Shown: positions 1-64,000 of the stretch, piece after piece | Layout: each line of letters opens with the position of its first letter | Position numbering within the stretch: the first letter of the stretch is position 1 | Source of the DNA: Candidatus Poribacteria bacterium | Lineage (GTDB): Bacteria; Poribacteria; WGA-4E; WGA-3G | DNA length: 64,000 bases | NCBI GenBank assembly: GCA_022824265.1 | Contig: JAJEAG010000010.1 | Coordinates: 62,001 to 126,000, forward strand | Reading direction: 5' to 3' | Notes under the pieces: generated by a model | Databases searched by the model: none | Told to the model about the DNA's origin: nothing | The model's input: only the letters and a program-made list of their open reading frames with translations | Program-made: the position numbers and the translations under genes

Positions 1-32
1 TGTTCATTGATTTATATTCTAATGTTTTATTT

Positions 33-1451
33 TTAATTTTGCCAAAAATCTTGTAAACGGTTACCCCAATTTGTGATAGTATTTTGTGGTCCTTTATGGA
101 CGATCTTCTGTCTATTAAGTTGACTTTCCTGTTTTAGAAGTTTATCTCTACAAGTATCAATAACTTCCTGATAATTTGGTTCATAAGCGAGATTTACATT
201 CTCGCCCGGATCATTTTGTTTGTCAAACAACTGGACAAGACCGAGTTGTTTTTCATCTGGTCCAGGTGGTATAAAGTCCTCTGTCGTTTTTGGTATATAT
301 TCTGTAACGTATTTATGTTGGTCAGTTATAATTGCACGCCCCCAATAATTGCTTTCAATGTATGCATGCTCGCGCCAATTTATATCTTTTCCTTCTACTA
401 ATGGACGGAGACTCATGCCTTGAGATCCTTCGGGTGTCTCAATATTGGCGTAATCGCAAACAGTTGGTAATAGATCTACACCAGAGACAAAATGTGTGTT
501 GTCAAATCGTTCTTTCTCTATTGAAATCCCTTCTCCTAAACAGGATACGATGAACGGCACTCGTACACTCTCTTCATATAACGCGAATTTCTGAAACAAC
601 TGGTGGCTTCCGCACGCTTCACCGTGGTCAGCACTAAAGATGATTAACGTATTATCATTGAAAGAGGTTTGTTGCAGTAGAGAAAGCACTCTACCGATTT
701 CCGCGTCAACTTTTTCAATGAATCTGTAATAGTTCCATCTAAAGTATCGCCAATGGAGTTCATCCCACTCCCGAACTGCTTTTAGGATGCGCGAATGAAT
801 AAGTGCGTCATCAACTCGTCTGCAAACCCTATTAAGGACCGTTTCTCTTATATCATAGTCAAAGTTTTCAGGTAACGGAGGTAATTCGTTTTCCGATAGA
901 ATCCCTTGTTCTACAGGGTTTGGAATCCTTTTCTCCTCATGGTTATGTAAATACTCACATACATCATGTGGATCAATATATCCAATTTGCAGATAAAACG
1001 GTTCCTTTTCATCATAATTCGTCAGGAAGTCTGCAACAGCATGTGTTGAGGCTGAATCGTAATATGCTGCCCCACCTGCACCGATATTGTCATTACCGTA
1101 ATATAGCACTTCAAAACTTTCACGGACATCTCTACCTGGGACATGCCATTTTCCGCAATGGAAGGATCTATAACCACCCTTCTTAAGCACTTGACCTATA
1201 TCAGGTATATCGGGATGCAGCTGTCCACCGTTAAAAGGCACGCCTGTCTCAGAAGTGTATAATCCTGTTGCCCAACTTGATCGAGCTGCAGCACACACCG
1301 GATCAGTACAGTATGATTTTGTGAACGAAACCCCGTTTTGATGGATCAGGTCAATATTCGGTGTATGGAGATACGGATTTCCATACGCAGAAATTGCATC
1401 CCAAGAATGTTGGTCAGTGTTTATAAAGAGAATATTGGGACGTTGGTTCAT
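33..1451 (-). CDS. Cys-type sulfatase (alkaline phosphatase superfamily)
   Basis: A 472-residue hydrolase expected to cleave sulfate esters, probably on sugars or polysaccharide fragments. The formylglycine motif is visible as C53-A-A-A-R57 followed by a T-G pair, so this is the Cys-type that needs maturation by a formylglycine-generating enzyme; position 3 is Ala rather than the commoner Pro. The N-terminal metal ligand region is N-T-D-Q (D13, Q14) and the C-terminal S-A-D-H-G supplies the other metal ligands. There is no signal peptide, so the product looks cytoplasmic. It lies 6 bp downstream of an unknown gene on the same strand and is probably cotranscribed with it. The substrate cannot be read from sequence. 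Length is normal for the family. Confidence 0.9.
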   Translation of the reverse strand: MNQRPNILFINTDQHSWDAISAYGNPYLHTPNIDLIHQNGVSFTKSYCTDPVCAAARSSWATGLYTSETGVPFNGGQLHPDIPDIGQVLKKGGYRSFHCGKWHVPGRDVRESFEVLYYGNDNIGAGGAAYYDSASTHAVADFLTNYDEKEPFYLQIGYIDPHDVCEYLHNHEEKRIPNPVEQGILSENELPPLPENFDYDIRETVLNRVCRRVDDALIHSRILKAVREWDELHWRYFRWNYYRFIEKVDAEIGRVLSLLQQTSFNDNTLIIFSADHGEACGSHQLFQKFALYEESVRVPFIVSCLGEGISIEKERFDNTHFVSGVDLLPTVCDYANIETPEGSQGMSLRPLVEGKDINWREHAYIESNYWGRAIITDQHKYVTEYIPKTTEDFIPPGPDEKQLGLVQLFDKQNDPGENVNLAYEPNYQEVIDTCRDKLLKQESQLNRQKIVHKGPQNTITNWGNRLQDFWQN

Positions 1452-1457
1452 TAGGTG

Positions 1458-2252
1458 TCACCCCATTTTCTCTTTCAACACCAATGTCTCAAAGACAGAG
1501 GAGAAAATAACTGTGTTTCCGTATGTGTCAATCCACCAGTATGATGGTAATGAACCTGTGCCATATAGAAAATAACCAACAAGTGAAATCGGGGATTCTA
1601 TTGTATCAAGATAACCTATTCTACATTTCGGTCTGAGTTGTTCAAGGTCATCAAGTATTGCAATGTCGACAGAATCTACTTTCTCCTTATTGCTTTCTAC
1701 GAGAGCTGGAAACACATCAAATAGTGCCCAATTGCATGTAATAGGTAGAGAATTATCAATCTTCCCAGCAGTTATATCAGTGTTATTGATACGAAGTTGA
1801 ATTTCAGGGATTGAGGTAAGATAACCATCCCACGATAATTTGGAATATATATCGGTACAACTATTGTGTACCTCTACATTCCAATTTTCATGTAATGGAC
1901 GATAAATCTCATCACGACAACTAAAGCGGTACCGTAAATTTTCACCGTTCGTATTATTTATGTAACGAACATTATATTTCCAAAGGTCACCGTTTTCTTG
2001 CCTACGTTCAACGACAACTTCTCCAATACTAATTGACTCGTTTTGATTGTTTCTTCTTTGATAACCATGCCAGTAATTTGGTAAGATCTGGTAAACATGT
2101 CTTCTATGTTGACCATTAACTGTATTAACATTTCTCGAATCGCTGCTGTCTTTATACAGATGAAGTAATTCGATCAATTCTCTTGCATAGTCAGGTTTCT
2201 GTGCCCCTTGATTATAATCAAACGACCAATGTAGTGGAATACTCTCGATCAT
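1458..2252 (-). CDS. hypothetical protein upstream of sulfatase
   Basis: A 264-residue protein that I do not recognise. It has no signal peptide or membrane segment, is rich in aromatic, Asn and acidic residues, and has a W/Y-rich C-terminal part, which suggests a beta-rich soluble fold. Only 6 bp separate it from the sulfatase downstream, so the two are probably translated from one message; a role in recognising or processing the same substrate is a guess. Codon use looks like that of its neighbours. It could be a carbohydrate-binding or beta-sandwich protein, but no motif supports a specific call. Confidence 0.7.
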   Translation of the reverse strand: MIESIPLHWSFDYNQGAQKPDYARELIELLHLYKDSSDSRNVNTVNGQHRRHVYQILPNYWHGYQRRNNQNESISIGEVVVERRQENGDLWKYNVRYINNTNGENLRYRFSCRDEIYRPLHENWNVEVHNSCTDIYSKLSWDGYLTSIPEIQLRINNTDITAGKIDNSLPITCNWALFDVFPALVESNKEKVDSVDIAILDDLEQLRPKCRIGYLDTIESPISLVGYFLYGTGSLPSYWWIDTYGNTVIFSSVFETLVLKEKMG

Positions 2253-2360
2253 GATTTTCCGGTTGTTTAGACTTAATTTTTAGTTTCCTTAGACGTTTAT
2301 TCTTCCTATAATGTTTATTATTTTTCTTATTTAGTCGTATTCAACAGTTAGTATAATTTC

Positions 2361-3053
2361 TTATTCCTTTTCCTTAATATATTTCACTTCCTCAAATATA
2401 TTACCTGTGGCTGCTTTATGTGCGTAACGGGTTGTTTCAGGTAGTCGGTACTTTGGACAACATGCCATCGTTATCATGCGTGCAGTATCCAATGAAATTC
2501 GGTGTCCTATAGAGACATAAACTACGTTAACGTTTGTGCGTGTCCGAAGTGCAACACCGATGATCTCGTCCTGATCTAATATATGTGTGTAAGCCCCCTT
2601 TTCTGTTTCAGGTTCAGTGTATTTTCCACAGAGTCGAGACTTCGCACATCCTATGGTTGGTTTATCCAAAATCAATCCAAGGTGACAGGCAAGTCCGAAT
2701 CTTCTTGGATGTGCAATGCCTTGTCCATCAACTATTATTAAGTCGGGTTCTGTTTTTAGGCGCGCGAAAGCCACCAAAAGCGGTGGTATTTCGCGAAAGG
2801 ATAGATATCCCGGTATATACGGGAAATTGACACGACTTTCAGCAACTACACCGTCTACAATTTGTAAGTTAGGATAGTTGAGAACTACCACAGATGCAAG
2901 AGCAGTGTCATTTCTAAGCCCTATATCTACACCAGCGATTGTCCTAATTTCCGCAAATTGATCTTTCTGGATTACCAGATTGCGTAACTTTTCCTGAAGT
3001 TGTCGTGCTTCGTCTGTTGTGACATGCCAAGAGTGAAGGTTGTTATACTGCAT
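2361..3053 (-). CDS. nfi: endonuclease V (deoxyinosine 3'-endonuclease)
   Basis: A 230-residue DNA repair nuclease that nicks the second phosphodiester bond 3' of deoxyinosine. Family landmarks are present in order: the N-terminal L-x-x-W and A-x-x-L-Q helix, the metal-binding Asp in A-G-V-D43-I-G, the strand-separating P-Y-I-P-G wedge followed by F-R-E, the V-D-G-Q-G-x-x-H-P-R-R-x-G catalytic block, and the later I-G-C-A-K-S. All expected acidic and lysine residues are therefore intact. No clear ribosome binding site precedes the ATG at 3053, but the N terminus matches the family start. It lies downstream of a 45-codon membrane peptide gene on the same strand. Confidence 0.92.
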   Translation of the reverse strand: MQYNNLHSWHVTTDEARQLQEKLRNLVIQKDQFAEIRTIAGVDIGLRNDTALASVVVLNYPNLQIVDGVVAESRVNFPYIPGYLSFREIPPLLVAFARLKTEPDLIIVDGQGIAHPRRFGLACHLGLILDKPTIGCAKSRLCGKYTEPETEKGAYTHILDQDEIIGVALRTRTNVNVVYVSIGHRISLDTARMITMACCPKYRLPETTRYAHKAATGNIFEEVKYIKEKE

Positions 3054-3142
3054 ATTGCTGCTTACATATTCTTCAGAAATTTGGCATATCTGGTTATTAT
3101 ATCGGTTAGTGAAATAAACTATACGATATCAATGATATTATA

Positions 3143-3280
3143 CTACTTTTCTGTTTCCAAGGAATCGGAGTTTGGCTTGGCGATATGTTGAACTCCCGCA
3201 AATACTGCATTGAGGATCAAGTATCCTGCACCAACTCCCATTAAGGAGCCAATGCCACCAAGCAGAATTACGTTTATCAT
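3143..3280 (-). CDS. small single-span membrane protein (45 aa)
   Basis: A 45-codon frame from ATG at 3280 to TAG at 3143. An AGGAG lies ten bases upstream of the ATG (positions 3291-3295 on the plus strand as ctcct), a good ribosome binding site. Residues 4-30 form one hydrophobic glycine-rich segment with a glycine-zipper pattern (G-G-I-G-S-L-M-G-V-G-A-G), followed by a short polar tail rich in Ser, Glu and Lys. The layout resembles small helix-packing membrane peptides. It is not homologous to anything I recognise. It lies 89 bp upstream of endonuclease V, in the same direction, and could share its message. What is seen: start, ribosome site, hydrophobic span. That it is expressed is inference. 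Confidence 0.55.
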   Translation of the reverse strand: MINVILLGGIGSLMGVGAGYLILNAVFAGVQHIAKPNSDSLETEK

Positions 3281-3867
3281 TTATTTTTTTCTCCTACAAA
3301 CCTAAATTTTGTAATGCACCATTCTGATTACATCACATATCATAACTATTGCTTAGGTTTGTATATCATCAACTGATTGAGTATTAATTTTAATCCTATT
3401 AATATAGACTCTACTTATTATAATTTACCGATTTTAAACCCTAAGGTTTATTCTCATTATTATCACTTTTCTTCTACATAGTAGAATGTTACAAAAGTGT
3501 TGCAATACAAAACGAATAAACCTTATTCTGGTTTCATAGATTTAAGTTATGCAATAATAATGCCACTTTTATATCAACCTATAAATATAGAATATTATTT
3601 AACAATTCTACCTTATATAGTTTAGGGTTTTTGTTGATTTTGATAGTATTTTAAGGCATTAGATCGGAGGAGGTTATACGATAATATGATAAGGATTTCA
3701 TCATGATATACTGTGGAATGATAGACATCATGTGTGTCAAAATTGAAACATGTAAGCAGATAAACATGTTTTTCAATGCGTTGAAATGATGAAAATATTG
3801 GTGCAATACTAAACAATTCAATGTATAATTACAGAAGCATTTATAATGTTACACTGTTTAGTTTGAA
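3281..3867. other. 587-bp intergenic region between divergent genes
   Basis: No convincing gene. This very AT-rich stretch separates the small minus-strand membrane peptide from the plus-strand ABC permease, so it must hold both promoters. It contains a nested inverted repeat at 3443-3524 (listed separately), TATAAT boxes at 3824-3829 and 3842-3847 that could serve the permease but lack good -35 boxes, and a purine-rich GGAGGAGG at 3666-3673 followed by only very short frames. Confidence 0.6.
3443..3524. repeat. three-level nested inverted repeat
   Basis: Three perfect inverted repeats are nested around one centre. The outer arms are AAGGTTTATTC (3443-3453) and GAATAAACCTT (3514-3524). The middle arms are CACTTTT (3464-3470) and AAAAGTG (3493-3499). 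The inner hairpin TTCTAC-ATA-GTAGAA spans 3472-3486. As RNA this folds into one long interrupted stem; as DNA it could bind a dimeric regulator. There is no T-run, so a simple terminator is unlikely. Confidence 0.6.
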
Positions 3868-3879
3868 TTGGAGAAAGAG

Positions 3880-5679
3880 ATGCTCAATCCCCAAGAGGAA
3901 ACAGATCACCCTCTTAATAACCTTTCCTTAATTGATAAATTAAAGAGAAAATACGATCTAACCCCATCAGTTACACTTATTCTCGGACTAACAACCCTCT
4001 TTTTTGTCATATTCCTCATATATCCTCTCTTATATGTATTTAAGGAAGCATTTTGGATTAATAATAGGTTTGACCTAACATATTTTAAACTGATGATAAC
4101 TGACCCCAACAAAAGGGAATTGGTTATCAATAGTTTCAATATTGGTGTGATGGTCACTCTAATTACAAGTGTTATTAGTCTACCACTTGCTTATTTTCTG
4201 ACACGGTTTAGGTATCCTGGTCGCAATCTTCTTCGTTCTGTCATCCTAATACCGATGATAATGCCTCCGTTTGTTGGTGCAATTGGAATGCAACAATTTT
4301 TCGGCAATTATGGCAGTATCAACATGTTTCTTGTGAAACTCGGATTGATGGATATGGAAAATACGATCGATTGGTTTGAAGGTGGTTTTTGGGGTGTTGT
4401 CCTATTGTCCACATTGCACCTTTATCCGATAATGTATCTTAATATTGTTGCTGCATTATCAAATGTGGATCCGAGTCTTGAGGAAGCTGCGGAAAATCTG
4501 GGTGCATCTCGGTTTAAAATATTCCGAAGTATAACTTTACCTTTGATGATGCCGGGGTATTTTGCTGGTGCAATTCTTGTTTTTATTTGGTCATTCACAG
4601 ACCTCGGAACACCTCTAATCTTCAATTATAACGACGTTATTGCAGTTGAAATATTCAACCTTGTCAGTGAAGCTAACCTAAATCCAATGGGTTATGCGCT
4701 TGTCGTACTTGTGATTGTGCTGACTGCTTTTGCGTTTTATGTCTCTAAGAAGTGGACTGGCACTAAGCATTATGAGATGCTCGGACGTGGACATGTAACT
4801 ACACGTGAAACAGATGCTAATTTAACGATGCGAACCGTTATATATCTGTTTATTGGTGGACTGACATTCATCGCGCTACTTCCGCATATAAGTGTTATAT
4901 TGGTTTCTCTAACACCGGATGCAGGTGAATGGTACCAAAGGATTTTGCCACAATCAATTACATTAAAACATTATGGTGAGGTGTTCACGCATTCTGTTAC
5001 GTTTCCAAGTATTCTCAATAGTCTAAAATATAGTATTTGTAGCACTTTGTTAGCACTATTATTGGGTGTTGCGATTGCCTATTTGCTGACACGTAAACGA
5101 CTACCATTTCAGAACCTGTTGGATGCGGTTGCTATGCTACCGTTAGCTTTACCTGGGGTTGCAATTGCCTTTGGTTATATGGGAAGTTTTTCAGATACAT
5201 CGCTTCTCCTACGGCATTTACCAGATGGTCTAATTGAAATGATTGATCCCAGACATAATCCTACATTTCTATTAATTACCGGATATGCGGTGAGACGATT
5301 GCCTTATATGTTACGTTCTATATACGCGGGATTCCAGCAAACCAGTATTACTTACGAAGAAGCCTCACAAAATATGGGAGCAACGCCAATCAGAACCTTA
5401 TACAAAATTACTTTACCTTTGGTTTTCGCTAACATCCTTGCTGGTGCGATTTTGGTATTCTCCTTTTCCATGCTTGAGGTAAGTGAAAGCCTTATATTAG
5501 CACAACAGGAAAAACATTATCCTATTACAAAAGCAATTTGGGTTTTATCACAACGTCTTGGGGAAGGACCTTACATTGCCAGTGCACTTGGTGTTGTTGG
5601 GATGGTTATTTTAATTGCGTGTCTCCTCGGTGCTGGACGTGTTCTCGGTGGCAAGTTGGGTGAGATTTTCCGTATTTAA
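3880..5679 (+). CDS. ABC transporter permease, fused double domain (FbpB/ThiP/PhnU type)
   Basis: An inner-membrane permease of about 599 residues in which two binding-protein-dependent permease domains are fused head to tail, as in Fe3+, thiamine and 2-aminoethylphosphonate importers. Each half carries an EAA loop contacting the ATPase: E-E-A-A-E-N-L-G-A near residue 198 and E-E-A-S-Q-N-M-G-A near residue 492, each followed by I-T-L-P-L. About a dozen hydrophobic spans are visible. I chose ATG 3880 because GGAG at 3870-3873 sits six bases upstream; a TTG at 3868 would place that ribosome site inside the gene. No ATPase or binding protein gene is adjacent, so it must work with partners encoded elsewhere. 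The substrate is unknown. Confidence 0.9.
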   Translation: MLNPQEETDHPLNNLSLIDKLKRKYDLTPSVTLILGLTTLFFVIFLIYPLLYVFKEAFWINNRFDLTYFKLMITDPNKRELVINSFNIGVMVTLITSVISLPLAYFLTRFRYPGRNLLRSVILIPMIMPPFVGAIGMQQFFGNYGSINMFLVKLGLMDMENTIDWFEGGFWGVVLLSTLHLYPIMYLNIVAALSNVDPSLEEAAENLGASRFKIFRSITLPLMMPGYFAGAILVFIWSFTDLGTPLIFNYNDVIAVEIFNLVSEANLNPMGYALVVLVIVLTAFAFYVSKKWTGTKHYEMLGRGHVTTRETDANLTMRTVIYLFIGGLTFIALLPHISVILVSLTPDAGEWYQRILPQSITLKHYGEVFTHSVTFPSILNSLKYSICSTLLALLLGVAIAYLLTRKRLPFQNLLDAVAMLPLALPGVAIAFGYMGSFSDTSLLLRHLPDGLIEMIDPRHNPTFLLITGYAVRRLPYMLRSIYAGFQQTSITYEEASQNMGATPIRTLYKITLPLVFANILAGAILVFSFSMLEVSESLILAQQEKHYPITKAIWVLSQRLGEGPYIASALGVVGMVILIACLLGAGRVLGGKLGEIFRI

Positions 5680-5706
5680 ATGTGATACTCGCCCTGACAA
5701 CACTTA

Positions 5707-5990
5707 GGTCGTAGGATGTTTTGCTCGCTCCCACCTATGATAATGTGAGAGGCGCAATGAATTGCGCGACTACGAACGCGTTTTCTTCTCAAATTGACGC
5801 TTGTGGATGTTGCTTTTCTCGCTTCGACCTATGGACTGTATGTGAGGATACGGGCGAGGAGACCTCGCCCCTACGAGAATGTGAGAGGCGCAATGAATTG
5901 CGCGACTACGAACGCATCACATCCTTAATCTGTGATTCAGGCAAACATGTTAGAGGTTGCTTTGCTCGCTCTGAGCTACGATACAGTATG
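5707..5990. repeat. cluster of modular palindromic intergenic repeats
   Basis: The gap 5680-6010 holds no gene but three copies of a modular repeat. Module R5 (TTGCTCGCT...GACCTA) appears at 5707-5740, 5808-5845 and 5951-5988. Module R4, a GC hairpin GGGCGAGG-AGA-CCTCGCCC, is at about 5850-5868. Module R3, centred on the palindrome GCGCAAT-GA-ATTGCGC, appears near 5751-5783 and 5884-5915. The order R5-R4-R3 is kept. Apparent frames crossing this stretch are explained by the repeats. They behave like REP/MITE-type elements. Confidence 0.75.
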
Positions 5991-6010
5991 TTAATGTGTT
6001 TGTATCTATC

Positions 6011-6718
6011 TTATTCTCCTTTGTCGTTGTTTTGAGGAGGATTTGTTTTGTTTTCGGTTGCGATTGTTTTCAAAATGGTGTGCGCGAGTCTGATATTTGC
6101 TGTTGCGTATTTTGGGTCACGAGATTGGAATACATGTTCCTTGACGAATCCATAGAGTGTTTCAAGTTCTTGTACGACGGTATTGTCGTTTTGTTGCGCT
6201 TGATTTCTATAGTTTATCAAATATTCATTTCGGGTTTGGTTGAATAATTCGCGGTATTTTTGTGGAAATTCGCGATGTGTGATGTTGAACCTTCGAAGTT
6301 GATTGGATAATTTCGCTTTTATATCCTTATAATGTTGTTCAACTTTTACGCTGTGTTCCTCAAGTAGTTTGTTTATTTTAGCGTTGTGTTGAGTCTCAAT
6401 TTTCTGTGCATATTGTTTCTTGATCTGTTCAATAATTTTGGGTCTATCCTCCTCAAATTTCATATTTGCATTATCACCATAAGTCCGTCTGTAATTCGTT
6501 CGGTAATAACCTATTTCTCTGTTTATATATTTGTCTCTATCAATTTCGTCTTCTATATTTGGATTCTGCTTGATACCAGATGTAGTCTCTGGAAATGTTG
6601 GTGGTTTTGGTAGGTCATCAGCAAATTCTTCCATAAAAGCATTAGTGACTTCCTTTCGGGTCATGAATTGTGCGAAAGATTTGACAGCAAATTCTTTGTG
6701 TTTTTCTTGTAATTCCAT
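6011..6718 (-). CDS. hypothetical coiled-coil protein, possibly phage-derived
   Basis: A 235-residue, highly charged, cytoplasmic-looking protein. Residues 1-35 look like a short helical or HTH-like segment. A Pro-rich linker follows (about 36-60), then a long Lys/Glu/Gln-rich helical stretch (about 75-160) likely to be coiled coil, and a polar Asn/Gln-rich tail. A ribosome site AAAGG lies about eight bases before the ATG at 6718. The N-terminal segment weakly recalls the helical start of some phage small-terminase-like proteins, but I cannot support that further. It is isolated in a repeat island with no phage structural genes around. Just upstream lies a cluster of GGTACGG motifs that could be its operator. 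Confidence 0.6.
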   Translation of the reverse strand: MELQEKHKEFAVKSFAQFMTRKEVTNAFMEEFADDLPKPPTFPETTSGIKQNPNIEDEIDRDKYINREIGYYRTNYRRTYGDNANMKFEEDRPKIIEQIKKQYAQKIETQHNAKINKLLEEHSVKVEQHYKDIKAKLSNQLRRFNITHREFPQKYRELFNQTRNEYLINYRNQAQQNDNTVVQELETLYGFVKEHVFQSRDPKYATANIRLAHTILKTIATENKTNPPQNNDKGE

Positions 6719-6733
6719 AATAATTTCCTTTCT

Positions 6734-6985
6734 TTAAACCGTACCAGTTTTCGTTTTTTGGTACGGTTTTGGTACGGTGGTGTCATCCCAGTCTATATAT
6801 GGGTTTATAGCGATTTTCATACGGAATAAAACGTTTTTTATTTTGCCCTTTTTGGTACGGTTTTGAATTTTTAAATATGACTGTTTTCTTATTCCTGTAC
6901 CGTATGTGGCAATTGATGTAACAGTTCGATTTGTTTGTATGTATTTTTGCGTAATGTATTGAATGAAATGTATTAAGTTTTTCAT
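6734..6985 (-). CDS. doubtful basic 83-aa ORF
   Basis: A Lys/Arg/Thr-rich 83-codon frame 15 bp upstream of the 235-aa gene. It has no ribosome binding site before the ATG at 6985, and its last codons run through the GGTACGG repeat cluster, which gives the repetitive T-V-P-K-P-Y tail. It may be non-coding regulatory DNA read as an open frame. Kept only because it would fit as an upstream small gene of the same unit. Confidence 0.25.
   Translation of the reverse strand: MKNLIHFIQYITQKYIQTNRTVTSIATYGTGIRKQSYLKIQNRTKKGKIKNVLFRMKIAINPYIDWDDTTVPKPYQKTKTGTV
6736..6860. repeat. GGTACGG motif cluster and hairpin upstream of 235-aa gene
   Basis: CCGTACC occurs at 6739-6745 and GGTACGG at 6760-6766, 6771-6777 and 6854-6860. 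The first two form a 10-bp inverted repeat, AAACCGTACC (6736-6745) with GGTACGGTTT (6760-6769). The cluster sits directly upstream of the ATG at 6718 of the minus-strand gene. The arrangement suggests an operator with several half-sites or an RNA hairpin close to the start codon. Confidence 0.5.
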
Positions 6986-7131
6986 AATATTAGGTGAAAA
7001 AGGTAATTCTCATGTATGCAAACTTGTATGTGAAATATATTATAACATAAGTAATTGTCTGTTGTCAAATTTATTTTTACTAATTTTGAATTATTTATTT
7101 TTATTTTGATTTTACTCTACACTTGCACTTT

Positions 7132-7276
7132 TGTTTGAACCAGGATTTTCAGGATTACAAGATTTCCAGGATTAGGAGTTGGTGAGTATATATTTCGTTG
7201 TCCAGGATGAAGGGCTACCTTTTACAACGGAACATTGAAAGACAAATCTTTTACCCTGAAATTCCTGGTTCAGACC
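7132..7276. mobile_element. MITE-like 145-bp element, copy A
   Basis: Starts TGTTTGAACCAGGATTTTC and ends with its near inverse, CCTGAAATTCCTGGTTCAGAC. It matches copy B (7513-7657) over the full 145 bp without an insertion or deletion, at a constant offset of 381 bp, with scattered substitutions inside. Non-coding and too short for a transposase, so it would need one supplied in trans. Its right end abuts, and appears to have replaced, the left part of an R5 palindromic module. No clear target duplication is seen. Confidence 0.65.
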
Positions 7277-7352
7277 TACGGGATGTATGTGAGGATGCGG
7301 GCGAGGAAACCTCGCCCCTACGGAATGTCCGAGGTGCAATGAATTGCGCGAC
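7277..7352. repeat. palindromic modules R5(partial)-R4-R3
   Basis: Directly follows MITE-like copy A. Contains the tail of R5 (CTACGGGATGTATGTGAGG), the hairpin GGGCGAGG-AAA-CCTCGCCC and R3 centred on GCAAT-GA-ATTGC. Same order as at 5.8 and 7.7 kb. The whole gap 6986-7909 consists of such repeats plus the two MITE-like copies; I see no gene in it. Confidence 0.7.
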
Positions 7353-7446
7353 TACCACTTGTGCGTAAGTTCTTTCTGATTTTTCTTGACACACTTTTTT
7401 TGGATTGCTAATATACCTTGAGTTTGGTATATGCATTTTTCGTATA

Positions 7447-7484
7447 TAGTGCGGTTGGGAAACCGTACTATAAGCGTCAATTTA
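7447..7484. repeat. hairpin repeat R2 with conserved flank
   Basis: A 10-bp stem TAGTGCGGTT / AACCGTACTA (7447-7470, one G-T pair) around a GGGA loop, followed by ATAAGCGTCAATTTAG. The flank recurs near 13114-13129, and the hairpin type recurs at 28837-28858 and, less well formed, near 7833-7853. A dispersed intergenic repeat family. Confidence 0.6.
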
Positions 7485-7512
7485 GTGATTCTTGCTTGTC
7501 TGCATCGCTTAT

Positions 7513-7657
7513 TGTCTGAACCAGGATTTCCAGGATTATAGGATTTCCAGGATTAGGAGTTGGTGAGTATATATTCTATTGCAAAGGATGAAGGGTTACC
7601 TTTGACAAAGAAACATTGGAAGACAAGTCTCTTATCCTGAAAATCCTTGTTCAGACA
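7513..7657. mobile_element. MITE-like 145-bp element, copy B
   Basis: The better-preserved copy. Its terminal inverted repeats are 26 bp long (7513-7538 against 7632-7657) with only three mismatches; the left end begins TGTCTGAACCAGGATTTCC. The interior is about 93 bp and non-coding. Same length as copy A. Solo right ends of the same type lie at 32817-32859 and 50057-50082, so the family is dispersed through the genome. Confidence 0.7.
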
Positions 7658-7664
7658 TAATACA

Positions 7665-7790
7665 TGTTGGAGGTCGCTTTGCTCGTTCCGACCTACGGAC
7701 TGTATGTGAGCATGCGGGTGAGGAAACCCTACCCACCGATGAATGTCCGAGGCGTAATAAATTGCGCGACTACGAACGCGTTTTCTCCTT
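7665..7790. repeat. palindromic modules R5-R4-R3
   Basis: Contains R5 (TCGCTTTGCTCG...GACCTACGG), a decayed R4 (GGGTGAGG-AAA-CCCTACCC) and R3 (GGCGTAATAAATTGCGC, followed by GACTACGAACGCG). A further R2-like segment, GGTTAGGAAACTGCACC, follows near 7833-7853, just before the oxygenase gene at 7910. Confidence 0.65.
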
Positions 7791-7909
7791 AAATTGATGC
7801 TTATGGCAGAATGCGCGTTTGGCATTCTGCATTGGTTAGGAAACTGCACCTACCAAGTTCTGCGTAATATTACTAACTACCTCCTCCGATATATACTGGA
7901 GAATCACTA

Positions 7910-8698
7910 ATGAATGAAGAACAGAAATATCTATTTGATCTGACGGGTTATATCATTGTTGAAAATGCACTTACCAATGAAGAGGTGGAACAGTGTAATG
8001 CGGCAATTGATCACCACATAGAACATCTGAGAGAACGTGAGAATTCTTTGGCAGGTGGTTCAGAAGCACTGTCTGGAACAGCACATCGGATGGATATGGG
8101 TGGGATGTTGGCATGGGAAAGACCTTGGTGTGAGCCTTTTCGCGCATTGTTGATACATCCAAACGTTAAACCGCATTTAGAAGAAATATTAGGTAAAAAA
8201 TATAGACTTGATCACGGTCCAGGCTTAATCGCTATGGAAAATGGTACAGAAGGTGGCACATTGCACGGTGGTGGGATTGAACGACCCAATTTCTCAGAGG
8301 CATATTTCTTCAAATATGGACGTATCTATACAGGACTTACAGTTGTAGAATATATGTTGGCAGATGAAGGTCCAGGGGATGGCGGTCTTGCGCTTATCCC
8401 AGGTAGCCATAAGGCAAACCTGCCATGTCCAAGCAACATGAAACGTTACGAAAAACACCAAAATTTGGTGCATGAAGTTAATGCAAAAGCAGGGGATGCT
8501 GTAATCTTCACTGAAACATTAACGCACGGTACGCTTCCCTGGAAAGCTGACCACCAAAGACGTGCACTTCTCTATAAATTCAGTCCCGGTTTTCAAGCAT
8601 ATAGTGCTGGAGCACATCGCATTGAATATCCCGAGTATATTGATGATATGTCTCCTGAACAGCGTGAGGTGATGGAAGCACCACACATTAGACATTAG
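7910..8698 (+). CDS. PhyH-family protein with H-G-G in place of H-x-D
   Basis: A 262-residue member of the phytanoyl-CoA dioxygenase family of cytoplasmic non-haem Fe(II)/2-oxoglutarate oxygenases. The double-stranded beta-helix is recognisable: L-H119-G-G121 aligns with the usual H-x-D iron motif, G-G-L-A-L-I-P-G-S-H-K is the conserved strand, H206 is the distal histidine and R217/R218 the probable 2-oxoglutarate anchor. The carboxylate ligand is absent: Gly121 stands where Asp or Glu is expected. In this superfamily that change is known from Fe/2OG halogenases, where it opens a site for halide; I also associate the HGG form with a wider group of uncharacterised PhyH paralogues. The stop codon touches the next gene, a Gfo/Idh/MocA oxidoreductase, so the two form an operon. 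Confidence 0.88.
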   Translation: MNEEQKYLFDLTGYIIVENALTNEEVEQCNAAIDHHIEHLRERENSLAGGSEALSGTAHRMDMGGMLAWERPWCEPFRALLIHPNVKPHLEEILGKKYRLDHGPGLIAMENGTEGGTLHGGGIERPNFSEAYFFKYGRIYTGLTVVEYMLADEGPGDGGLALIPGSHKANLPCPSNMKRYEKHQNLVHEVNAKAGDAVIFTETLTHGTLPWKADHQRRALLYKFSPGFQAYSAGAHRIEYPEYIDDMSPEQREVMEAPHIRH

Positions 8699-8708
8699 GA
8701 TGATTGAT

Positions 8709-9659
8709 ATGAAAAACTTACGTGTTGGAATAATAGGATGTGGAAGTAGAGGGCGCGGTCACATGCAAATCCTCTCAGAATTTGAGGACGTTGACCTTGT
8801 GGCAGTCTGCGATCCAGTAGAAAATGCACGTAACAACGCTGGTGATGCATTTTACATCTCAAAACGTTATGATAGTATTGAAGCGTTGCTGGATAGTGAA
8901 GAACTTGATGCGATTTTCATTGCTACACCCGCACATCTAAACGGAGAAGCAGCCCTACCATGTTTAGAACGTGGGATTAATACTTTGCTGGAAAAACCGC
9001 CTGGAATGCGTGTGGAAGAAACAATTAATTTGCGTGATACTGCTAAGAAAACTGGTGCGAAAGGAATGGTAGGGTGGAACCGTCGTTTTCATCCAATTAT
9101 TACACAAGCAAAACAGATGGTAAAAGACCGTGGTGATGTCACGCAACTGGTTGGTGAGTTTCATAAGAGCATCACTCGTTTAGCACAATGGGGTAGATTT
9201 CCTGAAATTCTTATGGATAATATGTTTTTGGAAACCCCTATCCACGCATTAGATACGTTGCGTGCGATTGCTGAGTCTGATGTGCAGGAAGTGCATAGTG
9301 TTGTCAAACGAACTATTTCTGAGTATAAGGATGTTCATGCTGCATTAATTCTATTTGAGAACGGATGTGTTGCTCAACTTATTGCTAACTATACCACAGA
9401 TGCACGTCTTGAACGATACGAGATTCACGGTAGAAACATCTCCGCGTATCTTGAGGGAGTGTCACAAGGAACTGTTTACTGTGACGGAACACAGCACAAA
9501 CTCATTGAACCGGGTAGTGGAGGCACCGTAGAGCAAAACCGATATTTCCTGGATTGTATAAAATCTGATACACCTGTTTCTCTACCTGCGGCAAATCTTG
9601 ATGAGGCAGTAAAAACAATGGAGCTTGCTGGTAGGATATTGGAAAGTATTGATAAGTAG
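8709..9659 (+). CDS. Gfo/Idh/MocA-family oxidoreductase
   Basis: An NAD(P)-dependent dehydrogenase of 316 residues acting on a sugar, inositol or related hydroxy compound. The N terminus is a Rossmann fold (V-G-I-I-G-C-G-S-R-G), followed by D-P-V-E-N-A for adenosine-ribose binding, the E-K-P-P-G catalytic lysine motif near residue 99, and a C-terminal alpha/beta domain. I prefer ATG 8709 to ATG 8700: AGGA at 8697-8700, overlapping the previous stop, is eight bases upstream of it. Cotranscribed with the PhyH-family gene, suggesting consecutive oxidation of one substrate. Substrate unknown. Confidence 0.9.
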   Translation: MKNLRVGIIGCGSRGRGHMQILSEFEDVDLVAVCDPVENARNNAGDAFYISKRYDSIEALLDSEELDAIFIATPAHLNGEAALPCLERGINTLLEKPPGMRVEETINLRDTAKKTGAKGMVGWNRRFHPIITQAKQMVKDRGDVTQLVGEFHKSITRLAQWGRFPEILMDNMFLETPIHALDTLRAIAESDVQEVHSVVKRTISEYKDVHAALILFENGCVAQLIANYTTDARLERYEIHGRNISAYLEGVSQGTVYCDGTQHKLIEPGSGGTVEQNRYFLDCIKSDTPVSLPAANLDEAVKTMELAGRILESIDK

Positions 9660-9887
9660 AGCGTATCTCATAAATCATATTTATTGTGAATTTTTTGTGG
9701 CGCGACATTTCTTATAGATTGAAACAACAGGCGGTGAGACCCCGCCCCTACAATGAGAAAGTGGAATAAATATCGGCGCGCTTACATGAAGATTAAAAAA
9801 TAGATTCGGTAATTTATTATTGAAGTCCAGCGCGCTTACAAAGCGCGCCTACAAGTAAATATGAACTTTTTTATTAAATAGGAAACA
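9660..9887. repeat. intergenic palindromes, including GCGCGCTT hairpin
   Basis: Contains GTATCTCATAAATCA (9663-9677; also at 32590-32604), an R4-type half module GAGACCCCGCCCCTACAA (about 9737-9754), and a perfect 8-3-8 hairpin GCGCGCTT-ACA-AAGCGCGC at 9830-9848, whose left half also occurs at about 9776-9783. No gene is visible. The hairpin could stop transcription from upstream, though no T-run follows. Confidence 0.6.
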
Positions 9888-10715
9888 ATGATGTCCATAT
9901 TAGAGGAACGACTTGAAGCCTACAAGACTGATGGTTTCACAATTTTTGAGAAAGTGTTTGATGAAACACAGATGCAGCTATGGAAAGATAAACATCAGGA
10001 ACTCTCTGCTGCGCACAATGGGCAAACATGGTTTGGTAATACCTTGGAATTAGCACCAGAACTGATGTGGTCAGCTGTTTCAAATTCCACTATCCTTGAA
10101 TTTATAGAAAAGGTGATGGGTCCTTTTGTGCAGTTAGACAACCTTACACTTGCAGCATTTCTATCTATTGAACAGGAAAAAGCAGAGGGTAGGGTTTCAG
10201 GCTGGCATCGCGATCGGTGGGCACATGTGCCATTTACTGATGCATACCACCGTCCTAATGCTGTCAATGCAATATCATATCTTCAAGACCTTACGGATGA
10301 ATTTGGTCCTCTCCGTGTGATTGTTGGTTCGCATCGATCACCGTTGACGATTGAAGACGTTAACCGCAGAATACCGCATCCTGATGAAACTATTATTCAC
10401 ATGAAGGCTGGTGATGTTGTGATTACACATAACGGTCTTGTTCATTCTGGTACACCGAATACATCTGGTCAGTTACGATACTTTTTTAGTATCTACTATA
10501 ACCTAACGTGGCTAAAACATACAGATCATCATACAGGACCACACACCCAAAAGTTGCTTGCAGACGCTAAAGCAGCAAACAATCACCAACTGATGAGACT
10601 TCTCGGTGTAGATGAGCAACTGCAACCGCGATGTAACTCAGGTTTTCTTCAATCTGATGAGGAACGGTGGGAACAGTGGGCAGAGGCTGACCGTGCTGCT
10701 ATAAAGGAGAATTAG
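9888..10715 (+). CDS. phytanoyl-CoA dioxygenase family protein
   Basis: A 275-residue Fe(II)/2-oxoglutarate oxygenase with an intact facial triad: H107-R-D109 and distal H186, with R197 as the likely 2-oxoglutarate anchor and the P-L-R-V-I-V-G-S-H-R strand between. It should hydroxylate a small organic substrate in the cytoplasm. AGGA lies just upstream; either ATG 9888 or ATG 9891 may be used. Only 3 bp separate it from a second oxygenase, and a sulfatase-fold hydrolase follows, so three enzymes form one operon. This is the pattern expected when an ester or phosphonate is first hydroxylated and then hydrolysed, but the substrate is not evident. Confidence 0.9.
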   Translation: MMSILEERLEAYKTDGFTIFEKVFDETQMQLWKDKHQELSAAHNGQTWFGNTLELAPELMWSAVSNSTILEFIEKVMGPFVQLDNLTLAAFLSIEQEKAEGRVSGWHRDRWAHVPFTDAYHRPNAVNAISYLQDLTDEFGPLRVIVGSHRSPLTIEDVNRRIPHPDETIIHMKAGDVVITHNGLVHSGTPNTSGQLRYFFSIYYNLTWLKHTDHHTGPHTQKLLADAKAANNHQLMRLLGVDEQLQPRCNSGFLQSDEERWEQWAEADRAAIKEN

Positions 10716-10718
10716 TCA

Positions 10719-11465
10719 ATGGCTGAAGGACCGGTAGTTCCTCCACATTTGAATGTAGAACTTGATCACGAATTACAAGCAGAGGTGAACTTTTTCTTGA
10801 AATGGGGATACCTGATTGTCAATGACGCGGCAACGCCCGAGCAAATTGAGTCGTTGCGTGAGGCACTTGATGAAAGCTATGAACGTCATGAGAAAAACCA
10901 ATTCATCGGTGAGTTACTTGAAGAGGATGATAGATTTGCATTTTTACTTGATAACCCGCCAGTGATGAAACGGATGGAAGCGATATTAGGCACTTGTGTC
11001 CAATTACACAGTGCAACTGCCCGAATTACTGAACCAGGTACTCCTGATCAAAACTGGCATAGAGATGGTCCTTGGCCTGTTGATCAATTCGGTACACCTT
11101 ATGGCAGTTTGCCTGCTCAAATCAACTGTGGATACTATCTTGACGAAATAACAGATGAAACTGGACCAACAGTAGTTCAACCCGGTAGCCACAGGGCACC
11201 GTTTCGTCCGCCACCCTCTCCGGTTCAACTCCCAGATGAAAAACGCGTGTTGGTTTCCCCTGGACAAGCAGTTATGTTTGATGGTTGGACGTGGCATCGT
11301 GGTGCTGCAAACACCTCATCAGAACGTCGTCGCGTTTGTCTTATGTGCTATCAGAATGCTTGGATGAAATCACGCGAACCTTTTGATGGACCACGCGTCA
11401 CACGTCTACGTGAAGAAGGAACACCTCAACAAAAGTTGTTGCTTGGTGCAATTCCAAAATGGTAA
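10719..11465 (+). CDS. phytanoyl-CoA dioxygenase family protein
   Basis: A 248-residue oxygenase of the same superfamily as its upstream neighbour but clearly diverged from it. The iron triad is H114-R-D116 and H193; R205 probably binds 2-oxoglutarate. The family strand T-V-V-Q-P-G-S-H-R is intact. An AAGGAG lies about eight bases before the ATG, inside the end of the preceding gene. It is followed after 40 bp by the Thr-type sulfatase-fold hydrolase. Two non-identical oxygenases in tandem suggest successive oxidations, or two related substrates. Confidence 0.9.
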   Translation: MAEGPVVPPHLNVELDHELQAEVNFFLKWGYLIVNDAATPEQIESLREALDESYERHEKNQFIGELLEEDDRFAFLLDNPPVMKRMEAILGTCVQLHSATARITEPGTPDQNWHRDGPWPVDQFGTPYGSLPAQINCGYYLDEITDETGPTVVQPGSHRAPFRPPPSPVQLPDEKRVLVSPGQAVMFDGWTWHRGAANTSSERRRVCLMCYQNAWMKSREPFDGPRVTRLREEGTPQQKLLLGAIPKW

Positions 11466-11505
11466 TTTTCAGGTACAACATAGTGCCACTACATAAGGAG
11501 TTAAT

Positions 11506-12960
11506 ATGAATGTAGCATATATTGTAATAGATACTTTACGTTATGACTATATCGGTGCAAATGGAAATGATTGGATAGAAACACCTAACATTGACAGATT
11601 TGCATCAAAAGCTTGGGCATTTGATCGTGCATTTTGTGCAAGTTTCCCAACCATACCGTATCGTACTGATGTTATTACGGGACAATATGGTGCGCCTTTC
11701 CATGCTTGGAAACCGCTCAGACATGAAAGACAGACTTTACCACGAACACTTGCACAACAAGGGTATGCTACGCAGCTTCTTCACGATACACCTCACCTTG
11801 TAAACGGTGGACATAACTTTGACTGGCCCTTTCATGCATGGACATTTATTCGTGGTGCAGAAGTAGACCGTGACTGGATTATGGATCATGTCCCGATGCC
11901 TGAAAATTGGGTAAAAGAGCCGCTATTTGATTGTCTTGATGATGGTGCATTTAAATCAAATATGCTTCGAAGTTATGCACGTGCTAATAGAAATCGTAAA
12001 ACACTTGGAGACTGGAACTGTGCGAAACTGTTTAACACTGCTGCGCAATTCCTAAAAGATAACGCAAAAAGAGAAAACTTCTTCCTTTGGGTTGACTGCT
12101 TTGATCCGCACGAACCGTGGGATGCACCTCCGGAATTTATGAAAAAATATGATAAACGTCCCGGATATGATGGCAACATTGATCCCCGTAGTCTTGGCGG
12201 TAGAAACAAAAATGTTTTGTCTGATGCTGCGAGGCAACACATAAAAGATCAATATGCTGCTAAATTAACTTGGATGGATCACTGTTTCGGTGAGTTTGTG
12301 GATGCGCTTGAATCTACTGGACTTGATAAGAATACCGCTGTTATTCTGACAGGCGACCACGGGACGAATGTCGGTGAACGTGGTTCGTTTGGAAAAGGGC
12401 AACCTGTTCGTGAACAAGAGGGACATGTTCCGCTCTTTGTCCGCCTTCCTGAGGGGGACACAGGACGTAGTAACGTTATTGTCCAACCTCAAGATTTCTT
12501 CCCGACTATATTGAATATACTTGGTATAGATCGTCCTGACGGACTTGAAGGACATGACTTTTTAACTCCTGCACGCGAGGGTGGGTCAGGTGAACGAGAG
12601 ATTGCACTGTCTGGTGGCAGTATCCAGAATTGGACGCAAGCAGGAAAAAGAAATAAAGGTATCCTCTTTACTGCCTTTGACCAAGATTGGAATATAGAAG
12701 TTTCTGCTAAACCTGAAAACTCAAGGTTGATTAAACTCGGATCTATTGAATATGTTCAAGATCAACATCAAGATGTGGTTGCTAAACTACACGCTGCCGC
12801 AGTTGATGAGATTGGACAGCGGGGTATTGATCCTGCTTTAATGAAGTGGCTACGTAGTGGTGGAGAGGCAGAATTTCCAACTGGTTGTTCATTCTTTGAT
12901 GGGTATCCTGGACCTGAAGGGTATTCAGCGTATTTTGGAAGACTCTATCCGGGTGAATAG
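11506..12960 (+). CDS. sulfatase-fold hydrolase with Thr at the formylglycine position
   Basis: A 484-residue alkaline-phosphatase-superfamily enzyme with the overall architecture of a sulfatase: an N-terminal metal-binding Asp (D9), the T-P-N-I-D segment, G-D-H-G metal ligands in the C-terminal half and a later K-G. In the catalytic signature, however, the modifiable Cys/Ser is replaced: the motif reads T49-I-P-Y-R53 followed by T-G. Thr cannot become formylglycine. In this superfamily Thr is the nucleophile of nucleotide pyrophosphatase/phosphodiesterases and phosphonoacetate hydrolase, so a phosphate or phosphonate ester activity is at least as likely as sulfatase. A ribosome site AAGGAG lies seven bases before the ATG. 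Third gene of the PhyH-PhyH operon. Confidence 0.88.
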   Translation: MNVAYIVIDTLRYDYIGANGNDWIETPNIDRFASKAWAFDRAFCASFPTIPYRTDVITGQYGAPFHAWKPLRHERQTLPRTLAQQGYATQLLHDTPHLVNGGHNFDWPFHAWTFIRGAEVDRDWIMDHVPMPENWVKEPLFDCLDDGAFKSNMLRSYARANRNRKTLGDWNCAKLFNTAAQFLKDNAKRENFFLWVDCFDPHEPWDAPPEFMKKYDKRPGYDGNIDPRSLGGRNKNVLSDAARQHIKDQYAAKLTWMDHCFGEFVDALESTGLDKNTAVILTGDHGTNVGERGSFGKGQPVREQEGHVPLFVRLPEGDTGRSNVIVQPQDFFPTILNILGIDRPDGLEGHDFLTPAREGGSGEREIALSGGSIQNWTQAGKRNKGILFTAFDQDWNIEVSAKPENSRLIKLGSIEYVQDQHQDVVAKLHAAAVDEIGQRGIDPALMKWLRSGGEAEFPTGCSFFDGYPGPEGYSAYFGRLYPGE

Positions 12961-13451
12961 ACTCCATTTTGTGTTGTGCTATGTTAATCTGACCATGATT
13001 TATAGGATTGGTTGCTGCACAGATAAATGTCTTGCATCAGAATTGACATAATTATCTATCAAAATTCGTAATTACTTGGACACTTTGGTAGGTTCGGTTT
13101 CCTAACTGAATCATAAGCGTCAATTTAGGGATTATGCCTTCGTGTGAAATGTATTTGATAGTGCTAATTGTCTGAATCACTGAAAGCACTGAAGACGCGG
13201 AAGGGTTTTGGTATATTAATGTCTCTTTGTAACGTCTGAAACTCGACCGCGTTAAACTGTGATTCTGACAGATTGTGCTGATTTATGGAACTCACGTTAT
13301 GGTACTATTTAGGAAGCAATCCTGTAAGTTCTGGTTCTGACAATTCACATTAACTTCTCACAACCATATCTACAAGATTATTTGCATATCACGTTGTTTC
13401 TATAGTATACTGTTCATTATCATTATATTTTACTAATATCCTGAGACCAAC
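12961..13451. other. 490-bp intergenic region with repeat remnants
   Basis: No gene. Contains an inverted-orientation R2-like segment with the shared flank ATAAGCGTCAATTTAG (about 13086-13130), a MITE-left-end-like TTGTCTGAATCACTGAA near 13163, and the promoter of the following permease at 13382-13411. Confidence 0.6.
13382..13411 (+). promoter_or_regulatory. sigma-70-type promoter for MacB-like permease
   Basis: TTGCAT (13382-13387), an 18-bp spacer and TATACT (13406-13411). The transcription start would lie near 13419, about 33 bases before the ATG at 13452. Confidence 0.5.
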
Positions 13452-14693
13452 ATGAGAATACTTGAAAACCTTATCACAGCCTTTTCAGCACTTCGGGCAA
13501 GCAAACTCCGTACGATACTGACATTGTTAGGCATTACCATAGGCATTGCGGGAGTTATTGCTATGATGTCATTAGGGACTGGTGCAGAAAAACTTGTGAT
13601 GTCAGAATTTGAAAAGATTGGTGGACCGAGTATGTTTGGGGTCTACCGTCCTGGAAAGATACGTCGCAACCATCGGTGGCAACGCAACAATAGTCCGCAT
13701 TATCTGAATATGGCGGATCTACGCGACGTTTTAGAGAAGTGTCCTTCCGTTGAAGTCGCAACAGTGGAAGGGAGTTATTATATTAACTTTGAGGTTGAGG
13801 GTAAACACAGACCAACCTACATGCGTGCAACTACAGTTGAATACCAAGCAGTCCGTCAATGGCATACTCAAGCAGGTAGATTCCTCATGGATACTGATAT
13901 GGATCTCTGGAATAAGATATGTGTTATAGGTTCAACGGTATGGAAAGAACAGTTCAAGGGAATGGATCCTATCGGTAAAGAAGTTGCAATCAATAACAAA
14001 CGATTTACAGTTGTTGGGGTAATGGATAGCCGTGGTCCAGGTTTAGAAGCTGGAAAAAGCGATGACAACATGATCTTTATTCCTATTACGACCGCACAGA
14101 CAAGGTTTTGGGGACACGATAACGTCGGACATATTATGGTTCGTGCTAAAAGTCCGCTTGTTGTAGACCAAGCGGTGAAAGAGGTACAAACCGTTATCAG
14201 ACGGAACCATGGGGGAGATGACACCTTTTTCAGAACATGGCAAGCGAAGAAGGGGATTGAAAGTGCGAAAAAGACCATTTTTATCATTGAAATGGTGTTG
14301 GTAATTATCGCATCAGTATCTCTGATTGTTGGTGGAATCGGCATCCTAAATATAATGCTTGTATCGGTAACAGAACGGATACCTGAGATAGGTTTGCGAA
14401 AAGCAGTAGGTGCAAAAAACTATCATATTCGGTTTCAATTCTTAACTGAATCAATTCTTTTGTGTCTCTTTGGTAGCATTTTGGGTATCGTATTAGGTGC
14501 GATTATCGGTCAAGGATTTTCGTGGGCAGTGGATACCTTCATGAAAGGTATGCTTAGATGGCCATCGGTAATTACCTTCAAATCAGTTCTTACATCAGTC
14601 GCAGCAGGTACTGCGGTAGGTGTCTTTTTTGGTTACTATCCCGCAAGTCAGGCAGCAAAACTCAGTCCGATAGAGGCAATCCGTCATATATAA
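13452..14693 (+). CDS. MacB/FtsX-type ABC transporter permease
   Basis: A 413-residue inner-membrane permease of the MacB type. One membrane span near the N terminus (about residues 20-42) is followed by a large periplasmic MacB_PCD domain (about 43-275), then the FtsX domain with three spans ending in P-I-E-A-I-R. Such proteins couple cytoplasmic ATP hydrolysis to periplasmic work, for example export of lipoproteins, peptides or siderophores through an outer-membrane partner. No ATPase or membrane-fusion gene is next to it, which is unusual because macA, macB and tolC are normally linked. It has its own promoter. The next gene is lpxI, an envelope gene. Confidence 0.9.
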   Translation: MRILENLITAFSALRASKLRTILTLLGITIGIAGVIAMMSLGTGAEKLVMSEFEKIGGPSMFGVYRPGKIRRNHRWQRNNSPHYLNMADLRDVLEKCPSVEVATVEGSYYINFEVEGKHRPTYMRATTVEYQAVRQWHTQAGRFLMDTDMDLWNKICVIGSTVWKEQFKGMDPIGKEVAINNKRFTVVGVMDSRGPGLEAGKSDDNMIFIPITTAQTRFWGHDNVGHIMVRAKSPLVVDQAVKEVQTVIRRNHGGDDTFFRTWQAKKGIESAKKTIFIIEMVLVIIASVSLIVGGIGILNIMLVSVTERIPEIGLRKAVGAKNYHIRFQFLTESILLCLFGSILGIVLGAIIGQGFSWAVDTFMKGMLRWPSVITFKSVLTSVAAGTAVGVFFGYYPASQAAKLSPIEAIRHI

Positions 14694-14746
14694 CCGATCG
14701 ACAATAGCAATCCTCGGCATAATATTTGAAAAACGGAAATAATGAC

Positions 14747-15550
14747 GTGGAAAAACTCGGCATTATCGCAGGGGCAGGCGAGTTACCAGTACTCGTTGCT
14801 AAAAGCGCAGTTGATCAAGGCATACACCCAATTATCATTCCAATTACAAAAGAGGATGAAGAACGTTTTTCAACAATATCGTGTGAAGTCTATCCGTATG
14901 GTGTTGGACAGATTCAAAAAATAACACAAAAACTGCTTGAGTTAAACGTACGCGACCTTATCATTATCGGGAAAATTGAGCCAAGTATCCTGCTTCGTCC
15001 ATTACAATTTGATGCGACAGCACTTAAGATTTTAGCACAAAATCGTAGCAGAAAACCATCCACACTTGTTTCTGCGGTGCTTGAACACTTTCAATCTGCT
15101 GGACTTTCTATCCTTAAACAGGACTATTTTCTAACGCATCTATTACCAGAACCTGGTGTCCTCACAAAACGACAACCGAATTCATCCCAGTGGAAAGATA
15201 TTGATATTGGCATACAGATTGCACGTAGGATAGCAGACTTAGATATTGGTCAGACTGTTGTAGTAAAGAACGAGATTATAATTGCTATTGAAGCTATTGA
15301 AGGAACAGATACCACGATTGAGCGAGGTGGAGAACTGGGTGGCAAAGGAATTGTTGTTGCAAAAGCAGCATCCGATAGTCACGATTTCCGTATAGACGTT
15401 CCAACCGTCGGTATGCAGACGCTTCAGAAAGTGCATGATGTAAAAGGGAGTGTTTTGGCTGTTGAGGCAAGACGGACATTTGTTATGTCGCCTGAAACAT
15501 TATACCCACAAGCAGACCGTTGGAAAATTGCAATTGTTGCTGTGGAATAA
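14747..15550 (+). CDS. lpxI: UDP-2,3-diacylglucosamine diphosphatase LpxI (DUF1009)
   Basis: A lipid A biosynthesis enzyme that hydrolyses UDP-2,3-diacylglucosamine to lipid X, the alternative to LpxH. The N terminus K-L-G-I-I-A-G-A-G-E-L-P and the C-terminal block with D-V-P-T-V-G and G-x-x-L-A-V-E-A are characteristic. I chose GTG 14747, which gives the typical start M-E-K-L-G and has GGAA a suitable distance upstream; a TTG at 14726 would add seven unusual residues. Length 267 is normal. Its presence shows that the cell makes lipid A and has an outer membrane. The rest of the lipid A pathway is not in this window. Confidence 0.92.
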   Translation: MEKLGIIAGAGELPVLVAKSAVDQGIHPIIIPITKEDEERFSTISCEVYPYGVGQIQKITQKLLELNVRDLIIIGKIEPSILLRPLQFDATALKILAQNRSRKPSTLVSAVLEHFQSAGLSILKQDYFLTHLLPEPGVLTKRQPNSSQWKDIDIGIQIARRIADLDIGQTVVVKNEIIIAIEAIEGTDTTIERGGELGGKGIVVAKAASDSHDFRIDVPTVGMQTLQKVHDVKGSVLAVEARRTFVMSPETLYPQADRWKIAIVAVE

Positions 15551-15587
15551 AGTACACTGATGTAGTACACAATCTATAGTGTTTTGT

Positions 15588-15617
15588 CTGACATTTTCCT
15601 TTTAAATGTGGTACAAT
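15588..15617 (+). promoter_or_regulatory. sigma-70-type promoter for WD40 cluster
   Basis: CTGACA (15588-15593), an 18-bp spacer and an extended -10, TGG-TACAAT (TACAAT at 15612-15617). It lies about 90 bases before the WD40 gene at 15705 and could drive the three-gene cluster. Confidence 0.45.
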
Positions 15618-15704
15618 ATTATAGATCTGATATCAGAAAGTATGGAATTATATATTTATCATTTGTTTATGAAGTCATTATGTATAAAAACAGAGGTGTA
15701 AATT

Positions 15705-17807
15705 ATGACGTTCAAAAGATTCCTTGCTATACTTATTATTGGGATAACCTTGTCTGTTGGTTTTGTCTTTTTTTTGAAATTGCGGTCTCGTGTTGTTCTG
15801 GACGATATGTCCACTCCAAGTGTAACACTTCCTCCCCTGACTCCTCGCAGTATTGAAATACCTGACGAAATTCGTCAGAAGTTCACTGAAGTTCCTAAAA
15901 AACCTACTCTAATTACTTTGATTGAACATGGTAGTCCTATAGATGCTGTGTATTTTTCACCTACAGATCCATCGTTGATTGTAAGTAGAGGAAGAGATAA
16001 AAGCATTAAGTTATGGGATTTAAACTATCCAAGTGAACCATCTGCGGTTATCACAGGAGATTCTGTGTCTATCTCCCCGGATGGCAAGTTGCTTGCAGTT
16101 TGTAGTTTACGGAACGGTACAAGTTTGTGGAATGTAGAAACCAAACAGTATATTGTTTCTGACGGTATATCATCAAGAGAAGCGATTTTTTCTCCTGATG
16201 GAAAAAGTTTAGCGATAGGTACGATAGGTGGGGTACAGTTATGGAACATTGATAACCCGTCAAAACCGAAAAAGGGACTCAGGCTAAATACAATAGGAAT
16301 CGTTGAGAATTTGGCATATTCTACGGATGGTAGACTTCTTTCAGCTGCAAATAGAGTCAGTGGTGATGTAGATATCTGGGAACTAAATGGAAATAATGTA
16401 GTAAAAAGCACTAATTTCAATGTAAGTGACGATAAGCCGAAATGGGTTGAGGCACTTGCTTTTATGCCTGATGCTATGAATCCTGTGCTTGCGATTGCCA
16501 AGAACGATAAGAATATCAAAATGTATTCGCCCGCAGATTGGCAGGTTCAAACTGAGATAATTACTGGACATGTCAACGATTTGGCATTTTCATCGGATGC
16601 AAAATGGCTTGTGACTGCCGGATATAATGAAATAGACGTATGGTCTACCGACAACGGAGAACGTGTACTCGCAATAGAAGGTAATTCTCGTTGGGTGAAT
16701 TGTGTTGACATTTCTACTGATGGTGTTTATGTTGCAGGTGCAGGAAATGACGGTATAATACGGGTCTGGAACGTTTCAGAGAATATATCAACCCAACAGG
16801 TAACGTCATCAGATGTGGTTAAACTGATCTATTTCTTGCCGAGTGACCGACCACCTCAACCAGATATTCCAGAGAAATTAGAAGTATTAATGCAAGACGC
16901 ACAGAAGTTCTACGCTGACGAAATGGAACGTCATGGCTTCGGTGGAAAGACTTTTTCAGTTGAAAAAAATGTTGATGGTACTACAAAAGTTTACTTATTT
17001 GAGGGACGGACAACTGCGGATTACTACTTTATCAAAACCACAACAAAAGTGAGAAGAGAAATAGATCAATTTTTTGATTCATCTAAGAATATTAACTTAA
17101 TTGTTGTAGATATTAATAGGACATTAACCAGTAAATCGAGTGGAATCGTTAGTGCAAGTCCAAAACCTTATACGATTGACTACACGAATGACTCGATGGG
17201 ACTACAGGGTGGTGACCTAATATTGACTGTAAATCCAAACGGATATTCATCAGAGTTATTAGCAAGAGAACTGGGACACACATTTGGATTAGGCAATGAT
17301 TTTCGTGATGCCTCTTATCTTATGTCATACGGCAGAAATCAAAAACGATTATCTAAAAGTAGTGCTGAATGGTTAAATAAAAGTAGGTATTTTAATCCAA
17401 ATCAGACATCATATAATACCCATGCATCAGTTGAAAAACAGGCGACGTTGTCAAATACTTTAAAATTGCAGATAAATGATGCCGATGGCATTCATCAAGT
17501 GCGTTTATTCGCAAAACTAACCAATGAATTTCCTCCTCCTGGATACAAGTGGAACACTAACCCAGATACTAATAAATTAGGTTGGGAAAGAAGGCATAAA
17601 GGGAAAGACTTTGTACTACATGATTATGTAACAGTAGATTTAAAACCAAATGCTACGCTTGAGTTTAAGTTGCCAGAATATTCTAAAGATCTCTTCAGAA
17701 TTCAGATCATAGATAGATATGGTAATATAGTTTATAGAGAATTGAACCTTATTGAGGAAAAAGAGAGCTCCATAACAAAACTTGTTCGGGGTGTTGTTGG
17801 GGGATAG
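15705..17807 (+). CDS. membrane-anchored WD40 propeller with degenerate metzincin domain
   Basis: A 700-residue protein. Residues 4-25 form an N-terminal membrane anchor; about 60-370 is a WD40 propeller with repeated S-P-D-G and I-K-L-W-D type motifs, presumably in the periplasm. The C-terminal half (about 400-590) resembles a metzincin peptidase: R521-E-L-G-H525-T-F-G528-L-G-N531-D-F, followed by the Met-turn Y-L-M-S-Y-G. The zinc motif HExxHxxGxxH is broken, with Arg for the first His and Asn for the third, so a peptidase of this form should be inactive. A beta-sandwich-like tail with D-A-D-G-I-H-Q-V-R-L-F follows. The gene at 19075 has the same layout with different lesions, so they are ancient duplicates. 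Possible role: substrate-binding pseudoprotease or scaffold. Confidence 0.85.
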   Translation: MTFKRFLAILIIGITLSVGFVFFLKLRSRVVLDDMSTPSVTLPPLTPRSIEIPDEIRQKFTEVPKKPTLITLIEHGSPIDAVYFSPTDPSLIVSRGRDKSIKLWDLNYPSEPSAVITGDSVSISPDGKLLAVCSLRNGTSLWNVETKQYIVSDGISSREAIFSPDGKSLAIGTIGGVQLWNIDNPSKPKKGLRLNTIGIVENLAYSTDGRLLSAANRVSGDVDIWELNGNNVVKSTNFNVSDDKPKWVEALAFMPDAMNPVLAIAKNDKNIKMYSPADWQVQTEIITGHVNDLAFSSDAKWLVTAGYNEIDVWSTDNGERVLAIEGNSRWVNCVDISTDGVYVAGAGNDGIIRVWNVSENISTQQVTSSDVVKLIYFLPSDRPPQPDIPEKLEVLMQDAQKFYADEMERHGFGGKTFSVEKNVDGTTKVYLFEGRTTADYYFIKTTTKVRREIDQFFDSSKNINLIVVDINRTLTSKSSGIVSASPKPYTIDYTNDSMGLQGGDLILTVNPNGYSSELLARELGHTFGLGNDFRDASYLMSYGRNQKRLSKSSAEWLNKSRYFNPNQTSYNTHASVEKQATLSNTLKLQINDADGIHQVRLFAKLTNEFPPPGYKWNTNPDTNKLGWERRHKGKDFVLHDYVTVDLKPNATLEFKLPEYSKDLFRIQIIDRYGNIVYRELNLIEEKESSITKLVRGVVGG

Positions 17808-17906
17808 ATTTTTGTTCTACTATAAATTGTATTGAATAATTATACAACCATCAGTATAGAATTTGTATTTCCTATCTCAAATAGATTTCTATCTGGAGTC
17901 AACTGA

Positions 17907-19085
17907 ATGGTCATGTTAAAAAGATTATTCCTAATTTTTGCATTAATTACTGCAATGGGACTATTAGGGGTTTCCACATGGCATCAGTGGAATGAGAATC
18001 AGAAAACAGTCATAGAACGGATAAGACCCATACGTCCAATGGCTGAGTTTAATCACGGATCCATGATTGATGACATTGCATTTTCTCCATCTGACGTTGA
18101 TGTCATTGCAAGTGTAGGTGATGACAATAACATTAAGATATGGAACAAAAACAATCCTGATACCCCTATTAAAATCATACAAGACAACGAAGAGGATCTC
18201 ATCTCATTAGAATATCTAAACGATGGGAAATTGTTGTTATGTAAAGGTCTGCATAGAAAGATGATATTGTGTGATACTATTTCTTGGGAAAGAATAACTT
18301 TACCTCAGGAAAAGCTGTTGTGGGATGCTGCAATTTCTCCGTCCGGAGATTACCTTGCGAATGTCTATTCACGACGATTAGAGTTATGGGATATTCGGAA
18401 TCCAGATGAGATCGTTTTAACAAAAACGATTAAAGAAATTCATCATATTAAGTATCATAATTCCTTTAAATATACAGACTTTTCTCCAAACGGCAAATGG
18501 CTTGCTATTGGATATGAGAACGGAGATATTAGGATTTGGGATTTAGAACAGGAGAAATTTATCAAAACATTATCTGTTCCACCTGATAGTCATTTACACT
18601 TGGAAGATATTAAGTATTCACCTAATGGAAATTGGATTGTTGCTTTAGCCACTAACAGTTTGACATTATGGGATGTAGAGAAAAAGAAACGCACAATATT
18701 GTTGGAGAACACTTATATAGGATTTTTCCGAAATGTGAAGTTATCTTCTGACGGTAGATATATCGGTATTAGAACTCATGACAAAAGTTATGGATATATT
18801 ATATGGAGTTTACCAGAAGTACAGATATACCATTCGGTGGCTGAGGGAAACATTTCTGGTTTAGCATTTTCTCCTGATGGAAAAACTGTTGCTGTTTCAG
18901 ATCCTGGTAAAGTCATTCTGATGTCTTTAGATACCCTTACTCCACACACCGTTCTGAAAGGCGAGGGATTCTTAGGTGGCGCATCGGATATGACATTTTC
19001 TCCTGATGGTAGCATGCTTGCTGGTAGTTCTGGTTTTGGTGGTGTTGTTCGTGTATGGGATATGAGTGAAATAAATGAAAAATAA
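17907..19085 (+). CDS. membrane-anchored WD40 propeller protein
   Basis: A 392-residue paralogue of the flanking WD40 proteins that lacks the peptidase-like half. It has an N-terminal anchor (about residues 5-24), then WD40-type repeats with F-S-P-D-G and R-V-W-D signatures up to the end. GGAG lies ten bases before the ATG at 17907; a second in-frame ATG is at 17913. Its 3' end overlaps the next gene by 11 bp, so translation of the two is probably coupled. A protein-protein interaction role outside the cytoplasm is likely; partners are unknown, with the neighbouring paralogues the obvious candidates. Confidence 0.85.
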   Translation: MVMLKRLFLIFALITAMGLLGVSTWHQWNENQKTVIERIRPIRPMAEFNHGSMIDDIAFSPSDVDVIASVGDDNNIKIWNKNNPDTPIKIIQDNEEDLISLEYLNDGKLLLCKGLHRKMILCDTISWERITLPQEKLLWDAAISPSGDYLANVYSRRLELWDIRNPDEIVLTKTIKEIHHIKYHNSFKYTDFSPNGKWLAIGYENGDIRIWDLEQEKFIKTLSVPPDSHLHLEDIKYSPNGNWIVALATNSLTLWDVEKKKRTILLENTYIGFFRNVKLSSDGRYIGIRTHDKSYGYIIWSLPEVQIYHSVAEGNISGLAFSPDGKTVAVSDPGKVILMSLDTLTPHTVLKGEGFLGGASDMTFSPDGSMLAGSSGFGGVVRVWDMSEINEK

Positions 19086-21105
19086 AAGAATATTACTCTT
19101 AATATTGTGTTTTGTAATAGCAGTTGTTGTCGTTGTAATTTACTTCAACACACGTCCGCACCATGTATTGCTTCCGCAGGAATTTGCGCAGATGCCCTTA
19201 AAACCTAAACTTATTGATGAATTTCATCAGAATACTAAGATTTATTCTGTGGCATTTTCACCGGTAGATCCATCTCTCATTGCATTTGTTGATCAAAATG
19301 GGACGATTAAATTGTGGAACAGAAATATCACAAATAAACCGGCTTTAGCTCTAAATCATCCTGACAAGTATCCGTCAATAGGCTTCTCACCTACAGGAAA
19401 CCTACTTGTCTGTGCTGCTTGGAATCTCATATTGTGGGATGTTGCTTCAGGTGAGAAAGTCAATACCCTTAAGACCTCTTACGGAGGATTCGCCTTTACA
19501 CCAGATGGGCGCTTCTTAGCAACAAATAGTAATGTAGTGAAACTCTGGGATATAAGGAATCCAAAACATATAATTGAAGTAGCTACACTTCCATTCAATG
19601 AGGAACATAAAGCAAAAGGTTGGACATGTGCAGTAGACATTTCATCAGACGGAAAATGGATCGCTGCAGGATATTCCCACGGAACTATCAATGTATGGGA
19701 TTTAAATACCAAACAATTAGTCCGAACCTTAGAAACAACTTATTATGAGATGAATTTTCTCAAGTTTTCTCCAAATAACAAATTTCTCACAGTTGGAGGA
19801 CCCGTGCTTTTCAAAGATAAAAATGATAAGACATGGGTAAGTAATGGGGCAAAAGGTTATTCCATGTGGGAATTACCGAATTGGAAACCCCATGGTGGCG
19901 TGCAGCGTGGTAATATTGAAAATTTGGTGTTCTCTCCAGATGGAAAGATGTGTGTAGGCTCGAATGATTGGTTATTTTATGGAAGAGGCGTAGAAATCTG
20001 GTCAACTGCGGATGGTGCACCTATTACATCATTACAAACGGCAGCAAAAGATATTTCTATTTCAAATGATGGGAAGTTACTGGCAACTGGTGGCAGAGAT
20101 GGGATAGTCAGGATTTGGAAACTCAACCCCAAGCAATTAGATTTAACCACAACCCCTGCTGATGTTGTGCGGATTATTTATTGCTTACCAAAAGATGAAG
20201 AACCACCATCTGATATTACAACAAGACTTGATGAATCTACAAAGAAAGTTCAAGATTTCTACGAGAATGAAATGGAAAAACATGGTTTAGGGAGAAAAAC
20301 GTTTCGTTTTGAAACTGACGAAAATGATAAATTAAAGGTATATCTTCTCAAAGAAAATGATAGAATTGATTTTGACCTATCAAACGAAATCTGGTTAGTT
20401 ATTCTTGATGAAAACACAACTTTCCCTCAACCGAATTATAAATTACCTCATTTTGGACATAACAAGACATTTTGGTATACCAAAATTAGTGGTAATAACC
20501 TTCAAGACCATGTCATTGCTGAAACATTGATAGGAACAAATCTTGGATCACTTCATTATGTGTATACTAAAAAGAAGAAAATTGATTGGCGGGATATTGC
20601 ACATGAGCTTAAATTTGCGTTTGCAGAACCTGATTGGAAATATCGATATTTTATGAGTGAAATGAACAAGTCTAAAGGTTTTTTTAGCCGTTTTAACAGG
20701 ATAATGCCATGGGGAAAAGATTGGATAAATTTATCAAAGTGTGAGGCAGAATGGTTGGATAAGAGCCGTTACTTTAATCCTAACCAACCCTTCTTTGATA
20801 AACGACCTGATATTCAAATGAGCGTGTCTCCATCGGAAGCTATGAATACACGACGTTTCCAATTTGACGTTGCAGATGAGGATGGAATTCACCAAGTACA
20901 GTTGTTTGTACCGATAGATATAAAAAGTCAAAGGGTGAGAAAGAAGTTTCACGATTGCAAAGCAGTAAACGGTAAAGCGAAGGCAACCGTTGTATTTGAA
21001 ATAACAGATCCTGAAATATATTCTGTTATACTACGGATGATTGATATGTATGGAAACATCGCATCACGAGAATTTATAATTAAAGACAAAACATCAGACA
21101 GATAA
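19075..21105 (+). CDS. membrane-anchored WD40 propeller with degenerate metzincin domain (second copy)
   Basis: A 676-residue paralogue of the protein at 15705, with the same order: membrane anchor (about 4-25), WD40 propeller (about 50-365), peptidase-like domain and a tail with D-E-D-G-I-H-Q-V-Q-L-F. Here the zinc motif reads H510-E511-L-K-F514-A-F-A517-E-P-D520: the first His, the Glu and an Asp in the third-ligand position survive, but the second His is Phe and the Gly is Ala. The Met-turn region reads Y-F-M-S-E-M. The damage therefore differs from that in the first paralogue. Overlaps the preceding gene by 11 bp. Expected to be a catalytically dead peptidase fold exposed in the periplasm. 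Confidence 0.85.
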   Translation: MKNKRILLLILCFVIAVVVVVIYFNTRPHHVLLPQEFAQMPLKPKLIDEFHQNTKIYSVAFSPVDPSLIAFVDQNGTIKLWNRNITNKPALALNHPDKYPSIGFSPTGNLLVCAAWNLILWDVASGEKVNTLKTSYGGFAFTPDGRFLATNSNVVKLWDIRNPKHIIEVATLPFNEEHKAKGWTCAVDISSDGKWIAAGYSHGTINVWDLNTKQLVRTLETTYYEMNFLKFSPNNKFLTVGGPVLFKDKNDKTWVSNGAKGYSMWELPNWKPHGGVQRGNIENLVFSPDGKMCVGSNDWLFYGRGVEIWSTADGAPITSLQTAAKDISISNDGKLLATGGRDGIVRIWKLNPKQLDLTTTPADVVRIIYCLPKDEEPPSDITTRLDESTKKVQDFYENEMEKHGLGRKTFRFETDENDKLKVYLLKENDRIDFDLSNEIWLVILDENTTFPQPNYKLPHFGHNKTFWYTKISGNNLQDHVIAETLIGTNLGSLHYVYTKKKKIDWRDIAHELKFAFAEPDWKYRYFMSEMNKSKGFFSRFNRIMPWGKDWINLSKCEAEWLDKSRYFNPNQPFFDKRPDIQMSVSPSEAMNTRRFQFDVADEDGIHQVQLFVPIDIKSQRVRKKFHDCKAVNGKAKATVVFEITDPEIYSVILRMIDMYGNIASREFIIKDKTSDR

Positions 21106-21137
21106 AGAACCGTAGAATTTACAAGAAAGGAGAACAG

Positions 21138-21650
21138 ATGTCAAAAAAAACTGCAATCTTTCCTGCAAGTTTCGACCCAATTACACTCGGACATGTAGAC
21201 TTGATTGATCGAGTTTGCAAACTTGACGTATTTGATGAACTTGTGGTTGTTATCGCGGTGAACCCAGCTAAACAGGAACGATTCACGATTGAAGAACGTA
21301 TCCAAATGCTTGAAGAGGTAATCAAACCCTATCCGAAAGCAACGATTGATGGGTATGCTGGGTTGGTGGTACAATATGCACAGACGTGTGGAGCAAGTGC
21401 AATCATACGCGGTCTACGTGAAATATCAGATTTTGAATGGGAATTCAAAATGGCACGCATGAATCAGCAGATTGCCCCTGAAATTGATACGTTATTTATG
21501 GTAGCGAGTACAAACTACGCACATATCAGCTCAACACTTGTGATGGAGGTAGTGGAGATGGGACAGGGGAGAATTAGTGAAGGTAAGTTATTGGAAATGG
21601 TGCCTCCGGTTGTAGTAGAATTTATCAAACGCAAATTTCATTTAGAGTAA
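21138..21650 (+). CDS. coaD: phosphopantetheine adenylyltransferase
   Basis: Catalyses the fourth step of coenzyme A synthesis, joining AMP to 4'-phosphopantetheine. The nucleotidyltransferase signature is S11-F-D-P-I-T16-L-G-H19. Downstream come R-G-L-R-E-I-S-D-F-E-W-E and the I-S-S-T-L-V-M-E-V segment, all family hallmarks. The residue before S11 is Ala where Gly is usual, a mild variation. Length 170 is close to the usual 160. A clear AAAGGAG ribosome site precedes the ATG. It follows the WD40 genes and is convergent with the TonB receptor. Confidence 0.95.
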   Translation: MSKKTAIFPASFDPITLGHVDLIDRVCKLDVFDELVVVIAVNPAKQERFTIEERIQMLEEVIKPYPKATIDGYAGLVVQYAQTCGASAIIRGLREISDFEWEFKMARMNQQIAPEIDTLFMVASTNYAHISSTLVMEVVEMGQGRISEGKLLEMVPPVVVEFIKRKFHLE

Positions 21651-21651
21651 A

Positions 21652-21678
21652 TGCAGGTACAGATGAACAGTGCCTGCA
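21652..21678. terminator. hairpin between convergent coaD and TonB receptor
   Basis: TGCAGGTAC (21652-21660) pairs with GTGCCTGCA (21670-21678) around a nine-base loop, with one mismatch. It lies between two convergent stop codons with short A/T tracts outside. It could serve both directions; the T-runs are weak. Confidence 0.4.
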
Positions 21679-21689
21679 AAATCACACAT

Positions 21690-24026
21690 TTAGAACCGAT
21701 TATCTAAACTTATACTCACATTGAAGCCCGGAGAATTCACACCAGAACCGTGTTGACGATAACGCAGATCAAGCAGGTTTTCAAGTGATAATGTCAAACG
21801 TGTCGTCTCAAAGAGTTTTACACCACCACGAAGATTAAGTGTCCACCATCCCGGTGTTCCTGCATCGATTGCATTACCGTCGTCATCAAATTCCACTGCA
21901 GCTGGATCACGCGTTTTTCCTTGAATACGCGGGTCTCGGATATCGCTTCGGTTCAGCCGTCTTTGTGCAGCTGCAGCACGGACAAAAAACGTAGCCCAAT
22001 ACTGTGTATCTATCGGTTCCCATTGTATTCCAACGATACCATTCAATGGCGGTTCTCTACGAGTTCGTGCTTCCCACGGTTTCTCAGGATCTGGTTCTAC
22101 ACCGTTTATCAATAGCACTTCTCCTCGCAACATTGCTGCATTCCCATAAACTGACAATGATGGATCAATTGGAATTACACCTGCAAATTCAATTCCTTGA
22201 AATCGTGCTTCATCTACGTTGTCAAATACGAGTACGTCGATATCTTGATATTCATCTATAAGATCTTGATGAAGTTCAGGTATTTCCTCACCCTCATAAG
22301 CTTCTTGAACAGGTCTGCGGGTAACTAAACCGTCAACCTTACTGTGGAATAAAGTTAATGCCCCCCGAAAATAATCATGGTTCGCCTTGAGTCCACCTTC
22401 AACTGTCCAGGATGTTTCAGCATCTAAATCTGGACTTGGTGCAGTAACGCCTTCATTGGTAACTTCTACAGCAGTTGTATCGTTCAAAGATGGTGCACGA
22501 AACGCAGTACCAATACTTCCTACTACGTTCAGGAAATCTGTTAAACCTACAACTAATCCCATACTACCTGTTAGGCTATTATCAGATTCATTAAATTCAT
22601 CAAATGCATCGGAACGGATAGAAAGGTCTGCGTTTGTTTGATAAAGTGTAGCACGTCCTCCGAGTGTAATCTCTACCCGTTCGTGAATAGATATTTCATC
22701 TTGTAAGTACAAACTTGCGTCCCAGAACTGAGACCCGTTGATAAAACGTCCAAGGTTTTCATCAACAGTTTCATTTCCTGTTTCAAGATCAGTTCTCACA
22801 GTACTACTTTGTATCATATCTAAGTAGAATTCAAGTCCACCTACAAAACGTTGTTTTGGTAACATACTGCTGACAGCTTGTGTACTCAACCCGATAGTGT
22901 TTACCGTATCGTTTCTGTGCCTCCGTGAAGTTGCATCGCGTTGCACCTCGTTACGTCCCTCTTCTTGACGATGAAAAGAAGCAGTCACGCGAAACATATC
23001 TATTCTATCTGTAGTTGGATTTGAAATGAAATTTGCGTAGATTAGATCACGGTTTTGTGGTTCAAAAAAGAACTCATCAAATTCTTGTGGTGCTATTTTA
23101 TCATAGCGAGGTGTTTGCGGTTGTCGCCACATTTGATACGCAAGATTGATATTACTTGTATCACTGAGTTGATATACAATTTTTGCATCAACATCATGGG
23201 CGTACCAACCCAATGGTCCCTCGTTGTCAATAAGCCAATTATCGGGTAAATTGTCTTTATTGATAGCATTCACTTCATCAGGCTCATATAGTTTTATACC
23301 GCTTGGCATTTCGTCCACTATTTCATACTTTCGGTTTTTGTAGTGTAGGTCGTATCCACTGCCAGGATTTATATCCCCATAATAACGGACACCTCCGCCA
23401 ACACTAAAACCAAGATTCCCTTGGCTGCCAGTTACCTCTATTCTACCGAGACGTTCCTGCGTTGCTGTTGTATATCGCGCCAGTATCCGAGGGTGAATCT
23501 CCAACGTATCCTGATTAGGATTGACAGGTATCGGTTTTGTGAAGAAACTGACAACTCCTCCTAATGCACCACTTCCATATAACATAGAACTTGATCCGAG
23601 TAATACTTCGGCACGATCAAGGTTTTCTGGGGCAATGGTTGCTGTGTATTGGTTTGGACCTGAACGAAATGTTGAGTTATTGAGTCGGACCCAATCGACT
23701 TGAACCACCGTTTGGTACCCAGTTAGACTTCGTAACATTGGTGAACCTTGTCCAACTGTTGTCTCTTGAGCGATAACTCCAACAGTATCACGTAGTATGT
23801 TAGACGCGTGTTCTGCGTTGGTCCGTTCTATCTGCTTTACATTAAGTACACTGATAGAATTTGGTGTTTTGAAAGGTTCTTTCTCGGCACGAGTAGCAGT
23901 GACGGTTACTTCTTCTAACTTTACAACGTCCTCTTCACTTGCTCCATGCTTATCAGCAGACACACTTGGCAACCAACTTACTAATAAACATATACTAATA
24001 AAACATAAATATAAAGCTCTATGCAT
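21690..24026 (-). CDS. TonB-dependent outer-membrane receptor
   Basis: A 778-residue outer-membrane transporter. I chose ATG 24026 because GGGAG lies nine bases upstream and the product then begins with a proper signal peptide ending near S-V-S-A-D. An E-E-V-T-V-T-A-T-R TonB-box-like segment follows, then the plug domain (about 40-150, with L-R-S-L-T-G-Y and V-L-L-G-S-S-S-M-L-Y-G-S-G-A-L-G-G-V) and a beta-barrel that ends in the expected terminal Phe. It resembles haem or siderophore/sugar receptors of the CirA/BtuB kind; the substrate cannot be decided. No TonB, ExbB or ExbD gene is near. An extended -10 (TGATATAAT on the minus strand, 24120-24125) lies about 95 bases upstream. Confidence 0.93.
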   Translation of the reverse strand: MHRALYLCFISICLLVSWLPSVSADKHGASEEDVVKLEEVTVTATRAEKEPFKTPNSISVLNVKQIERTNAEHASNILRDTVGVIAQETTVGQGSPMLRSLTGYQTVVQVDWVRLNNSTFRSGPNQYTATIAPENLDRAEVLLGSSSMLYGSGALGGVVSFFTKPIPVNPNQDTLEIHPRILARYTTATQERLGRIEVTGSQGNLGFSVGGGVRYYGDINPGSGYDLHYKNRKYEIVDEMPSGIKLYEPDEVNAINKDNLPDNWLIDNEGPLGWYAHDVDAKIVYQLSDTSNINLAYQMWRQPQTPRYDKIAPQEFDEFFFEPQNRDLIYANFISNPTTDRIDMFRVTASFHRQEEGRNEVQRDATSRRHRNDTVNTIGLSTQAVSSMLPKQRFVGGLEFYLDMIQSSTVRTDLETGNETVDENLGRFINGSQFWDASLYLQDEISIHERVEITLGGRATLYQTNADLSIRSDAFDEFNESDNSLTGSMGLVVGLTDFLNVVGSIGTAFRAPSLNDTTAVEVTNEGVTAPSPDLDAETSWTVEGGLKANHDYFRGALTLFHSKVDGLVTRRPVQEAYEGEEIPELHQDLIDEYQDIDVLVFDNVDEARFQGIEFAGVIPIDPSLSVYGNAAMLRGEVLLINGVEPDPEKPWEARTRREPPLNGIVGIQWEPIDTQYWATFFVRAAAAQRRLNRSDIRDPRIQGKTRDPAAVEFDDDGNAIDAGTPGWWTLNLRGGVKLFETTRLTLSLENLLDLRYRQHGSGVNSPGFNVSISLDNRF

Positions 24027-24277
24027 TAGCATAATCTCCCACTTCGTTTTTTCTTCTTCAATAATACCAGCAAATTGTATGCCAATATAATTCAGCAATG
24101 ATTGTGTAATTTAAGACAAATTATATCATATTATGGACAATACTGTTCATTTTCTTAACATCAAAATCTGATTAGAGAATATGGTATCAATCTGTATCGG
24201 ACTCAAGCAAATAATTTCTTGATTTTTGTGATAGGTCGTGGTAATTTATAGCAAAAAGAACCGATTGAGGAATTTAC

Positions 24278-25279
24278 ATGGCAAAACAGAAATTAAGATT
24301 TGGATTTATTGGATGTGGTGGCAACTCTCGTGGACATGGACGTAGTGTTTCAGGGGTTGAAGATGTAGAGATTATAGCACTTGCAGACCCAAGCGAAAAC
24401 GCTCTAAAAGCATTCAAAGAGACTGTCGGTTTAGATGAATCAGTTCCTACCTATGCTGACCACGATGAGATGTTAGCTGTCGTGAAACCGGATGCGGTTG
24501 TGATTAGTTCCCCGCATGGTTTGCATTTTGATCATATTATGTCAGCACTTGATGCAGGATGTCATGTGCATACCGAGAAACCGATGGTATGTACGGTTGA
24601 CCATGCAAAACAGGTGATGGCAAAAGTTGAGGAAACTGGTTTACACCTGATGATAGGTTATCAAAGACACTTGAGTCCGACTTATCAATACTGTCGTAAA
24701 GTTGTCCAAAGTGGGGAACTTGGAAAGGTCAACTTTGTGGCTGCACATCAATCACAAAATTGGTATCGGAACCAACAGGGAAAATGGCGACAAGACCCGT
24801 TTCTCGGAGGAGGAGGTCAACTCAATGACTCTGGTAGCCATCTCATTGATATCCTTTTATGGGTATTGGAAGCAAGTCCAGACACTGTTTATGCGATGAT
24901 AGATAATTTAGACATTGAGGTAGATGTCTTGACTGCAATGTCAATTAAATTTGATACCGGTGCACTGTGCAATATAAGTATCGTTGGGCATGCACACGGT
25001 GGTGTACAGGAAGATTTTTCCATCTGGATGGAGGATGGTGCGCTCTTTCTACGTGGTGGTGAATTATTCCAACAAGGAAAGGGAGGCAAACCAGAACAAG
25101 TAGAAGGCTCTGAATTACCAAAGGGTGGTAACAAGGATGTTGCTTTCATTGAACTTATACGTGGTGAACGGACAGAGAATCCGATTGGTGTTGAAAACGG
25201 CTTACGGGTTATACAATTAACAGAAGCTGCATGGCAATCTGCTGATCTTGGAAAACCTGTTAAAGTGGATCTTAGTTAA
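24278..25279 (+). CDS. Gfo/Idh/MocA-family oxidoreductase
   Basis: A 333-residue NAD(P)-dependent dehydrogenase. The Rossmann motif is F-I-G-C-G-G-N-S-R-G, with D-P-S-E-N-A for ribose contact and H-T-E-K-P-M with the catalytic Lys near residue 107. The C-terminal half contains the family's G-G-G-Q-L-N-D-S-G-S-H-L-I-D block with the active-site His. It probably oxidises a sugar or cyclitol in the cytoplasm. The gene stands about 250 bp from the divergent TonB receptor and 50 bp before an ABC ATPase, so the three may serve uptake and use of one compound; that is only a suggestion from position. Confidence 0.9.
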   Translation: MAKQKLRFGFIGCGGNSRGHGRSVSGVEDVEIIALADPSENALKAFKETVGLDESVPTYADHDEMLAVVKPDAVVISSPHGLHFDHIMSALDAGCHVHTEKPMVCTVDHAKQVMAKVEETGLHLMIGYQRHLSPTYQYCRKVVQSGELGKVNFVAAHQSQNWYRNQQGKWRQDPFLGGGGQLNDSGSHLIDILLWVLEASPDTVYAMIDNLDIEVDVLTAMSIKFDTGALCNISIVGHAHGGVQEDFSIWMEDGALFLRGGELFQQGKGGKPEQVEGSELPKGGNKDVAFIELIRGERTENPIGVENGLRVIQLTEAAWQSADLGKPVKVDLS

Positions 25280-25328
25280 CTCTGTATCTGTATACCACGT
25301 AGATTAATCTTACATTGGAGAAATATAA

Positions 25329-26099
25329 TTGCTTGATGTCCAAAATCTGTGTAAATCAATTGGCAAGAAGCCATTTTTTATAGAACTTTCCTTTCAAGTA
25401 GCAGCTGGTGAGTCCCTTATCATTCTTGGAAAAAACGGTGTAGGAAAAACTCTCCTGCTCAATATTTTGGCAACCTTAGTTGAACCGACATCAGGCACTG
25501 TCTCTATTTCAGGCAAAGATGCGTTTTCAAATTTGAGACAAGTGCGTCCACACATCGGATATATACCGGTTGCTTTTGAAGGATATCCTGAGTCATCTGT
25601 TATTGATTATCTCAATTTTTTCGCTGCTGCATACAAATTGGATAAACAGGATCGTGCAGCATCAATTGATTCTGTTCTTGAATTGATGGACATACAACAC
25701 CTACGTGATATAAGAATGGGTGCTTTGTCTACAGGAGAACGACAACGAATACTATTTGCTAAGACATTCCTTCATGATCCACAGTTGTGGTTGCTTGATG
25801 AACCGTTAGCACCACTTGACCCACGTGGTCAAATTGAGATGGTAGAATTGCTCAATGAACTCAAGTCAATGGGGAAAACTATTGTAATCGCAACGAATCG
25901 TCTTGAAGATGTACAACAACTCTGTGATAATAGTTCTACAACTATACAAAATACATATCTTCTCGGTATACTCAATGAAGGGACATTCGTTGTTTTCAAT
26001 TCATACAGTAAACTGCAGCTCGAACATACAGAAGATTATTCAGAAGATATTCATCCGCATTGGCTGATAGAACTTTATTTGGAGGTTACAAGATCGTAA
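25329..26099 (+). CDS. ABC transporter ATP-binding protein (CcmA-like)
   Basis: A 256-residue ATPase subunit. Walker A is G34-K-N-G-V-G-K-T41, the signature is L-S-T-G-E-R-Q-R (133-140), and Walker B is L-W-L-L-D-E-P (153-159). The Q-loop region lacks a Gln and reads Y-I-P-V-A-F-E-G-Y-P, as in CcmA/multidrug-type ATPases. The start is TTG 25329, supported by GGAG eight bases upstream and the normal N terminus L-D-V-Q-N-L. No permease is adjacent. The stop overlaps the ATG of the next gene (TAATG), so it is translationally coupled to a PhyH oxygenase, an unusual pairing. Confidence 0.9.
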   Translation: MLDVQNLCKSIGKKPFFIELSFQVAAGESLIILGKNGVGKTLLLNILATLVEPTSGTVSISGKDAFSNLRQVRPHIGYIPVAFEGYPESSVIDYLNFFAAAYKLDKQDRAASIDSVLELMDIQHLRDIRMGALSTGERQRILFAKTFLHDPQLWLLDEPLAPLDPRGQIEMVELLNELKSMGKTIVIATNRLEDVQQLCDNSSTTIQNTYLLGILNEGTFVVFNSYSKLQLEHTEDYSEDIHPHWLIELYLEVTRS

Positions 26100-26872
26100 T
26101 GGCAGACATCGGTAAATTCTTTCATGAAAATGGATACTATTTTGGTAAAGGCATCTATTCATCTGATGAGGTGAAGTTGATGGAACACGACTTTGACCGT
26201 GTGGTAGACCAGTTGCTCAAAAGTGATGAGAACGTCAACGCTCGTTGGGGAGGTAGGTTAATGGATGCACTTGATGGCGGAGAATCTGTTATCATTCATA
26301 CGCATAATATACAGAGTTTTTCAGGTGTGTGGTTGAAGGCATTTCAGCAGGACAAATTTCTTGATGTAGCAGAAGCTATCCTTGGACCGGATATTATGCT
26401 CCATCATTCTAAACTTTTCTGCAAACCACCTGAGAAAGGTTCACCTTTTCCGATGCATCAGGATTGGCAGTATTTTCCTTCTGTCAAAGATTCGATGATA
26501 GCCGCTATTATCTATGTATCTGATGCGACAGATGAGATGGGATGTGTTCGTGTTTATCCTGGTTCGCACAAGGAACTTGGAAGAATAGGCGGTATGATGG
26601 GACGTGGTGATAACGAAGAGATAACGGAAAAATACCCGATTGAGAAGGCTACTGTATTAGAAGCGGAACCGGGGGATGTTCTTTTCTTTAGTTACTTCAC
26701 ATTGCATGGTTCAATGCCAAACCGTTCAAATAAGACGAGAAAGAGTGTTCTTGTACAAATGCATGCTGGTGATGACCAAATTGAGTCTGGAAATCGGCAT
26801 ACCAATGTTCAATTGGTTCTTCGTGGATTGAATCATTTTGCTACACGATCATCTGTTGGAAGTATTCGGTAA
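26099..26872 (+). CDS. phytanoyl-CoA dioxygenase family protein
   Basis: A 257-residue Fe(II)/2-oxoglutarate oxygenase. The iron triad is H120-Q-D122 and H203, with R214 as the likely 2-oxoglutarate anchor. P-M-H-Q-D-W and C-V-R-V-Y-P-G-S-H-K match the classical PhyH pattern closely, so of the four PhyH proteins in the window this is nearest to characterised members. I start it at ATG 26099, which overlaps the ATPase stop, with GGAGG at 26081-26085; the longer frame from 26060 lies inside the ATPase gene. The substrate is unknown. Confidence 0.9.
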   Translation: MADIGKFFHENGYYFGKGIYSSDEVKLMEHDFDRVVDQLLKSDENVNARWGGRLMDALDGGESVIIHTHNIQSFSGVWLKAFQQDKFLDVAEAILGPDIMLHHSKLFCKPPEKGSPFPMHQDWQYFPSVKDSMIAAIIYVSDATDEMGCVRVYPGSHKELGRIGGMMGRGDNEEITEKYPIEKATVLEAEPGDVLFFSYFTLHGSMPNRSNKTRKSVLVQMHAGDDQIESGNRHTNVQLVLRGLNHFATRSSVGSIR

Positions 26873-26923
26873 AGGGAATCGCTATATCGCATTTGTAGTA
26901 ACATAAGTTTTAGCGCGGCAGAT

Positions 26924-26948
26924 GCAGAATACTATACGCGTATTCTGC
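26924..26948. repeat. 9-7-9 inverted repeat upstream of toxin-antitoxin pair
   Basis: GCAGAATAC (26924-26932), loop TATACGC, GTATTCTGC (26940-26948), perfect. It could be the terminator of the PhyH gene or the operator of the following toxin-antitoxin operon. Its core ATACTATACGCG (26929-26940) recurs exactly at 27669-27680, just after the pair. Confidence 0.55.
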
Positions 26949-27029
26949 CGATAGATTTGAATCAAGTTAACCTGGCATTAGATAGATCTTTTAGGTGTGT
27001 TAGCAGATATCTTGCCAGAGGGATTTAAG

Positions 27030-27341
27030 ATGGAAGATCAAACAATTCTCAGCAAAGAACTTATTAAACAGAGTCTAATAGACAATCGAGAAACTTTGCG
27101 AAAATACGGTGTCAAACGGATCGGTTTGTTCGGGTCTTACGTGCGAGGGACAGCAACTGCCAGAAGCGACATTGATTTTATCGTTGAACTTGAAAGATTA
27201 ACCCTGCGCGACTATATGGGGTTAGCTCTTTTTCTCGAAGATTTGTTTAAGAAGAACGTTGACTTGGTTACTGCTACATCTATCAAACAACGTCTAAAGC
27301 CTTATATCGAAAAAGAAATAGAATATGTCACGAATCTATAG
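27030..27341 (+). CDS. MntA-type nucleotidyltransferase antitoxin
   Basis: A 103-residue minimal nucleotidyltransferase. The motif G35-S-Y-V-R-G-T-A-x-x-x-S-D47-I-D49-F and the later V-D78-L-V give the three catalytic acids, all intact. In known MntA/HepT pairs the nucleotidyltransferase transfers AMP to a tyrosine of the HEPN toxin and so neutralises it. I chose ATG 27030 over GTG 26997 because GAGG lies eight bases upstream. Overlaps hepT by 17 bp. Flanked by a 12-bp direct repeat and lying between two catabolic genes, it looks like an inserted accessory module. Confidence 0.88.
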   Translation: MEDQTILSKELIKQSLIDNRETLRKYGVKRIGLFGSYVRGTATARSDIDFIVELERLTLRDYMGLALFLEDLFKKNVDLVTATSIKQRLKPYIEKEIEYVTNL

Positions 27342-27669
27342 TTTATATCTCCAGGATATAGTAGAAGCATCTGAACGTATTGCATCGTACGTTAAAGGCG
27401 TTACCCACAGTGAATTCGAAACGGATCAAATGCGGATTGATGCTGTTATCCGAAACCTTCAAATCATCGGTGAAGTAGTCAAGAAACTCCCCGATTCAAT
27501 ACGTGACGAATATCCAAATATCGCTTGGCAGGAAATTGCGGGATTAAGGAACAGAGTGACACATGTATATTTTAATGTAGATATTAATATTATCTGGGAC
27601 GTAGTGCAATCTGAACTGCCGCTGTTGCTGACGCAAATTCAACAAATCCTCAAGGAGATAAGCGAATGA
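27325..27669 (+). CDS. HepT-like HEPN toxin (DUF86)
   Basis: A 114-residue all-helical HEPN ribonuclease toxin, partner of the overlapping MntA gene. The catalytic motif is R75-N-R-V-T-H80-V-Y82, the RX4HXY form in which the Tyr is the AMPylation target in characterised pairs. R-N-L-Q-I-I-G-E-V is also typical of DUF86. Length and order (antitoxin first) fit the MntA-HepT type. Whether it still acts as a toxin here is not visible, but no residue expected for activity is missing. Confidence 0.88.
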   Translation: MSRIYSLYLQDIVEASERIASYVKGVTHSEFETDQMRIDAVIRNLQIIGEVVKKLPDSIRDEYPNIAWQEIAGLRNRVTHVYFNVDINIIWDVVQSELPLLLTQIQQILKEISE

Positions 27670-27739
27670 TACTATACGCGAGGTGGTCGATCAAATTCTT
27701 GATGTCTTTAAAGCAAACTCAGAATATCACAAGAGATAA
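27665..27739 (+). pseudogene. possible 3' remnant of a lost gene
   Basis: Directly after hepT a frame without a start reads N-D-T-I-R-E-V-V-D-Q-I-L-D-V-F-K-A-N-S then E-Y-H-K-R and stop. The composition and helical pattern look like the C terminus of a real protein. It overlaps the second copy of the 12-bp repeat ATACTATACGCG. Very short, so this could be chance. Confidence 0.25.
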
Positions 27740-27798
27740 GGATGTTGAGAACACCACTTTAGTTTTGATTATTCAGTCAAGTTAAAAAGGAGAATTAA

Positions 27799-28794
27799 AT
27801 GATAAGAGTTGGAAAAATTAGTATGGCACATGTTCACGCAGGTGGATATGCTCGACAAATTCACGAAAACCCCGAAACCGAACTCGTTGCTATTTGGGAT
27901 GAGGAGGAATATGGCGGAAAATCCGCGTCGGAACAATATGATGTTCCTTTCTACACCGACCTCGACGAAATGTTAAGCCGCGACGATGTTGATGCAGTTG
28001 CAGTGGATGCTGTTACATCTGACCATCCGCGTGTGATAATAGCCGCAGCTGAAGCAGGAAAACATATCTTCACTGAGAAAGCACTTGCTATCACCGTCGC
28101 AGAATGTGACCCAATTATTGATGCAGTTGAAAAAGCCGGTGTGAAGTTCATGATTTCCCTACCTTCACGAGCCAATTCAGAGATTCTGTTTGCGAAAAAG
28201 GCGATAGATGATGGACTACTCGGTGACATAACGTTTGGTAGAGGACGGATCGCACACTCTGCTGCACTTGATTCATGGTTTAGTGGCACAAGTGCTTGGT
28301 TTGCAGACCCTGAGCGTGCAGGAGGTGGAGCACTTTTTGATTTAGGGTGTCACCGCGTTGATGTCATACGTTGGTTGATGGGTGAACCGAAGAGTGCTAT
28401 TGCCAAAATTAATAACTTCACAGGTAACTTCCCGATTGATGATAACAGCGTTTCTGTCGTCGAGTTCGCTAACAAGGCACTCGGTGTAATTGATGTTGCA
28501 TGGACACACCGATCTGGTCCGAATATGCTTGAGATTTATGGAACAGAAGGGTCGTTTGCAGCTGGACATGGAGAGATGCATTTCCAGACGCGCAAGCTCT
28601 CTGATGAGGAAAAAGAAAAATATATCGCTGATGCACCTGCAGCACCGCCACCACCACTGCAGCAGTGGATCAATGCAATCCTCCGAGATGAACCGATGAC
28701 AATCACTATCCAAGATGGACGTAATTTGACGGAATTGATGCAGGCATTCTATATATCCTCTGAACAGGGGAAGGCAATAGAGTTTCCACTCTAA
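27799..28794 (+). CDS. Gfo/Idh/MocA-family oxidoreductase, atypical nucleotide motif
   Basis: A 331-residue protein with the Gfo/Idh/MocA layout: beta-alpha-beta start, F-T-E-K-A catalytic Lys near residue 95, and G-G-G-A-L-F-D-L-G-C-H-R-V-D with the active-site Asp and His. The usual glycine-rich GxGxxG loop is missing; the N terminus reads V-G-K-I-S-M-A-H-V-H-A. I associate this H-x-H-A form with a subgroup in which cofactor binding may differ. AAGGAG precedes the ATG. It stands alone between the toxin-antitoxin pair and the CehA/McbA gene. Confidence 0.85.
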   Translation: MIRVGKISMAHVHAGGYARQIHENPETELVAIWDEEEYGGKSASEQYDVPFYTDLDEMLSRDDVDAVAVDAVTSDHPRVIIAAAEAGKHIFTEKALAITVAECDPIIDAVEKAGVKFMISLPSRANSEILFAKKAIDDGLLGDITFGRGRIAHSAALDSWFSGTSAWFADPERAGGGALFDLGCHRVDVIRWLMGEPKSAIAKINNFTGNFPIDDNSVSVVEFANKALGVIDVAWTHRSGPNMLEIYGTEGSFAAGHGEMHFQTRKLSDEEKEKYIADAPAAPPPPLQQWINAILRDEPMTITIQDGRNLTELMQAFYISSEQGKAIEFPL

Positions 28795-28836
28795 TCTATA
28801 ATAACGTGAGTTAGGGAAAAGTGATTTTTAGCGTCC

Positions 28837-28858
28837 GGTGCGGTTAGGAAACTGCACC
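28837..28858. repeat. R2-type hairpin repeat
   Basis: GGTGCGGTT / AACTGCACC around an AGGA loop, one G-T pair. Same family as at 7447-7470. Lies between the oxidoreductase stop and the next promoter. Confidence 0.55.
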
Positions 28859-28921
28859 AACCGTGGTAATTATGGGAACATTCGAGAAAATAGCACTTCA
28901 TTTTTCTTTTTCCGAACTCAT

Positions 28922-28929
28922 GTTATAAT
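28922..28929 (+). promoter_or_regulatory. extended -10 promoter element for CehA/McbA gene
   Basis: TG-T-TATAAT (TATAAT at 28924-28929), 37 bases before the ATG at 28967. The -35 region is a T-rich tract without a clear box, which an extended -10 can tolerate. Confidence 0.45.
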
Positions 28930-28966
28930 ACGTATATGCAATCTCAAGTCGCGTAAAAGGAATACC

Positions 28967-31462
28967 ATGCAAGACTATCAACCAATCTCTCTAACTGAAT
29001 TATGTAATGCAGGAACAGATATTATCGGTGAGAATGTTACGGTCAACACAGGACAGCAAACATTTCACGGACTTCCCTTCAACATATCTGAAGGAGAAAA
29101 TTGCTTTTTGGGATTCGGGGAAGGTGTCCATACGGACTCTATCCAAATTCCCATTAATTCCAACCCAAAACGTATCATCGTTGCACATCGGTTGCTGGAG
29201 TCACGCATCCATGAAGGTGAACTGATTGGGAAACTCATTGCGAACTATGTTTTCAACTACAAAAACGGTGAAACGGTCAACGTGCCAATTCGTGAACGTT
29301 TTGAGATTGGCAGCGTGCCACAGGGATGGGGACAACAGACCTTTATTGCTATTCCTGATACCAAGGAAGGTTTACATGCACGTCACCAGGGACCTTGGGG
29401 TTCTGCTGGAAACCGACAGACTGAAGCCTTGCAGTGTGTGCCACGCAACTATTACCTATATATATGGAAAAATCCGAATACCGATGTTGAGATAACTTCT
29501 ATCGAAATACAACCACAGGAACGACGTTTTATTATCGCTGCTGTCACACTCGGTTATCTTGACGAAGATCCAATTCCACGACACCCAAACCGTGAGGTTA
29601 AAATTACACTTCCACAAGCAGAAGATGCTGACAAGTCTTTTGACATGGAAGTGAATGTTGACCGAGGTACTGCGACCTATCCGTATCCATTGCCAGAAAA
29701 CTCACCAGACGCGTTTATTGCTGACGATTTCAAGGGTTGGGGAGAATATCAAAACAACAAAAGCAGCCCTGCCTACACGGAAATATCCGCTACACCCTCA
29801 GCAACAGTTGAAGTCAAGAATCAAGGTGAAACGCTTGGGGAAGTTAACTGGGGTGAACTACAACAAAAGGGAGTTGTTCAACCGAATGAGCGTGTCAAAG
29901 TAGAAGTCATTGACACTGGTAGAAACTGGGTGCATACCACAGTGATTGACGAAGACACGAATAAACCTGTACCGTGTCGTATTCATTTCCGTTCACCACA
30001 CGGTGTGCCTTATGCTCCGCATGGACACCATGCACATGTCAATTCAAATATGGGAACATGGCACATTGACATTGGCGGAGATGTGCGGTTGGGACAGATA
30101 AGCTATGCTTATATTGATGGCACTTGCCAAGGATGGCTACCTCGTGGAGACGTTATCGTTGATGTTGCTCGTGGTTTTGAATATACACCTTTGCGGACAA
30201 CCGTGAATATAAAACCCGGACAACGTGAGTTAACGCTACGAATCAAACGGTGGTGTGACATGACCACTGAACGCTATTTCAGCGGTGATACTCATGTCCA
30301 TTTCCTCTCTACGCAAGGTGCACATACCGAAGCACAGGGAGAAGACCTTGGCGTTGTCAATCTTCTCTTGTCGCAATGGGGACACCTTTTTACGAACACA
30401 GAAGAATTTATCGGTAGACCAACGGTTTCTGCTGATGGAAAGAGTATCGTTTATGCAACACAAGAAAACAGACAGCATGTTCTCGGTCATCTCACATTAC
30501 TCGGGTTGAAGGAACAGGTTTCACCTTGGTGTTCCGATGGTCCAGGTGAGGCAGAATTAGGTGGTAACCTTGAGGTGACATTATCCCACTGGGCAGATGC
30601 ATGTCATGCACAGGGAGGGACTGTTGTACTACCTCACATCCCTAATCCGAATTGCGAACCTGCAACTTTGATCGCCACAGAACGAGTTGATGCAGTTGAA
30701 TACCTTACTAATGCGATGTATGGACATATTGAATACTACCGTTATCTCAATTGTGGTTATAAGTTACCGCTTGTTGGTGGTACTGATAAAATGACGGCAG
30801 ATGTTCCTGTGGGTGTCTATCGCACGTATGTTAACATTCCCGATAACGAGGAATTCAACTATGACAATTGGTGCAAGTATATGAGTGCTGGTAATACATT
30901 CCTCAGTGGCGGTCCGATCATTCGTCTTACTGTTGATGGACAACCAATCGGTAGTACAATTAATTTACCCGGTAATGGTGGTACAGTTGAAGTTGAAGCA
31001 TCAGCGGACTCCATTTTCCCAATCCATACGCTGCAGATTGTTCAGGCAGGGGAAGTTGTTGCATCAACTGAGGAAAACAACGGTTCACACAAATTAAGTA
31101 TCAAAGCAAATCTAAAAGTTGACAAACATTCTTGGATCGCTGCACGTTGTGGAGGTCCAAACTATGCACAAGCAATTCCTCACCATGATGGTTGGAGACG
31201 AGGTATCATAGCCCATACCTCCCCAGTCTATATCGCAGTTGGAGGAGAATGGTGGATGTTTGATCCAGAAACAGCAAACTATATGCTAACATTGATCGAA
31301 GGTGGATTATCTTACGTCCAACAATCCGCACGTCATTATGAACCCGGTTCAACAACACATCATCATGGTGAGGATAATCACTTGGAATATCTATCTCGTC
31401 CATTCCAAGAAGCACGAGAAGCAATACACAAACGAATGCATAAATTAGGGATTCCACATTAG
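28967..31462 (+). CDS. CehA/McbA-family metallohydrolase
   Basis: An 831-residue protein with a long N-terminal beta-rich region (about 1-430) and a C-terminal PHP-type metallohydrolase domain. Metal ligands are visible in G-D441-T-H443-V-H445-F, the L-P-H-I-P-N-P segment near residue 557 and G-G-T-D-K-M near 605; Y-R-T-Y-V is typical of CehA/McbA. Characterised relatives include carbaryl-type ester hydrolases, but most are sugar-region proteins of unknown substrate. A second beta domain (about 650-740) follows, and the C terminus is helical. I chose ATG 28967, preceded by AAAGGA, because the upstream extension runs through an R2 repeat and the promoter. No signal peptide is evident. Confidence 0.85.
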   Translation: MQDYQPISLTELCNAGTDIIGENVTVNTGQQTFHGLPFNISEGENCFLGFGEGVHTDSIQIPINSNPKRIIVAHRLLESRIHEGELIGKLIANYVFNYKNGETVNVPIRERFEIGSVPQGWGQQTFIAIPDTKEGLHARHQGPWGSAGNRQTEALQCVPRNYYLYIWKNPNTDVEITSIEIQPQERRFIIAAVTLGYLDEDPIPRHPNREVKITLPQAEDADKSFDMEVNVDRGTATYPYPLPENSPDAFIADDFKGWGEYQNNKSSPAYTEISATPSATVEVKNQGETLGEVNWGELQQKGVVQPNERVKVEVIDTGRNWVHTTVIDEDTNKPVPCRIHFRSPHGVPYAPHGHHAHVNSNMGTWHIDIGGDVRLGQISYAYIDGTCQGWLPRGDVIVDVARGFEYTPLRTTVNIKPGQRELTLRIKRWCDMTTERYFSGDTHVHFLSTQGAHTEAQGEDLGVVNLLLSQWGHLFTNTEEFIGRPTVSADGKSIVYATQENRQHVLGHLTLLGLKEQVSPWCSDGPGEAELGGNLEVTLSHWADACHAQGGTVVLPHIPNPNCEPATLIATERVDAVEYLTNAMYGHIEYYRYLNCGYKLPLVGGTDKMTADVPVGVYRTYVNIPDNEEFNYDNWCKYMSAGNTFLSGGPIIRLTVDGQPIGSTINLPGNGGTVEVEASADSIFPIHTLQIVQAGEVVASTEENNGSHKLSIKANLKVDKHSWIAARCGGPNYAQAIPHHDGWRRGIIAHTSPVYIAVGGEWWMFDPETANYMLTLIEGGLSYVQQSARHYEPGSTTHHHGEDNHLEYLSRPFQEAREAIHKRMHKLGIPH

Positions 31463-31522
31463 TTGAATTATGTCTTTCTATACACGGCACACGGAGTGTG
31501 CCTACTACTATTAAGGAGAAAT

Positions 31523-32497
31523 ATGCCAAAAGAATTAGTAGCAGTTGCACCACGGCAACCTGTATTAAGAGAATATGAAGATGGTCCTGTTCCAAATGAT
31601 AGCGTTCGAGTCAAAGTCGAATTTGGCGCACCCAAACGCGGCACAGAAATGACAATGTATTATGGACTCCGAGGTGCAGGTTTTCCACATGGTCTTGGTA
31701 ATATGTGCGTTGGCAAGATTATAGAAATTGGGGAAGATGTTGAAGACTGCGAAATTGGGGAACTTGTTGCTGGACATGGACATCTGAAGGAAACCCATAC
31801 ATGGAACTCAAGAGGCGTGCTAAAGATGACAGATAAAATGACATGGAAAGATGCTGTCTGTTATGACCCCGCACACTTTGCATTATCCGCAATCCGTGAT
31901 GGTCAGGTACGAGTAGGTGATCGTGTCGCTGTTTTCGGACTCGGTGCAATCGGATTGATGACACAACAGTACGCGAAGGCTGCTGGAGCGGAATTCATCG
32001 CATGTGTTGATCCAATTAAAAGACGACGTGTGGTCGCAGAGAATACAGGTGCAGACCTTGTTTTAGATCCAACCTCATGTAATGTTGGTGAAGTACTGAA
32101 AGAAGCAACAGGTGGTTTAGGTCTTGATGTTGCAGTCGAAACGAGTGCGAACTACAACGCACTTGACGATGCAATACGCAGCGTTGCGTATGAAGGCACG
32201 GTCGTCGTTGCAGGTTGGGCAAAGGAATGTACAGGTGGACTTGATCTTGGTGCGGTTGCCCATTTCAACATTCCAAACCTAATATTTGCCCGTGCAAACA
32301 GTGACCCTAACAGAGACCATCCCCGATGGAATTTTGGACGTATCAGAAATTCCTGCTGGAAATGGCTCTCTGAAGGTAAATTTGACTGCGAAGGCATCGT
32401 CGATCCAGTTGTTCCGTTTGAAGATTCGGTTGAGGCATACATAGAAATGGATAATCATCCTGAAAGAAGTGTGAAATTGGGTGTATCTTTCCAGTAG
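31523..32497 (+). CDS. zinc-independent MDR-family dehydrogenase
   Basis: A 324-residue medium-chain dehydrogenase/reductase. The Rossmann motif V-F-G-L-G-A-I-G-L-M lies near residue 146, with D-P-I-K-R-R after the second strand. The structural-zinc cysteine cluster and catalytic Cys are absent, so this is the zinc-free type (quinone-reductase or sugar-dehydrogenase-like). I chose ATG 31523 because AAGGAG lies about five bases upstream; the frame from 31463 has no ribosome site. Same direction as the CehA/McbA gene 60 bp upstream, probably one message. Related in layout to the MDR gene at 58381. Confidence 0.88.
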   Translation: MPKELVAVAPRQPVLREYEDGPVPNDSVRVKVEFGAPKRGTEMTMYYGLRGAGFPHGLGNMCVGKIIEIGEDVEDCEIGELVAGHGHLKETHTWNSRGVLKMTDKMTWKDAVCYDPAHFALSAIRDGQVRVGDRVAVFGLGAIGLMTQQYAKAAGAEFIACVDPIKRRRVVAENTGADLVLDPTSCNVGEVLKEATGGLGLDVAVETSANYNALDDAIRSVAYEGTVVVAGWAKECTGGLDLGAVAHFNIPNLIFARANSDPNRDHPRWNFGRIRNSCWKWLSEGKFDCEGIVDPVVPFEDSVEAYIEMDNHPERSVKLGVSFQ

Positions 32498-32502
32498 TTG
32501 TT

Positions 32503-32726
32503 ATACCATTTCTAAATAATAACTTCTCATTAACAAAAAACGCGTTCGTAGTCGCGCAATTCATTGCGCCTCTTACATTACATTAGAGTGTATCTCATAA
32601 ATCACTTGTAGGGGCGGGGTCTCCCCGCCCGATTAGAAGTTCCCTTTCATTCTGGTGTGAGACCACCTCGCCCTTGTAAACAAGACGAATCAGGTTAATT
32701 TGGTATAATACCATTTCTAAATAATA
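32503..32726. repeat. inverted R3-R4 palindromic modules between direct repeats
   Basis: ATACCATTTCTAAATAATA occurs at about 32503-32521 and 32708-32726, about 205 bp apart. Between them, in the order read on the minus strand, are R4 (GGGCGGGG-TCT-CCCCGCCC, 32612-32630) and R3 (GCGCAAT-GA-ATTGCGC type, near 32541-32573), plus GTATCTCATAAATCA shared with 9663-9677. The direct repeats could be a duplicated insertion site. Confidence 0.55.
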
Positions 32727-32816
32727 TGGTAAACATTAAAATTAAAGAGACACATTTCTGTAGGGTAGGAACGATCTCCGAATCGCGACCGTCCCCTCTA
32801 CTTCCGAAGCAACCTC

Positions 32817-32859
32817 TTATCCTGAAAATCCTATAATCCTGAAAATCCTGGTTCAGACA
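32817..32859. repeat. solo right end of the 145-bp MITE-like family
   Basis: Begins TTATCCTGAAAATCC, repeats ATCCTGAAAATCC and ends TTCAGACA, matching the right terminus of the 7513-7657 element. No left end is found nearby. Part of the 859-bp gap 32498-33356, which otherwise holds the small frame and hairpin at about 33.1 kb. Confidence 0.55.
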
Positions 32860-33011
32860 ATCCTGAAAACTGACCACTGAAAACTGAAAACTACTCCAAA
32901 CATATTGGATATATATTGTTATCAAAATCAATAACACTACAAAACCAAATGACCATCAAGTATAATATAACCCAACATCCAACACACAACTTACAAAATA
33001 GAGGAACACCG

Positions 33012-33173
33012 ATGACAATATACCAAATCCAAAAACGAAATCTTCAAATAAATCACACAAAACTTCTGCAATGTGATGACAACATACCAAACACAAAAAC
33101 CGAAAAAAAACAACTAAACGGTATGCTTTTAGTTGTTTTTTTTAATTTACGCCAACAAAATAAGTCGGTTTAA
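33012..33173 (+). CDS. possible 53-aa leader ORF crossing a terminator-like hairpin
   Basis: ATG 33012 is preceded by GAGGAA at a good distance, and the frame runs to a stop at 33171-33173. The product is polar (Asn, Gln, Lys) and unlike any known protein. The hairpin at 33103-33143 lies inside the frame. A leader peptide is possible; the low-complexity composition argues for caution. Confidence 0.3.
   Translation: MTIYQIQKRNLQINHTKLLQCDDNIPNTKTEKKQLNGMLLVVFFNLRQQNKSV
33103..33143 (+). terminator. 16-bp hairpin with T-run
   Basis: AAAAAAAACAACTAAA (33103-33118), an eight- to nine-base loop, and TTTAGTTGTTTTTTTT (33128-33143), a perfect 16-bp pairing ending in eight T. Two further copies of ACAACTAA (33223-33230 and 33234-33241) could pair with the same T-rich arm, giving an alternative fold upstream of the M61-like gene. 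Confidence 0.55.
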
Positions 33174-33356
33174 ACCCTTACTACTACAGGATTTAGGACA
33201 CCTAAGCAAAATTTAGAAAAAAACAACTAAAAAACAACTAAATGAAGATTATGAAGGTTATAAGAAATGACCATTTGGTCAACAAGAATCTGGATTTTAG
33301 CGTTTTTACAAAGTATAATTTTCTATTTCAAATATAACATTGCAAAGGATAAATAA

Positions 33357-36300
33357 ATGAGAAATCTACTTACATTTTGCAGCATAATAATACTCCTAAT
33401 TTCTTGTAGTCAAACTAAAGAGCCAATAGAAAACATAAAACGTGATTTAGTAATAAACACAAGCACAGAAGTAGGTGAAGGCACCTTTGAGCATGTTGGG
33501 GAAGGGGTCGGAAGAGTCCAACAAACGGATGCATTTTTGTCAATATTTGTCCCATCTTACACACACAATAGGTATACTCCTTATTCAATGCATATCTTGT
33601 TCTACAACATTGCAGGAAAATTTTTTCACGATCCGTCAACAATTGAACAATCAAAAGAGGAATACGGCAATCGCGGACTTGAACGAACACTGATTACACA
33701 CGTTGGCTATGAAGATGTTAAAACTGACAGTGGACTCTTTACAAATTGTCTAAAACAGAAAACCGTTGTAACTGATAATGCAGATTATCGCAAAGAATTG
33801 GAAAGTGCTTTGGTTAACGGGACGCGTTTTTTATGGTTTGCTAAAGGTGTCGGCATTGTGAAAATACGATATGAACATTCAAACGGTATAGTCACAGAAG
33901 CGGAATTAATTGATTACAATATATCCGATAAGAGTAATGCCTATGTTCCATTAACACCCGGAACAACATGGACATATAGATGGCAGAACGATTACTACAA
34001 TCAAATACTTATTGACACAATTTCAGTTCAGAAAAGGAAACCCAATAGAGAAGGATTTCCTCTCAAAACAATAGTCACCTCTGAGAATGGAGGGAAGATG
34101 GGAGATAGTAATTTTGAGATAATCAAATCACGAATGAATTTAGAATTAGTTGTAGGTGGAGGAGGTATTGGAGGTAAATACAAAGGACGTGAAACAGTAA
34201 CAGGTTCCTCCAGCATTTTTTCAGATTATCTCAGTGCCATCTGGGCAAAACTTCTTGAATTTCCTCTTACTATAGGTAAAACTTGGGAACAAGAAGGGAT
34301 GTACAATTCCCGAATACAGTCAACCTTAGTTGGTTATGAAACGATTGAAATTGGAGCTAACAAATACCATGAATGTCTAAAACTGAAATCTGTGTTTTCT
34401 GGAGCAGCTACTGACGAAGACGCAGACGAGGATATACTTCAACGGATCGCAATGTATAACGGGACACGCTATTTATGGTTTGCAAAAAGTGTTGGACTTG
34501 TGAAATTGAGATATGAGCATTCAAATGGAATTATAACTACAGCAGAGTTAACTGAGTATGATGTGCCACAACAAAGCAACTCATATTTCCCCTTGAATAT
34601 CGGTACAACTTGGACATACACATGGCATAATGACTATCACTTTGCACCAATGACTGAGAAAGTTCGGGTTGCTGAGCAGGGGAGTGGTCATGAAACACCA
34701 TTAAAACAGGCGCGGTATGTTGTCAATGTATCTGCTGATAAACCTTCAGAGGCAAAGATTAAATGCACATTAACACCCTTTGAAGAAAGTGGTGAAAAAA
34801 TTAGGTTGCGTCCTGGTACGGATGATGCTTTTATTCCAAGTCATACAATCAGTATAGTAGATTCTGTTAGACATAGTTCAACAGTTCGCACTTATGGGTG
34901 GAATTTTCATTTCAGACGAGGATATGTCGCGCCACTAACATTAACGTATGATGTCTCCTTAGAAAATGCCCAACGATCAAAAAAGATTAGAGAGGAATCC
35001 AGGGAAAGGCAAGGATTACCACAAGAACTCAGATATCATGCATTAGAGCCACACCTTAGGGATGATAGAATGTTTTGGATTGGTAGCGCATTGTTTATTG
35101 TTGGTGGGACAAACAAAGATATTGAGGTATCATTCAATCTTCCTGATGGATGGCTTGTTTCAACCACATGGAAAAGAATTGGATTTAGTGGCAATCGTTT
35201 CAAGGTTACTGATCAATCTGAACTAACCAATACATTATTACTCATTGGACAACACAGTGAGGTTATAGCAAAATCAGGTAATGTGAAAATAACGCTTGCA
35301 CTCGGTGGTGACCTAAAGGCTTATGAAAAAGTAATTGACGACACAGTAGAGAATTATTTAGGAATTTATTCAAAACTCTTTAAAGGTGGTCCAAAAGATA
35401 ATGTGCTGTTTATCATAAACCCTTATCAAGAAGAAGACGAAAAAGGTGGAGAAGGTCTGGGTATTACTCGGAGTATTAGTATTCTGATGAATAACTATTT
35501 AGATGAAGCTGATAAGCACATGTGGGCACCATTCATTGGTCATGAAGTTTTTCATGTTTGGAATGGACTGACTGCATTAGAAACCTTTAGCAGACATGAA
35601 CATTGGTTTAAGGAAGGGGTAACGAATTATTATTCCGATCTCGCTTCAATGCATCTTGGTTATCTTACCGAACGTGAGTATTTGAATAGATTGGAAAGAG
35701 CATGTGAACGATACTTGTCTGTATCAGATGAATACGCTATAAGTGATGCAAGAGATTCTCGATTGAGTTACGATGGTGGTAGTCTTATTGCAGCGGCATT
35801 GGATTATGAAATCCGACATCAGAAAAAGAACAGGAAAAGTTTAGACTACGTAATACAGCAGATGTATCAACAATTCGATAACCTTAGTGTAGAATATACT
35901 CAGAGAGATATTATTGATACTGTCAACAAAGTTGCAGGTAAAGATTTTGAACCTTTTTTTGGTAGATATATTGAGGGAACAGAACGACTCCCACTCGCAG
36001 AATATTTTGGCAAAGCAGGTTTAGATGTAAAGGTCGCTGACGAAGAATTACCTACTTCTGACTATGTGAACGAAGTTATTAAAAATAGTTTAGGACGAGG
36101 AACGAATGTTGAAGTTATTGGTTTCAACGGAATTCGCGTAGGCACACTGAAAGAATTCAGAAAAATTGCTATGAACTGGAAACTTGGAGAAGTAGTGACT
36201 TTAATATATATGGACAATGGCAAACCAATTGCAACCACTACTGAGTTAAAAGGTGTATTGGAAGTACCCCCGACTGAATCAGAATTAGTTGTCCATATCA

Positions 36301-36365
36301 CTGAAAAGACTGATAAGACGAAATTACAACGTGCAATTTTAGCAAGTATTTTAGGTAACAAATAA
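33357..36365 (+). CDS. M61-like peptidase lipoprotein with PDZ-like tail
   Basis: A 1002-residue lipoprotein; the signal peptide ends in the lipobox L-I-S-C17. Two tandem copies of a domain with the motif P-L-x-x-G-T-T-W-T-Y (near residues 200 and 415), each following F-A-K-x-V-G-x-V-K-x-R-Y-E-H-S-N-G, occupy the first half. The second half is an M61-type gluzincin: H729-E730-V-F-H733 and E753 in W-F-K-E-G-V-T-N-Y-Y. A PDZ-like region with R-G-T-N-V-E-V-I-G-F-N-G ends the protein. All zinc ligands and the catalytic Glu are intact, so it should be an active metallopeptidase at the cell surface or in the periplasm. The M61-plus-PDZ order is usual; the duplicated front domain is not. Confidence 0.88.
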   Translation: MRNLLTFCSIIILLISCSQTKEPIENIKRDLVINTSTEVGEGTFEHVGEGVGRVQQTDAFLSIFVPSYTHNRYTPYSMHILFYNIAGKFFHDPSTIEQSKEEYGNRGLERTLITHVGYEDVKTDSGLFTNCLKQKTVVTDNADYRKELESALVNGTRFLWFAKGVGIVKIRYEHSNGIVTEAELIDYNISDKSNAYVPLTPGTTWTYRWQNDYYNQILIDTISVQKRKPNREGFPLKTIVTSENGGKMGDSNFEIIKSRMNLELVVGGGGIGGKYKGRETVTGSSSIFSDYLSAIWAKLLEFPLTIGKTWEQEGMYNSRIQSTLVGYETIEIGANKYHECLKLKSVFSGAATDEDADEDILQRIAMYNGTRYLWFAKSVGLVKLRYEHSNGIITTAELTEYDVPQQSNSYFPLNIGTTWTYTWHNDYHFAPMTEKVRVAEQGSGHETPLKQARYVVNVSADKPSEAKIKCTLTPFEESGEKIRLRPGTDDAFIPSHTISIVDSVRHSSTVRTYGWNFHFRRGYVAPLTLTYDVSLENAQRSKKIREESRERQGLPQELRYHALEPHLRDDRMFWIGSALFIVGGTNKDIEVSFNLPDGWLVSTTWKRIGFSGNRFKVTDQSELTNTLLLIGQHSEVIAKSGNVKITLALGGDLKAYEKVIDDTVENYLGIYSKLFKGGPKDNVLFIINPYQEEDEKGGEGLGITRSISILMNNYLDEADKHMWAPFIGHEVFHVWNGLTALETFSRHEHWFKEGVTNYYSDLASMHLGYLTEREYLNRLERACERYLSVSDEYAISDARDSRLSYDGGSLIAAALDYEIRHQKKNRKSLDYVIQQMYQQFDNLSVEYTQRDIIDTVNKVAGKDFEPFFGRYIEGTERLPLAEYFGKAGLDVKVADEELPTSDYVNEVIKNSLGRGTNVEVIGFNGIRVGTLKEFRKIAMNWKLGEVVTLIYMDNGKPIATTTELKGVLEVPPTESELVVHITEKTDKTKLQRAILASILGNK

Positions 36366-36385
36366 TTTATGATAAGGAGGAAACA

Positions 36386-37465
36386 ATGTTTAACAAACCG
36401 AAATACATCGTGCTGTTTATAGTTTTTTTGGGAATATCTATCCTATCAGTTAATTTTCTGTTATACCACAATTTCACAAACGCGGGAAGTGTATCACAGG
36501 AAAGAGAAGTGGAAATCCGGCATCCACCGCCGCCCCCAAAACCTATAGTGCGGAAACCTATCGTCAAAAAGATACTAAAACCGCAACTCCCAAAACAGCA
36601 GGAATCATGGTTTCCCTCTGAATGGGGGGCAGATGACCGACGTGGTGCTGCAAACCGACTAACACCGCAAAAAGTGTTACAAGCTGCCAGTTTAATCAAA
36701 ACTGGTAACGTTTATCAACTTGGTAGAGTGTTCGAAAGTGGAATCCCAGTATTCGGGACGCGCCATTATAGTTTGCGTATTCCTGAGATGTCCGGTCCAC
36801 TCGGAGATAACAAAACCACATGGTTTGAGGAGATATTTAGCGGAGAAATAGGTCAGATCGGTACGCAATTTGACGGACTTGGACATATCGGTATCGGGGA
36901 TATGTTCTATAACGGATTAAACCGACACAATTTTGCTAAAGCAGAGGGATTAGAAGAACTCGGTGTTGAAAACGTAGGACCTATTGTAACGCGTGGTGTC
37001 CTAATTGATGTCGCTGGCTATAAAGGTGTTGATGTACTCGGTGATAGTTATGAAATTACACGCGCTGATTTAGAGGGGGCATTGGATAAACAAGGTGTAA
37101 AAATAACACCTGGCGATGTTGTTGTGATTCACACAGGTTGGGGAAAATACTGGATGACTGATAATGATCGCTATAGCAAAACCGAACCGGGAATCGGTAT
37201 GGAAGCAGGACAATACCTCGTAGAGCAAAAAATTGTAATGGTATGTTGTGATAACTGGGGAGTTGAAGTAGTTCCAAATCCTGATGAATCGCTCGCGTTT
37301 CCAGTACATCAGTTGTTTATTGTCAAGCACGGCATATATAATCTTGAAAACATAATTACCGAAGAATTAGCTGCAGCAAAAATCTACGAATTTGCCTTCT
37401 GTTTCGCGCCACTTCGTTTAAAAGGGGCATCAGGTTCTCCAGGTAACCCAATGGCAATACACTAA
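36386..37465 (+). CDS. membrane-anchored cyclase-family protein (kynurenine formamidase-like)
   Basis: A 359-residue protein. Residues 7-27 form an N-terminal anchor, about 45-75 is a Pro/Lys-rich spacer, and the rest is a cyclase-family (PF04199) domain. The metal motif HxGTHxDxxxH appears as Q157-I-G-T-Q161-F-D163-G-L-G-H167; two His are Gln, a form I associate with the longer bacterial cyclases. The later G-D-V-V-V-I-H-T-G-W-G is typical. Members hydrolyse amides or lactones such as N-formylkynurenine. Anchoring through a Pro-rich stalk is unusual for this mostly cytoplasmic family. GGAGG precedes the ATG. A strong terminator follows. Confidence 0.85.
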   Translation: MFNKPKYIVLFIVFLGISILSVNFLLYHNFTNAGSVSQEREVEIRHPPPPPKPIVRKPIVKKILKPQLPKQQESWFPSEWGADDRRGAANRLTPQKVLQAASLIKTGNVYQLGRVFESGIPVFGTRHYSLRIPEMSGPLGDNKTTWFEEIFSGEIGQIGTQFDGLGHIGIGDMFYNGLNRHNFAKAEGLEELGVENVGPIVTRGVLIDVAGYKGVDVLGDSYEITRADLEGALDKQGVKITPGDVVVIHTGWGKYWMTDNDRYSKTEPGIGMEAGQYLVEQKIVMVCCDNWGVEVVPNPDESLAFPVHQLFIVKHGIYNLENIITEELAAAKIYEFAFCFAPLRLKGASGSPGNPMAIH

Positions 37466-37470
37466 ACCTG

Positions 37471-37500
37471 CTGGGACAGCAATCCATCTGTCCCAGTTTT
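37471..37500 (+). terminator. intrinsic terminator after cyclase gene
   Basis: CTGGGACAG (37471-37479), loop CAATCCAT, CTGTCCCAG (37488-37496), then TTTT. Perfect 9-bp stem starting six bases after the stop codon. Confidence 0.85.
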
Positions 37501-37658
37501 ACATTTCCTTATCCACCTGCACGAATATGTACATATAAATTTCTTTATGCCCCTTTATGTGCATCTCCTACCTTGATATTCCAGTATTTCTTAGTCTGAT
37601 ATTGGCACAGAAATTGCTGATTATATTCAGAGAAATCATTACATAGGAGAATAATATT

Positions 37659-38867
37659 ATGCGTAAATTATTTGATAAATCCAGTATTACATTCTTCATT
37701 GTTATGTTAACTGCCACAATTAATGCAGGATGTGTTCTGAGTGTAATTGAACAGAATGAAAATGCAGGGAGAGTTGATAAACCACAAGAAACCATCTTTA
37801 CTGTTATTGACACTACAGATGTTAAGAATCCTTCAATCGTAAGTTCAATTCATTTACCATTTCATTCTGGATTAAATAATAATGTTATTCTATCTGATCA
37901 ATATGCTTATGTTACAACTGAAACTGATTTACTTGTTATTGATGTCTCCAACCCGAAACAACCATCGTATCAGACTTCAATTTCATTCCCTGAAACAATT
38001 ACAAAAGCACATGTTTCAGATGATCATCTTATTGTAGCAAGTAAAGGTAAGTTCTATCTCGTAAATGTATCCGATCCACATCAACCTGAACTTAGATCTC
38101 AGGTGGGTTTGCACCATTCAAATGCGATAACTGACTTTGATATCAAAGATTCTTACTTATATGTCAAGGACGTTAATAATTATATACATATCTATTACTT
38201 GGTTAATGATAGTTTTATCACGATGAAGACTGTTGAAATAGAATTTCCATCAGATTTAGTCGGTGTAAAAGCAATGGGAGCAGATGTTGAACAGATTGTG
38301 TTGAAGTCAAGTTATCCAGGTGACTATGGTTGGGCAGAAGTTGCAGTTTCAACCGATCTATTAGAGTTCAACTGCGTACATCGGAAAGTGAGAAGTAATA
38401 ACGGACATCTTGTGTTTGCAAGTCGTAGGTATCCCTGTGACGATATTACGATAGTCTTAGGACGAGACCGGTATCAACCCATTACATGGAAGTGGCTTGA
38501 GGACTACAACATAGAAGCGAACTATCTTGCACATCTATACCTTACAGGGAAAAAGACACTTCCAAAGGGAATACCTACAGATGTTTTATATGATAATAGA
38601 TACGAAGTTCAGTTTGTTTCTCAAGACCAATGGACACACACGATAGAGTATGAACCAAATCAACTATTAGGTATCCTCACAGATTTTCAAATTTACGACA
38701 ATTTTCTATACGTTGCAAATTCAAAAGGATTCCTTTCCATTTTGGACCTTGATGTCCATAAAAACAAGCGTTTTATTTCTGCTACCACAATTCAATCTCA
38801 ACAGCCGACGAGTATTGCAGTTGGACAAAACTATGTCTATATGATAGCAACACCAGAAGAACAATAA
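37659..38867 (+). CDS. LVIVD-repeat beta-propeller, probable lipoprotein
   Basis: A 402-residue exported protein. The signal peptide ends in N-A-G-C25, an acceptable though weak lipobox. LVIVD-type repeats follow: D-L-L-V-I-D-V-S-N-P-K-Q-P, F-Y-L-V-N-V-S-D-P-H-Q-P and a last one near the C terminus (S-I-L-D-L-D-V). These form surface-exposed propellers, usually of unknown function and probably binding proteins. GGAG lies before the ATG. It stands downstream of the cyclase terminator, so it is a separate unit. Confidence 0.8.
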   Translation: MRKLFDKSSITFFIVMLTATINAGCVLSVIEQNENAGRVDKPQETIFTVIDTTDVKNPSIVSSIHLPFHSGLNNNVILSDQYAYVTTETDLLVIDVSNPKQPSYQTSISFPETITKAHVSDDHLIVASKGKFYLVNVSDPHQPELRSQVGLHHSNAITDFDIKDSYLYVKDVNNYIHIYYLVNDSFITMKTVEIEFPSDLVGVKAMGADVEQIVLKSSYPGDYGWAEVAVSTDLLEFNCVHRKVRSNNGHLVFASRRYPCDDITIVLGRDRYQPITWKWLEDYNIEANYLAHLYLTGKKTLPKGIPTDVLYDNRYEVQFVSQDQWTHTIEYEPNQLLGILTDFQIYDNFLYVANSKGFLSILDLDVHKNKRFISATTIQSQQPTSIAVGQNYVYMIATPEEQ

Positions 38868-38919
38868 GAATATAGGACAGATTTATTTAGGTAATACACA
38901 TCAATCAAGGTGACTTTCT

Positions 38920-39717
38920 GTGAAAATCCAAACAATATCCATTGCATCGCACAATATCACACGTCTTATCATTGGTGGTAATCCATATAGTGGCATCTCA
39001 CACCAATCTCCTGCTGCTTCAAAAGCCATGGAGGATTACTATACGACGCGTCAGATAATGGATGATCTATCACAAGCGGAACAGAACGGTATCGACACTG
39101 TGCTTGCACGGGCGGACAGACATATCATGCGTGCCTTGAATGAATATTGGAACGCAGGCGGTACAATTCAGTGGATAGCACAGACACCAAAATCTACAGA
39201 ATATAGCGATCTGAACCAATATCTGAAGATAATGGCACGGTATAACCCAATTGCCGTATATCATCACGGAGGCACAACTGATGCCTTGTATATTGATGGA
39301 CACCTCGATTCACTTAGTGATTTTTTGAAACGTGTGCGTGATCTCGGATTTGCAGTAGGCATTGGAACACATGATCCACAGATTCTCAAATATTGCTACA
39401 CAGAAGGTTATGACGTTGACTTTTTTGTCTGTGCTTTGTATAATCATACACGACATAGAGAGATGTATTTGCCTGATGACCGTGATATTGCGGTTTCCGT
39501 CATACAAGCAGTACCAAAACCGATAATTGCTATAAAAGTTTTAGCTGCAGGCAGAAACGAACCTTCAGCAGCTTTTCGATTTGCTCTTGAAAATATCAAA
39601 CCGACTGATGCGATGGCAGTCGGCATGTATACCCAATACCATCCCGAACAGATTCGTCAAAATGCGTTAACTGTTGCTGAACTCATCAGGAAATTAGAGA
39701 ATGAAACGAATTGTTGA
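38920..39717 (+). CDS. TIM-barrel protein of unknown function
   Basis: A 265-residue cytoplasmic protein starting at GTG 38920, with AAGGTGA upstream. The pattern of strands and helices (R-L-I-I-G-G-N-P-Y-S-G, I-D-T-V-L-A-R, A-V-Y-H-H-G-G-T-T-D, F-A-V-G-I-G-T-H-D-P, P-I-I-A-I-K-V-L-A-A-G, A-M-A-V-G-M-Y) is that of a beta/alpha barrel of aldo-keto-reductase or DHDPS kind. It has no clear catalytic tetrad. I think it belongs to an uncharacterised family common in this type of genome. Overlaps the methyltransferase by 17 bp, so the pair is coupled. Confidence 0.75.
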   Translation: MKIQTISIASHNITRLIIGGNPYSGISHQSPAASKAMEDYYTTRQIMDDLSQAEQNGIDTVLARADRHIMRALNEYWNAGGTIQWIAQTPKSTEYSDLNQYLKIMARYNPIAVYHHGGTTDALYIDGHLDSLSDFLKRVRDLGFAVGIGTHDPQILKYCYTEGYDVDFFVCALYNHTRHREMYLPDDRDIAVSVIQAVPKPIIAIKVLAAGRNEPSAAFRFALENIKPTDAMAVGMYTQYHPEQIRQNALTVAELIRKLENETNC

Positions 39718-40354
39718 ACCAGAAGTGATGGATACGGCAGAAGCTGCGGAAGCCTATGATGCCATGGGACATGGTGAGGTAGACCAAGCTTTTGTTGATC
39801 GTGTCATCGCACTTGGAGCAAACAAAGGTCATTTTCTTGATGTCGGCACAGGTCCCGCACAAATTCCCATCATACTTGCTCAACATTGTCCCTTTATTCA
39901 TATCACCGCTATTGACCTATCTGAGGAGATGTTAAAGATTGCAAGACAACATGTCGAAGATGCTGAACTAACAGATCGGATTACACTCGAATTGGTTGAT
40001 GCAAAAATCCTACCTTATCCAGACAATACCTTTGACGGACTCATATCTAACAGTATTGTACATCACGTTCACGATGCTTTAACAGCACTTCAAGAAATGG
40101 GTAGAGTTGTCAAACCCGATGGTCCGATATTAATTCGTGATCTTATCCGTCCTAAAACACCCGCAGATGCACAATCATTTGTTGATCGTTATGCTGCTGA
40201 TGATACTCCCGAACAACAGAAACTCTATTACGACTCCTTCCTCGCTGCCTTCACGCTTGCTGAAGTCAATCAGATGTTGTCACAAATGGATATGCCAAAT
40301 GCTGTTGTGGTTCAAAGCACAGACAGGCATTGGTCTATTGAACGTGAAGCATAA
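39701..40354 (+). CDS. class I SAM-dependent methyltransferase
   Basis: A 217-residue methyltransferase with motif I F-L-D-V-G-T-G-P-A-Q-I, motif II A-I-D-L-S-E-E-M, and S-N-S-I-V-H-H in the post-III region, as in UbiE/Methyltransf_11 enzymes. It should methylate a small molecule. Overlap with the TIM-barrel gene suggests a joint pathway. The substrate is unknown. Confidence 0.85.
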   Translation: MKRIVEPEVMDTAEAAEAYDAMGHGEVDQAFVDRVIALGANKGHFLDVGTGPAQIPIILAQHCPFIHITAIDLSEEMLKIARQHVEDAELTDRITLELVDAKILPYPDNTFDGLISNSIVHHVHDALTALQEMGRVVKPDGPILIRDLIRPKTPADAQSFVDRYAADDTPEQQKLYYDSFLAAFTLAEVNQMLSQMDMPNAVVVQSTDRHWSIEREA

Positions 40355-40373
40355 TCTGTTTTATGAATTATGT

Positions 40374-40402
40374 TTGACGTTACTATTTACCTATGCTATG
40401 GT
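40374..40402 (+). promoter_or_regulatory. sigma-70-type promoter for Zn alcohol dehydrogenase
   Basis: TTGACG (40374-40379), a 17-bp spacer and TGC-TATGGT (TATGGT at 40397-40402, extended -10). About 32 bases before the ATG at 40435. Confidence 0.55.
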
Positions 40403-40434
40403 TTACATAATATATTGCTAAGGTGGAGGACTTG

Positions 40435-41469
40435 ATGAAAGCAGCACAATTTTACGGTGGAAAAGATATTAGAGTTGAAAATGTTCCCGATCCTACACCT
40501 GCACCTGAACAAGTGCTCGTTAAGGTAGACGCAGCAGGTATATGTGGAAGTGATCTGCATGGGTATCACCGTCAACTCGAGAAACCATTATCACCACGTA
40601 TCGGTGGACATGAATTAACTGGAGAAATCGTTGATATTGGAAAGGATGTAACTGGACATAAGGCAGGGACACGCGTCGCAATAGAACCAATTAGTCCTTG
40701 TAACAACTGTTCTGAATGTCTAAACGGTTACTACAATATCTGTTCTAATTTACGTCATGCAGGTGGCGGTTTTGCTGAATATATGGTGGCAGCCACCTCA
40801 AACGCTTATGAACTACCTGATAACGTCTCCGTTGAAGGTGGTGCGTTAGCGGAGGTATATGCAGTTGCTGTGCATGCTGTGAACAGAGCGATGGTTTCTC
40901 CTGGTGACCGCGTTGCAATTATTGGTAGCGGTCCAGTTGGATTGACAATTGCCCAAGTGGCAGATGTTGCAGGTGCTACGTCTATTGCGGTTTTAGGTAA
41001 ACCAGATGCACCGATACAGATTGCACACGAAGCAGTTGGTGCAGTACCTATAAATGTGGATAAGATGGATTCAGTTGCATCCGTCATGGATTGGAGTGAT
41101 GGACACGGTGCAGATGTTGTCTTTGAAGCGGTAGGAGGTAAGGCAAACACATTAGAGCTTGCAACGGAAATCGCAGCGAAACGGGGACGTGTTTGTATGG
41201 TAGGTGGACATGGTGCACCTCTCACATTTTCGGAAAGGTTTGCCCGAAGTAAAGAACTTACCATTATATGGTCATTCTGTTATGGCAGACGTGGTGGAAA
41301 AACCGAATTTCGTATTGCGATTGATTTACTTGCTGCTGGTAAAATCGATCCAAATTCTTTAGTTACCCATCGGTTCGGTCTTGATGATATTTCCAAAGCG
41401 TTTGCTGTTGCTGCGGGTCGTGATGAATATGGATCGGTGAAGGTGCTTGTTACACCAAACAATTTATAG
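40435..41469 (+). CDS. zinc-dependent alcohol/sorbitol dehydrogenase (MDR)
   Basis: A 344-residue NAD(P)-dependent dehydrogenase. Catalytic zinc ligands are C37 in G-I-C-G-S-D and H59-E60; structural zinc ligands are C89, C92, C95 and C103. The Rossmann loop is I-G-S-G-P-V-G. The pattern is that of the threonine/sorbitol/L-idonate dehydrogenase branch, oxidising a polyol or hydroxy acid. I chose ATG 40435 over GTG 40423 because GGAGG (40425-40429) is its ribosome site. It has its own promoter and is followed 10 bp later by a ThuA-like gene, so the two form an operon. Confidence 0.92.
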   Translation: MKAAQFYGGKDIRVENVPDPTPAPEQVLVKVDAAGICGSDLHGYHRQLEKPLSPRIGGHELTGEIVDIGKDVTGHKAGTRVAIEPISPCNNCSECLNGYYNICSNLRHAGGGFAEYMVAATSNAYELPDNVSVEGGALAEVYAVAVHAVNRAMVSPGDRVAIIGSGPVGLTIAQVADVAGATSIAVLGKPDAPIQIAHEAVGAVPINVDKMDSVASVMDWSDGHGADVVFEAVGGKANTLELATEIAAKRGRVCMVGGHGAPLTFSERFARSKELTIIWSFCYGRRGGKTEFRIAIDLLAAGKIDPNSLVTHRFGLDDISKAFAVAAGRDEYGSVKVLVTPNNL

Positions 41470-41479
41470 GAGATGAAAT

Positions 41480-42115
41480 ATGGATATAGTTAATTCACTA
41501 ATATTTGTTGGAACAGAGGGTAAGTATCACGATCATGAAGGAAATGGTAAGTATATAACCGAAATGCTGAATGAAACTGAGAACATCAAAGCCGATTTCT
41601 CACGTGATTATAATGTGCTTGCAGATGGTCTTGATAAGTATCACAGTGTATTATTCTACACCGATATCGGTGAGCTTACACAAGCACAAGAAACAAGTTT
41701 ACTCAACTATATAAAATCGGGTGGTGGATTTTTTGGGCTTCATACTGCGGCTGCTTCTTTTAGAGAATCTGATGGATATCACGGTATGTTAAATGGATTC
41801 TTCAACGGACATAGTCCGTATATGGATTTTACCGTAAGTATAAGTGATACTGATCATCCCATCACAAACGGATTAAGTGATTTTGAAGCGAAGGATGAAC
41901 TCTACTATTTGAAGCACAATCCTGATTCCTCGCACCATTTAATGCATGCGTATGACCATACCAAGGACGAAACACATGTCATGGCATTCCACCATAACTT
42001 CGGTAAGGGTAAAGTCTTCTATTTTGCATTGGGTCATGATATGGCTGTACTTGAAAATCCAAGTTTTCAGGAAATTATCCGCAGGGGTATTTTGTGGGTA
42101 GCAAACAGGATTTAA
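41480..42115 (+). CDS. ThuA-like domain protein
   Basis: A 211-residue cytoplasmic protein of the ThuA (trehalose-utilisation) glutamine-amidotransferase-like fold. Signature segments: Y-H-D-H-E-G, S-G-G-G-F-F-G-L-H-T-A, and the D-H-P-I-T-N-G-L region with D-E-L-Y. ThuA-type proteins take part in 3-keto-sugar or disaccharide use in other bacteria. AGGAG precedes the ATG. The pairing with an alcohol dehydrogenase supports a sugar-catabolic unit. Confidence 0.88.
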   Translation: MDIVNSLIFVGTEGKYHDHEGNGKYITEMLNETENIKADFSRDYNVLADGLDKYHSVLFYTDIGELTQAQETSLLNYIKSGGGFFGLHTAAASFRESDGYHGMLNGFFNGHSPYMDFTVSISDTDHPITNGLSDFEAKDELYYLKHNPDSSHHLMHAYDHTKDETHVMAFHHNFGKGKVFYFALGHDMAVLENPSFQEIIRRGILWVANRI

Positions 42116-42155
42116 CGAGGCTATATCGGTCTTGCGCGTTGGTGAATATTGGAGT

Positions 42156-42172
42156 TGGTAACTATGTTACCA
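42156..42172. terminator. hairpin between convergent genes
   Basis: TGGTAAC-TAT-GTTACCA, a perfect 7-bp stem, lies between the stop codons of the ThuA-like gene and ribF. No long T-run; weak candidate. Confidence 0.35.
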
Positions 42173-42182
42173 GAGTTAGAGG

Positions 42183-43148
42183 TTACTGCTGTAGTATTTC
42201 ATTCGCAACTGCAATATCTCTACGTATCTGTTGGACGAGTACTTGCTTATTTGGGAAAGTTCGTTCATTACGTATCTTTTCAATAAAGAATATTTCGATT
42301 GTTTCTCCGTAAATGCTTTTATTAAAGTCAAATAAATGGCTTTCTACTTGCAATTTTGTTCCATTAAATGTAGGACGGATTCCTATATTTAGTACACCAT
42401 CAAACAGTTCGTTTTCTAATTTTACGCGGATGGCATAAACCCCATTTGGTGGACACAGTTGCTCTCCCGGTTCAATATTTGCTGTAGGAAAACCGAGTTG
42501 CCTACCACGTCCTTCACCTTCAATAATTTTTCCACTCATAGAGTATATTCTCCCCAACAGTTGCGTTGCTAATCCCAGGTCTCCTCTTGCAATTGCTTGT
42601 CGGATGCGTGTACTATGGACTGGTAGACCATTTAACTGTGCTGGAGGAACAATTGTGACTCCGAATCCAGATTCTTGTCCTAAGGTTTCTAAAACCTGTG
42701 CATTACCAGTCCGATCTTTTCCAAACTGGCATGCATAACCAACTACTACATGATTTGCGTGACATACGTCTTGCAAGATGCTTTCTACAAAAGTACTTGG
42801 AGACATTGAAGCAATTCTATCATTGAAGTTAACAAATATAGCAACATCGAACCCAATTTGTTCAAGTACCTCAATGCGTTTAGGTAGACACATTAGAACA
42901 GGTGGACATTTTTCTGGGGCAAGTAATGAAAGTGGATGTGGGTAAAACCCAAATAGAACACTTGGCAACTTATCTGTCTCAGCACGTTCACGGACTATAT
43001 TTAAAACATCTTGGTGACCAATATGTAATCCGTCAAATACCCCGAATGTAACCACTGTGTCTTGTGTAAATTCAGGGATAGATTCCAAATTATAATAGGT
43101 ATGCAAAATACGTCTCCACGATTCAATGTTTATAGAATGATATAACAA
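42183..43148 (-). CDS. ribF: bifunctional riboflavin kinase/FMN adenylyltransferase
   Basis: Makes FMN and FAD from riboflavin. The N-terminal adenylyltransferase part contains T-F-G-V-F-D-G-L-H-I-G-H and the later S-S-T/T-R-I-R segment (S-T-R-I-R-Q-A-I). The C-terminal kinase contains G-R-G-R-Q-L-G-F-P-T-A-N and P-P-N-G-V-Y-A. Length 321 is normal. Last gene of a group with nrnA, rbfA and ylxP, the order found downstream of infB in many bacteria. Confidence 0.95.
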   Translation of the reverse strand: MLYHSINIESWRRILHTYYNLESIPEFTQDTVVTFGVFDGLHIGHQDVLNIVRERAETDKLPSVLFGFYPHPLSLLAPEKCPPVLMCLPKRIEVLEQIGFDVAIFVNFNDRIASMSPSTFVESILQDVCHANHVVVGYACQFGKDRTGNAQVLETLGQESGFGVTIVPPAQLNGLPVHSTRIRQAIARGDLGLATQLLGRIYSMSGKIIEGEGRGRQLGFPTANIEPGEQLCPPNGVYAIRVKLENELFDGVLNIGIRPTFNGTKLQVESHLFDFNKSIYGETIEIFFIEKIRNERTFPNKQVLVQQIRRDIAVANEILQQ

Positions 43149-43169
43149 GATATTGGAACGATAAAACCA

Positions 43170-44147
43170 TCAAATTTCGTCAATTCTGCGCTTCGCACTA
43201 CCTACAAGCATTTTTATTGCTGATGTAGGTTGATGATTAATACGGCATCCAGATGCGCGTTCATGTCCACCACCATTGAATTCTGCTGCAAGTGCAGCGA
43301 CATCAACAAGCCCTTCGCTTCTAAGACTTACTTTTGAGTTGCCATCCTGCAGTTCACAGATGCAGACTGCTACTTCAACACTATCTATCGCCTGGATTTG
43401 ATTGACAAAGCCTTCAACATCATCTAACGTTGTATCTGTATCGTTTAACATCTTCTGGGTCACCACCACCCAAGCGATTTTACCATCAGAGGTAAGTTCT
43501 AAAGTGCTAAGTGTCTTCCCCAACAAGCGTATTTTCCCAAGTGGTAAATGTTCATAAACATTGCTGTAAACTTCATCTGGAGCAAAGTTTCCAATCTCAA
43601 TCAAATCAGCTGCAATTCTATGTGTTTCTGGAGTTGCATTACTATAACGAAAGCAACCCGTATCAAACATGAGTCCAGTATATAGACACAATGCCTGTTC
43701 CGCATCTATAGACATGTCAGCATACTTAATAAACTTGTAAATGATTTCTGCAGTTGACGATACCTCGGTTTGAATAACGTTGTAATCTCCAAAATTTTTA
43801 GCACTAATATGATGGTCAATATTTACTATAGCATGTATTGGGATCAAATGTTTGCTAAGAAACTTTCCTATACGTTCACGTGAACTTGCATCAAGAATAA
43901 CGAGTGCCTCAGGACAATAGTCTGTGGAAGCTTGTGCATTTTCTACGTTTTCCCAATATGGTAGAAACTGATATTTTTTCGGCACTGCATCTGCGTTGAA
44001 GATTCGGATGGATTTACCTAACTTCCTTAAGAATAAGTATAGTGCTATCTCGGAACCAATTGCATCACCATCAGGATTAACATGGGTTGTTATTGCAAAT
44101 GTCTGGTATCGTTCAAAAAGAGTCAGAAGGTCACCGAAGTTATTCAT
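43170..44147 (-). CDS. nrnA: DHH/DHHA1 phosphoesterase, oligoribonuclease NrnA-like
   Basis: A 325-residue enzyme that degrades short oligoribonucleotides and 3'-phosphoadenosine 5'-phosphate in relatives. The DHH motif is I-D-H-H, the N-terminal metal site is T-H-V-N-P-D-G-D-A-I-G-S, and the DHHA1 domain ends in G-G-G-H-E-R-A-S-G-C. Its ATG overlaps the rbfA stop by four bases (ATGA type). Confidence 0.93.
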   Translation of the reverse strand: MNNFGDLLTLFERYQTFAITTHVNPDGDAIGSEIALYLFLRKLGKSIRIFNADAVPKKYQFLPYWENVENAQASTDYCPEALVILDASSRERIGKFLSKHLIPIHAIVNIDHHISAKNFGDYNVIQTEVSSTAEIIYKFIKYADMSIDAEQALCLYTGLMFDTGCFRYSNATPETHRIAADLIEIGNFAPDEVYSNVYEHLPLGKIRLLGKTLSTLELTSDGKIAWVVVTQKMLNDTDTTLDDVEGFVNQIQAIDSVEVAVCICELQDGNSKVSLRSEGLVDVAALAAEFNGGGHERASGCRINHQPTSAIKMLVGSAKRRIDEI

Positions 44148-44533
44148 GGCGACCCAGTATCTTGTTCAGAACTTTCAGTAGCTTCATTTTCATCGTCAAT
44201 TTCCTTGAGAAGTCCATCAATTTTCATCAGATGGTCAACTGAATCATCTAAACTAAACCGAAGTTCAGGTGAATATCTGAGAGACAAACGTTTACTTATT
44301 TCTCGTCTTAGAAACCCGGCAGCACTCTTAAGTCCTATGAGTGTATTTTCCTTCTGTTCATTTCCTCCGATAACACTAACCTTTACATCAACATATTTTA
44401 AGTCAGATGATACTTCCACCTGTGTGACAGTACAGAAAGCGACCCTCGGATCTTTGACATCGCGTTGTATTACCTGACTCAATTCTCTCTGGATGAGTGC
44501 ACTCACCCGGTCTTGTCTTCTATTTTCTATCAT
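44144..44533 (-). CDS. rbfA: 30S ribosome-binding factor A
   Basis: A KH-fold protein of 129 residues that acts in late 16S rRNA maturation. Recognisable parts: R-x-x-R-V-S-A-L-I-Q-R-E-L-S-Q-V-I, K-D-P-R-V-A-F-C-T-V-T-Q-V-E-V-S-S-D-L-K-Y, and R-x-I-S-K-R-L-S-L-R-Y-S-P-E-L-R-F. Coupled to nrnA by a four-base overlap. An acidic tail follows the fold. Confidence 0.95.
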   Translation of the reverse strand: MIENRRQDRVSALIQRELSQVIQRDVKDPRVAFCTVTQVEVSSDLKYVDVKVSVIGGNEQKENTLIGLKSAAGFLRREISKRLSLRYSPELRFSLDDSVDHLMKIDGLLKEIDDENEATESSEQDTGSP

Positions 44534-44615
44534 GATGGTTGATCTTTCTGTTTTGGATATTTTTTATCTATTATACTTAATTGTAAATTGTATCACAAAT
44601 AATTTATGTTACTTA

Positions 44616-44900
44616 TTAGAAGAAAAATTCTGTTTCATAGTCAACCAAAACTACTGATGAATTCCCTTCAATGAATTTAATGCTTTGTGACAAAACTTGA
44701 TTCACAAATTTTACTTCATTTGCTATAGAAACTGCACCTATAACGGCAGATTGATGCATATCAAGTGCTTCAATTTCGGCAACAGCGATGTTAAATCGGT
44801 TTTTGAGTCGTGCGATTAAACTCTTGAGAACCCTTCGTTTTTCCTTAAGGGACTGACTCTCTGGCAAATATAATTTAATTTTACAAACACCAATGTGCAT
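44616..44900 (-). CDS. ylxP: YlxP/DUF503 family protein
   Basis: A 94-residue protein with the DUF503 signature L-P-E-S-Q-S-L-K-E-K-R-R-V-L-K-S-L and R-F-N-I-A-V-A-E. It is usually found between infB and rbfA, as here, and is thought to act in ribosome assembly. 514 bp separate it from infB, more than is usual, and a small frame and hairpin lie in that gap. Confidence 0.88.
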   Translation of the reverse strand: MHIGVCKIKLYLPESQSLKEKRRVLKSLIARLKNRFNIAVAEIEALDMHQSAVIGAVSIANEVKFVNQVLSQSIKFIEGNSSVVLVDYETEFFF

Positions 44901-45001
44901 ATCTAATTTTCAATATTAATGAATGTTTACTTACCTATCCGATGAAATCACATCCCTATGAAATTTCTATTTTGTAAGTGAGCTCCACTCATAACAGAAA
45001 A

Positions 45002-45020
45002 TGATCCAGCTGCTGGATCA
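45002..45020 (-). terminator. hairpin with T-run downstream of infB
   Basis: TGATCCAGC-T-GCTGGATCA on the plus strand, a 19-base near-perfect palindrome; on the minus strand it is followed by TTTTCTGTT. Likely an intrinsic terminator for the infB message or for the small frame 45032-45142 that ends 11 bases before it. Confidence 0.55.
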
Positions 45021-45031
45021 ATCACATAATC

Positions 45032-45142
45032 TTAACCCTTTATCTTCATCTTTATCCGTGTATTCGGTTTAAGAAAATTGGGCAATTCAATAGGTAGGAT
45101 TAGTACTTTCCTTTCGGTCGAAAAGACGGTATGTGTCAACAT
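45032..45142 (-). CDS. possible 36-aa basic protein after infB
   Basis: ATG 45142 to TAA 45032. The sequence is protein-like: an N-terminal T-H-T-V-F-S-T-E-R-K, a hydrophobic V-L-I-L-P-I-E-L-P, and a basic end R-I-K-M-K-I-K-G. There is no strong ribosome site and an in-frame stop lies three codons upstream of the ATG. The immediate terminator downstream makes a real small gene plausible. Function unknown. The rest of the 514-bp gap 44901-45414 shows nothing else. Confidence 0.3.
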   Translation of the reverse strand: MLTHTVFSTERKVLILPIELPNFLKPNTRIKMKIKG

Positions 45143-45414
45143 TCTATAGGTTTAATCCAAAGACAGTTGTGTGAATACACTTAGTAGTAGATGAAGTTAT
45201 TGGAATACATAACTACCATCAACATAATTACTAAGGGACAATAGTGAGTGGATTTTAGGTTATCAATACTTAACAATGCTTGCGATTGTCATATAGATAC
45301 GAATTTAAAGGACTTAACACAGAGAAATACAGATTTAACAACAATTCTGGAATGAAGATGTTCCAAAGTGAGAACTACGTATTATGGTTTACATATCGCT
45401 AATGTGACATTAGA

Positions 45415-47520
45415 TTAGAGTGTACGTGCAATTTGTTCATGGACATAACATTCTAACACATCTCCAACTTTTATGTCATCAAATTCTTCAATTCCAATAC
45501 CACATTCATAATTAGCTTGTACTTCGGTGACATTATCTTTGAAACGTTTGAGTGAGTCAACCTTTCCTTCATATATCATTCTGTTATCACGTAAGACTCT
45601 CAGGGGATTATTAAATGTAATTCTCCCCCAGTTGACATAACTACCAGCAACTAACCCACTGCGTGGCACTTTGAAGATTTCTCTGACTTCAGCCCGTCCA
45701 ATAATTACTTCACGGACCTCCGGATCTAACAAACCTTCCATAGCGGATCGGATATCAGAGATGATGTCATATATAACAGTATAAGTGCGAACATCTATCC
45801 CTTCAGTTTCTGTAGCTTTGACAGCTTCTGTGGTAGGATACACGTTGAATCCGACAACGATTGCATCCGATGCTGATGCGAGCAAGATGTCAGTTTCTGT
45901 AATGCCACCCGTGGCTTCGTGGATTATATTTATTTTTACCTCAGGTGTGCTTAATTTTAGCAGAGATTCTGATATTGCCTGGACAGAGCCTTGTACATCA
46001 CCTTTAACAATTACATTCAATTCTTTTATATCGCCTTCTTGAATCTGTTGGAATAGGTCATCAAGGCTAATATGGCTGTGTGCCCCAAGTTTAGAGATTC
46101 GGTATTGGTCTTGCCGTTCTTCACTGATTGTGCGTGCATCTTTTTCTGATTCTACCGCAAAAAATTGGTCTCCTGCCTCTGGTACTCCAGTGAAACCAAG
46201 TACTTCTACAGGTGTAGATGGACCTGCAGATTTTATCCGTTTTCCATCATCACTCATCATCGCTCTAACTTTACCAGAGTAGCGTCCGGAGACAAATGTA
46301 TCACCAACTTTTAGGGAACCAGATTGAACTAACACCGTTGCAACGGCACCACGATCTTTATCCACTTGTGCTTCGATTACAACTCCACGGGCAAGTTTTG
46401 ACGGATTTGCCTTTAATTCCAGCAATGCAGCTTCCAATAGGAGCATCTCTAACAACAATTCTATTCCGGTGCCTTCCACAGCAGATACTTCAACACAGAT
46501 TGTTTGTCCACCCCATTCTTCTGGTACTAAATCGTTCTCAACCAGCTGCTGTTTTACATAATCAGGTCGTGCACCTTGGACATCAATTTTGTTTATTGCG
46601 ATAACAATAGGCACTTTTGCAGCTTTTGCGTGGTTAATTGCTTCAATTGTCTGTGGCATTACGCCATCATCTGCGGCAACAATAAGGACAACGATGTCAG
46701 TTGCTTGTGCCCCACGTGCACGCATTGCTGTAAATGCTGCATGACCAGGTGTATCAAGAAATACTATACTACCGTTTTCTAATTCCACATGGTATGCGCC
46801 TATATGTTGGGTGATATTACCTGCTTCAGATTCACTGATGTTTGTTTTACGGATAGAATCCAAGAGCGATGTTTTACCGTGGTCAACATGCCCCATAATT
46901 GTGATAACTGGCGCGCGCGCTACCAATGATTCGGGTGGATCTTCCTCGTCAGTCATTAGTATTTCTTCAAGTGTTTTTTCCTTTACAGTTTCAAAACCGA
47001 AATGTTCACCCAAAATCAGTAAAGTTTGGTAATCTAAGCTTTGGTTTATAGATGCCATAACCTTTAGCTTCATCAATTGCATAATCAATTGTGTTGACTG
47101 CAAATTGAGTAGTGATGCTAAAGATCCAACTGTTATACCTTCTTGTACTTGTAGTAGTGCGTCTGCTGGCGTTTCTTCTTCTGGTTCTTCCTCAATTTTT
47201 TCTACTTTTTCCTCTCCTGTTTCTTCTATTTTTGGCTCAATTTCTTCCTCTTTTTTTATTACTTCTTCTATTTTTTCTACATCCTTTTCTTTATTGGTAG
47301 CAATTTCATGCTGAGGATCCAATTCGGATTCAACCAACATAATCATTTCTGGATCTAAACTACTCATGTGGTTTTTTATAGGTACACCCAATTCTTCAAG
47401 AACTGTGATTAGTTCTTTGCTACTCATTCCATGTCGTTTTGCCAATTCATAGACTCTGACATTTTGACTCTGTGTTGTTTTTTTCTCAACTTCAGCTGTT
47501 TGCTGTCTACGTTTTTTCAT
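45415..47520 (-). CDS. infB: translation initiation factor IF-2
   Basis: The GTPase that places initiator tRNA on the 30S subunit. The order is IF2_N-like helical segment ([10 protein letters not shown]), a short acidic linker rich in Glu and Lys (about 75-120), second IF2_N, then the G domain with [16 protein letters not shown] and N-K-I-D, and domains II-IV. At 701 residues it is a short form, with a reduced linker compared with the ~890 of E. coli. Its ATG overlaps the ylxR stop by 14 bp. Confidence 0.97.
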
Positions 47521-47800
47521 CGGCGTTTATCTCCTTTTCAAGAAGTATCTGCCTAAACTCGACGATGACCGATTTTGGCAGTTGTACTCGTAGCAATGCG
47601 TTAATCCGTTTAGGCGAATTAAATGCTTCCTCAATACAAGATTGTGAATGACAGACATAAGCCCCACGTCCGGGACGTCTTTTTAAATCATCTATCACCA
47701 AAAATTCACCTTTGTAGCACACAAATCTGTGCAATGTTTCCTGTGGAAATTTACAACGGCACCCAATGCAGGTGCGAATAGGTCCTTTTACTCTTTTCAT
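47507..47800 (-). CDS. ylxR: YlxR family RNA-binding protein (DUF448)
   Basis: A 97-residue protein with R-T-C-I-G-C-R, R-R-P-G-R-G-A-Y-V-C-H and C-I-E-E-A signatures. Found between nusA and infB in most bacteria. It binds RNA in its family; the precise role is debated. Overlaps infB by 14 bp. Confidence 0.93.
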   Translation of the reverse strand: MKRVKGPIRTCIGCRCKFPQETLHRFVCYKGEFLVIDDLKRRPGRGAYVCHSQSCIEEAFNSPKRINALLRVQLPKSVIVEFRQILLEKEINADEKT

Positions 47801-47886
47801 CTATTGACTGTGGAGACAAGTCACATTAGACCAGTTTCCCACAGTGATATCTGCGAACAGATGTATTTGTGAATAGGTTTATACCC

Positions 47887-49161
47887 TTAAACTTCAGATG
47901 TATGTTCATCAACTGTTTCTGAATCATTAGTATCTTCAGATGTTGTTTCAATATCAACATCATCACTAACTTCTTCCTCACTTTCTGAACTATTTTCATC
48001 AACGTCAACATTGGTTTCATCATCTTCTGATTCAGCGTCTATATTTTCATCAATCTCGTCATCATCTTCTTTAAACAGAGTATCCAATGAAACAGGATTT
48101 TCCGCTTCACTTTTTATGTCAATATGCCAGCCGGTTAATTTAGCAGCAAGTCGAGCGTTCTGTCCTCTTCTACCAATAGCTAAGGACAACTGATCTTCTG
48201 CGACGATAACATTTGCACTCATATCATCTTCGTTGAGTTCTACCCTGCGAATTTTGGCAGGCTTTAGAGCATTCTTGATAAACTCTCGTGCGTCCTCATC
48301 CCAATCTAAAAAATCGATTTTCTCGTTCTTTAATTCTCTAACCATTGTCTGAACACGTGCCCCTCTAACTCCTACACATGTTCCGACTGCATCAATCCCA
48401 TCTTCAGTTGCAGTTACAGCAACTTTAGCGCGGTAGCCAGGATCACGAGCAACAGCCATCACACGAACTTGCCCATCATATACTTCTGGCACCTCTTGTT
48501 CACATAACATTGTTATCAGGTCCGGATGTGTTCTGGATACAACAAGTTGTTCTCCAGTCATAGTATCCTTGACCTCTAAGATCAAACACCGAATGGAGTC
48601 CCCACGATTATATCGATGCGGTGGTGGAATTTGACTCGCTGGTAACAACGCTTCTGTTCTCAAAACGTCCGTTCGCTCCAGGTCAATAATTGCATCTTGT
48701 CCAGTATACCTCTGTAGGTAACCGACAACTACCTCACCTTCACGTCCTTCAAATTCTTTATATATAAGTTCGCGTTCAGCTTCTCTAAGTTTACCGAGTA
48801 ATATTTGCCGTCCTAATTGTGCTTGTATTCGACCAAATTCTTCTGGATTAATTTCGACTTCAATTGTATCACCGATCTCTACATCAGGTTTGATTTTTTT
48901 TGCTTCTTCAATAGGAATTTCCGTCGAGAAATCCTGCATTATATTTACAACCTTTTTAGGCACATGACATGTTATTTCCTCACGGTCAAGCTGTATGTCT
49001 ATTGATACCTTAGCTTCAGGTCCGTAGTGGCGTGATGCGATTACACGTAATGCATCCTCAATTGCGCTAAGAAAGACATCCTCCGGTAAATCGGTGTGTC
49101 CCATCATTTGTCGAATAGACTGTTGTAAACTTTCTTTTCTTGCCTCTGTTTTCTGTTTCAT
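47887..49161 (-). CDS. nusA: transcription termination/antitermination protein NusA
   Basis: A 424-residue RNA polymerase-associated factor. The N-terminal domain, S1 domain (E-G-E-V-V-V-G-Y-L-Q-R-Y) and two KH domains (G-T-C-V-G-V-R-G-A-R-V-Q and L-A-I-G-R-R-G-Q-N-A-R-L-A) are all present. The end, after about residue 355, is a low-complexity acidic tail of Asp, Glu and Ser instead of the helix-hairpin repeats found in E. coli. I chose ATG 49161, which has AGGAG just upstream, over the longer frame from 49215, whose extra residues are unlike NusA and would overlap rimP. Confidence 0.96.
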   Translation of the reverse strand: MKQKTEARKESLQQSIRQMMGHTDLPEDVFLSAIEDALRVIASRHYGPEAKVSIDIQLDREEITCHVPKKVVNIMQDFSTEIPIEEAKKIKPDVEIGDTIEVEINPEEFGRIQAQLGRQILLGKLREAERELIYKEFEGREGEVVVGYLQRYTGQDAIIDLERTDVLRTEALLPASQIPPPHRYNRGDSIRCLILEVKDTMTGEQLVVSRTHPDLITMLCEQEVPEVYDGQVRVMAVARDPGYRAKVAVTATEDGIDAVGTCVGVRGARVQTMVRELKNEKIDFLDWDEDAREFIKNALKPAKIRRVELNEDDMSANVIVAEDQLSLAIGRRGQNARLAAKLTGWHIDIKSEAENPVSLDTLFKEDDDEIDENIDAESEDDETNVDVDENSSESEEEVSDDVDIETTSEDTNDSETVDEHTSEV

Positions 49162-49208
49162 ATTTCTCCTACTCAATACTTGGTAAAAATCCAATAATAT
49201 TAGACTGA

Positions 49209-49670
49209 TTACCATGCAAGTTGAATATAACCTTTATTTATCTGTGAAATATCAATATGTATTGTCTTACCTGATGTTTGTTCTAAAACGACACATCCGT
49301 CAATGACATTTTTCACCTGCCCTTGTAACATAAAGGTCTGTCCGTTTGTAGATGAAGTAAGAATATTAACGTTTCTCTCTATATTACGTTGAAAGTCGCG
49401 TTCTGTTGTCAAAGGACGGTCAAGACCTGGGGAAGCAATCTCCAAATGTTGATATTCATCTAAAATCTGGTGTACTTCTAAAATTGGTCTAACCTCTTGA
49501 TCTACTGCCTTGCAATCTGCTACAGACATTCCGCCTTGTTTATGGATTAACAGTCGAAGAATCTTATTTTTTGTGTTTCCCGCTATCTCCACAGCTACCA
49601 ATTCATAACCCTCAATATCAAGTAGAGGGGTTAAAATCTCTTCAATGGTAGTTTCAATTCCTCCAGTCAT
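49209..49670 (-). CDS. rimP: ribosome maturation factor RimP
   Basis: A 153-residue 30S assembly factor. Signatures: G-Y-E-L-V-A-V-E, L-R-L-L-I-H-K-Q-G-G-M-S-V-A-D-C, and L-E-I-A-S-P-G-L-D-R-P-L. First gene of the rimP-nusA-ylxR-infB operon. A hairpin followed by a T-run ends about 17 bases before its ATG, so expression is probably controlled by attenuation. Confidence 0.95.
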   Translation of the reverse strand: MTGGIETTIEEILTPLLDIEGYELVAVEIAGNTKNKILRLLIHKQGGMSVADCKAVDQEVRPILEVHQILDEYQHLEIASPGLDRPLTTERDFQRNIERNVNILTSSTNGQTFMLQGQVKNVIDGCVVLEQTSGKTIHIDISQINKGYIQLAW

Positions 49671-49686
49671 ATTCTACATCCCATAT

Positions 49687-49798
49687 AAAATAAAAAACGC
49701 GATCGTTCTCGGTTGAGAGATGTTTCGCGGTGCATCGTTAGCGATTTTCCCGTTCCTATGAAGTTAGGTACAGACTTCGCTTTTACCACTGAACTAAC
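49687..49798 (-). ncRNA. structured leader of the rimP-nusA-infB operon with terminator-like end
   Basis: On the minus strand the leader folds first into stem GTTA (about 49798-49795) with TAAC (about 49740-49737), then AGCGA with TCGCT, enclosing GAAGT/ACTTC. A second hairpin, CGCGA (49729-49725) with TCGCG (49702-49698) enclosing CTC/GAG, is followed directly by TTTTTTATTTT (49697-49687). The final hairpin with its T-run has the form of an intrinsic terminator ending about 17 bases before rimP. Leader attenuation of this operon is known in other bacteria (for example the enterobacterial rimP leader), but this sequence is not that element. Confidence 0.6.
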
Positions 49799-49837
49799 AG
49801 CAATAATATGGATTTGACCTGCAAGCCTTAGGTTAGC

Positions 49838-49866
49838 ATGATAACACTTTCCTTTTTGGGAATCAA
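49838..49866 (-). promoter_or_regulatory. sigma-70-type promoter of the rimP operon
   Basis: On the minus strand: TTGATT (49866-49861), a 17-bp spacer, and TGT-TATCAT (TATCAT at 49843-49838, extended -10). The start would be near 49831, giving a leader of about 160 bases before rimP. Confidence 0.65.
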
Positions 49867-50056
49867 GCCAAATTCATGATCCGTGTTAATATGTTTTTCA
49901 AGACCTGATAACTTCACCGCAAATTCCTTATTGAAAACGTTTTGTTTTAGACGTTAACTCAAATAATAGTTTAACCTATGTACATATTTTTGTCAAGTTT
50001 ATTTTTACGTGAGATAAAAATAAATTAATACACAACTTTAATCCTTCAAACAAACC

Positions 50057-50082
50057 TAATCCTGCAAATCTTGGTTCAGACA
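50057..50082. repeat. solo MITE-like right end
   Basis: TAATCCTGCAAATCTTGG followed by TTCAGACA, a degenerate copy of the right terminus of the 7513-7657 element, lying just upstream of the YdjM-type gene. The remainder of 49867-50130 shows no gene. Confidence 0.45.
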
Positions 50083-50115
50083 ATTAACATATACTTTCTG
50101 ATTTACATTTGTTTA

Positions 50116-50124
50116 TGTTATACT
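50116..50124 (+). promoter_or_regulatory. extended -10 six bases before a start codon
   Basis: TG-T-TATACT (TATACT at 50119-50124), six bases, then ATG 50131. Transcription would start at or near the A of the ATG, so the message would be leaderless. No ribosome binding site lies upstream. Confidence 0.45.
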
Positions 50125-50130
50125 ATTATT

Positions 50131-50742
50131 ATGAGTATGTTTCGCGAACATTGGATCGGAGGTTTGTCTTCTTACAGCGTTTTTTTTACTCTTTCGCTTG
50201 TAGTGACTATTTCCGTTTCAATATCTTATGGTCTATCATTTGATTGGAATCCAACGATTTCGATGAATCCTGTGGAAATCATTGGATGCTTCGTCGTCGC
50301 ATTGCTATTTGGTTTGTTCCCTGATGTTGATATTAAAAGCAGGAGTCAAAAGGTATTTTATAGTGTATTATTCGTCCTGAATTGCTCGCTAATTCTGATC
50401 TTTCAAAGGTATTTAGAGTCGGCACTATTAGGTTTATTTGCGATGCTTCCAATACTTAGTAAGCATCGCGGATGGACACATTCCAAAATAACCATGATAT
50501 TGCTACCGAGTCTATTTCTGGTAATACCACTTTATGCTGAATATAGCGGTTATGGTATTGGATGGGAAGAACTACCTGCTATATTCGATACTTTGGTAGA
50601 GTACGAGAATCTTCCAGAAACCTTCCATAGTGGTATTGCATTCTATGTAGCTGGGTTGATAGGATATGCATCACATCTATATCTTGATGGTATTCTGTTC
50701 CGTTCACGCAAATCACAACGACGAAAAAAACGTGCAAACTAA
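50131..50742 (+). CDS. YdjM-type membrane-bound metal-dependent hydrolase
   Basis: A 203-residue inner-membrane protein of the YdjM/DUF457 family. Conserved motifs: F-P-D-V-D (metal-site acids), H-R-G-W-T-H-S and H-L-Y-L-D-G. Four to five hydrophobic spans are present. I chose ATG 50131 because the longer frame from 50071 includes the -10 box and a repeat end. The stop overlaps the ATG of the next gene (TAATG). Confidence 0.82.
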   Translation: MSMFREHWIGGLSSYSVFFTLSLVVTISVSISYGLSFDWNPTISMNPVEIIGCFVVALLFGLFPDVDIKSRSQKVFYSVLFVLNCSLILIFQRYLESALLGLFAMLPILSKHRGWTHSKITMILLPSLFLVIPLYAEYSGYGIGWEELPAIFDTLVEYENLPETFHSGIAFYVAGLIGYASHLYLDGILFRSRKSQRRKKRAN

Positions 50743-52052
50743 TGAATACTGTAATCCTCAATTCAAGGAATTTCCGTGATAATGCTGTCATACAAAAACT
50801 TTATGCATTTTCAAAAATGCATAAAGTTGAACTTTATCTTGTCGGAGGAAGTGTACGGGATCTATTATTGAACCGTAGCGTTTCTGATTTCGATTTCACA
50901 TTGAAATCAGAAACGATTCAGTTTGCTAAATCGTTCGCCAAAAGCATAAATGCCTCGTTCGTTCCGCTTGAAGAACAACCACCGACTGCTCGAGTGATTG
51001 TAAAAACGCAACAACCAACCCAAACTGAATTATGCCTTGATTTTACTCAGTTTAGAGCTAATACCCTCATTGAAGATCTATGTTTACGTGACTTAACAAT
51101 CAATGCTATAGCAATTCCACTTGAATCGGTAATGGAAACGGATCATCCAGAAATAATCGATCCGTGTAATGGTATCAATGACTTGGACAAACGTCAGCTT
51201 CTGTTTCCAAGTGAACAAGTGATAATTAACGATCCACTCCGACTAATGCGGATTTTTAGATTTTCCACCCAGTTGGATTTTCATATTCCTCAAAACTCTT
51301 TTAAGTTAGTTCAAAAGCATTCAGATCTATTGCCGAATGTATCACAAGAACGTGTGCGTGATGAATTGTTTAAACTGCTCAAGAATAAAAAATCAAATTA
51401 CTACTTGCAGCTGATGTCTAAGGCAGATCTATTATCTAAGGTAATTCCCAACTTAAAAAATAGGTTGGACAATTGGTCTTCCCTTGAGAGATTTGAGAAA
51501 AAACCGATTCCTGAATCACTTAGTGAATATCGTGCTGAAATTGATGCCTATCTCAATGAAGAATTAGGTTTGCTTGCAAATAGGTATACATTGATTAAGC
51601 TCTGCTTACTGAATCCGGGAAATACTGTAGAAATCGGTAAACGTTTACGACTCAGTCGAAAAGCAGTAAAGTTTCTGAAATGTATTACAATTGAATATCC
51701 GCAACTTAGCGATGAGGTTTTGACAAAGAAACAGATAATCACTTTCTTAAGAAATACTTCATCGGAGTGGTGGGGAGTGCTTCTACTCTCAGTAGCTATA
51801 TTACCAATTTCCGCAGAAGTGTTAAAACAGATCGCAGATACCTATTTTCAACATCTATTACCAATTCTGGAACAAGGAAAACTGATTTCGGGAGAAGATC
51901 TTATAAGGAAATTCAAACTTAAGGAGGGGAAAGAAATTGGTGTGTTATTGAAGCAGATTGAAGAGATGCAGCACCACGGTGAGATACAGACACGGGCTGA
52001 AGCATTCATTGCTGTAGAGAAGTTAATTCAAAAGGAAAATGAATCAATCTAA
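50742..52052 (+). CDS. cca: CCA tRNA nucleotidyltransferase / poly(A) polymerase family
   Basis: A 436-residue class II nucleotidyltransferase. The head domain has L-V-G-G-S-V-R-D-L-L and D-F-D-F-T; next come D-L-x-x-R-D-L-T-I-N-A-I-A and the D-P-L-R-L-M-R-I-F-R-F motif. It adds or repairs the CCA end of tRNA; a poly(A) polymerase role cannot be excluded from sequence alone. The C-terminal half is helical. Coupled by one base to the preceding gene and overlaps the convergent VTT gene by nine bases. Confidence 0.92.
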   Translation: MNTVILNSRNFRDNAVIQKLYAFSKMHKVELYLVGGSVRDLLLNRSVSDFDFTLKSETIQFAKSFAKSINASFVPLEEQPPTARVIVKTQQPTQTELCLDFTQFRANTLIEDLCLRDLTINAIAIPLESVMETDHPEIIDPCNGINDLDKRQLLFPSEQVIINDPLRLMRIFRFSTQLDFHIPQNSFKLVQKHSDLLPNVSQERVRDELFKLLKNKKSNYYLQLMSKADLLSKVIPNLKNRLDNWSSLERFEKKPIPESLSEYRAEIDAYLNEELGLLANRYTLIKLCLLNPGNTVEIGKRLRLSRKAVKFLKCITIEYPQLSDEVLTKKQIITFLRNTSSEWWGVLLLSVAILPISAEVLKQIADTYFQHLLPILEQGKLISGEDLIRKFKLKEGKEIGVLLKQIEEMQHHGEIQTRAEAFIAVEKLIQKENESI

Positions 52053-52721
52053 ATCTGTTTGCTTTTTACCCAATAATTTCGGAATTAGAGAAACCAAGAA
52101 AATGAGGACACCTGCTATTGAGAGGTAAATCAAGGTTTTTTTTAAATCTCCTTCACCACTGACAAGCGCGCCTCCGATTTGCACGTACGCTACGGTACCG
52201 GGCAACATAAATATAGATGAAACGATTACATAAGTTGGTAGTTTAATATTCGTTAACCCATAAGCATAGTTTTGTAAATTAAATGGGAAGATAGGGGTTA
52301 ACCTTGTGAACATCAAGATACGCCATCCTTCCTGTTCTACCTTTTCATCTATTTTTTGGAATAGAGCGTTACCAGAAATCCAACTTTCAACAAGATCACG
52401 CGCAACATAACGTCCAACAAGGAATGCAAGCGATACACCGATAGTTGCTCCGATCCAAACATAAACAACACCCCACACCGGTCCGAAGGCAATCCCAGAT
52501 AGCACTGTAATAGGTAATCCCGGTAAAAAGAAAAGAGTAGCAACAATGTAAAAACCGATATAGATCAGTGGGGCGATAACACCAAATCCTGAAACCCAAT
52601 CTTTAATTTTATGGACATTCTTTAGGTCAATATATGCTGTTACACCGTAATATCTCAAAAGTGAATAGATTGCGACAACAACACCGATTCCGATGATGAA
52701 ACGAATTACCTTACTTTTCAT
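52044..52721 (-). CDS. TVP38/TMEM64 (VTT/DedA-type) membrane protein
   Basis: A 225-residue inner-membrane protein with the VTT domain: F-L-P-G-L-P-I-T-V-L-S-G-I-A-F-G-P-V-W-G, V-G-R-Y-V-A-R-D and F-T-R-L-T-P-I-F-P-F-N-L-Q-N-Y-A-Y-G-L-T. The family includes lipid-scramblase-like proteins. It overlaps the gene upstream (52711) by 11 bases and the convergent cca gene by nine. Confidence 0.9.
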   Translation of the reverse strand: MKSKVIRFIIGIGVVVAIYSLLRYYGVTAYIDLKNVHKIKDWVSGFGVIAPLIYIGFYIVATLFFLPGLPITVLSGIAFGPVWGVVYVWIGATIGVSLAFLVGRYVARDLVESWISGNALFQKIDEKVEQEGWRILMFTRLTPIFPFNLQNYAYGLTNIKLPTYVIVSSIFMLPGTVAYVQIGGALVSGEGDLKKTLIYLSIAGVLIFLVSLIPKLLGKKQTDLD

Positions 52722-54177
52722 CTATTTTAGCGATCTCCTCTAAATAGGATTTTATCTGTGAACGGTATCGCACTGGAATATTGTCATTTTGAATCGCATT
52801 TGCATAATTGCGCTGAGCATTAAGAACGACATCGTTAAACGGTAGATATTCTGGTTCAGTTCCTTCTTTACCAACATTTCCAGTGAATACTCTTGTTATA
52901 GCCTGATTATCTGAGAATATCTCTGAATTCAATTGTAATTCATTACCTTCAACTTCAATTGATTGGGTTGGTTCTCCAATGAGTGGTTTTTCGGTTGTAT
53001 TGTCATCAGATGGAGATGTAGAATCATTGATGGTAGGAGTAGTATCGGTAGTATTACCCGCAATAAGTGAACCTTGAGTCTCTTTGTTCCCCGATTCCTC
53101 ACCCGGTGTCCCATCGCTATTTGCTAATCCACCGTTGGGTCGTTGAGTTTCAATGCTTGCTAATGCAATATCTTTACGACTCTCTATAAGTTGTGCTTCA
53201 AATTGATTGAGTAGATTGGCTTGATTGAGTGCGTTAGCAATTTCTTGTAATTTCTCTTGTGATACTGTCTTGCTCTGAATCTGTTCTAAATCCTCTCTTA
53301 GCTCTCCCTGAGGAATACTCTTTTTCAATTTTGCGAATAGTTTATTGAGTTCATCGCGAAGTTCGGGTGAAAGTTCGTCTTGTGCAGTAAGACGTTCAAG
53401 TTCCTCTATAAGTTCCGTACTATCCATACCTTTGAAGTGTTGGGTTGCTTGTGTTGCTTGCTCTATAGATGAGGAATCAGGCAATGCCATTTTCTGTTTA
53501 CGCACTTCACCAATTAAATTGCGAAGTTGGTCATGTGCACTGTCAACATCCTTGACGCTTCTCAATTGATTTATTGTCTTATCGACCTGTTCGCGGATAG
53601 ATGGTTTGATATTCTCATATTTTTCTGATATGTTGTTAATCGTATTTTCAATTGCTTGATTTTCTGCGATTGTAAGCGGTTTTGGAAGTTCATATTGATA
53701 TGGTACAGCAAAGGACAGTGCAATTATTAAGAGTGGAATTGAACTCCATTTTAGTATTGGTGGAACAACGAAAGGCATGATTTTCTTTATATCTAATTTT
53801 GATACTTCTTCTGTTGAATCGAGTATTTGTAAGTCAGCCAATTCTCCTTGTAGATTTTGCTGAATTAATTCCAACGATGTGCTAACGCGTTCTTTGAGTG
53901 TCTGTTTTTCATCAACATATTTTGCAATATCTGAATATGTTTTTCGGTTTCTGAAACTCAGGATAAAACCAGACACAACAGCACCGATAACAATAATAAG
54001 TGTTAAAAACGTCATTGAATATGGATATTGAACGAAGCGAACTCCAATAGATAGAGCAGCAACGACGCACAATGACAAAAAGAGAGTAAGCGTCACTTTC
54101 TGTATAATTGTATGCCGAAGTCCTCGGTTTTGAAGAGATTTCAATAAACTTATGATGATATGTCTTGAGGTATCCAT
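52711..54177 (-). CDS. hypothetical membrane protein with long coiled coil
   Basis: A 488-residue protein. Two membrane spans lie near residues 26-47 and 54-75, a third near 142-163. A long Gln/Glu/Lys-rich helical region (about 170-345) probably forms coiled coil, then a Ser/Thr/Asn-rich linker (about 345-405) and a short C-terminal domain. The layout recalls large membrane proteins encoded near BatA/vWA genes (DUF4175-like), and such a gene is indeed 7 kb away, but I cannot assign it. Overlaps GT9 by 28 bases and the VTT gene by 11. Confidence 0.7.
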   Translation of the reverse strand: MDTSRHIIISLLKSLQNRGLRHTIIQKVTLTLFLSLCVVAALSIGVRFVQYPYSMTFLTLIIVIGAVVSGFILSFRNRKTYSDIAKYVDEKQTLKERVSTSLELIQQNLQGELADLQILDSTEEVSKLDIKKIMPFVVPPILKWSSIPLLIIALSFAVPYQYELPKPLTIAENQAIENTINNISEKYENIKPSIREQVDKTINQLRSVKDVDSAHDQLRNLIGEVRKQKMALPDSSSIEQATQATQHFKGMDSTELIEELERLTAQDELSPELRDELNKLFAKLKKSIPQGELREDLEQIQSKTVSQEKLQEIANALNQANLLNQFEAQLIESRKDIALASIETQRPNGGLANSDGTPGEESGNKETQGSLIAGNTTDTTPTINDSTSPSDDNTTEKPLIGEPTQSIEVEGNELQLNSEIFSDNQAITRVFTGNVGKEGTEPEYLPFNDVVLNAQRNYANAIQNDNIPVRYRSQIKSYLEEIAKIDEK

Positions 54178-55187
54178 TTCATCTTCTCCGCGGCATCAAG
54201 AACCATTTTAGGTTTAATTGCATTCATATTATCCTGTGCTACACTTGCATGTGCATCCCACTCTTTAGGAGATAGTGTTTTCATCAACTTACATCCTTGT
54301 CGTGCGATGACAGTATGTTTATCCCATGGCGGACCCCATTGTGTTGGATTTGATCCACCAAACAGTGCGATTGTTGGTGTTTTGACCGCAGTGCTAAGGT
54401 GCATCGGTCCAGTATCGTTGCTAACATATAGATGGCACCGCTTTAACAGTGCTGCAAGTTGCATCGGCGATAGATCGTCAATGACAAAAGTAGTATGTTT
54501 CATCTGTTTTGCAACTTGTTGGGCAAGTGTATCCTCATTAGGTCCAGCAGTGATTATCACATGTGCATTATATGCATCATAAAGCATGTCTCCAAGAATA
54601 GCGAAGTTATCTGAAGACCAACGACGGTAAGATGTTGCAGCACCCGGATTAAGCCCGATGATAGGTCTACCATCATTCAGATTGTATTTATCAAGAAAGT
54701 CATCACACCAAGTTCTTCCTGAATCGCTTATATACACCTCAGGTTCATCATCTGTAATTCCAATATCAAGTTCTCGTACAACGTCAAGGTAACGTTGTGT
54801 TTCGTGTTGTTTTGTATTATTCGTAACTGTGACATGCAATAATTTTTTACCACCTGAATTGGTTTCAAAACCCACACGGAACGGAATTCCTGCAAGAAAA
54901 GTGAGAAGTACCAAGCGGAAAGTTGGTTGTAACACAACTGCCATTTGGAATTTTCGTCGTACAAGTTGATAAATCAGTTTAGGTATAGATGATTGGTAGA
55001 TTAACACCTCATTAAGATGTGGATTTGCCGATACTAAATCCTCTCGTGTTGGTGCAACCATATATGCGATGTATGCATCTTGAAAGTGTTGACGTAAAGC
55101 ACGAATGACAGGTGTTGTTAAAACCGTTTCCCCTAATGGAGCAAGTCTGATGATTAAGATACGTTTAATCTGACCAGGCGCATTCAT
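54150..55187 (-). CDS. glycosyltransferase family 9 (ADP-heptose:LPS-type)
   Basis: A 345-residue enzyme of the heptosyltransferase kind that builds LPS core or a related surface glycan at the cytoplasmic membrane face. Signatures: R-I-L-I-I-R-L-A-P-L-G-E-T-V-L-T-T-P-V-I (phosphate-binding N terminus), G-L-N-P-G-A, V-S-N-D-T-G-P-M-H-L-S and A-L-F-G-G-S-N-P-T-Q-W-G-P. Normal length. Divergent from the CPBP protease gene. Confidence 0.92.
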   Translation of the reverse strand: MNAPGQIKRILIIRLAPLGETVLTTPVIRALRQHFQDAYIAYMVAPTREDLVSANPHLNEVLIYQSSIPKLIYQLVRRKFQMAVVLQPTFRLVLLTFLAGIPFRVGFETNSGGKKLLHVTVTNNTKQHETQRYLDVVRELDIGITDDEPEVYISDSGRTWCDDFLDKYNLNDGRPIIGLNPGAATSYRRWSSDNFAILGDMLYDAYNAHVIITAGPNEDTLAQQVAKQMKHTTFVIDDLSPMQLAALLKRCHLYVSNDTGPMHLSTAVKTPTIALFGGSNPTQWGPPWDKHTVIARQGCKLMKTLSPKEWDAHASVAQDNMNAIKPKMVLDAAEKMKWIPQDISS

Positions 55188-55212
55188 CTTGAAACTTCTT
55201 TATACCTACCAA

Positions 55213-55241
55213 TTGCTTATTTCCTTTCGTCACGGTATAAT
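55213..55241 (+). promoter_or_regulatory. sigma-70-type promoter for CPBP protease gene
   Basis: TTGCTT (55213-55218), a 17-bp spacer and TATAAT (55236-55241). The start near 55248 gives a 19-base leader before GTG 55267. Confidence 0.65.
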
Positions 55242-55266
55242 ACATCAAAACTGTCAGGGAGTCAAG

Positions 55267-55995
55267 GTGAAATCATATCTTCGGACGTTAAAAGAAAAAT
55301 ACCTACAAGGGTGGGACCGACAAACTACCGTAATATTACTTGCTTCTGCAGTGATTTTGACATTGCACAGGAATTATAGTAGGACGCGTTTTTTTCGTAC
55401 TAATTTAGCAGATTATTTTGATTTCCTACCGTTAATAGAAAGTCATCCGTACTATTACTGGTTTTTGACTACAGCAGTATCTCTGTTTTTCATTCCTATC
55501 ATCGTTGCAAAAATTGGAACGGACCAAGGACTAAGTGATTACGGAGTTTGTCTTGGAAGACAAAAGCTTGGTTGGGGCGTGACATTATCCGCATGGCTGG
55601 TCATGATTCCCGTAATTATTCTGGTAGTCTTTGGATATCCACCATTCCAAGATAAGTATCCATTTTGTAAGGAAGTTGCAGGCAGCTTGTTGACATTCTT
55701 ACCATATCAACTGGCGTATGGTATCTACATGTTTTCATGGGAATTCTTCTTCCGTGGGTTCATGCTTTTTGGTCTGGAAAAGAGATTTGGCAACTACAGC
55801 ATCTTAGTCCAGACAATCCCTTTCGCTGTGATGCATTTTTCCAAACCTTTACCTGAAGCACTTGGTTCAATTGTTGCGGGGTTATTACTTGGAGTTCTTG
55901 CCTTTGAAGCACGTTCTTTTTTATATGGTGCAGCTATACATTGGCTTGTTGCAATGACAATGGATACTGTCTGTGTCATCGTATCACGTTTGTAA
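55267..55995 (+). CDS. CPBP-family intramembrane endopeptidase
   Basis: A 242-residue multi-span membrane protein of the CAAX/Abi (CPBP) glutamic protease family. Motif 1 reads W-E-F-F-F-R-G (near residue 158) with a single Glu where EE is canonical; motif 2 is F-A-V-M-H; motif 3 is H-W-L-V-A. The single-Glu form also occurs in other CPBP proteins. I chose GTG 55267 because AGGGAG lies five bases upstream and a consensus promoter ends at 55241, inside the longer frame from 55189. Confidence 0.85.
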   Translation: MKSYLRTLKEKYLQGWDRQTTVILLASAVILTLHRNYSRTRFFRTNLADYFDFLPLIESHPYYYWFLTTAVSLFFIPIIVAKIGTDQGLSDYGVCLGRQKLGWGVTLSAWLVMIPVIILVVFGYPPFQDKYPFCKEVAGSLLTFLPYQLAYGIYMFSWEFFFRGFMLFGLEKRFGNYSILVQTIPFAVMHFSKPLPEALGSIVAGLLLGVLAFEARSFLYGAAIHWLVAMTMDTVCVIVSRL

Positions 55996-56052
55996 GATTA
56001 ATCCTTTATTGATGATTATACACATCGCGACCTATTTTAATATTTCGCTACA

Positions 56053-56081
56053 TTGAAAATCACTACTATATGTGGTATAAT
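56053..56081 (+). promoter_or_regulatory. consensus promoter placed for a leaderless mRNA
   Basis: TTGAAA (56053-56058), a 17-bp spacer and TGG-TATAAT (TATAAT at 56076-56081), followed after six bases by ATG 56088. No ribosome binding site can fit between. Transcription should start at the start codon. Confidence 0.65.
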
Positions 56082-56087
56082 ACTTTT

Positions 56088-56456
56088 ATGAAAGATTACA
56101 TCCTCTTAATATTCAACGTGTTTTTAACAGTACTGGGTCAAATTTTGTTAAAACAGGGAGTCACCTACGTTGGACGTATCGACAGTTTTCGTGAACTCTT
56201 ATCAAAATTCTGGCAATTAATACTTAATCCTTATGTCATTGGTGGAGTGTCGATTTACGGATTTACAACATTTGTCTGGCTCGTAATCCTTTCTCGTATC
56301 AAGTTAAGTATAGCATATCCGATGTTAAGTCTGGGATATGTAATGGCAATTCCCTTTTCTTGGCTTTTTTTCAAAGAAACCATCCCAAGAGTACGTATTA
56401 TCGGTGCAATAATCATCTGTATCGGTGTGTATCTTGTTGCCCAGGGAGAACCATAG
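56088..56456 (+). CDS. EamA/SMR-like small membrane transporter
   Basis: A 122-residue protein with four hydrophobic spans, the size and pattern of small multidrug-resistance or ArnE/ArnF-type subunits: L-G-Q-I-L-L-K-Q-G-V in the first span and S-I-A-Y-P-M-L-S-L-G-Y-V in the third. ArnE/F-like proteins flip modified lipid carriers and would fit near an LPS glycosyltransferase, but a metabolite exporter is equally possible. I start it at ATG 56088, directly after the promoter. Confidence 0.82.
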   Translation: MKDYILLIFNVFLTVLGQILLKQGVTYVGRIDSFRELLSKFWQLILNPYVIGGVSIYGFTTFVWLVILSRIKLSIAYPMLSLGYVMAIPFSWLFFKETIPRVRIIGAIIICIGVYLVAQGEP

Positions 56457-56461
56457 CGTAA

Positions 56462-56926
56462 ATGCGTAGAAAAAACACCGATCTTCACTCAGATAATTCC
56501 TTATATACTGATAGAGACACGTCAACTTACATATCCCGCTCTTATACTGCGATGATCTTGTCGGCAATTATCCCCGGACTTGGTCAGATATATTTACATC
56601 ATGTCGTAAAAGGGTGTTTTATCTTTTTCATTTTTGTTTCGGCTATAGGACTTTTATATATGAATTCATATCCAGTAAGAGAAGTACGCGATCTGTTTCG
56701 ATTTCAACTCAGAGACACTAATAATACCGCTGTAAACGCTGATAGCGACCACGATAATTCTATTGAAATCTGGACGTATGAAAATGGTAAAACTTTGATG
56801 TTCCGTCCATCTTGGATACTAAAGATTACTGCTTTTTTACAAGGACTATTATGCTGGATCTATGCAGTTTATGATGGATGGCGTGGTAAACCTGAATATT
56901 CAATCGCAATATCTGAATATGACTGA
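56462..56926 (+). CDS. small membrane protein with P-G-L-G-Q-I-Y motif (DUF5683/TM2-like)
   Basis: A 154-residue protein. After a polar N terminus, a span contains I-I-P-G-L-G-Q-I-Y-L-H-H-V-V-K-G, the signature of DUF5683/TM2-type membrane proteins; a second hydrophobic stretch follows it directly and a third lies near residues 118-137. Function unknown in the family. Only five bases downstream of the EamA-like gene, so probably cotranscribed. Confidence 0.72.
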   Translation: MRRKNTDLHSDNSLYTDRDTSTYISRSYTAMILSAIIPGLGQIYLHHVVKGCFIFFIFVSAIGLLYMNSYPVREVRDLFRFQLRDTNNTAVNADSDHDNSIEIWTYENGKTLMFRPSWILKITAFLQGLLCWIYAVYDGWRGKPEYSIAISEYD

Positions 56927-56968
56927 GGCAGTGTATTATTTTAGCCTATCACCATATCTATATTGAAC

Positions 56969-58330
56969 ATGTTAGAATGGCTCAAAATGTTAAGAGCAAA
57001 ACACAATTTACTTATAATAATTCTTTGTACTTCATTTTTTTCACTTCTCACAGGATGCAAAATTAACTCTTTAAATAAGATTGAGAAACTACTGGAGGAA
57101 GGAATATCACAAGAGGCAGTAGAAAAACTTGAAATTATCATTGATAAAGATCCCAATAATGCTGATGCACGGATGTTGCTTGGAAAAGGATATAATGAGT
57201 TGGGACGATACAATGCGGCTGTTCTACAGTTTCAGAAAGCGTCACAACTATACGCTTCACAACCTAAAAACCTAATTAATGCCAGACTTGAATTAGCAAA
57301 TACATATCTGATATATGGTGACAGAGATTCAGCATATCGAATACTCAATATTGTTCAAAAAACCGCATCAGACCCTAAAGTAATTAAAAGAATAATTGAA
57401 CTTGTTGGAGATAGTTACACCTCCAGACAACTTACAACCGGAGATTCTGATAACTATTCACCTGCCTTTTCACCAGACGGTTCCCAAATTGCTTTCGCAT
57501 CATTTCGTCTTGATAATGGTGAAATCTATATTATGGATTTAAGTGGACGCATTCATCATCGGGTAACCTACTCAACTGATTTCAATGATAATTCTCCTGC
57601 ATTCCTGAAAACTCCAAATTATATATTCTATAGTAGTGAACCAAAATCAACACGTGAAATCAAACTCGTCATTCAGAGTAGCGGTTCAACCCCTATATAT
57701 GCAGGTTTTAACATCGCACACATCCATAGCAAAATTACACATCCAGTATTGCCAATTAGTTTTGGTGCTCGAGCACCACGCACATCGCCATCGGGTAATA
57801 TGGTAGTTTACGAATCCAATACAGACAAAAACTTGGAATTGTATTTTATTGATTTGAGAGAGTTTGACTTTTCGGAATATACGACAGAGAATATCAATCC
57901 GCAACGTATTACTCATAATGAAACTGATGAAGGAAGTCCTGCATTCTTTCCAAATGGAAAAAGTATTATATTTGTCTCCTCAAGAAATGATTTGAACCAG
58001 TTATACACTATTGATATTGATGGGAAAAACGAACAACATTTTAATCCAAATCGTTTTGATTGTTATTCGCCTTCAGTTTCACCAGATGGAAAGAAAATCG
58101 TCTATATGTCTGCCAGATATGGAGATTGGGAAATATACCTCATTGATTCTGAGGGAAAAAATGAACGTCAGATTACAAGTGGAATAGGAAGATCAATTCA
58201 ACCTTCATTCTCTCCCGATGGTCATTATATAGCGTTTGTTTCGGATCGAAGTGATAATTTTCATATTTACCTAATGGACTTGAATAAACCTACAACCCGT
58301 GAAGAATTAGTGAAACAGTTGAATCCTTAG
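56969..58330 (+). CDS. TPR plus TolB-like propeller lipoprotein
   Basis: A lipoprotein of about 453 residues; the signal peptide ends in the lipobox L-T-G-C. Tetratricopeptide-type repeats follow (A-D-A-R-M-L-L-G-K-G-Y-N-E-L-G-R-Y, A-R-L-E-L-A-N-T-Y-L), then a six-bladed TolB-like propeller with PD40 motifs (S-P-A-F-S-P-D-G-S-Q-I-A-F-A and several more). It probably binds proteins in the periplasm, perhaps at the outer membrane. The start is uncertain: ATG 56969 or ATG 56984; neither has a clear ribosome site. Confidence 0.83.
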   Translation: MLEWLKMLRAKHNLLIIILCTSFFSLLTGCKINSLNKIEKLLEEGISQEAVEKLEIIIDKDPNNADARMLLGKGYNELGRYNAAVLQFQKASQLYASQPKNLINARLELANTYLIYGDRDSAYRILNIVQKTASDPKVIKRIIELVGDSYTSRQLTTGDSDNYSPAFSPDGSQIAFASFRLDNGEIYIMDLSGRIHHRVTYSTDFNDNSPAFLKTPNYIFYSSEPKSTREIKLVIQSSGSTPIYAGFNIAHIHSKITHPVLPISFGARAPRTSPSGNMVVYESNTDKNLELYFIDLREFDFSEYTTENINPQRITHNETDEGSPAFFPNGKSIIFVSSRNDLNQLYTIDIDGKNEQHFNPNRFDCYSPSVSPDGKKIVYMSARYGDWEIYLIDSEGKNERQITSGIGRSIQPSFSPDGHYIAFVSDRSDNFHIYLMDLNKPTTREELVKQLNP

Positions 58331-58380
58331 GTTGATACTATAATCTAATAATGATTTAACATATCTACGGAGAATAGAAT

Positions 58381-59349
58381 ATGTATCGCGTAATCAAACC
58401 AGAAGGTTTCGGGAATATACAACTTGAAGAAGTACCGATACCCGATGTCAACGCAAATCAGATTCGAGTGAAAACAGATACTACCTTGATTAGTCGTGGC
58501 TCAGAACTATTTAGACGGTACATTATGGAAGAAGCGGTTTCTCCTGCAATCATGGGATACTCACTCACAGGAATTGTAGATGAAGTTGGAAGTGAGATTA
58601 CGGACTTTCAAGTTGGTGATCGTGTAATGTCTGTAGCACCGCATGCGGAATACATCGTGACTGATATTAACCCAACAGATGGTCGTACGGTTTCTCTTCA
58701 TACAGATGTAGGTTTTGAAGAAGGCACATTTCTTCCTTTAGCCACAAGTGCAGTCGCTTGGTCAGATTCTTCAGGAGTTCAGGAGGGTGACACAGTCGTT
58801 ATTTTAGGACAAGGATTAGTTGGTAGTCTGATGATGCAAGTTATCCGCGGTTATGCACCAGAACGGATTATCACCGTTGATGCACTACCCTTGCGTTGTC
58901 AACTATCTCTTCAACTTGGTGCTGATGTGGTAATCAACGTTGAAGATGAAGATCCTATTCAAGCAGTTCGTCAACTGACAGGTGGTAAAGGGGCTGACCT
59001 CGTGATTGATTGTGTCGGTGGACATGCGGGTGTAAAATCCTTTGAGCAAGCGCAAGACATGGTAAGACAACACGGTATAATACAACTCATTGCCCTCTAT
59101 CAGCAAAAGCCACTTCCTTTACATTCCTCTAAAATGATGAATAAAAGACTTGTTGCTGGTATTCTTATAGGTGAGTCTCGTGCTAATCTTGCCGTGCGTG
59201 CATTACTAAAGATACAGAACGGTGAAATCCGTGCTTCTGACATGATTACACACCGTTTTAACTATACTGATGCAAAAGATGCATTTGATTTATTATGGAA
59301 TTCACCTGGAGAAACACTTGGTGTCTTGATCAAGTGGCAAGATAATTAG
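58381..59349 (+). CDS. zinc-independent MDR-family dehydrogenase
   Basis: A 322-residue medium-chain dehydrogenase with the Rossmann loop I-L-G-Q-G-L-V-G-S and no structural-zinc cysteines. I-S-R-G-S-E in the N-terminal part is shared with MDR enzymes acting on sugars or bacteriochlorophyll-type intermediates. GGAG is eight bases before the ATG. The next gene starts five bases after its stop. Confidence 0.88.
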   Translation: MYRVIKPEGFGNIQLEEVPIPDVNANQIRVKTDTTLISRGSELFRRYIMEEAVSPAIMGYSLTGIVDEVGSEITDFQVGDRVMSVAPHAEYIVTDINPTDGRTVSLHTDVGFEEGTFLPLATSAVAWSDSSGVQEGDTVVILGQGLVGSLMMQVIRGYAPERIITVDALPLRCQLSLQLGADVVINVEDEDPIQAVRQLTGGKGADLVIDCVGGHAGVKSFEQAQDMVRQHGIIQLIALYQQKPLPLHSSKMMNKRLVAGILIGESRANLAVRALLKIQNGEIRASDMITHRFNYTDAKDAFDLLWNSPGETLGVLIKWQDN

Positions 59350-59354
59350 TCAAT

Positions 59355-59930
59355 ATGAGAACGACGGAATCCCAAGCGGAAATTACATTTGAAACGAGAC
59401 TACGCGAATTTGACTTGACCTTTACCACAACATGGGGACTATTTTCACCGAAAGCAGTTGATGCTGGCACACAATTATTGATTGATTACTTAGTAATTGA
59501 TGATAGGTCTATATGTCTTGATCTTGGATGTGGATATGGTGCGATTGGTATTACAATGGCAAAATGTTCCCCTACTGCAAACGTCTATATGGTGGACAAA
59601 GATTTTGTAGCAGTAGAATATGCACGCAGAAACGTTATCCAAAATAATCTCAACAATTGTCAAGTTCTCCTAAGTAACGGATTTAGCCATCTTAAAGATG
59701 TTCAGTTTGATGTTATTGCTTCTAATCTCCCCGCAAATGTTGGTAAGGAGTTACTCCAAATCTTTTTCTCACATGCCAAAAAACATCTTAGACACAACGG
59801 GAAAATCTATGTCGTCACTATTTCAGGATTACGAGAGTTTATCAAAAGGAATTTTATGGAAATATTTGGTAACTATCAAAAGATAAAACAGAGAAATACA
59901 CATACCGTCGCAATGGCAACGTTGGTATAA
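59355..59930 (+). CDS. RsmC-like methyltransferase (MTS domain)
   Basis: A 191-residue methyltransferase consisting of the MTS domain only. Motif I is L-D-L-G-C-G-Y-G-A-I-G and the catalytic N-P-P-Y-type motif reads S-N-L-P-A-N-V-G, with Leu for the first Pro. Close to the C-terminal half of RsmC/RlmG, which methylate guanine in rRNA, so an RNA substrate is likely. Coupled to the MDR gene. Confidence 0.85.
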   Translation: MRTTESQAEITFETRLREFDLTFTTTWGLFSPKAVDAGTQLLIDYLVIDDRSICLDLGCGYGAIGITMAKCSPTANVYMVDKDFVAVEYARRNVIQNNLNNCQVLLSNGFSHLKDVQFDVIASNLPANVGKELLQIFFSHAKKHLRHNGKIYVVTISGLREFIKRNFMEIFGNYQKIKQRNTHTVAMATLV

Positions 59931-59970
59931 TATTACTAAAATGCAACATGACATTAAAGGGATATAAATC

Positions 59971-61467
59971 ATGAAATTTATATACAGTATGGGTTTAACC
60001 CCATTAATATTATTGTTAGTTTTTTTACATTTCTGCGATGCAGAGGAAATATTACGAGTGGAAAATGAGATGAGTTCTACAAATCCCGAAGAACATTGGT
60101 ATAATCTAACTTTGATGGGAATGAAAATTGGACACGTACATTTATACATTGAAAAAACCGAGTATGAAGATGAAGAAATGGTACGAACCAAAACAGATAC
60201 CATCATGCAATTTAAGGGTTTAGGTAAAGATATAATTGTAGAGACAAACCGTGTCGAATATTCTGATCTTGATTTTATGCCGCGTTACTTTTTTTCATCC
60301 TCAAATGAATCAGGTCAAAAACACGTTGAGGGAAAAATAAAAGATGGTGTTGCGTATATCGTTACAACATTAAACGGACAGAAGACAGAATCAGAGGTTG
60401 AACTTCCACCGAATACAACTACAGATACTGTTGCTGTAAATAAACTTATATCAAATAATCTGCTGAAAATTGGTGAAAGTATCAACTATTATACATTCAA
60501 CTTTGATATGCTTAAACCTATAAAATCTGAACTAAGTGTCGTGGATGAGGATGATATTACATATAATACTCAAAAGAAACATGTCTATATCTTAGAACAA
60601 AATATGGATGTATTAGGTGGAATAAATACGCGTTTATGGGTCGACAGTAAAGGTGTAACATACAAATCTAAGACAAATATGATGGGTCAGTTTTTAACAT
60701 TAACTAAAACTGATAGAAAATCTGCCCTTGGCGAAGTAGAAGAGGTTGATATTACATTGAACACTCGTATTATACCAACTGGGAAAATACCTAAAACGGG
60801 GGCATCTCGGCTTGTCGCAAAAGTTCAACTATCAAAGGGTAACCTTATTGATACTATCATGACGAACAATATACAGAATATTACGTTGGAATTCAAACAA
60901 AAAGGCACACTAACAATTGTCAAGCCACATGTTGAAGATATTGATAGTCTTGTATTACCAATTCGGAATCCAGAAAATCAGAAATATCTGTCCTCAACAG
61001 CATTTGTTGAGACAGACAATCAAGACATACGGGATAAAGCAGAAGAAATAATTGATGGTGAAGATAATTCATGGCGTGCTGCAAAAAAGTTATGCAAATG
61101 GGTGTATAGATCTATCAAAGAAAAGGGATTAAGTGGGGGCTATAGTTCATCCGTAACAACGCTTCAAACGCTTTCTGGTGACTGCACAGAGCATACTGTC
61201 TTACTGATTGCTTTGGCACGTTCTGTCGGTATTCCAGCAAGAATCTGTTCAGGACTTGTCTTCTCAAAAAATGCATTTTATTACCATTTTTGGGCAGAGG
61301 TGTTTGTCGGAAAATGGGTACAAATGGATCCGGCTTTTGGACAAGTTATCGCAGACGCAAGTCATATTCAACTACAGGGCAAAATGCTTGAATCGGCGAC
61401 GATGGTTGAATTTACTGAAGGTGTATTTCGAACCCTCAATCAGCTTGATATTGATGTTATAGAGTGA
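59971..61467 (+). CDS. exported transglutaminase-like protein
   Basis: A 498-residue exported protein with an N-terminal signal peptide (about 1-24). About 25-290 is a beta-rich region. The transglutaminase/cysteine-protease-like domain near the end has an intact triad: G-D-C405-T-E-H, Y-Y-H439-F-W-A-E-V and D453-P-A. Such periplasmic enzymes cut or crosslink peptide bonds, or act with BatA/vWA systems. It lies 118 bp before the BatA-type gene on the same strand. An extended -10 (TGG-TATAAT, 59926-59931) sits about 40 bases upstream. Confidence 0.87.
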   Translation: MKFIYSMGLTPLILLLVFLHFCDAEEILRVENEMSSTNPEEHWYNLTLMGMKIGHVHLYIEKTEYEDEEMVRTKTDTIMQFKGLGKDIIVETNRVEYSDLDFMPRYFFSSSNESGQKHVEGKIKDGVAYIVTTLNGQKTESEVELPPNTTTDTVAVNKLISNNLLKIGESINYYTFNFDMLKPIKSELSVVDEDDITYNTQKKHVYILEQNMDVLGGINTRLWVDSKGVTYKSKTNMMGQFLTLTKTDRKSALGEVEEVDITLNTRIIPTGKIPKTGASRLVAKVQLSKGNLIDTIMTNNIQNITLEFKQKGTLTIVKPHVEDIDSLVLPIRNPENQKYLSSTAFVETDNQDIRDKAEEIIDGEDNSWRAAKKLCKWVYRSIKEKGLSGGYSSSVTTLQTLSGDCTEHTVLLIALARSVGIPARICSGLVFSKNAFYYHFWAEVFVGKWVQMDPAFGQVIADASHIQLQGKMLESATMVEFTEGVFRTLNQLDIDVIE

Positions 61468-61585
61468 GGTATTGTTATAACTGTAGTTGTTGTTGATCAT
61501 TGTTAATATCCTATGTTTGGATAAGTATATGAACCTTATAATGCGTTGACCGTATTTGGTGAGAATGAACTGGAGCGTTTAACTA

Positions 61586-63664
61586 TTGGCTTTTCTCAAT
61601 CCACTGTTTCTCTTTGGCTTATTAGCAGCCACAATTCCACTCATTATCCATCTGTGGAGCCGTCGACAAGCGGTCACTGTAGACTTCAGCAGTTTGATGT
61701 TTTTGGTGGCAGCACATCGTCAAAATGTACGTAGAGTTCAACTCAAACAACTCCTTATATTACTTCTCCGGATGCTAATCATAGCACTCATTTCTCTCGC
61801 ATTAGCACGTCCATTCCTTACTCTCGGACTTCCACTTGCAGCTGTTCGTGCTAAGACAGATGTTGTTATCGTATTAGACAATTCATACAGCATGCAATAT
61901 AAGGATGTAGACGGTATCTGGTTTGAAAAAGCAAAAACCTTGGCTATTGATGTAATAAGATCTTTACGTCATGGAGATTCAGCATCACTGATTTTGATGT
62001 CGGACATTCCACATCCAGTATTTCGACAACTTACTCCAGACATTGAAAGTGTTATAGCAGCTATTGAACAAGCAGAGGTATCCTATCGCGCGACTAACAT
62101 CCAACCAAGCGTTGAACTTGCACACGATATTCTTTCTGATTCAGCACAACAAAATAAAGAAATTTATATCATCACTGATTTTGCTCAGAATGGATGGGAC
62201 GATTGGGGAATAATACCTAACCGGTCTGGGGCAAGAATAGTTTTACTTCCCGTCACTCAGGGAAATCCACATAATACAAATATTGAAGAAATACAACCGT
62301 CCCATCAACTAATCGGTGTAGATTTACCATTTCATATAAACACAAAACTAAATAATCATTCTGATACACCTATTTCACAACTAACACTTTCATTTTATGT
62401 AGGTGAAGAAAAAAAGAAAACACAGACATTCTCTGCGACAGCAGATGAATCAGTTATGGCATCTCTCACACATACATTTACTGATCCGAGTACACATACC
62501 GGTTACTTTGAGTTGACTGATGATAGGTTGAATGTAGATAATCGTAGATATTTCGCGCTTGAAGCACTTGGAGAAATTCGTGTACTCTGTGTTAGCAATC
62601 AAACTGAATATCTAAAATTAGTACTGAATCCTATTGCAAATATGCAAACTGTAGGCGCGTCTATTAAGTCGTCTATGATTCAACCTATAGCGTGTACACC
62701 CTCGGAATTTGAAACTTATCCACTTGAGAATATAGACATAATTCTACTTGCTGATGTGCCTGTTCTATCTGTAAAGGCAGGTGAACAGTTACGTGAATCA
62801 ATCCGTCAAGGAAAGGGCATTATTGTTTTCACATCAGATGATTACAATTTATCGTGGTTACCTGCTCAATTTGGTCAACCAATTTCTTGGCAGATACCCC
62901 AACAAGTCAGTAAATATGATCAGACGCATCCAATCTTTGAGATCTTTCCCGACAATATTTTGTCTGGTCAATACGGACCTCGTTTCTTTCAAAGCATGAT
63001 GGTAAGTCCTACTTCTGATGCGTCTGTCATAGCGAGATTCGGTGATGAAACCCCTTTCCTCTTAGAACGTAGTGAAGGAAAAAGTCATATACTACTCTTT
63101 AACTGTAAACTCCAGCAACAACCAAATAGTAACGAATTGCTCGTTAATCCATATTTTCTACCACTCATTCAACATAGTATATTATATGTGGTGCGCGAAG
63201 ATACTAAGAGGAATATAACTGTTGGAGATACTTATGTAGCAAGCTATCCACAGAATCCTGGTGGACGTGCTTGGATTAAACGGGTTGATTCTCCGGATGA
63301 AAATATGTCAGCTATTCCAATTGATGAAAATGGTACGGTTCGGTATGAATTAACTGAACAACCGGGTATATATCAGATTGATGTCAAGGCACAAGATAGG
63401 TTATATCGAGATTTTTTTGCGGTCAACACCCCTGCAGTTGAAGCAGATTTGACTTCTATTTCTTTACAGTTGGCATCTGAACGGGTTGATGCACAGACTG
63501 GAAAAACTTCAGAGACAGGTGAGTTGGATACTGAAGAGTTAGATATAAAAAGACATGGAAGAGAGATTTGGGGTGAATTGCTAATCTTTGCTGTTTGTCT
63601 GTTGCTACTTGAAGGTTTTCTGTCAAACCGTGCCAGTAAATCAACATCGGGTGAAGGCACATGA
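61586..63664 (+). CDS. BatA-type membrane protein with von Willebrand factor A domain
   Basis: A 692-residue protein starting at TTG 61586 with GGAG ten bases upstream. The N terminus is the BatA signature with two membrane spans (F-L-N-P-L-F-L-F-G-L-L-A-A and L-I-I-H-L-W-S-R-R, then a second span near 56-74). The vWA domain has an intact MIDAS, D98-N-S-Y-S102. A beta-rich region and a C-terminal anchor (about 665-685) follow. Such proteins act with MoxR ATPases and DUF58 proteins in envelope stress or folding. Its stop overlaps the ATG of the BamA-like gene by four bases. Confidence 0.87.
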   Translation: MAFLNPLFLFGLLAATIPLIIHLWSRRQAVTVDFSSLMFLVAAHRQNVRRVQLKQLLILLLRMLIIALISLALARPFLTLGLPLAAVRAKTDVVIVLDNSYSMQYKDVDGIWFEKAKTLAIDVIRSLRHGDSASLILMSDIPHPVFRQLTPDIESVIAAIEQAEVSYRATNIQPSVELAHDILSDSAQQNKEIYIITDFAQNGWDDWGIIPNRSGARIVLLPVTQGNPHNTNIEEIQPSHQLIGVDLPFHINTKLNNHSDTPISQLTLSFYVGEEKKKTQTFSATADESVMASLTHTFTDPSTHTGYFELTDDRLNVDNRRYFALEALGEIRVLCVSNQTEYLKLVLNPIANMQTVGASIKSSMIQPIACTPSEFETYPLENIDIILLADVPVLSVKAGEQLRESIRQGKGIIVFTSDDYNLSWLPAQFGQPISWQIPQQVSKYDQTHPIFEIFPDNILSGQYGPRFFQSMMVSPTSDASVIARFGDETPFLLERSEGKSHILLFNCKLQQQPNSNELLVNPYFLPLIQHSILYVVREDTKRNITVGDTYVASYPQNPGGRAWIKRVDSPDENMSAIPIDENGTVRYELTEQPGIYQIDVKAQDRLYRDFFAVNTPAVEADLTSISLQLASERVDAQTGKTSETGELDTEELDIKRHGREIWGELLIFAVCLLLLEGFLSNRASKSTSGEGT

Positions 63665-64000
63665 AAAACGTGAACCAAACTTCTTCATATCAATTTCGTA
63701 AGACGATGTTCTTATGTAATAAGGTCTTTGACTACGTAAATCTCCACATCATTTTAATATGTCTTTTTAGTCTATTCACAAGCCAATCGGTTTTAGGAAA
63801 TAATGAACGGAAGGTAAAAAGTATAGTCATCAGAGAAATAGATACTTTTTCTATACCCGAGGAAATAGCAATACGTAGTTTGATGGTTACAGAAATTGGG
63901 GAAATGTATGATGAAACACTTTTTGAGAAAGACCTTGCAACCATAGTTCGTTATTACAAAAATAAAGGTTATATTTATGCCCGTATTGATAATATGGAAG
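63661..64000 (+). CDS. BamA/Omp85-family protein, 5' part (POTRA), truncated by window edge
   Basis: Open from ATG 63661 to the end of the window without a stop, about 113 codons. It has a long N terminus with a hydrophobic signal (about residues 31-50, L-H-I-I-L-I-C-L-F-S-L-F), then a POTRA domain: V-K-S-I-V-I-R-E-I-D-T-F, G-E-M-Y-D-E-T-L-F-E-K-D-L and Y-Y-K-N-K-G-Y-I-Y-A-R-I. This is the start of an outer-membrane protein-insertion or secretion pore. ATGA overlap with the BatA-type gene shows coupling. Confidence 0.8.
   Translation, partial: MKNVNQTSSYQFRKTMFLCNKVFDYVNLHIILICLFSLFTSQSVLGNNERKVKSIVIREIDTFSIPEEIAIRSLMVTEIGEMYDETLFEKDLATIVRYYKNKGYIYARIDNME

Follow-up and report, generated by a model that had tools for sequence, protein, structure and literature searches.

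Two neighboring proteins in a Candidatus Poribacteria genome are membrane-anchored WD40 proteins in which a peptidase domain of the OgpA type has been retained after its zinc site was lost. The analysis found that their sequences are homologous to OgpA, that the zinc site was lost in two separate lineages, and that purifying selection has kept the damaged genes. We consider it fairly likely that both are catalytically dead, belong to a family of anchored WD40-OgpA-type proteins in Poribacteria, and are reused as binding or scaffold modules. The two are referred to here as protein A (P0001) and protein B (P0002), and their relatives as A type and B type. The window is the whole stretch of 64,000 nucleotides that was analyzed.

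Organization of the locus

Poribacteria are a phylum of sponge symbionts with many WD40 proteins (PMC3909097). The window comes from a 4.45-Mb genome in 100 contigs, and the nearest named relatives of protein A, with 94% and 78% identity, are in Candidatus Poribacteria MAGs. The genes for protein A (positions 15705 to 17807, 700 amino acids), a paralogue, P0003 (17907 to 19085, 392 amino acids), and protein B (19075 to 21105, 676 amino acids) all lie in the same direction on the forward strand, and the paralogue gene overlaps the protein B gene by 11 bases. The three are bounded upstream by a forward-strand gene (14726 to 15550) that we take to be LpxI-like, which also flanks the locus in several relatives, and downstream by a forward-strand gene (21138 to 21650), presumably coaD for phosphopantetheine adenylyltransferase, which served as the locus marker for synteny.

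WD40 repeats (PF00400) were detected in all three proteins, with 82.8, 87.3, and 91.4 bits against a cut-off of 27. Proteins A and B begin with a hydrophobic segment that has neither a lipobox nor an obvious cleavage site, in agreement with the proposal of a first-pass annotation that they are anchored with their bulk outside the cytoplasm. In protein A this apparently uncleaved anchor is followed by the propeller (about 15903 to 16796), an OgpA-like metzincin domain (about 16797 to 17519), and a beta-sandwich tail (about 17520 to 17804), all on the forward strand. Protein B likewise has an anchor and a propeller, then a remodelled OgpA-like domain (about 20140 to 20844, forward strand), and ends in a similar beta-sandwich tail. 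Thus, open reading frames, WD40 matches, and motif letters agree with the architecture that the annotation had described as common to the two proteins, and the paralogue between them has the anchor and propeller without the metzincin domain, as it had also noted. The loci of relatives hold one to four propeller-only copies of this kind. When protein A was compared with the whole genome by tblastn, 190 matches were obtained, mostly to WD40 proteins that lack a metzincin domain. Elsewhere in the window, sequence reading identified three phytanoyl-CoA dioxygenase-like genes (9888 to 10715, 10719 to 11465, and 26060 to 26872), which fits the reported abundance of PhyH in Poribacteria.

Relationship to O-glycopeptidases

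The C-terminal halves are, by sequence, homologous to the O-glycopeptidase group of OgpA and AMUC_1438, a more specific parent than the metzincin ancestry that had been suggested for them. A profile of 13 intact relatives matched OgpA with an E value of 8e-17 over residues 19 to 253 of the solved chain, including HELGH, and matched AMUC_1438 with an E value of 3e-16; a profile of five relatives matched OgpA at 1e-11. Protein A alone matched OgpA with an E value of 1e-10 and protein B alone at 6e-5, with the N-terminal part covered. The intact orthologue at the same locus in the sister genus matched the Pfam family Reprolysin_4 with 29.5 bits against a cut-off of 22. For the C-terminal half the Pfam match to PF12044 was below the cut-off, and the domain could not be named from Pfam alone; the PF12044 match of AMUC_1438 is likewise partial (PMC9513282). 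The NCBIfam search gave no useful family for the proteins, and no relatives were found in the viral contigs searched.

Structure prediction, which had been proposed as a check on the fold, gave a mixed result. Foldseek ranked OgpA first, with OgpA and AMUC_1438 as the top matches for both C-terminal halves, but the AlphaFold models were weak, with pLDDT values of 58.7 and 51.7 and TM-scores of 0.23 to 0.30. The input alignments of six sequences probably explain the weak models. Because the TM-scores were low, we infer the metzincin fold of proteins A and B from their homology.

Loss of the zinc site

Enzymes of the OgpA and AMUC_1438 group, which cut mucin-like proteins, are characterized by an HExxHxxGxxH zinc site with a catalytic Glu and by cleavage N-terminal to O-glycosylated Ser or Thr. 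This motif is missing from protein A (RELGHTFGLGND, 17265 to 17300, forward strand), in which the first ligand His has become Arg and the third Asn while the Glu and the second His are retained, and from protein B (HELKFAFAEPD, 20602 to 20634, forward strand), in which the second ligand is Phe, the Gly has become Ala, and an inserted loop follows. The earlier observation that each protein lacks a different zinc ligand was correct in that different ligands are gone, but protein A is without two of them (the first and third) and protein B without the second.

The surroundings of the site have fared differently in the two types. All six A-type relatives have Arg or Lys at ligand 1, Asn or Arg at ligand 3, and MSYG or MSYS at the Met-turn, which in protein A is the retained YLMSYG (17316 to 17333, forward strand). 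The protein A clade also still has Tyr-Tyr, Gly at -19, Gly-Leu, Asp at +11, and Arg at +13; among the positions conserved in intact enzymes, it has lost the Trp at -5 as well as the first and third ligands. The B clade has a loop insertion ahead of the third-ligand position, has lost the Tyr-Tyr segment, and has gained Lys or Arg at +3 in 27 of 27 proteins, and most of its members also lack HE and other motif letters. Where intact enzymes have MSYG or MSYA, protein B has MPWG (20704 to 20715, forward strand), with Met at the aligned position. This is a signature of the B clade: M-P-W was found in at least 19 of 27 proteins and K-P-W in 3 more.

Protein B is also recombinant. Residues about 31 to 540 have 80 to 94% DNA identity to the copy in one related genome (G002), and from about residue 571 the identity is 78 to 96% to the copy in another (G009) and only 64 to 71% to G002. 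The switch is near residue 560 (breakpoint near 20750). Exchange between paralogues may shuffle tails in this way.

Two independent losses

Matches were confined, among 118 relatives, to the class of the window organism. A tree computed from 71 proteins, with the motif columns left out, required two changes between the intact and damaged states. The 46 damaged copies fell into a clade of 19 (A type together with the type of the own-genome copy L002) and a clade of 27 (B type), each with 100/100 support, and a single clade of all 46 was rejected (AU test, p 4.4e-6). The A and B losses were therefore independent, and a single loss event is ruled out.

The locus beside coaD is syntenic in the genus of the window (g1) and a sister genus (g2). 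Its A-type gene is intact in g2, with the site HELGHAFGL[KQH]HD (L076 to L080), and damaged in all six copies found in g1, the one genus in which the A loss was seen at the locus. The B type is damaged in both genera alike, and its loss is thus the older of the two. Next to coaD in g2 there is also a third, intact anchored WD40 type, which was not found beside coaD in g1. With the locus recurring in two genera and all 46 damaged copies grouped into two clades with strong support, the occurrence of the damaged pair is far beyond chance.

Intact relatives had been predicted elsewhere in the genome, and five were recovered by the search for relatives (L003, L006, L009, L017, and L039). One of these, L003, is fused to WD40 repeats, has the intact site HELGHAFGLEHD, and is on a different contig from the locus, and L039 has an NPCBM domain. 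L003 and a second intact WD40-OgpA-like protein (L094, 3098 to 5602) have a type A sorting tail of the T9SS (TIGR04183, above cut-off). Such tails have been described in Poribacteria that lack the structural Por secretion genes (Kamke 2014; PMC3909097). Given this tail, L003 is probably secreted across the inner membrane. Two other anchored WD40 copies in the window genome are also damaged: L002 (KFAHAFGLNRD) and L005, in which the site is gone. Copies of the L002 type are nested within the A-type group and also occur at other loci in g2 genomes, which suggests duplication, and perhaps transfer, after the A loss.

Selection on the damaged domains

The ratio dN/dS was calculated with Nei-Gojobori estimates and a codon bootstrap. 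For the metzincin domain of the A type it was 0.13 (0.04 to 0.23), compared with 0.09 to 0.24 for intact enzymes and 0.29 to 0.50 for the L002 type. Thus, the A-type domain is held as strictly as an enzyme, and neutral decay of both domains is ruled out for A. The B-type domain gave 0.35 to 0.63, the upper bounds being close to 1 or lower, and 0.46 for protein B, whose mosaic structure complicates divergence-based estimates. The propellers of B-type proteins gave 0.24 to 0.36, and because the domain exceeds its own propeller, part of it may be under relaxed constraint. These values between relatives are in line with the expectation that selection keeps the damaged forms. With zinc ligands lost in both proteins, frames open, and purifying selection acting, the suggestion that they are retained pseudoproteases holds. 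Loss of catalytic residues in a gene that selection keeps is what defines a pseudoenzyme, and the case is strong for A and moderate for B.

Sugar pocket and basic residues

The GalNAc pocket of OgpA has been described (PMC7518263). In alignment, the Trp at -5 corresponds to OgpA W199, a residue of this pocket. It is present in 23 of 25 intact copies and in none of the 19 A-side copies, including the six of the protein A clade. At the aligned position the B type has Trp in 13 of 27 copies, among them protein B; many of its relatives have Arg. Lys or Arg at six site positions is absent from intact copies and averages 1.2, 2.5, and 2.3 in the three dead groups, counts that are not independent since the sequences are related. 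Where conserved residues have changed, replacement by Lys or Arg is more frequent at the site than elsewhere, although for the same reason the p-values overstate this. In the A type the Trp was lost along with the zinc ligands and basic residues occupy the vacated site, so the ligand is probably not the ancestral neutral O-glycan held in its original manner. It is conceivable, if rather doubtful, that in two O-glycopeptidase lineages the vacated zinc and sugar site independently became a basic pocket, and that these proteins now serve in the envelope as receptors of anionic ligands, for example sulfated glycans of the host.

Possible functions

If the proteins are binding or scaffold modules, each would be anchored in the inner membrane and face the periplasm, as anchor and predicted compartment suggest, and would be unable to bind the catalytic zinc. 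The propeller and the remodelled domain would hold putative protein or glycoprotein partners. The A-type domain may serve as a tightly conserved platform, and in the B type the former active-site region may form a rapidly evolving surface while the frame beneath it stays conserved. This role with a changed ligand is preferred over a simple glycan trap because the A type has lost the pocket Trp. A trap would bind the ancestral O-glycan without cutting it, as engineered OgpA H205A/E206A does when it enriches O-glycoproteins (PMC7518263). Ligands equivalent to that lost in the mutant are gone in the dead lineages, the A type retains the invariant Tyr-Tyr and the Met-turn Tyr, and there is Trp at the pocket position in 13 of 27 B types. 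However, the Trp matching W199 is absent from all 19 A-side copies, the Tyr-Tyr segment is gone in B types, and the ancestral pocket seems to have been taken apart and not maintained. A natural glycoprotein trap is therefore improbable, and an intact pocket is weakened as the main reading.

The dead copies could instead be regulatory partners that stabilize, inhibit, or deliver intact paralogues that are active O-glycopeptidases, or that shield their substrates. Regulation of active enzymes by related pseudometallopeptidases is known from other families (PMC11266112), and in g2 intact types neighbor the dead B type in one gene run (L076, L079, L081, and L105). Two g1 genomes have an intact OgpA-like gene without a WD40 match (HELGHGFGLTHN) immediately upstream of the B-type gene (L181, 10580 to 12796; L175, 5735 to 7945). 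However, the locus in the window genome has no intact copy left, and the intact WD40-fused L003, encoded on a separate contig, probably ends up beyond the inner membrane. A regulatory role is thus not likely, though it deserves consideration. It is highly improbable that the peptidase domain is decaying and functionless and persists only through its fusion to a useful propeller. In favor of decay, evolution in the B type is faster in this domain than in the attached propeller, the B-type gene is reduced to 97 amino acids in one genome (G010; L074, 6349 to 6639) and broken into two frames in another (G058; L078, 10733 to 12804), and the propeller-only paralogues indicate that the domain is dispensable. 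Decay is largely refuted for A by the low dN/dS of its domain and by frames that are open over large divergence, and in B it is opposed by new clade-specific conservation.

The annotation had also raised the possibility that the two proteins act together. Of 18 g1 genomes, 6 have the A type and 14 the B type, with B in 4 of the 6 genomes that have A and in 10 of the 12 that do not (Fisher p 0.57), absences being uncertain because some of these genomes are incomplete. There was no excess of co-occurrence over expectation, and one A-type genome has B only as the 97-amino-acid remnant. Joint action of the two is thus not supported, and an obligate pairing is unlikely and was rejected.

Comparison with known systems

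Intact, partly damaged, and fully remodelled forms can all be observed among the relatives of one genome: an intact g2 orthologue at the locus, forms with two ligands lost, and forms that are remodelled throughout. Such a series allows the birth of a pseudoenzyme to be tested in a bacterial system. A further consequence is that the WD40 proteins of sponge symbionts, abundant but unexplained, become linked to recognizing or processing glycosylated proteins. The literature search turned up no naturally dead member of the O-glycopeptidase group.

The closest known systems are OgpA (AMUC_1119) and AMUC_1438 of Akkermansia, in which a metzincin catalytic domain is followed by a beta-sandwich, as is predicted for the window proteins. 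Both can be aligned to intact poribacterial relatives over the catalytic domain, including HExxH, and AMUC_1438 shares its NPCBM domain with L039. In contrast, the window proteins have no zinc site, appear to be membrane anchored, and have an N-terminal WD40 propeller. OgpA H205A/E206A (GlycOCATCH; PMC7518263) offers a likeness in that the first ligand is lost and catalysis is gone while the fold persists. However, this mutant keeps the sugar pocket and binding, whereas the A-type lineage has lost the pocket Trp too. The NCBIfam family NF052323 (T9SS-dependent M6-like inactivated metalloprotease) is a curated bacterial family of inactivated metalloproteases, but it belongs to another peptidase family and was matched weakly, from the T9SS tail of L003 only. 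ADAM11, ADAM22, and ADAM23 differ in being eukaryotic, in belonging to another metzincin family, and in having no propeller, but like the proteins described here they are membrane-bound proteins with dead metzincin domains, which have been retained as receptors or scaffolds (PMC11266112).
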